Source: Candidatus Poribacteria bacterium (lineage in GTDB: Bacteria > Poribacteria > DTPJ01 > WJIO01). Taken from it: a stretch of DNA of 18,711 nt. Under the pieces are notes generated by a model. That model ran no database searches. It was not told where the DNA came from and worked only from the letters and a program-made list of their open reading frames with translations. Position 1 is the first letter of the stretch, and each line of letters starts with the position of its first letter. Position numbers and translations under genes: made by a program. Below are positions 1 through 18,711 of this stretch, in pieces. The stretch covers positions 1 through 18,711 of the forward strand of contig WJIO01000158.1 in assembly GCA_014730235.1 (NCBI GenBank), read 5' to 3'.

Positions 1-444
1 AGAAGGAAGTGCTGGTTTTTTTTCTCCCGATTGAATTTTTTTCACTGCTGATTTGTCATTGGTAATCATCTCGCAGTGGCCCTCAAATTTACATCCGTCT
101 TCCATAATTAACCTGGTTGTTTTTATATCACCATGAAGAATACCACTGGGTGTCATATCCATTTTGTTTTTCGCCGTTACGTTACCAACAACTTTACCGC
201 TTATCGTTACTTCGTCAGCCAGTATATCGGCTTCTACATCGCCGCTATCACCCACAATTACGCGTCCTTTACATTCCACTGTACCTTTTACTGCGCCATA
301 AATAGATAGGTTCTCTTTGGATGATAAAGAGCCTTCAAAAACCGTTCCATCGCCTATGTAGGTATCCAATTTAGATGAACTGGATTTTCTGGTAATTGCT
401 TGAGTGTTTTCATTATCCTTTTTTTTATCTCGCGACAACCTCAT
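1..444 (-). CDS. Bactofilin (polymer-forming cytoskeletal protein), 3' end cut by window
   Basis: The ATG at 444 opens 148 codons with no stop before the window edge, so the C-terminus is missing. A polar, Ser/Lys-rich N-terminal tail (about residues 1-24) is followed by the short repeating beta-strand pattern of the bactofilin/DUF583 right-handed beta-helix: YIGDGTVFEGSLSS, LSIYGAVKGTVECKGRVIVG, then further turns with Gly every 5-6 residues up to about residue 125. Bactofilins polymerise without nucleotides under the inner membrane and scaffold wall-modifying enzymes. The gene starts 36 bp after the stop of an M23 endopeptidase, a pairing known from other bacteria (for example CcmA with Csd1 in Helicobacter), which supports a joint role in cell shape. 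GAGGAG lies about 10 nt before the start. No membrane segment is visible. The family call is secure; the specific cellular role is inferred. Confidence 0.9.
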   Translation of the reverse strand, partial: MRLSRDKKKDNENTQAITRKSSSSKLDTYIGDGTVFEGSLSSKENLSIYGAVKGTVECKGRVIVGDSGDVEADILADEVTISGKVVGNVTAKNKMDMTPSGILHGDIKTTRLIMEDGCKFEGHCEMITNDKSAVKKIQSGEKKPALPS

Positions 445-480
445 TAAAATTATACTCCTCGATGCCTTATAGGTATTTTT

Positions 481-1386
481 CTAATTAAGTATATAGTTTC
501 TGGGATTCACTCGTCGTCCTCGAGCCCATACTTCGTAATGAACATGGATACCTGTGGATCTGCCGGTTCTGCCCATATAACCTATAATATCTCCTCTTTT
601 TACTGTCTCTCCCTCATCAATATCATCTGCGAATCGCTCCATGTGACCATAGCGTGTGCAGAACTTGTCGTTGTGTTTTATTTTTACATAGTTACCAAGA
701 TACCTGTCGTATTTAACTTCTTCCACAACGCCATCAGCAGTTGCTATTAAAGGAGTACCACGACATGAAGGTATATCAAGACCTTCGTGCATTTCCCATG
801 CACCTGTAAACGGGCTTCTTCGCTTACCAAAGCGACTGCTTATCCAGGGTGGCTTTTCCGGATCAGCTATAACAGGCCATATAGATGGTGTCATTGCCAA
901 TTTGGCTACATTATTTTTTGCTATTGCGGCAAGTTCTCTGAGATCAGTTTTTAGCGCTTCAGCTTCCTTAAGAACTGAGGGCAAGTCCATTGAAAATTCC
1001 AATGAATCATCATCGGAATATACATCTCCAGCATCAGATGTTTCATTCAGTTCTGGCATTTCAGGACCACCGCGCCCCATACTGCTGGATTCTTTTGCTT
1101 CGATACCTAGATCATCGGCAATTATTGCCCTGAAATCTGAATATATCTCCCTGATTTCCCGAAGCTCTTTATTTAGAGCTTCATATTTTTTCATAGCTTC
1201 AACACTTTTTTCTTTATTTTTATTGCAGAATCTTATAAGGGCGAAAGAGCCAAAAGCCAGGGATAGAGCAAGTATAATGGAAAGTGAAACGAAGATAGAA
1301 ATTAAAAAACTTCTGGATAGAGAAAAAGATTTCATTCGCTGACCAGAAGAAGGCATTATTGCAAAAGTATATCTTTCTTTTTTCAA
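481..1386 (-). CDS. Membrane-anchored M23 (LytM-type) peptidoglycan endopeptidase
   Basis: This is a 301-residue zinc metallopeptidase expected to cut peptidoglycan cross-links in the periplasm. A short basic cytoplasmic tail is followed by one membrane segment (about residues 27-52), a charged coiled-coil-like linker (55-95), an acidic Ser/Asp-rich stretch (96-135), a second helix (136-163) and a C-terminal M23 domain (about 180-298). The zinc site is complete: H200 and D204 (HEGLD), H248 (YGHM) and H281/H283 (HVH). The start is TTG: AGGAG sits 7 nt upstream and no in-frame ATG lies before the membrane segment. A consensus promoter (1450-1478) lies just upstream and the bactofilin gene follows after 36 bp, so the two probably form one transcript. 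The architecture matches bactofilin-partner M23 enzymes such as LmdC. There is no sign of a degenerate active site. Confidence 0.93.
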   Translation of the reverse strand: MKKERYTFAIMPSSGQRMKSFSLSRSFLISIFVSLSIILALSLAFGSFALIRFCNKNKEKSVEAMKKYEALNKELREIREIYSDFRAIIADDLGIEAKESSSMGRGGPEMPELNETSDAGDVYSDDDSLEFSMDLPSVLKEAEALKTDLRELAAIAKNNVAKLAMTPSIWPVIADPEKPPWISSRFGKRRSPFTGAWEMHEGLDIPSCRGTPLIATADGVVEEVKYDRYLGNYVKIKHNDKFCTRYGHMERFADDIDEGETVKRGDIIGYMGRTGRSTGIHVHYEVWARGRRVNPRNYILN

Positions 1387-1432
1387 TCAACCTCTCCTTT
1401 TAATGATCTAGCTACGAATTTATATGTTCAAT

Positions 1433-1543
1433 AATGTAACATTGGGGACATAATACCACACTTTTTTTACGCTGTCAAGCATTTTACATACTATATTTTT
1501 ACATTAGAAAGCCTTTACCAAATATTAAATTATGTTACATAAT
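1433..1543. promoter_or_regulatory. Two ATGTWACAT dyads flanking the M23 promoter (possible operator pair)
   Basis: A 15-bp dyad ATTATGTTACATAAT occupies 1529-1543, and a second with the same core (AATGTAACATT) occupies 1433-1443. The cores are complementary versions of one sequence. One covers the predicted transcription start; the other lies about 50 bp upstream of the -35 box. The centres are 98 bp apart. Several further TTACAT half-sites lie between them. This could be a regulator-binding pair with looping. The region is very AT-rich, so chance is a real alternative. Confidence 0.3.
1450..1478 (-). promoter_or_regulatory. Sigma70-type promoter of the M23-bactofilin operon
   Basis: On the minus strand TTGACA (1478-1473) is followed by a 17-nt spacer and TATTAT (1455-1450). 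That is a perfect -35 box, optimal spacing and a 5/6 -10 box. The predicted start near 1443 gives a leader of about 57 nt that carries the strong AGGAG before the TTG start of the M23 gene. Confidence 0.75.
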
Positions 1544-1587
1544 ATAACTATATTAAACGTGTAGCAGTACTATAGAATTAAAGTGTT

Positions 1588-2832
1588 TTAAAAGACAAAA
1601 ACATCTACCTCTGAACCTTGCTCAATACCTTCCGATTCTAACGGTATCCTGATCAAACCGTTGGCCTTGACCATGGTGGATATAAGGGCAGACTTACCAA
1701 GCAATGGCTCAGCCATTATAGAGTCTTTGGTTTTTATAATTTTTACGCCAATGTAATCTTCCCGTCCCGGTGCGGAAGCTACATTTTTATTTACTTGTGC
1801 CTTTACACTTTGCAACTTCCATGCCGTTTCTTTTCTGCCGCTTAGCAAAGCGATAAGGTAACCCACAAACATATCAAAGGTAATCATAACAGAAACTGGA
1901 TTTCCTGGAAGTCCAAACAGGTATTTACTTCCAATTCGGGCTATTATCGTGGGTTTTCCCGGCCTGATAGATATCCCATGTACCAGTATTTCCGCATCTT
2001 CAAAGGATTTTATAACATCCAGGGTAACGTCCCTGGTACCTACGGAACTGCCTCCGGAAACCAGTGCAATATCTGATTTTTCCAGACCTTCTGCCATGCG
2101 TTCTTTTAATGAATTGAAATCATCCGGTACTATTCCCATCCTTACGGAAACAGCACCAGCTTGTTTTGCCAGGGATGATAATGAATATGAATTGATGTCC
2201 CTGATCTGCCCATATTTGATCTCTTTTTCGGGTGAAACAACTTCGTCACCGGAGGAAATTATCGTTACCCGGGGTTTCCGGGTAACGCTGAGAGACGTTA
2301 TACCAAGTCCGGCCAGCGCACCTATATCCTGGGCCCTAAGAGTATGACCTTTTTCTAAAACCAATTCACCTTTTTCCATATCGTCAGTTTTACCCACAAT
2401 ATAATCCAGAGGTGCGGCTGGTCTGGTGACTTCGATGGTTTTATCGTCCAGATAGTCGGTATATTCCACCATGACCACAGCGTTTGCACCTTCTGGCATC
2501 ATACTGCCTGTGGAAACTTTAACCGCCTGACCGGGTATTACCTGTACAGAAGCTTTTTCGCCCATTTTTACTTCTCCTGCAACCTGTAAATAGGCCGGCG
2601 CGCTGGGTGATGCTCCAAAGGTATCCCGGGCTTGAACTGCAAAACCGTCCATTATAGCCCGATCAAATCCCGGCAGGTCTACAGGTGAGACCAGATCGTC
2701 ATACAGAGTACGACCTAAAAGCTTTTCTGAAAGCTCAAGGCTTTCGCTTTCCAGGGGTTCTGCGGTGTTTTTCAGAATGTTCTGAACTTCCCGGGGAGTT
2801 TTGACTTTGAAAAAGTAGTTTTGAGAGACCAT
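1588..2832 (-). CDS. moeA: Molybdopterin molybdenumtransferase MoeA
   Basis: This 414-residue cytoplasmic protein has the normal MoeA length and carries out the last step of molybdenum (or tungsten) cofactor synthesis, inserting the metal into adenylylated molybdopterin. N-terminal MoeA signature PGFDRAIMDGFA is at residues 54-65 with the conserved acidic D62. The MoCF-binding (MogA-like) domain spans about 185-325, with GQIRDINSY (208-216), SGGSSVGTRD (259-268, conserved D268), GKP (292-294) and GLPGNPVS (307-314). The C-terminal domain IV follows. The ATG at 2832 comes 7 bp after the M16 stop, and the AGGGGGA of its ribosome site lies inside the end of that gene, so it is probably translationally coupled. 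No other Mo-cofactor gene is in the window, so its pairing with a secreted protease looks like operon packing rather than a shared pathway. Confidence 0.95.
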   Translation of the reverse strand: MVSQNYFFKVKTPREVQNILKNTAEPLESESLELSEKLLGRTLYDDLVSPVDLPGFDRAIMDGFAVQARDTFGASPSAPAYLQVAGEVKMGEKASVQVIPGQAVKVSTGSMMPEGANAVVMVEYTDYLDDKTIEVTRPAAPLDYIVGKTDDMEKGELVLEKGHTLRAQDIGALAGLGITSLSVTRKPRVTIISSGDEVVSPEKEIKYGQIRDINSYSLSSLAKQAGAVSVRMGIVPDDFNSLKERMAEGLEKSDIALVSGGSSVGTRDVTLDVIKSFEDAEILVHGISIRPGKPTIIARIGSKYLFGLPGNPVSVMITFDMFVGYLIALLSGRKETAWKLQSVKAQVNKNVASAPGREDYIGVKIIKTKDSIMAEPLLGKSALISTMVKANGLIRIPLESEGIEQGSEVDVFVF

Positions 2833-2839
2833 ATAAAAA

Positions 2840-5458
2840 TTATTCCCCCTGTGCTTTCTGGATGGGTTTTACAACTGCTATGGCGTATCTGTTTAAGTCG
2901 AGATATTTTTTAGCAACTCTTTCTAGGTCTTCTTTAGTTACAGAATTAATCTGATTTTCATAGCTATTTATATTATCATATCCCAGGTTGTAAAGTTCAT
3001 CCAGTCCCATGGTAAAGGCCTGATCCGAGTTGGTTTGCAGACCGATCTGTTTTACAGCTATGCACATACGCTTGCCCCGCTCTATTTCTTCGTCAGTTAT
3101 AGCACCGCTCTGGACGTTCTTTATCTCTTCTATGATAATATTCATGGCATCTTCCATTCTATCAGATGTGGTGCCTGCATATATAGCGAATAACCCCGGA
3201 TCAAGGCCTGGCTGATTATAAGCGTGAACCACGTAGACGATCTGGTTTGAGCGTAGGCGATCATGTAGACGACCACCGGGGTAACTGATTCCTGAAAGCA
3301 CAGCGTCCAGAACCTGTATGGCATATATATCCTGGCTGTCCACTTTCATGCCGGGAAAGCCCATCTGTATGACCACCTGCTGGATGTCTTTTTCTATTTC
3401 CTCTTTTCTTATTTCTGTAAGCGGCGGTTCCTCAGGTATTACAGGGGTCTGGAACTCTGACTTCCGGAAATCGGCAAAGACTTTATTAACCTCGTTTACT
3501 ACCTCATCCCTGTCTATATCACCAAAGATAGCCAGCACCATATTATTAGGAACGCAATATTTATCATGGAATTCAACCAGATCCTCGCGACTTATATTGC
3601 TAATTGTTTCTTCTGTACCTGTGGTCTGGAATCGGTAAGGGTGTTTCTGAAATAATGTTTGCTTAAAAAGCTTTGCAGCGAGACTGAAAGGGCTGTCTTC
3701 CTGTTGTTTTATGGCGGCCAGTATTTCTTTTCGCTTCTTTTCCATTTCCTCCTGGGTGAAAGTCGGATTCATTAAGACATCGGCGAGGATTTCCAGGCCT
3801 TTTTCCATATCCTGTTTCAGGACACTGACGGATACCCCAAAGCTGTTGTTGCCGCTGAAATTATCTATAAGTCCTCCCATAGATTCGATCTCTTCGTTAA
3901 GCTGCTGTGCTGTGCGGGATTCAGTGCCTTTGAGGAGCATATCCGACATGAAATTTGAGACTCCGGTTTTATCTTCATCCTCAAATCTGACGCCCCCCAG
4001 GAACATAGCATACATGGTTACGAGAGGAACAACATCATTTTCTTTTACCAGTAGTTTTATCCCATTATCCAATACAGTTTTATTTACTTTACTTTTTAGC
4101 TTTTCAGAAGGTTTTTCTTCTGTGACTTCTTCGGATACCGGGGATTTAGGCTTGACTACGGCTACAATGAGATTATCATCATAGAAATATTCATTAACCA
4201 CCCTCTTGATGTCCTCTTTTGTAACACTTTTGATTCCTTCCAGATACCGCTGGCTGAAATTCATATCTCCTGTAGTCAAGTAATCCAACCCAATATTCTC
4301 AGCCTGATCTTCTACAGTTTGCTGGGAGAATATATGTTCGCTTTCTTTTAACGACTTGGCTTTTTCTATTTCTTCATAGGTAACATATTCTGTCTTTAGC
4401 CTGTATAACTCGTCAATTACGGCTTTTTCCGTTTCCTCAATATTGTCTGGATCAAGTACAGCGTTTATACCAAAATATCCACCGTCTTCATATTCGGGAG
4501 TATAAGACCACGAACTTATAGTATAAACCAGTTGCTTTTCATCTTTGATTGTTTTGTAAAGCCTTGAGCTTCTTCCAGTACCCATGATAAAGGCCAGGAC
4601 ATCCAGGGGATAAAGGTCTTTGTGTGCTATATCAACAGTGCGGAAGCCCATCATCATATAAACCATCTGGACATCCATCTCTTTTTCGGCATAGCGTCTG
4701 GCCACCTGCTGGGGTTCATCCGGCAGTCGGAAATCAGGAGTTGGACCTCGCTGTAAATCCTGGAAAGTCCTTTCGATTTTACCCATAGCAACCTGAGAGT
4801 CTACATCCCCTACAACTACAAAAATCATGTTATTGGGAACATACATTTGGCTGTAATAATCCAGAATATCCTCGCGAGTGGTTTTTACAAAAAGCTCTTT
4901 ATAGCCTATTACAGGATGCTTAGCTGGATGTTCCCTAAACATTGTTCTGGCAAAAAGGTTATATAATTGTCTTGAAGGATTATCTTTACCTATATTAATT
5001 TCATTAAGTATAACTCCTCGTTCTGCTTCTACCTCTTCTTCGGGGAAAGTAGGATTTTGAATATAATCGCTCAAAAGGTCCAGGGCTGTATCGAAGAATA
5101 AGCTGGCTGTTGTAATGTAATAGGAAGTGTGATCTTTGGTAGTATATGCGTTTGATATGTTGCCGATATCCTCCATTATCTGGTCTATTTGTTCCCTTGT
5201 CCTGGTTTCAGTGCCGCTGAACATCAAATGTTCCAGATTATGGGTTATACCACGTCCCATATATTTTCCTTCATACATACTACCAGCTTTTACATAAACT
5301 CTCAAACTCACTACCGGAGCTGCATGATTTTCCTTTACAATAATAGTTAGGCCGTTATCAAGAACCTTTTTAACGGGTTCTGAACCCTGAGTGCTGAAAA
5401 CAGCTACCAGTGTTATTAATAATACGATTAAACTGCATTTTCGTATAGACTTCCACAT
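2840..5458 (-). CDS. Secreted two-domain M16 (pitrilysin-type) zinc protease
   Basis: This is a single-chain M16 peptidase of 872 residues. A signal peptide (about 1-25: basic MWKSIRK, then a hydrophobic LIVLLITLVAVF core) directs it out of the cytoplasm. The first M16 repeat (about 28-440) holds the inverted zinc motif HNLEH at 73-77 and the third ligand E153, exactly 76 residues after the second His as in active family members. The second repeat (about 457-872) aligns well, but its motif position reads NFMSD, so it is the usual non-catalytic partner; it keeps the substrate-binding pattern GGRLHDRLR...VYVV. A linker rich in Glu, Pro and Lys joins them. The chosen ATG gives a clean signal peptide and has AGGAAGG 11 nt upstream. 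An in-frame GTG at 5512 overlaps the previous stop by 4 bp and would add 18 residues before the basic region; it remains possible. Confidence 0.93.
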   Translation of the reverse strand: MWKSIRKCSLIVLLITLVAVFSTQGSEPVKKVLDNGLTIIVKENHAAPVVSLRVYVKAGSMYEGKYMGRGITHNLEHLMFSGTETRTREQIDQIMEDIGNISNAYTTKDHTSYYITTASLFFDTALDLLSDYIQNPTFPEEEVEAERGVILNEINIGKDNPSRQLYNLFARTMFREHPAKHPVIGYKELFVKTTREDILDYYSQMYVPNNMIFVVVGDVDSQVAMGKIERTFQDLQRGPTPDFRLPDEPQQVARRYAEKEMDVQMVYMMMGFRTVDIAHKDLYPLDVLAFIMGTGRSSRLYKTIKDEKQLVYTISSWSYTPEYEDGGYFGINAVLDPDNIEETEKAVIDELYRLKTEYVTYEEIEKAKSLKESEHIFSQQTVEDQAENIGLDYLTTGDMNFSQRYLEGIKSVTKEDIKRVVNEYFYDDNLIVAVVKPKSPVSEEVTEEKPSEKLKSKVNKTVLDNGIKLLVKENDVVPLVTMYAMFLGGVRFEDEDKTGVSNFMSDMLLKGTESRTAQQLNEEIESMGGLIDNFSGNNSFGVSVSVLKQDMEKGLEILADVLMNPTFTQEEMEKKRKEILAAIKQQEDSPFSLAAKLFKQTLFQKHPYRFQTTGTEETISNISREDLVEFHDKYCVPNNMVLAIFGDIDRDEVVNEVNKVFADFRKSEFQTPVIPEEPPLTEIRKEEIEKDIQQVVIQMGFPGMKVDSQDIYAIQVLDAVLSGISYPGGRLHDRLRSNQIVYVVHAYNQPGLDPGLFAIYAGTTSDRMEDAMNIIIEEIKNVQSGAITDEEIERGKRMCIAVKQIGLQTNSDQAFTMGLDELYNLGYDNINSYENQINSVTKEDLERVAKKYLDLNRYAIAVVKPIQKAQGE

Positions 5459-5508
5459 ATTTATTATATCCTTCCTGTAGAATTTAAAAGCGATATCCGT
5501 TATTGGAA

Positions 5509-5703
5509 TCACATACCCTTACTTCTTAACCATAACATAAGTATAATAACCATTATCAAGGCCACAATATAAGTTATCAGCTTAGTTGTTGAAGCCTTTC
5601 GGCGATGCTTTTCCATTCTCTGTTCTAATATTTTGAATGCACGGGATTTTTCGTCGTTATCAGATTCGGTATTATCTTTATTATCAAGTTTTTCCCGTTC
5701 CAT
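5509..5703 (-). CDS. Small single-pass membrane protein, function unknown
   Basis: A 64-residue protein with no recognised family. The first 40 residues are highly charged (Asp/Asn/Glu-rich, then Lys/Arg-rich EKHRRK) and probably form a cytoplasmic helix. Residues 41-58 (LITYIVALIMVIILMLW) form one membrane segment, ending in LRSKGM. The ATG at 5703 is chosen because AAAGGAG lies 6 nt upstream; an upstream in-frame TTG at 5733 has no such site. Its stop lies just before or overlaps the GTG candidate start of the M16 protease, so it is the first gene of the small protein-M16-moeA unit. It could anchor or modulate the protease, but nothing in the sequence proves this. Confidence 0.7.
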   Translation of the reverse strand: MEREKLDNKDNTESDNDEKSRAFKILEQRMEKHRRKASTTKLITYIVALIMVIILMLWLRSKGM

Positions 5704-6147
5704 AGTTGGCTCCTTTCGTAGGTATTTAACCAAATTTCTTAGGCAAGTTCAACAACTTTTTTTATATGTTTTTCGGTCTTGCTGAAAATACCCTATTTGG
5801 AAAAGCTGCGCGGGCTAGGTTTTTGATAATATGAGATATGGATTTTCTACCAATCCCCCTAAATCCCCTTTGGGAAAAGGGAACTTTTAGAATCGCTTAT
5901 AGCTTTATCTAATAGAACAGGAATTCGGTGTGTTGCATTTCCGGGAATCAGATAAAAATATTATGAAAAGGAACATTTAAGTAGTATTCACTGATTTTCT
6001 ATTTTTGACTATAGAATTCGTCGTTCTTATGAATGCAGTAAACCAGAAAACACATTATCTGAGAATTCTAAAAAATCTCTAAAACCAATGTTTATAAGAA
6101 TTCAGCATGAAGAAACAGATGAAAAATGCTCAAAGAATATAGTTCTA
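5704..6147. other. Gene-free region, upstream part
   Basis: No supported gene. A C-run dyad at 5851-5884 contains CCCTTT-GGGA-AAAGGG (5866-5881), an intergenic repeat type that recurs in altered form at 14761-14797. A weak minus-strand promoter candidate, TTGGTA (5853-5848), 16 nt, TATTAT (5831-5826), could serve the operon starting at 5703. The plus strand is open from 5995 to a TGA at 6181-6183, but it has only 31 codons after its first ATG and runs into a repeat, so it is not called as a gene. Confidence 0.5.
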
Positions 6148-6216
6148 TGTCATTCCTGCTTCAAGCTTTTTGAAAAAGCTTGAGCAAAAAGGAATAAGAG
6201 TTCCGCAGGAATGACA
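6148..6216. repeat. Nested hairpin repeat, TGTCATTCCTGC family
   Basis: The ends are TGTCATTCCTGC (6148-6159) and GCAGGAATGACA (6205-6216), exact reverse complements. Inside is a second perfect hairpin, TCAAGCTTTTT-G-AAAAAGCTTGA (6161-6183). The inner segment GAAAAAGCT...CAAAAAGGAAT also appears in the composite copy at 16026-16051, so this is an element sub-type rather than a chance palindrome. Confidence 0.85.
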
Positions 6217-6240
6217 GGACTTAATTTTAAATTTATTCAT

Positions 6241-6377
6241 ACTATACTTTCGCACTTTTTAAAAGACATAGTATTTATGCGCTTGTAGTGACACGGTATA
6301 CCGTGTCACTATAAGCCGAGAACCCTTATAAAATTTGTATTTACCGTTTTGATATATAAAAAGTGCGAAAGTATAGT
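6241..6377. mobile_element. 137-bp MITE-like element with 21-bp terminal inverted repeats
   Basis: The left end (6241-6261, beginning ACTATACTTTCGCAC) is the exact reverse complement of the right end (6357-6377). Inside, 6286-6311 is a perfect 26-bp palindrome whose centre is ACGGTATACCGT; with one mismatch pair it extends to 36 bp (6281-6316). It encodes no protein and no convincing target duplication was found. It begins 39 bp downstream of the LamG stop, so its hairpins may also end that transcript. Confidence 0.8.
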
Positions 6378-6416
6378 TATGGTTACCTGATTAATTTTTC
6401 AACATTCATATACCCT

Positions 6417-7178
6417 TTATTTTATATCTTTCAAACTACCCCATGTAACTGACAGTTTACCATCGGAACTCACAGCAAAAGCAAACTGAGTCAGACCGTT
6501 TTCCATAATGCTTTCAATATCGTCTACATCCATACCAACGTTGAAAACGCTGACTTCATCTATTATACCATGGAGAGGGCCTCCACCTGCCGGTGGTTGC
6601 GCCCCTACCATGAATCCGGTTTCACAAAGAAGGGGATCACTGTTAAGGGGGCCTACCTGAGTGCTTATTTTGCCATCTACATAGACTGTCAGATTTTCCT
6701 TGTCATAAGCCCCGCCTACATGATGCCATTCACCATCAACTACAACATCAGCGCTTTGAAGCTGTTTATCATCTGGTTCTGTTATTCCTACATTTACTTT
6801 ATCAGGTAGAAGCCACATGGAATAATTTCTGCTTGGCCACGATTCTTTTCCCATGACCATTTGATATGGATTCAAAACATCGGGAACTTTAATCCATGCG
6901 GTAAAGGAGAATGTCTCAAGGTTCATATCCTCGGCATGGGATGTTAATACATGTCCTCCGCTGAATTCAATGGCTTTGCCAAATTTTCCATCATCAGTCC
7001 AACCGGCGTTGCCCATAATTTCTCCGGTATGTTCCTTGCCTGAAAGATCAAATACCTCCTGGCCTTCACCTTCATCAAAAGTCCATATTAATACAATTTC
7101 ATCAGGGTTAATAGCTGAAAATGCAGGAATAGCAAAACAAATTAAGATCATTAAAATAGAAATAATTCTCGATTTCAT
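6417..7178 (-). CDS. Secreted LamG / concanavalin A-like lectin domain protein
   Basis: This 253-residue protein has a clear signal peptide (about 1-22, IISILMILICFAIPAFSA, cleavage likely after the final Ala). One LamG/LamG-like jelly-roll domain fills residues 28-228: WTFDEGEGQEVFDLSGKEHTG, then FSFTAWIKV, WHHVGGAYDKENLTVYVDGK and the closing IIDEVSVFNVGMDVDDIESIM. A short tail, FAFAVSSDGKLSVTWGSLK, follows; similar tails ending in KLxxTWG are, from memory, common in LamG proteins of Poribacteria-like genomes. These domains bind carbohydrate or protein ligands outside the cytoplasm; no catalytic residues are implied. The ATG has AGGTG about 10 nt upstream. It appears to be transcribed alone, with repeat elements on both sides. 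Its ligand is unknown. Confidence 0.88.
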   Translation of the reverse strand: MKSRIISILMILICFAIPAFSAINPDEIVLIWTFDEGEGQEVFDLSGKEHTGEIMGNAGWTDDGKFGKAIEFSGGHVLTSHAEDMNLETFSFTAWIKVPDVLNPYQMVMGKESWPSRNYSMWLLPDKVNVGITEPDDKQLQSADVVVDGEWHHVGGAYDKENLTVYVDGKISTQVGPLNSDPLLCETGFMVGAQPPAGGGPLHGIIDEVSVFNVGMDVDDIESIMENGLTQFAFAVSSDGKLSVTWGSLKDIK

Positions 7179-7231
7179 TTTTATTTTTCACCTCATATTT
7201 GAAGTTTGGCGTTAAGCAAGTTTAATAAATG

Positions 7232-7329
7232 TGGTTCTTCCGGGTTTAGTGTGGTAATGAGGAAAAGATCACAAATTATAAAAGAAAAACCTAATTCTTC
7301 CTGTCATTCCTGCTTTCGCAGGAATGACA
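7232..7329. repeat. Partial copy of the TGTCATTCCTGC palindromic element
   Basis: The outer end at 7232-7258 (TGGTTCTTCCGGGTTTAGTG and onward) is identical over 27 bases to 13991-14017. A diverged 43-bp spacer leads to the core hairpin TGTCATTCCTGC-TTTC-GCAGGAATGACA (7302-7329; 12-bp perfect stem, 4-nt loop). It lies between the DUF4091 and LamG genes. In minus-strand transcripts the hairpin would sit about 108 nt after the DUF4091 stop. Confidence 0.85.
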
Positions 7330-7436
7330 ACTAAATTATATCTATTTAAAGATTACAATGGGAAGAATAAATTCCCTAAAGTAAGTGCCATTGGTATTAA
7401 GAGGGATTTCACAACACGGAGAAAACTTAAGTATCA

Positions 7437-9140
7437 TTATTGAAAATTACTCCTGGCGATAACATCTGCCGCTCTTTTGATGAAATCATCCAGATAAGCT
7501 GCATCTCTGGTATGTTCGGTAAAGCTGGGAACGATTTTTTCGTTCATTTCATCCATGAGTTTACCGGCTTCCTTGTTACCTTCCTGAGCAAGTTCTTTCA
7601 GCATATAAAGATATTCATAATCTTCCATAGCTTTTCGGATGATCTCCCAGCGTATGGAATCCAGGGGTTCATGGGATTCATCGGGCATAGGAGGTGGATA
7701 CAGGAGATAGCTATCACCAGCCTGAAGCGAACCTCCTGTGGTATTATCGTAGGGGTTATAATTGTGTTGGATGTGTATAGGCCTGTGCCATCCCCAATGG
7801 TTTAAACCCCAGTGCAGAAATCCTGGTGTACCATGTTTAAAGGCCAGCCATGTGAAGATGCGAACCCGGATAAGGGGATAATCAATAAAGCGGTTGGGCC
7901 AGGGGCCAGTAGGACCACAGCAGTAATAAAACCATATCTGCTCCTGAGGTATGCCGCTGGTCTCCACGAAATTTTCATATACGCTTTCCAAAGGCACTGG
8001 ATGGTCAATATAAGGCGCATATTTGCCATCACCCATGGCGTCAATCAGATGGATTTCAGGTGTAATGCCTTTAACGAATTTTGCCAGACTTGTGTAGGCT
8101 TCAAACTGATCGCCGTGAGGTTCGTCGGATAAGTGCAGATAGAATTTATCCAGCAGTTGCTTTTCAGCCAGATGTGATCGCAGGGCTTTCAGGAATTGCT
8201 CCAAAAAATTCCGGTATTCTGGATCCATAGTTGAAGCAAAGCTCCGATTGTCAGCATGGTCTTCTCCCGGCCTTCTAAATATAATTCCGGCGGCGTTGGT
8301 TGATCCGCCAGCCAGATGAGAACCTTCGATGGCCTGGAAGTTATACTTTATAAACAGGTCTATCCATTGGTCAAAGTGCTGGAAACCGAATTCATATTTA
8401 CCCGCTTCGGTTTCAACTATGTCAATCAACTGACCCTTAAGTTTTCCATCCAAAAGCTCGTGGGTAGTGCTTATGCGGAATAAAGGCGTTAAGATAACAT
8501 TCTGACGATGGTCTGAGAGATTCCGAGCGTATATTTCCAGAACCTTCCAGAATTTGTCTGAAAGGGGTTCCAGCTTGTGAAATTTCATAATGAGGCTCAG
8601 GATGAACCAGTTTGTCATAAGGAAATGAGATTTTTCAGGGAGGGAAAAGGGTAATATCTTTAAGTTGATCTTTACTTCATTATTACCTGCTTTACAATTG
8701 ATCTTTAGCTTTCCACTGTAGCTGCCTGCGGGAGTATCATCATCAACGCGAATTTTCACCCATGCGCTGATAACTTCCGGGAACTGCACCCTTCCCACAT
8801 CCCGCCATAGGGAATGCACAAGAGGATCGGGATAAAATCCGGGAGCTTTACCCTCCAGATCATCTGGAGAATTTCCGGCGGAATGCCAGTGAACCGGCAC
8901 GTATTCGGCATACATAACTTCCACTTTGTCTTTGCTGATTTCATTTCTCGATGAATCGGATAAAGCTGATGCTTCTATGTTAATGTCGTTCAAGTCATCA
9001 GGTGGGCCGGTAATACCTATCTGAAAGCAGGCTATTTCGTTTCCTGCTGCCTGCAAGCTAAATTCATTTGAAGATTCTTCCGGTGGTTTCTGGTGAGGAA
9101 ATATTCGAGACATGCAGTCCTGAGTCCATATACGAAGCAT
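7437..9140 (-). CDS. DUF4091 / GH123-like glycoside hydrolase
   Basis: A 567-residue protein of the DUF4091/GH123-related type. An N-terminal beta-sandwich-like part (about 1-165, with PEVISAWVKIRVDDDTPAGSYSGKL) precedes an alpha/beta barrel (about 175-520). The Asp-Glu pair at D339-E340 (LHLSDEPHGD) corresponds to the DE pair used in substrate-assisted catalysis by GH123 beta-N-acetylgalactosaminidases. Other family landmarks are FYYCCGPTGPWPNRFID (404-420), GTPGFLHWGLNHWGW (437-451) and the C-terminal RWEIIRKAMEDYEYLYML. There is no signal peptide, so it probably acts in the cytoplasm, although relatives are often secreted. The ATG is preceded by GGAGG at 6 nt. It is the last gene of a four-gene run, 24 bp after ddl. 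Family assignment is good; activity on N-acetyl-hexosamine is inference. Confidence 0.85.
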   Translation of the reverse strand: MLRIWTQDCMSRIFPHQKPPEESSNEFSLQAAGNEIACFQIGITGPPDDLNDINIEASALSDSSRNEISKDKVEVMYAEYVPVHWHSAGNSPDDLEGKAPGFYPDPLVHSLWRDVGRVQFPEVISAWVKIRVDDDTPAGSYSGKLKINCKAGNNEVKINLKILPFSLPEKSHFLMTNWFILSLIMKFHKLEPLSDKFWKVLEIYARNLSDHRQNVILTPLFRISTTHELLDGKLKGQLIDIVETEAGKYEFGFQHFDQWIDLFIKYNFQAIEGSHLAGGSTNAAGIIFRRPGEDHADNRSFASTMDPEYRNFLEQFLKALRSHLAEKQLLDKFYLHLSDEPHGDQFEAYTSLAKFVKGITPEIHLIDAMGDGKYAPYIDHPVPLESVYENFVETSGIPQEQIWFYYCCGPTGPWPNRFIDYPLIRVRIFTWLAFKHGTPGFLHWGLNHWGWHRPIHIQHNYNPYDNTTGGSLQAGDSYLLYPPPMPDESHEPLDSIRWEIIRKAMEDYEYLYMLKELAQEGNKEAGKLMDEMNEKIVPSFTEHTRDAAYLDDFIKRAADVIARSNFQ

Positions 9141-9164
9141 AAAGCACCTCCGTTTTTAGCAAAT

Positions 9165-10259
9165 CTAAAAATCAACACAACGTTTCTTATTTTTATGAGT
9201 TTCTACGGCCATTTCTATAAGCCTGCTTAATAGATCAGAAAACTCTATACCGGCAGCTTTCGCCGCCTGGGGATAAAGACTTAATTCAGTCATGCCGGGA
9301 ATTGTATTTAATTCCAGCACATACAGCTTGTTATCTCTTATGATCATATCAGTCCGGGACATGCCACCACAACCAAGCACCTTATGAGCTTTTACGGCTG
9401 TTTCCTGTATTCGCTTTATCATATTCTGATCTACGTCTATGGGTGGGGTAATTTCCTCTGTTGCGCCCGGGGTATATTTGGCTTTGTAGTCAAAAAAATC
9501 GCTGGTTACAGGTACTATCTGGGTGGGTACAAGGGGTATGGGTTCTTTTCCGCCTGTATCACCTAGTACAGCACATGTAACTTCCAGTCCTTTGACGAAT
9601 TCCTCAATAAGCACTTCATTGCTGTATCTTAGAGCTTTTTGGAAATCTTTTTTAAAGCTTTCAGAATCCCTTGCTATGCTGATACCGACACTTGATCCCA
9701 GCTCTTCCGGTTTCAACACACAGGGAAAACCAATGTTATTTTCAACCTGAGATATAACCTTATTAGAATCTTTTTCCCACTGCCACACGTTAAAAACCGC
9801 GCCCTTTGGAACCAGTAATCCTTCGTATTCAAACATCTTTCGCGACATAAACTTATTCATGGCAAGACTGCTGGCTAGAACGCCTGATCCGGTATAAGGT
9901 ATATCTGCCAGTTCCAGCAAGCCCTGGACGGTGCCGTCTTCACCCAGGGGACCGTGCATGGCTATAAAGACCACGTCCACTTTTTCATCCACAGCCTTAT
10001 CCAGAGCCATACCTGTATTTACAGGAGCGATTTCTGAAGCTTGAGTGTCAGGAATATCATAAGTCTTATCATCTTTTTCCAGGGCTTTTATATATCCATC
10101 GGGTAATAACCATTTTCCCTGTTTTGTAATAATTACCGGTTTGACGTTATATTTATTTTTATCCAGAGCCTTGACAATAATATTTCCGGTTTTAATGGAC
10201 ACTTCATGTTCTGCCGTTCTTCCACCCATTAAAACCGCCACGTTGATTTTAGATGCCAT
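9165..10259 (-). CDS. ddl: D-alanine--D-alanine ligase
   Basis: A 364-residue ATP-grasp enzyme of normal length that makes D-Ala-D-Ala for peptidoglycan precursors in the cytoplasm. The N-terminal domain starts VAVLMGGRTAEHEVS (8-21) and contains HGPLGEDGTVQG (102-113). The ATP-grasp region has VLKPEELGSSVGIS (181-194), and the omega-loop has FFDYKAKYTPGATEE (255-269). The metal/dipeptide site is ELNTIPGMTELSLYP (316-330). The Tyr of KAKY (Y262) matches the residue linked to D-Ala rather than D-lactate specificity. The start has GAGGG 6 nt upstream. Unusually, it is not in a division/cell-wall cluster: it sits 21 bp after a TPR lipoprotein gene and 24 bp before a glycosidase gene. All key motifs are intact. 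Confidence 0.96.
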   Translation of the reverse strand: MASKINVAVLMGGRTAEHEVSIKTGNIIVKALDKNKYNVKPVIITKQGKWLLPDGYIKALEKDDKTYDIPDTQASEIAPVNTGMALDKAVDEKVDVVFIAMHGPLGEDGTVQGLLELADIPYTGSGVLASSLAMNKFMSRKMFEYEGLLVPKGAVFNVWQWEKDSNKVISQVENNIGFPCVLKPEELGSSVGISIARDSESFKKDFQKALRYSNEVLIEEFVKGLEVTCAVLGDTGGKEPIPLVPTQIVPVTSDFFDYKAKYTPGATEEITPPIDVDQNMIKRIQETAVKAHKVLGCGGMSRTDMIIRDNKLYVLELNTIPGMTELSLYPQAAKAAGIEFSDLLSRLIEMAVETHKNKKRCVDF

Positions 10260-10280
10260 ATATTTCCCTCATAAAAATAT

Positions 10281-10919
10281 TTAACCTGTTAATTGTGTAA
10301 GTATAGGGTCATTTAACCCAAGGTTTTCGATTTTCAGTATCATCTTCTCTACATAATCGGATTTATTCGGATCAAGATCGTTTTCAGGATCTATAATATC
10401 AATTTGGTTTTGTGCTTTATCATATTGTCCCAGGGCATAATAGCTTTCGGCCATAAGCAGACGTAGGTTTCTATAATTTACCTGGGGTAAATGTTGAAAT
10501 GAGTAGTTTTCACCGCCCAGTAAAACAGCCTGGTATCCGTTGCTTATGGCTTTTTTATAGTTTCTCTGGGCCAGGTAAACAAAGGCCTTGCCTGAGTAAG
10601 AAGCTGTAGAACCACTGTCCCTTTCAATAGCGGATTGAAAGCTGGATATGGATTTTTCCATTTGCCCTGTCATAGCATAACCCCATCCCAGGCCTATGTG
10701 GGATGTAGAATTCAATGGATCTATTTCTTTTGCTTCATGGAAAAACATAACAGCATCTTCATAAGCCTGATCCTGAAAACTAAGCCATCCCTTTATTATT
10801 TTAAGATCATAGGGCTTTAACGAAGGTAATACTATATTTTCCTCTGAGTCGTCTGTACACCCAAAGATTAATATTGTAAATATAATTACCGAAAAGATGT
10901 AAATTTTAGTCTTCAACAT
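10281..10919 (-). CDS. TPR-repeat lipoprotein
   Basis: A 212-residue protein with a lipoprotein-type signal (KTKIYIFSVIIFTILIFGC) and probable lipidation at C21; the -2 residue is Phe, so the lipobox is not ideal. The rest is helical with about four tetratricopeptide-like repeats (roughly residues 42-70, 73-104, 107-135, 152-180), for example AYEDAVMFFHEAKEIDPLN, MEKSISSFQSAIERD and YDKAQNQIDIIDP. TPR lipoproteins usually act as adaptors in envelope complexes. The ATG overlaps the preceding dehydrogenase stop by one base (TAATG), so translation is likely coupled, and ddl follows after 21 bp. The position suggests an envelope role, but no specific partner can be named. Confidence 0.85.
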   Translation of the reverse strand: MLKTKIYIFSVIIFTILIFGCTDDSEENIVLPSLKPYDLKIIKGWLSFQDQAYEDAVMFFHEAKEIDPLNSTSHIGLGWGYAMTGQMEKSISSFQSAIERDSGSTASYSGKAFVYLAQRNYKKAISNGYQAVLLGGENYSFQHLPQVNYRNLRLLMAESYYALGQYDKAQNQIDIIDPENDLDPNKSDYVEKMILKIENLGLNDPILTQLTG

Positions 10920-11941
10920 TAAAGGAAAATTTTCTCCGAGGTTTTTGCTGAATTATATGCGGCTTCCATGACTTTTACCACTGCCAGACCGTCATCGGCA
11001 GAACAAAGATTTTTAGATCTGCCAAGAATAACGTTAATTAAATTATCCACTGGTTGGGGAACCTGGGGCATATTATCATCCGATGCAACGAAAGGCTTTT
11101 CATCAGGTTTGCAGATCGTAACTTTAAAAGGCATTCCCTCAACATACATGGTGGCTTCTGAACCAAAGTATATATTGTGCAGTCTTCTGCTTACCCCGCT
11201 GTCGCCTATACAGGAAATACTGCATATGGCCCGGTTATCAAGATTCATGTTTACACTGGCCCGCATATCCAATTCAGGATTATCCATTACAGCACAGACT
11301 TCAACAGCATTTAGACCTGTAACCCAGAGCAGTTCAGATATCAAATGGGAACCTGAGTCTACCAGGTAACCCCCTCCACCCAATTCAGTATCAGCCCTGA
11401 ACAGTGTTGGCGGCGTAACACCGGGCACCGATTCAGGCATGGGTATCTGACCAAATACATGCTGGGCATTGCATATATAACTTATATTGACAGCTTCAAT
11501 TTCACCTATAACACCTGATTCAATAATATTCTTTGCATAAGTAGTATGAGACCAGAAAGGTGGATTAAGTGCCACAACAACCGCCAAATTTTTAGCTCTG
11601 GATATATCGGCAAGTTCCTGAGCTTCTCTGGATGATACGGCCATAGGTTTTTCGATCATAACATGCAGGCCTTTTTCCAGAGCAGCTTTGGCGTGTTCAT
11701 AATGAAGTGCATGGGGGGTAGTGACCAATACTGCATCCATCTCCATTTTATCCAGCATTTTCCGATAATCTGTAAAAGTATTCTTACAGTTAAAATGATC
11801 CGCCATTATCTTTAGTTTCTCTTTATCTCTACGACATAAGGCGGCAAGTTCTGCATCAGAAGATTTTACAACTGTAGGAATGTGCCTACGTGATGCAAAT
11901 GATCCTGCTCCTATAACTCCAATTTTTAATTTATCTTTCAT
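10919..11941 (-). CDS. Gfo/Idh/MocA-family NAD(P)-dependent oxidoreductase
   Basis: A 340-residue sugar or inositol dehydrogenase-type enzyme. The N-terminal Rossmann fold carries the dinucleotide motif IGVIGAGSFA (7-16). The family-defining E97-K98-P99 (MIEKPMA) precedes the C-terminal alpha/beta domain, where GGGGYLVDSGSHLISELLW (188-206) supplies the conserved D195 and H199. The substrate cannot be read from the sequence; relatives act on sugars, sugar nucleotides, amino-sugars and inositols. A GAGGGG site lies 7 nt before the ATG. It is the first gene of the tightly packed run with the TPR lipoprotein, ddl and the GH123-like enzyme. An inverted half-copy of the palindromic repeat lies just upstream, at 11992-12058. 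Confidence 0.92.
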   Translation of the reverse strand: MKDKLKIGVIGAGSFASRRHIPTVVKSSDAELAALCRRDKEKLKIMADHFNCKNTFTDYRKMLDKMEMDAVLVTTPHALHYEHAKAALEKGLHVMIEKPMAVSSREAQELADISRAKNLAVVVALNPPFWSHTTYAKNIIESGVIGEIEAVNISYICNAQHVFGQIPMPESVPGVTPPTLFRADTELGGGGYLVDSGSHLISELLWVTGLNAVEVCAVMDNPELDMRASVNMNLDNRAICSISCIGDSGVSRRLHNIYFGSEATMYVEGMPFKVTICKPDEKPFVASDDNMPQVPQPVDNLINVILGRSKNLCSADDGLAVVKVMEAAYNSAKTSEKIFL

Positions 11942-11991
11942 ATTTTATCCCCTCTATGTAATGTTAAAAAATGAAAGGCGAGATTCTTCGT

Positions 11992-12058
11992 TTTGCTAGA
12001 ATGACAGCATAAAGAAGTTTCTTATCTTTAACACACTGAACCGGGAATGTCCAACTTT
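11992..12058. repeat. Degenerate half-copy of the palindromic element, inverted
   Basis: Reading TTTGCTAGAATGACAGCATA onward, this stretch matches the reverse complement of 12541-12610 in the full element, including AGAAGTTTCTTATCTTTAACACAC. The core hairpin is lost (only one side, AGAATGACA, remains). It lies between the ferredoxin and the dehydrogenase genes. Confidence 0.7.
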
Positions 12059-12122
12059 CTTCTCTCCCAAAAATATATTTTTCATGTTTTATATTTTAAC
12101 ATATGCAATTGCCTATATCAAA

Positions 12123-12160
12123 TGAAAAGGGGAGAGAAAATATTTACTCTCCCCTTTTCA
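12123..12160 (-). terminator. Rho-independent-type terminator after the ferredoxin gene
   Basis: A perfect 14-bp stem, TGAAAAGGGGAGAG (12123-12136) with CTCTCCCCTTTTCA (12147-12160), closes a 10-nt loop. It lies 29 bp downstream of the ferredoxin stop. On the minus strand the stem ends in CCCCTTTTC and is followed by ATTTG, so the U-tract is short but present. The hairpin is strong in either direction. Confidence 0.8.
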
Positions 12161-12189
12161 GATAATTTAAAAGCTTTTATCGCTGAAAT

Positions 12190-12378
12190 TTATTCTTCTA
12201 CGATAATGGCTTCAACTGGACAATCTTCGGCTGCTTCTCTGACGCATTCTTCCTGATCTTCAGGAACTTCATCCACTTTGGCTTCTGAAAGGTCATCAAC
12301 CATTTCAAATACTTCAGGGCAGGCATCAACACACAGTTCGCATCCTGTGCAGACATCGCGGTCTACTTTGACTTTCAT
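12190..12378 (-). CDS. Small single-cluster [4Fe-4S] ferredoxin
   Basis: A 62-residue soluble electron carrier. The cluster motif is C10-x2-C13-x2-C16, with C53 followed by Pro near the C-terminus as fourth ligand. C20 and C45 are left over and match the extra pair that forms a disulfide in Thermotoga-type single-cluster ferredoxins (there C20-C43). The middle is strongly acidic ([17 protein letters not shown]), typical of ferredoxins that dock to basic partners. AAAGGAG lies 7 nt before the ATG. A modest promoter (TTGAAA 12440-12435, 18 nt, TATCAT 12416-12411) and a strong downstream hairpin suggest a single-gene transcript. A two-cluster ferredoxin is excluded because the second CxxCxxC set is absent. 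Confidence 0.94.
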
Positions 12379-12410
12379 TTTGAATCTCCTTTTAATAAAT
12401 TATTAAAACA

Positions 12411-12440
12411 ATGATACTACAAATGTTTATTGATTTTCAA
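12411..12440 (-). promoter_or_regulatory. Candidate promoter of the ferredoxin gene
   Basis: TTGAAA (12440-12435) and TATCAT (12416-12411) are separated by 18 nt on the minus strand; each box matches consensus at 5 of 6 positions. The predicted start falls about 25 nt before the ATG and leaves the AAAGGAG site intact. Confidence 0.4.
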
Positions 12441-12504
12441 AACAAACATACCAAATAAATAGAATATCAAATACTGTTAAATAAGGCAAGGAAAAAATCT
12501 TTCT

Positions 12505-12700
12505 TCCAAGCATAAAATTTATTTCCGTGTGTTATTGCGATAAAGTTTGGTTCTTCCTGGTTAAGTGTGTTAAAGATAAGAAACTTCTATATGCTGTCAT
12601 TCCTGCTTTCGCAGGAATGACAGGCTGAGAAAATTTTCAAATTATTACCATACTCAACCCGGAAGAGCCAAAGTTTTCACGGATAAATTTTATGCTTGGA
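12505..12700. mobile_element. Full-length palindromic MITE-like element
   Basis: An almost complete ~196-bp inverted repeat. The outer arms TCCAAGCATAAAATTTAT (from 12505) pair with 12683-12700. The middle arms GTTTGGTTCTTCC (12545-12557) pair with GGAAGAGCCAAAG (12661-12673; one T:G difference). The centre is the hairpin TGTCATTCCTGC-TTTC-GCAGGAATGACA (12595-12622). TCT flanks both ends (12502-12504 and 12701-12703), a possible but weak 3-bp target duplication. No coding potential. It fills most of the 422-bp gap between the ferredoxin and URO-D genes. Confidence 0.85.
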
Positions 12701-12800
12701 TCTTCCTTTTCAGATTCTGCAACTAAAATTGCCGAAGCCATAGCTGTAAGGATCGCTATCAACATATACAAATAAACTCTATAGCATTTTGTCTATAAAT

Positions 12801-13940
12801 TTATCTTGCTTCATCAACAAAAGCCAGACAATTATTCATGGGTGTATTATGAAGGAGATCATCGCTTAGACCTATTATGTGTCTATAACCTTTTGTTTCT
12901 TCCTTGACCTTTCTAACTTCAGTCCTTACCTCTTCCTCTGTTCCCTGAAGTAAAATATTCAGAGGTATATTGCCTTTGGTTATTATGTCCGGTGACAGTT
13001 TTTTTCTTGCCCATTCAAGACTCGGCAGATCACCGACAGGGGGAATAGAAAGAGTTTCTAATATTTCTGGTTTTAATTCATTATAAAACCCCTCATTGAT
13101 AAATATCTTCATATGGCCGCATGAATGCCAAAGGGTAAATCCCCCTTGATCCTTCCAGAACTTAATTGTTTTTCGGGTGTTGTCCATAATATACTTGCGG
13201 AAAAAGTCCGGTGATATCCACTCTGTTCCAGAAACACAATAAAACAGATAATCAAAACCGACCTTGCTGAGTGTTTCAAGTTTTTTGAAAGCTAATTCGG
13301 TTGTTACTTCATGAAGTTCCTGGAATAATTCTGGCCAGTCAAACATGTGATAGAAAATTTCTTCCCTGTTCTGGAAATTCACAATAGGTGGCCCAAACCA
13401 TGTTCCCAATACTCCTCGATCACCCATGCCTTTCCGGATTATTTTACCATCCTCTATAGATATATCTTCATCATAGTCCATTTGCTGACGCGTTAGCCAG
13501 ATAGCTTTTTTATAATCCTCTTTGCTATCCAGCCAGGGTTTGACCGTATGCTGACTGATTGAGTGTTCTGTGATGGAAATCAGATCACCGTAGGGAGTTT
13601 GAATTCTTGATTCCGCTCGGGTTTTCCCATCAATTTTTTCTCTTTTTGTTTTAGGTATAATATCAGTATTTCTAAGCTGGAAAGGAACAGCATCAAGAAA
13701 AGTAGGGTCCCAGTCGCATATACCTGCCATGGCCATCTGCTGGCTAATCCGGTGGTGCCTGGAACCCGGAGGAAAGGGATCTGGCTCATCATAAGGCCAG
13801 TAATATGGAATATCCAGACTCCAATCGTCACATAGAGGACTAACCATTGATCCAACATCCTCGCCATTTAAAAAATGGATCCACTTTTCACGCATGGAAA
13901 TGTTATTAAATCTATTGTCTGATGATTTGATTTGTGTCAT
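12801..13940 (-). CDS. Uroporphyrinogen decarboxylase (URO-D) superfamily protein, probable methyltransferase type
   Basis: A 379-residue cytoplasmic protein of the URO-D/corrinoid methyltransferase superfamily, expected to form one TIM barrel. The HxC zinc motif of methyltransferase members (MtaA/CmuA type) is present as H272-S-C274-G-H (LWHSCGHMKIF). The C-terminal segment IIGLSDDLLHNTPMNN (355-370) aligns with the usual GC..p..tP..N block, but the Cys that normally supplies the third zinc ligand is absent (GLS); a nearby C371 might replace it. The N-terminal Arg-rich signature of true heme-pathway HemE is not seen, so a role in heme synthesis is unlikely. The ATG is preceded by GGAG at a short distance. 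It appears monocistronic between two repeat elements. No corrinoid protein lies beside it, so the substrate is unknown. Confidence 0.85.
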   Translation of the reverse strand: MTQIKSSDNRFNNISMREKWIHFLNGEDVGSMVSPLCDDWSLDIPYYWPYDEPDPFPPGSRHHRISQQMAMAGICDWDPTFLDAVPFQLRNTDIIPKTKREKIDGKTRAESRIQTPYGDLISITEHSISQHTVKPWLDSKEDYKKAIWLTRQQMDYDEDISIEDGKIIRKGMGDRGVLGTWFGPPIVNFQNREEIFYHMFDWPELFQELHEVTTELAFKKLETLSKVGFDYLFYCVSGTEWISPDFFRKYIMDNTRKTIKFWKDQGGFTLWHSCGHMKIFINEGFYNELKPEILETLSIPPVGDLPSLEWARKKLSPDIITKGNIPLNILLQGTEEEVRTEVRKVKEETKGYRHIIGLSDDLLHNTPMNNCLAFVDEAR

Positions 13941-13987
13941 TTCTCTCCTCTGTGATTATTAATACTTAATCCTGAAAAGCCTATAAT

Positions 13988-14066
13988 TTTTGGTTCTTCC
14001 GGGTTTAGTGTGGTAATAATTTGAAAATTCTCTCAGCCTGTCATTCTTGCTTTCGCAGGAATGACA
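13988..14066. repeat. Half-copy of the palindromic element with core hairpin
   Basis: TTTGGTTCTTCCGGGTTTAG and the bases up to 14038 closely match the reverse complement of the right arm of the 12505-12700 element, including AATAATTTGAAAATT and TCTCAGCC. The core hairpin follows at 14039-14066 with one T:G wobble (ATTCTTGC). The second arm is missing. It lies in the region upstream of the URO-D gene and would be transcribed as its leader if the promoter is further up. Confidence 0.85.
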
Positions 14067-14234
14067 AACAGATGATATTTTTTCTGAGAAAGGTGTTGCG
14101 GTAATATGTCAATTATAATCGAAAGAAGGAAAATAAGCATAGCAGATTAACGGGAGGATATAGGGGATCCTGCCCGGTGAGTTTACAGGCTTTGGGAATA
14201 GGAGTGAAATCTCTCATAGTGCTTGATTCTGGCA
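14067..14234. other. Remainder of the gap between the URO-D and HU genes
   Basis: No gene. A perfect minus-strand -10 hexamer TATAAT lies at 14117-14112, but no convincing -35 box is placed with it. If it is used, the URO-D leader would include the hairpin repeat at 13988-14066. Nothing else was recognised. Confidence 0.3.
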
Positions 14235-14302
14235 AATCCATATAAAACATTTATGGGCGGTGAATTTAATAATTCACCGCCCATAAATGTTTTATATGGA
14301 TT
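14235..14302 (-). terminator. Perfect 32-bp-stem hairpin downstream of HU
   Basis: Arms 14235-14266 and 14271-14302 are exact reverse complements with a TAAT loop. The inner stem is GGGCGGTGAATT / AATTCACCGCCC, followed on either strand by ATAAATGTTTTAT, so a normal GC-rich terminator core with a T-rich tail is embedded in a much longer perfect duplex. It begins 12 bp after the HU stop. Termination is the likely role; the length and perfection are unusual for one. Confidence 0.75.
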
Positions 14303-14314
14303 ATTATTAATAAA

Positions 14315-14587
14315 TTACATAACAGCTTCTTTCAAACCTTTACCGGCAGAAAATACGGGAACTTTTTTGGCTGGTATTTTTAGTTCTTCACCAGTCCTGG
14401 GATTACGTCCTGTCCTGGCTTTTCTTTGTTTTACCGAAAAGGTGCCAAACCCAACCAGTCTAACATCATCACCTTCGGCCAGCGCGTCTCTAATAGAGGC
14501 TATAATAGCATTAACCGATTCTTCCGCCTGTTTCTTGGTTATATCCATTTGGTCTGCAACTGCGGATGCTAAATCTGCTTTCGTCAT
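14315..14587 (-). CDS. hup: DNA-binding protein HU
   Basis: A 90-residue histone-like protein, the standard HU length, which bends and compacts DNA as a dimer. The N-terminal helices run from MTKADLASAVADQM to about residue 45. The family signature lies in GFGTFSVKQRKARTGRNPRTGEEL (about 46-69), with the intercalating Pro in RNPRTG at the tip of the beta-arm. The C-terminus is VPVFSAGKGLKEAV. The ATG at 14587 gives the canonical HU N-terminus; an in-frame ATG at 14620 would add 11 atypical residues. AGGGAG lies 8 nt upstream. A consensus promoter about 360 bp upstream (14945-14973) points at this gene, and a 32-bp-stem hairpin follows it. IHF is less likely because the sequence lacks IHF-specific features, although the two are close relatives. 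Confidence 0.95.
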   Translation of the reverse strand: MTKADLASAVADQMDITKKQAEESVNAIIASIRDALAEGDDVRLVGFGTFSVKQRKARTGRNPRTGEELKIPAKKVPVFSAGKGLKEAVM

Positions 14588-14938
14588 TCGCCCTTCTCCC
14601 TTCTGAAGGTAAAGCCTCATTTTTTATTCTAAAGCTTCACCATTATTTGATTATTAAGTTGGTTTAAAAAATCTTCAGGTAAAGTAAACTTTCTTAAAAC
14701 TTTATTTTTGGTTTTACCTAAAGTAGAAAAAGTTTTTGGCTATCTCTATTGAATTGAAAATCTCCCCCATCCCTTCCTTAAGGTGGGATTATGGGGTTTG
14801 AATACACTGAAAACGGATATAAATTTACACTTTTCAGAATTTCGCTTAAATATGTTTACTAACCGCCCTTCATGAAGGTGAAATAACTAGCCAAAGGCCA
14901 TAAAAATAGGTGCTTAACCCTAAATATATATGTTATAT
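14588..14938 (-). other. Long gene-free leader of HU, or unrecognised small RNA
   Basis: About 350 nt between a consensus promoter and the HU start, with no protein longer than a few codons. Visible structure includes CCTTCATGAAGG (14867-14878) and the imperfect C-run dyad around CCTTAAGG (14761-14797). A far-apart pair, AGGTAAA and TTTACCT, on the minus strand near 14720-14676 is followed by ATTTTTT, resembling an attenuator or terminator. It does not match 6S RNA, tmRNA, RNase P or SRP RNA as far as I can recognise. Confidence 0.35.
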
Positions 14939-14944
14939 AGTTCG

Positions 14945-14973
14945 ATTATATCATAGAACCGGGACGTTGTCAA
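14945..14973 (-). promoter_or_regulatory. Perfect-consensus sigma70 promoter upstream of HU
   Basis: TTGACA (14973-14968), a 17-nt spacer and TATAAT (14950-14945) on the minus strand: both boxes and the spacing match the ideal housekeeping promoter exactly. Transcription should start near 14938. It lies immediately after the GH117-like gene (stop at 14993) and points at HU. Confidence 0.85.
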
Positions 14974-14992
14974 ATTCAAATTAGCTAAAATA

Positions 14993-15913
14993 TCAACAAT
15001 AGCGTTGTTTTTCGGCTTTTAAATGGCAGTCGAACCTCATTAGAAAGGGCCAATGAGTTTTTTCATGTATATTTTGACATATTCCCCAGGTAATACCTTT
15101 ACCGTATTCAACGTCTTTGTATTCATCGGTTCGATAAGGTCCTGGCGCGCTGGGTGGTTTGATTTTTGCTTTTACTGAAAAATTTATACCATCCGGACTG
15201 TATTGTATTGTGCTGCCTTCGGGTCCCGTTGGTGCGATTATTGCCGCGACACCTTCGCCATGAGGCCATACGCAAACTTCATGTCCGCTTTTGAGTATAG
15301 GGTTTTGAGGGTGTTTTCTGTAAGGCCCCTGAGGGAATTCAGATATAGCCAGACCCATTTTAGTTTCCGCAGGACTGAGTCCCATCTGACGACCTTTATA
15401 GTATAACCAGTATTTTCCATTTCTTACAATCAAGCAAGAATCGTCAACCCGACAGCTATCCCATTCATCAGGTTTACCAGTATTTAAAACAGGATTATTC
15501 ACAAATTTTGTCCAGGGTCCATGAGGTGATTCAGCCGTTGCTATGCCTATTGCTGTCTGTGTAGGTGGGTGCTCCTGGGTAAAGGGTTTTGGAACTGCTG
15601 TATAGAAGATATAATAGCGATCTTCTGCGATTAAAACACTTGGGGTAAAAACCCCATTTTCGTCCCAATTACTGTTAGATCCCTTTCCCACAGCTTTACC
15701 CATTTCTTTCCACTTGAAACCATCGGAGGAAACAGCATACCATATTTCCGCATAATACCCCGATGAATTATGAGTTGACCTGGAGTACCAGCAATAATAG
15801 AGGTTGTCTACTTTAATTACAGGGCTGGGATCCCTTCTTGTAATACCTTCCTGATAACCTCCTAATATAGGAATATATTCAAATTCTGTGAAAAATTCAT
15901 TTCGTTTATTCAT
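14993..15913 (-). CDS. GH117-like glycoside hydrolase (beta-propeller)
   Basis: A 306-residue five-bladed beta-propeller glycosidase. The order of motifs follows GH117 (alpha-1,3-L-neoagarooligosaccharide hydrolase) enzymes: RDPSPVIKVDNLYYCWYSR (27-45), AEIWYAVSSDGFKWKEMG (55-72), WDENGVFTPSVLIAEDRYYI (83-102), CRVDDSCLIVRNGKYWLYYKGR (154-175) and SGHEVCVWPHGEG (209-221). The acidic residues D28 and D157/D158 and the His/Glu cluster 211-220 are in place for a retaining-type or inverting propeller active site, but I cannot match each to a catalytic role. There is no signal peptide, so it would act on imported oligosaccharides. AAAGG precedes the ATG weakly; a TATAAT at 15934-15929 is close upstream. 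GH43/GH130-like propellers are the alternative. The substrate is probably a marine galactan-type sugar, by inference only. Confidence 0.82.
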   Translation of the reverse strand: MNKRNEFFTEFEYIPILGGYQEGITRRDPSPVIKVDNLYYCWYSRSTHNSSGYYAEIWYAVSSDGFKWKEMGKAVGKGSNSNWDENGVFTPSVLIAEDRYYIFYTAVPKPFTQEHPPTQTAIGIATAESPHGPWTKFVNNPVLNTGKPDEWDSCRVDDSCLIVRNGKYWLYYKGRQMGLSPAETKMGLAISEFPQGPYRKHPQNPILKSGHEVCVWPHGEGVAAIIAPTGPEGSTIQYSPDGINFSVKAKIKPPSAPGPYRTDEYKDVEYGKGITWGICQNIHEKTHWPFLMRFDCHLKAEKQRYC

Positions 15914-15962
15914 TATTTGCCTTTTTCGATTATAATTGTTAGAAAATAAGCATCAATTTGTT

Positions 15963-16121
15963 GCCATTCCTGCGAAATCAGGGATCCAGTCTTTACGTGG
16001 TCTGGATCCCTGATTTCTAGCTGTTTGAAAAAGCTGGGGGCAAAAAGGAATCAGAATTTCGCAGGAATGACATGCTTATAAAAGTTTTTCGTTTTTATTA
16101 CACTTACCCCTGAGGAACCAT
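15963..16121. repeat. Composite palindromic element after the ATPase gene
   Basis: The outer ends CATTCCTGCGAAAT (15965-15978) and ATTTCGCAGGAATG (16056-16069) pair perfectly. Between them is a second perfect 16-bp stem, GAAATCAGGGATCCAG (15974-15989) with CTGGATCCCTGATTTC (16002-16017), 12-nt loop. The following GAAAAAGCT...CAAAAAGGAAT is shared with the 6148-6216 copy. The stretch from 16072 to 16121 matches, inverted and diverged, the TGGTTCTTCC..TAAGTGTG arm of the 12505 element. It ends 1-2 bp from the ATPase stop. Confidence 0.8.
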
Positions 16122-16122
16122 A

Positions 16123-18711
16123 TTATTTTTGCCAGTGAGCGAGAAGAGGTTTTGAAAGCTGACCTAACATCCATGGCAAAAAGCTCATTGACAACAACAG
16201 AAGCCAACCTTTGATTCCCGGGTCTACTACTTTAAGTATTTGCGCAAAACCAGGTATATAAACAGCGGCAAGGAGTAGTAAACAGCATAGAGCTAATGCT
16301 CCCCATATGAAGGGGTTTTGGGTAATATCGTTTCGGAAAAATCCTGAGGTTGTATCACGCATGTTAAAGACATGCCACAATTGAGCGAAGGCCAGGGTAA
16401 GAAAGGATATGGTAACGGCTTGCTCTTTTCCCATGTTTAACCAGTTAAGGGAAACGAATAATGAAACCAGAACCGATATGGTTATCAAAAACCCGTAGCC
16501 AGCTATGGCTATCCAGTGATTGCGGGTTAATATAGATTCTTTAGGATCCCTGGGTTTTTGGCTCATTATATTTTTGTCACCTTTACCCACTCCCAAAGCC
16601 AGGGCGGGAAATACATCAGTAACAAGGTTCAGGAAAAGTATCTGCAACGGTAGAATAGGCAGGGGTGCGTTTATGAGAGATGCGATAGATACGGCCATAA
16701 TTTCGCTGACGTTGCATGACAACAGGTAAAGAACAAATTTCCGAATGTTGTTGAAGATAATCCTTCCTTGTTCAACAGCGGACACAATTGTAGAAAAAGC
16801 ATCGTCGGTGAGAACCATATCAGCGGCTTCCTGTGCTACCTGAGTTCCCCTTTGTCCCATGGCAACTCCTATATCAGCTTTTTTAAGGGCAGGTGCATCA
16901 TTTACACCATCGCCGGTCATGGCTACAACAGAATTATTTTCCTGATGGGCATTGATTAAATCCAGCTTTTGTTTCGGACTTACCCTTGCAAAGATGGATG
17001 ATTTCAACAGCTTGGATTTTTCGTCCTCAGAAAGCTCCTCCTGCTCTTTAATATCACTTCCATGAATTGCCTCGTCATCATCTTCTTTAATTAAACCTAC
17101 AGCACGACCAACATTCCGGGCAGTGGCAGGATGATCACCTGTTACCATGACAGCCCTTATACCAGCGCTATGACACTGTTCAATAGCACTTTGTACGTCC
17201 TTCCGAGGGGGATCTAACATTCCAGCTAAACCCAAGAATGTAAGATTCTCATAGGGTTCATCTTCAACGGAATCAGTTTCTTTTGCCGCAAGAGCGATAA
17301 TCCTGAGACCATCTTCGGCCATTTCGTTATTTTTATTTACCCACTGTTCCCGGTCCTGATCCTGAATTTCGGTTTTGCCATCCTCTGTCCGAATTGACGA
17401 ACACGCTTCTAATATCGATTCAGGCGCACCTTTTACCGCGACCCGGAATTTTCCGTTATTTTTATGGAAGGTTGCCATCATTTTGACATCGGAATCAAAT
17501 GCGACTTCGTTCTCTTCCGGTAATTCCTCTATCAGGTCGTCATGGTATATACCACCTTTGGCCCCGGCTATCAGCAAAGCCACTTCCAGAGGTTCACCAA
17601 CAGGTTTTTCGCCCTCTTCTTTTAGAGATGCGTTGTTGCACAGAACCCCGGTCTCCAGCAGTTCCTTCAGGATTTGATTATCTTCGAGGTTAATGGAATT
17701 TCCATTCAGGTTGAAATCCCCTGAGGTTTCCAGTCCCTCTCCGCTAACGTTTATCTGGCCTGAATCAAGTTTTATCTGGGTAACTGTCAGACGATTTTCT
17801 GTAAGAGTACCGGTTTTGTCGGTAAAAATAACATTAGTAGCACCCAGAGTTTCTACAGCAGAAAGACGTCTTATTAGTGCGTTGCGTTTGGACATACGCC
17901 ACATACCTCTTGCCAGAGCAATGGTTGCGACTATAGGCAGTCCTTCCGGTATTGCTGCTACCGCCAGAGCAATAGCTGTTTCGATCATCAGGAACATCTC
18001 TTTGCCGGAAAGAATACCTGCTACTGCTATAACCACAGCGATGCCCAGAGTTATCCATATAAGCCTGTGGCTTAGTTTATCAAGACGTTTTTCCAGAGGA
18101 GTCCGTTCTTCTTCCGCTTCTTCCACCAGGGAGGAAATTTCGCCCAGTTCTGTTTCCATACCGGTTGTTACAGCAATGCCTTTGCCTGAACCTCGGGTTA
18201 TGGCAGTTCCCTTGTAGAGCATGTTTTTTCTTTCCGCCAGTGGAACTTCCCCTTCAAGGGCTTCAACATCCTTGCTGACAGGGACAGATTCACCAGTTAA
18301 GGAGGACTCATCGGCTTGGAGTTTGGAAGCTTCAAACAGACGAAGATCTGCGGTAACTATGTCACCACCTTCTAACACCAAAATATCTCCGGGTACGATT
18401 TCCTCTGCGGAAATTTCCTGTACCTCGCTATTCCTGAGAACCTTTGAATTTACACTTCCCAATTTCTGGAGGGCCTCCATAGAACGCACTGCTTTTATCT
18501 CCATGAAGAAGCCTATCCCGGCATTAATTATTATAACCGCCAGTATTGCTATTCCCTCAACCCAATCCCCAAAGATAAAAGAAAGGCAGGAAGCGGCTGC
18601 CAGAAGCAAAACCATAAGGCTTTTGAATTGATCAATTATTATAAGCAACACACTTTTGCTTTTGGCTTCACGAAGTCGATTTGGACCGTATTCTTTAAGC
18701 CTCTTATCCAC
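16123..18711 (-). CDS. Calcium-type P-type (P-IIA) cation ATPase, N-terminus cut by window
   Basis: At least 862 residues of an integral-membrane ATP-driven cation pump; roughly the first 20-30 residues are outside the window, because the visible sequence opens in the DKRLKEYGPN region and the leading GTG is probably an internal Val. Actuator motif TGES is at 139-142, M4 PEGLP at 255-259, phosphorylated D298 in DKTGT, KGAPE at 428-432, TGDHPATA at 524-531 and the hinge TGDGVNDAP at 599-607. M5 SCNVSE (N667, E670) and M6 LNLVTD (N695, T698, D699) align with the calcium ligands of SERCA. The M8 glutamate of SERCA is Gln here (Q777). About ten membrane segments are expected. It probably exports Ca2+; Na+ or another divalent ion cannot be excluded. 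It ends at a composite repeat. Confidence 0.93.
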   Translation of the reverse strand: MDKRLKEYGPNRLREAKSKSVLLIIIDQFKSLMVLLLAAASCLSFIFGDWVEGIAILAVIIINAGIGFFMEIKAVRSMEALQKLGSVNSKVLRNSEVQEISAEEIVPGDILVLEGGDIVTADLRLFEASKLQADESSLTGESVPVSKDVEALEGEVPLAERKNMLYKGTAITRGSGKGIAVTTGMETELGEISSLVEEAEEERTPLEKRLDKLSHRLIWITLGIAVVIAVAGILSGKEMFLMIETAIALAVAAIPEGLPIVATIALARGMWRMSKRNALIRRLSAVETLGATNVIFTDKTGTLTENRLTVTQIKLDSGQINVSGEGLETSGDFNLNGNSINLEDNQILKELLETGVLCNNASLKEEGEKPVGEPLEVALLIAGAKGGIYHDDLIEELPEENEVAFDSDVKMMATFHKNNGKFRVAVKGAPESILEACSSIRTEDGKTEIQDQDREQWVNKNNEMAEDGLRIIALAAKETDSVEDEPYENLTFLGLAGMLDPPRKDVQSAIEQCHSAGIRAVMVTGDHPATARNVGRAVGLIKEDDDEAIHGSDIKEQEELSEDEKSKLLKSSIFARVSPKQKLDLINAHQENNSVVAMTGDGVNDAPALKKADIGVAMGQRGTQVAQEAADMVLTDDAFSTIVSAVEQGRIIFNNIRKFVLYLLSCNVSEIMAVSIASLINAPLPILPLQILFLNLVTDVFPALALGVGKGDKNIMSQKPRDPKESILTRNHWIAIAGYGFLITISVLVSLFVSLNWLNMGKEQAVTISFLTLAFAQLWHVFNMRDTTSGFFRNDITQNPFIWGALALCCLLLLAAVYIPGFAQILKVVDPGIKGWLLLLSMSFLPWMLGQLSKPLLAHWQK

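Follow-up and report, generated by a model that had tools for sequence, protein, structure and literature searches.

A high-copy MITE family in a Candidatus Poribacteria genome with ends at a fixed distance upstream of sigma70 promoters

The hairpin-forming element at positions 12506-12699 of the 18,711-nucleotide stretch of Candidatus Poribacteria DNA analysed here (the window; contig WJIO01000158.1 of assembly GCA_014730235.1) is, with a probability that we put at about 0.9, a MITE moved in trans by an ISKra4/ISLre2-type transposase and inserted at a fixed distance upstream of sigma70 promoters. The ends of this MITE stand 16 bp upstream of outward-pointing sigma70 -35 boxes, and the fixed 16-bp spacing was seen in two independent element families. 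The initial annotation of the window had assigned the element to a MITE-like family, which is borne out by copies with the same ends, by 9-bp target duplications and by a coresident insertion sequence (IS) with shared outer ends and the same duplication length, but it had missed the insertion-site rule.

Structure and boundaries of the window element

The boundaries of the element were set by comparing the flanks of its best matches in the same genome. This comparison places a 9-bp duplication directly outside CCAAGC...GCTTGG, and the element therefore spans 194 bp (Table 1). The span of 12505-12700 proposed initially is one base longer at each end, and these two bases are part of the target duplication. 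Within the element the terminal inverted repeats are perfect over 17 bp, or over 18 bp with the complementary bases of the duplication included.

Three nested levels of inverted repeat had been described and all of them are present: the 18-nt outer arms (12505-12522 and 12683-12700) and the 13-nt core arms (12594-12606 and 12611-12623) are 100% complementary, while the 12-nt middle arms form 11 Watson-Crick pairs and one G.U pair. The predicted RNA fold of the element contains 79 pairs in 194 nt and has a free energy of -90.4 kcal/mol, compared with a mean of -38.5 kcal/mol for shuffled sequences (z = -13.5); as none of the 200 shuffles folded as well, a chance palindrome was ruled out. The hairpin is real, but the wording "nearly perfect palindrome" was too strong, as the whole element is only about 70% identical, with gaps, to its own reverse complement. 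The element was also said to encode no protein, and indeed no open reading frame (ORF) of 60 or more amino acids was found inside it.

Table 1. Positions of the MITE copy, its parts and associated features in the window
Feature	Position	Strand	Remarks
MITE, full-length copy, 194 bp (CCAAGCATAAAATTTA ... TAAATTTTATGCTTGG)	12506..12699	.	ends as in other copies; bordered by 9-bp duplication; lacks ORFs of 60 aa or more
Left target site duplication ATCTTTCTT	12497..12505	+	8/9 identical to right copy
Right target site duplication ATCTTCCTT	12700..12708	+	pairs with left duplication
Left terminal inverted repeat	12506..12522	+	100% complementary to right one; common to IS fragments on C45 and C60
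Right terminal inverted repeat	12683..12699	-	100% complementary to left one
Middle arm TTTGGTTCTTCC	12547..12558	+	partner 12661-12672
Core hairpin CTGTCATTCCTGC-TTTC-GCAGGAATGACAG	12594..12623	.	sub-repeat, 332 perfect copies in genome
Putative -35 box TTGCCT	12484..12489	-	16 bp from element end (offset 17)
Putative -10 box TATTCT	12461..12466	-	spacer of 17 bp after -35
Ferredoxin-like ORF, 62 aa	12190..12378	-	cysteine pattern only; putatively served by promoter adjoining element
Internal fragment, same family, without ends	11999..12047	-	94% over 49 nt
Internal fragment, same family, without ends	13983..14085	.	88% over 78 nt
Internal fragment, same family, without ends	7224..7329	.	sequence match
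Internal fragment, longer 294-333 bp subfamily, without ends	6148..6243	.	98.6% over 69 nt
Internal fragment, same family, without ends	16015..16129	.	sequence match

Truncated and inverted relatives of the element had been noted elsewhere in the window; five such fragments were seen, none carrying the ends of the element. They had been taken to imply mobility or ongoing recombination, a conclusion that we do not retain: the fragments represent decay or shared sub-repeats, and ongoing mobility is not shown by them alone. Further repeats lie in the window. A second MITE-like family is represented at 6241-6377 by a 137-bp sequence with 21-bp perfect inverted repeats (ACTATACTTTCGCACTTTTTA) and an inner palindrome (GTGACACGGTATACCGTGTCAC), whose ends have 23 + 21 matches in the genome. 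At 14235-14302, just past the stop codon of a minus-strand ORF (14315-14620), two perfectly matching 32-nt arms enclose a 4-nt loop; this inverted repeat is probably a terminator or a separate palindrome.

Copies in the genome and the partner insertion sequence

The element has close relatives (79% identity or more) in at least 41 places, with the best 40 of 879 first-look candidates having been scored. Allowing up to 3 mismatches, its 16-bp end was matched 217 + 217 times in the genome, compared with 43 + 38 times for a reversed-pattern control, and 72 + 75 matches were exact with one ambiguous base allowed; copies with the same outer ends, on which the initial reading depended, are thus plentiful. 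The duplication is constant in length, 9-bp repeats with at most 2 mismatches being present at 31 of 44 end pairs and at two 23-bp mini-elements. From the excess of about 350 ends we estimate roughly 175 elements, and in any case a copy number well over a hundred; the figure is only an estimate because many contigs of this fragmented, 91.6%-complete genome break inside copies.

Family members range in length from 163 to 333 bp, with a longer subfamily of 294-333 bp, and they keep their ends while the modular interior varies. The 23-bp forms, in which both ends abut, were found at L075 1501-1523 (G000:C93:2746-2768), L094 9694-9716 and L079 1501-1523; duplications border two of them (TGTCAACAA twice in L075, TAAATTCTA/TAAATTCCA in L094), and these forms may be hairpin deletions or excision remnants. 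At two loci (L062 near 1139 and L093 near 6819) a sequence starting GATACTGTTGGCGAATT lies just inside element ends; it is probably another IS, apparently inserted in copies of the MITE family. Outside this genome the CCAAGC family was represented by nothing beyond two isolated matches in 57 relatives, the closest of which available for comparison belongs to another family; it was absent from viral contigs, and a wider collection of genome contigs gave just two single matches, both inside coding sequence.

The very stable fold and the 332 perfect genomic copies of the core hairpin (GTCATTCCTGC...GCAGGAATGAC), which is shared across the family, would also suit a REP/BIME-type palindrome, a structured RNA or a terminator, in which the hairpin rather than a transposon would be the functional part. 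We consider this hardly credible given the constant ends, the 9-bp target duplications and the same-ended IS. Moreover, variants of all lengths keep the ends, and the 163-bp copy L054 has no core hairpin at all but a perfect duplication. Comparison with Rfam gave only microRNA-type matches far under the gathering scores, as expected because any long hairpin gives them.

The reading of the element as a MITE, by contrast with a REP-type palindrome, calls for an IS with the same terminal repeats. Matches to the ends only led to a fragment on C45 in which CCAAGCATAAAATTTACATCC is followed directly by the C-terminus of a transposase; this remnant and a second one, which starts ACAAGCATAAAATTTAAGTCC on C60, are broken ISs with up to 21 bp of end in common with the MITE. 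A search with the C45 fragment revealed an intact IS of 1,509 bp, L116 (G000:C354), with an open transposase frame of about 440 amino acids. It carries CCAAGCATAAAAATAATGTTCCCTT on both sides as 25-bp perfect inverted repeats, flanked by a 9-bp duplication (CCGATTTGT twice). The first 12 bases of its ends are common to the MITE (14 of 16), after which the two differ, and the duplication lengths are equal. Judging from the shared ends, an L116-type transposase would be the one that moves the MITE.

The L116 transposase matched Pfam UPF0236 with an E-value of 1e-25 and a score of 90.9, above the cut-off of 24.3. It scored 152.9 against the NCBIfam ISKra4 model (1.4e-44) and 144.5 against the ISLre2 model (5e-42), below the respective curated cut-offs of 205 and 200; the ISLre2 model matched nothing in 14 control genomes. 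By its sequence the predicted enzyme falls between ISKra4 and ISLre2 (UPF0236, prokaryotic Mutator-like), and L116 has both the inverted repeats of 18-39 bp with a terminal C and the 8-9 bp duplications that serve as criteria for these groups. D203, D278, D299 and E392 are conserved in an alignment of 14 sequences, and the catalytic triad may consist of D203, D278 or D299, and E392; a search for solved structures of the transposase found none.

Spacing between element ends and -35 boxes

When 125 element ends were read outward into the flanking DNA, TTGAC was found at offset 17, that is, after a gap of 16 bp, in 23 of them, compared with 0-4 at other offsets and with 0.1 per offset on the reverse strand. 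At 45 of the 125 ends a complete promoter has its -35 box at offset 15-19, against 2.1 in shuffles (maximum 9), and the same promoter score was reached at 55 ends at the true offset but at only 12-16 in shifted windows. The -10 box mostly lies 17 or 18 bp past the -35. Among the 37 insertions for which both flanks and the duplication were available, 25 are flanked by a promoter at this offset on one side or both (shuffled sequences: 5.4 on average, at most 11), and 8 of them on both (shuffled sequences: at most 2). In 48 of 53 cases the ORF closest to the promoter-side end is directed outward, its start codon lying a median of 124 bp away, and both arms of the element are used (28 left-type and 18 right-type ends). 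The single insertion of L116 itself has no recognisable -35 alongside and does not show the 15-17 bp spacing.

The window copy obeys the spacing rule with a weaker box, TTGCCT-17-TATTCT, which reads toward the 62-aa ferredoxin-like ORF. Downstream of this ORF, a 28-nt inverted repeat at 12114-12169 (AAAAGGGGAGAG...CTCTCCCCTTTT) looks like an intrinsic terminator.

The rule was also apparent when the gap between end and TTGAC was left free from 1 to 31 bp genome-wide: it is exactly 16 bp in 37 and 15-17 bp in 50 of the 78 own-genome junctions with TTGAC within 31 bp. ISKra4-family ISs with quite different ends (GGGTGTGTAAAGTTTTTG) occur in other genomes of the phylum, together with short elements that have the same GGGTGTGTAAAGTTTTTG ends; all five of the phylum ISs tested score above the NCBIfam ISKra4 cut-off. 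Among 94 of these ends, TTGAC stands at offset 17 in 15 and at offset 16 in 4, cases that include ends of the full-length ISs L130, L138 and L142. The gap scan of the phylum elements yielded at least 150 junctions, and among the 150 listed the gap is exactly 16 bp in 62 and 15-17 bp in 95. In these scans each gap outside 15-17 bp holds 0 to 7 junctions. A small second peak, at a gap of 22 bp, holds 5 of the 78 own-genome junctions and 5 of the 150 listed for the phylum. Cyanobacterial plasmid elements of 1.9 kb annotated as ISKra4 also have 9-bp duplications, but none of the three whose duplications are clear, a small sample, has a promoter at the expected distance.

Such a distribution could in principle arise from near-random insertion, if the only copies to survive were those close upstream of promoters, where insertions are least harmful. 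Most copies are indeed found upstream of genes and not within long ORFs, and about a third of the insertions have no recognisable promoter at the right place. Selection, however, would allow a broad range of distances, yet a single peak was found, and its 16-bp value recurs in other genomes, where the ends of the elements are unrelated. We regard near-random insertion as very improbable, and the spacing would be set by targeting rather than by selection alone.

In the targeting mechanism that we propose, a DDE transposase of the prokaryotic Mutator-like type, between ISKra4 and ISLre2 and encoded in trans by the same-ended IS, would recognise the CCAAGCATAAAWTTTA ends and cut the DNA ahead of a sigma70 promoter with a 9-bp stagger, whose midpoint lies some 12 bp upstream of the -35 hexamer. 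The core promoter would stay intact and keep 16 bp of its own upstream DNA. The position would be supplied by contact with promoter-bound RNA polymerase, a model proposed for TnGBS (Brochet et al. 2009, as cited in PMC3942029), or by direct reading of the -35 box. The latter, with the transposase reading the TTGAC hexamer itself and not the promoter complex, is a variant of the same explanation rather than an alternative to it; promoters would then be found because intergenic TTGAC motifs are mostly -35 boxes. The position is indeed tied to the -35 and not to the -10, promoters with 18-bp spacers still having their -35 at offset 17. Against this variant, an excess of good -10 boxes at offset 40 persists in the related genomes at ends without TTGA at 15-19 (6 ends, compared with a mean of 0.7 at other offsets); no such residual -10 signal is visible at own-genome ends without TTGA (3 vs 1.8). 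We consider direct reading possible, if on the unlikely side. It is a more doubtful idea still that the promoter-targeted MITEs form a shared cis-regulatory layer, in which the stable hairpins, having spread to a large number of host promoters, would insulate core promoters or replace upstream activator sites in a coordinated manner.

Comparison with known systems

TnGBS, ISLre2 and some elements of the ISKra4 group are reported to insert upstream of sigmaA promoters, 15-17 bp from the -35 (Guerillot et al. 2014, PMC3942029), which rules out promoter targeting as an undescribed phenomenon. Those elements generate 8-9 bp duplications, with promoters on either side where the inverted repeats are nearly identical (PMC3942029), and in a large IS survey ISLre2 and ISKra4 were the exceptions that prefer positions 50-250 bp from genes (PMC9208149). 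MITEs are not mentioned in PMC3942029, a 2024 review of prokaryotic MITEs names no preference of this kind in the section where it treats insertion sites, and a limited search of the open-access literature found no description of MITEs with a promoter-upstream habit.

The closest likeness is to the ISKra4 group of p-MULT 4 (PMC3942029), which has a Mutator-like DDE transposase, 8-9 bp duplications, a terminal C, a fixed distance upstream of the sigmaA -35 and promoters on both sides where the ends are near-identical. The present MITE differs in being 194 bp long and without a transposase, and its partner transposase remains under the NCBIfam ISKra4 cut-off. ISLre2 and TnGBS (p-MULT 3) are alike in their position 15-17 bp upstream of -35 boxes and in their 9-bp duplications, and the partner transposase scores almost as high against ISLre2 as against ISKra4. 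Unlike the MITE, p-MULT 3 elements have a single orientation of insertion, the right end adjoining the promoter, and known ISLre2 members come mostly from Firmicutes (PMC9208149). MITEAba12 (PMC6382973) is likewise non-autonomous, with 16-bp terminal repeats, 9-bp duplications and ends common to a resident IS, but it is derived from ISAba12, is 113 bp long and weakly folded, and has only an AT-rich target preference with no promoter spacing reported. The Correia elements of Neisseria are also short intergenic MITEs that often lie upstream of genes; they carry their own promoters (PMC10969869), whereas the promoter next to the present MITE is part of the host DNA beyond the duplication.

What is new is therefore a high-copy non-autonomous family with a known promoter-upstream habit, which would have spread by this targeting to well over a hundred sites of a single genome. 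The family provides a large natural set of insertion sites at base-level resolution, in which the -35, not the -10, fixes the position, and it also serves to find promoters in an uncultured lineage.
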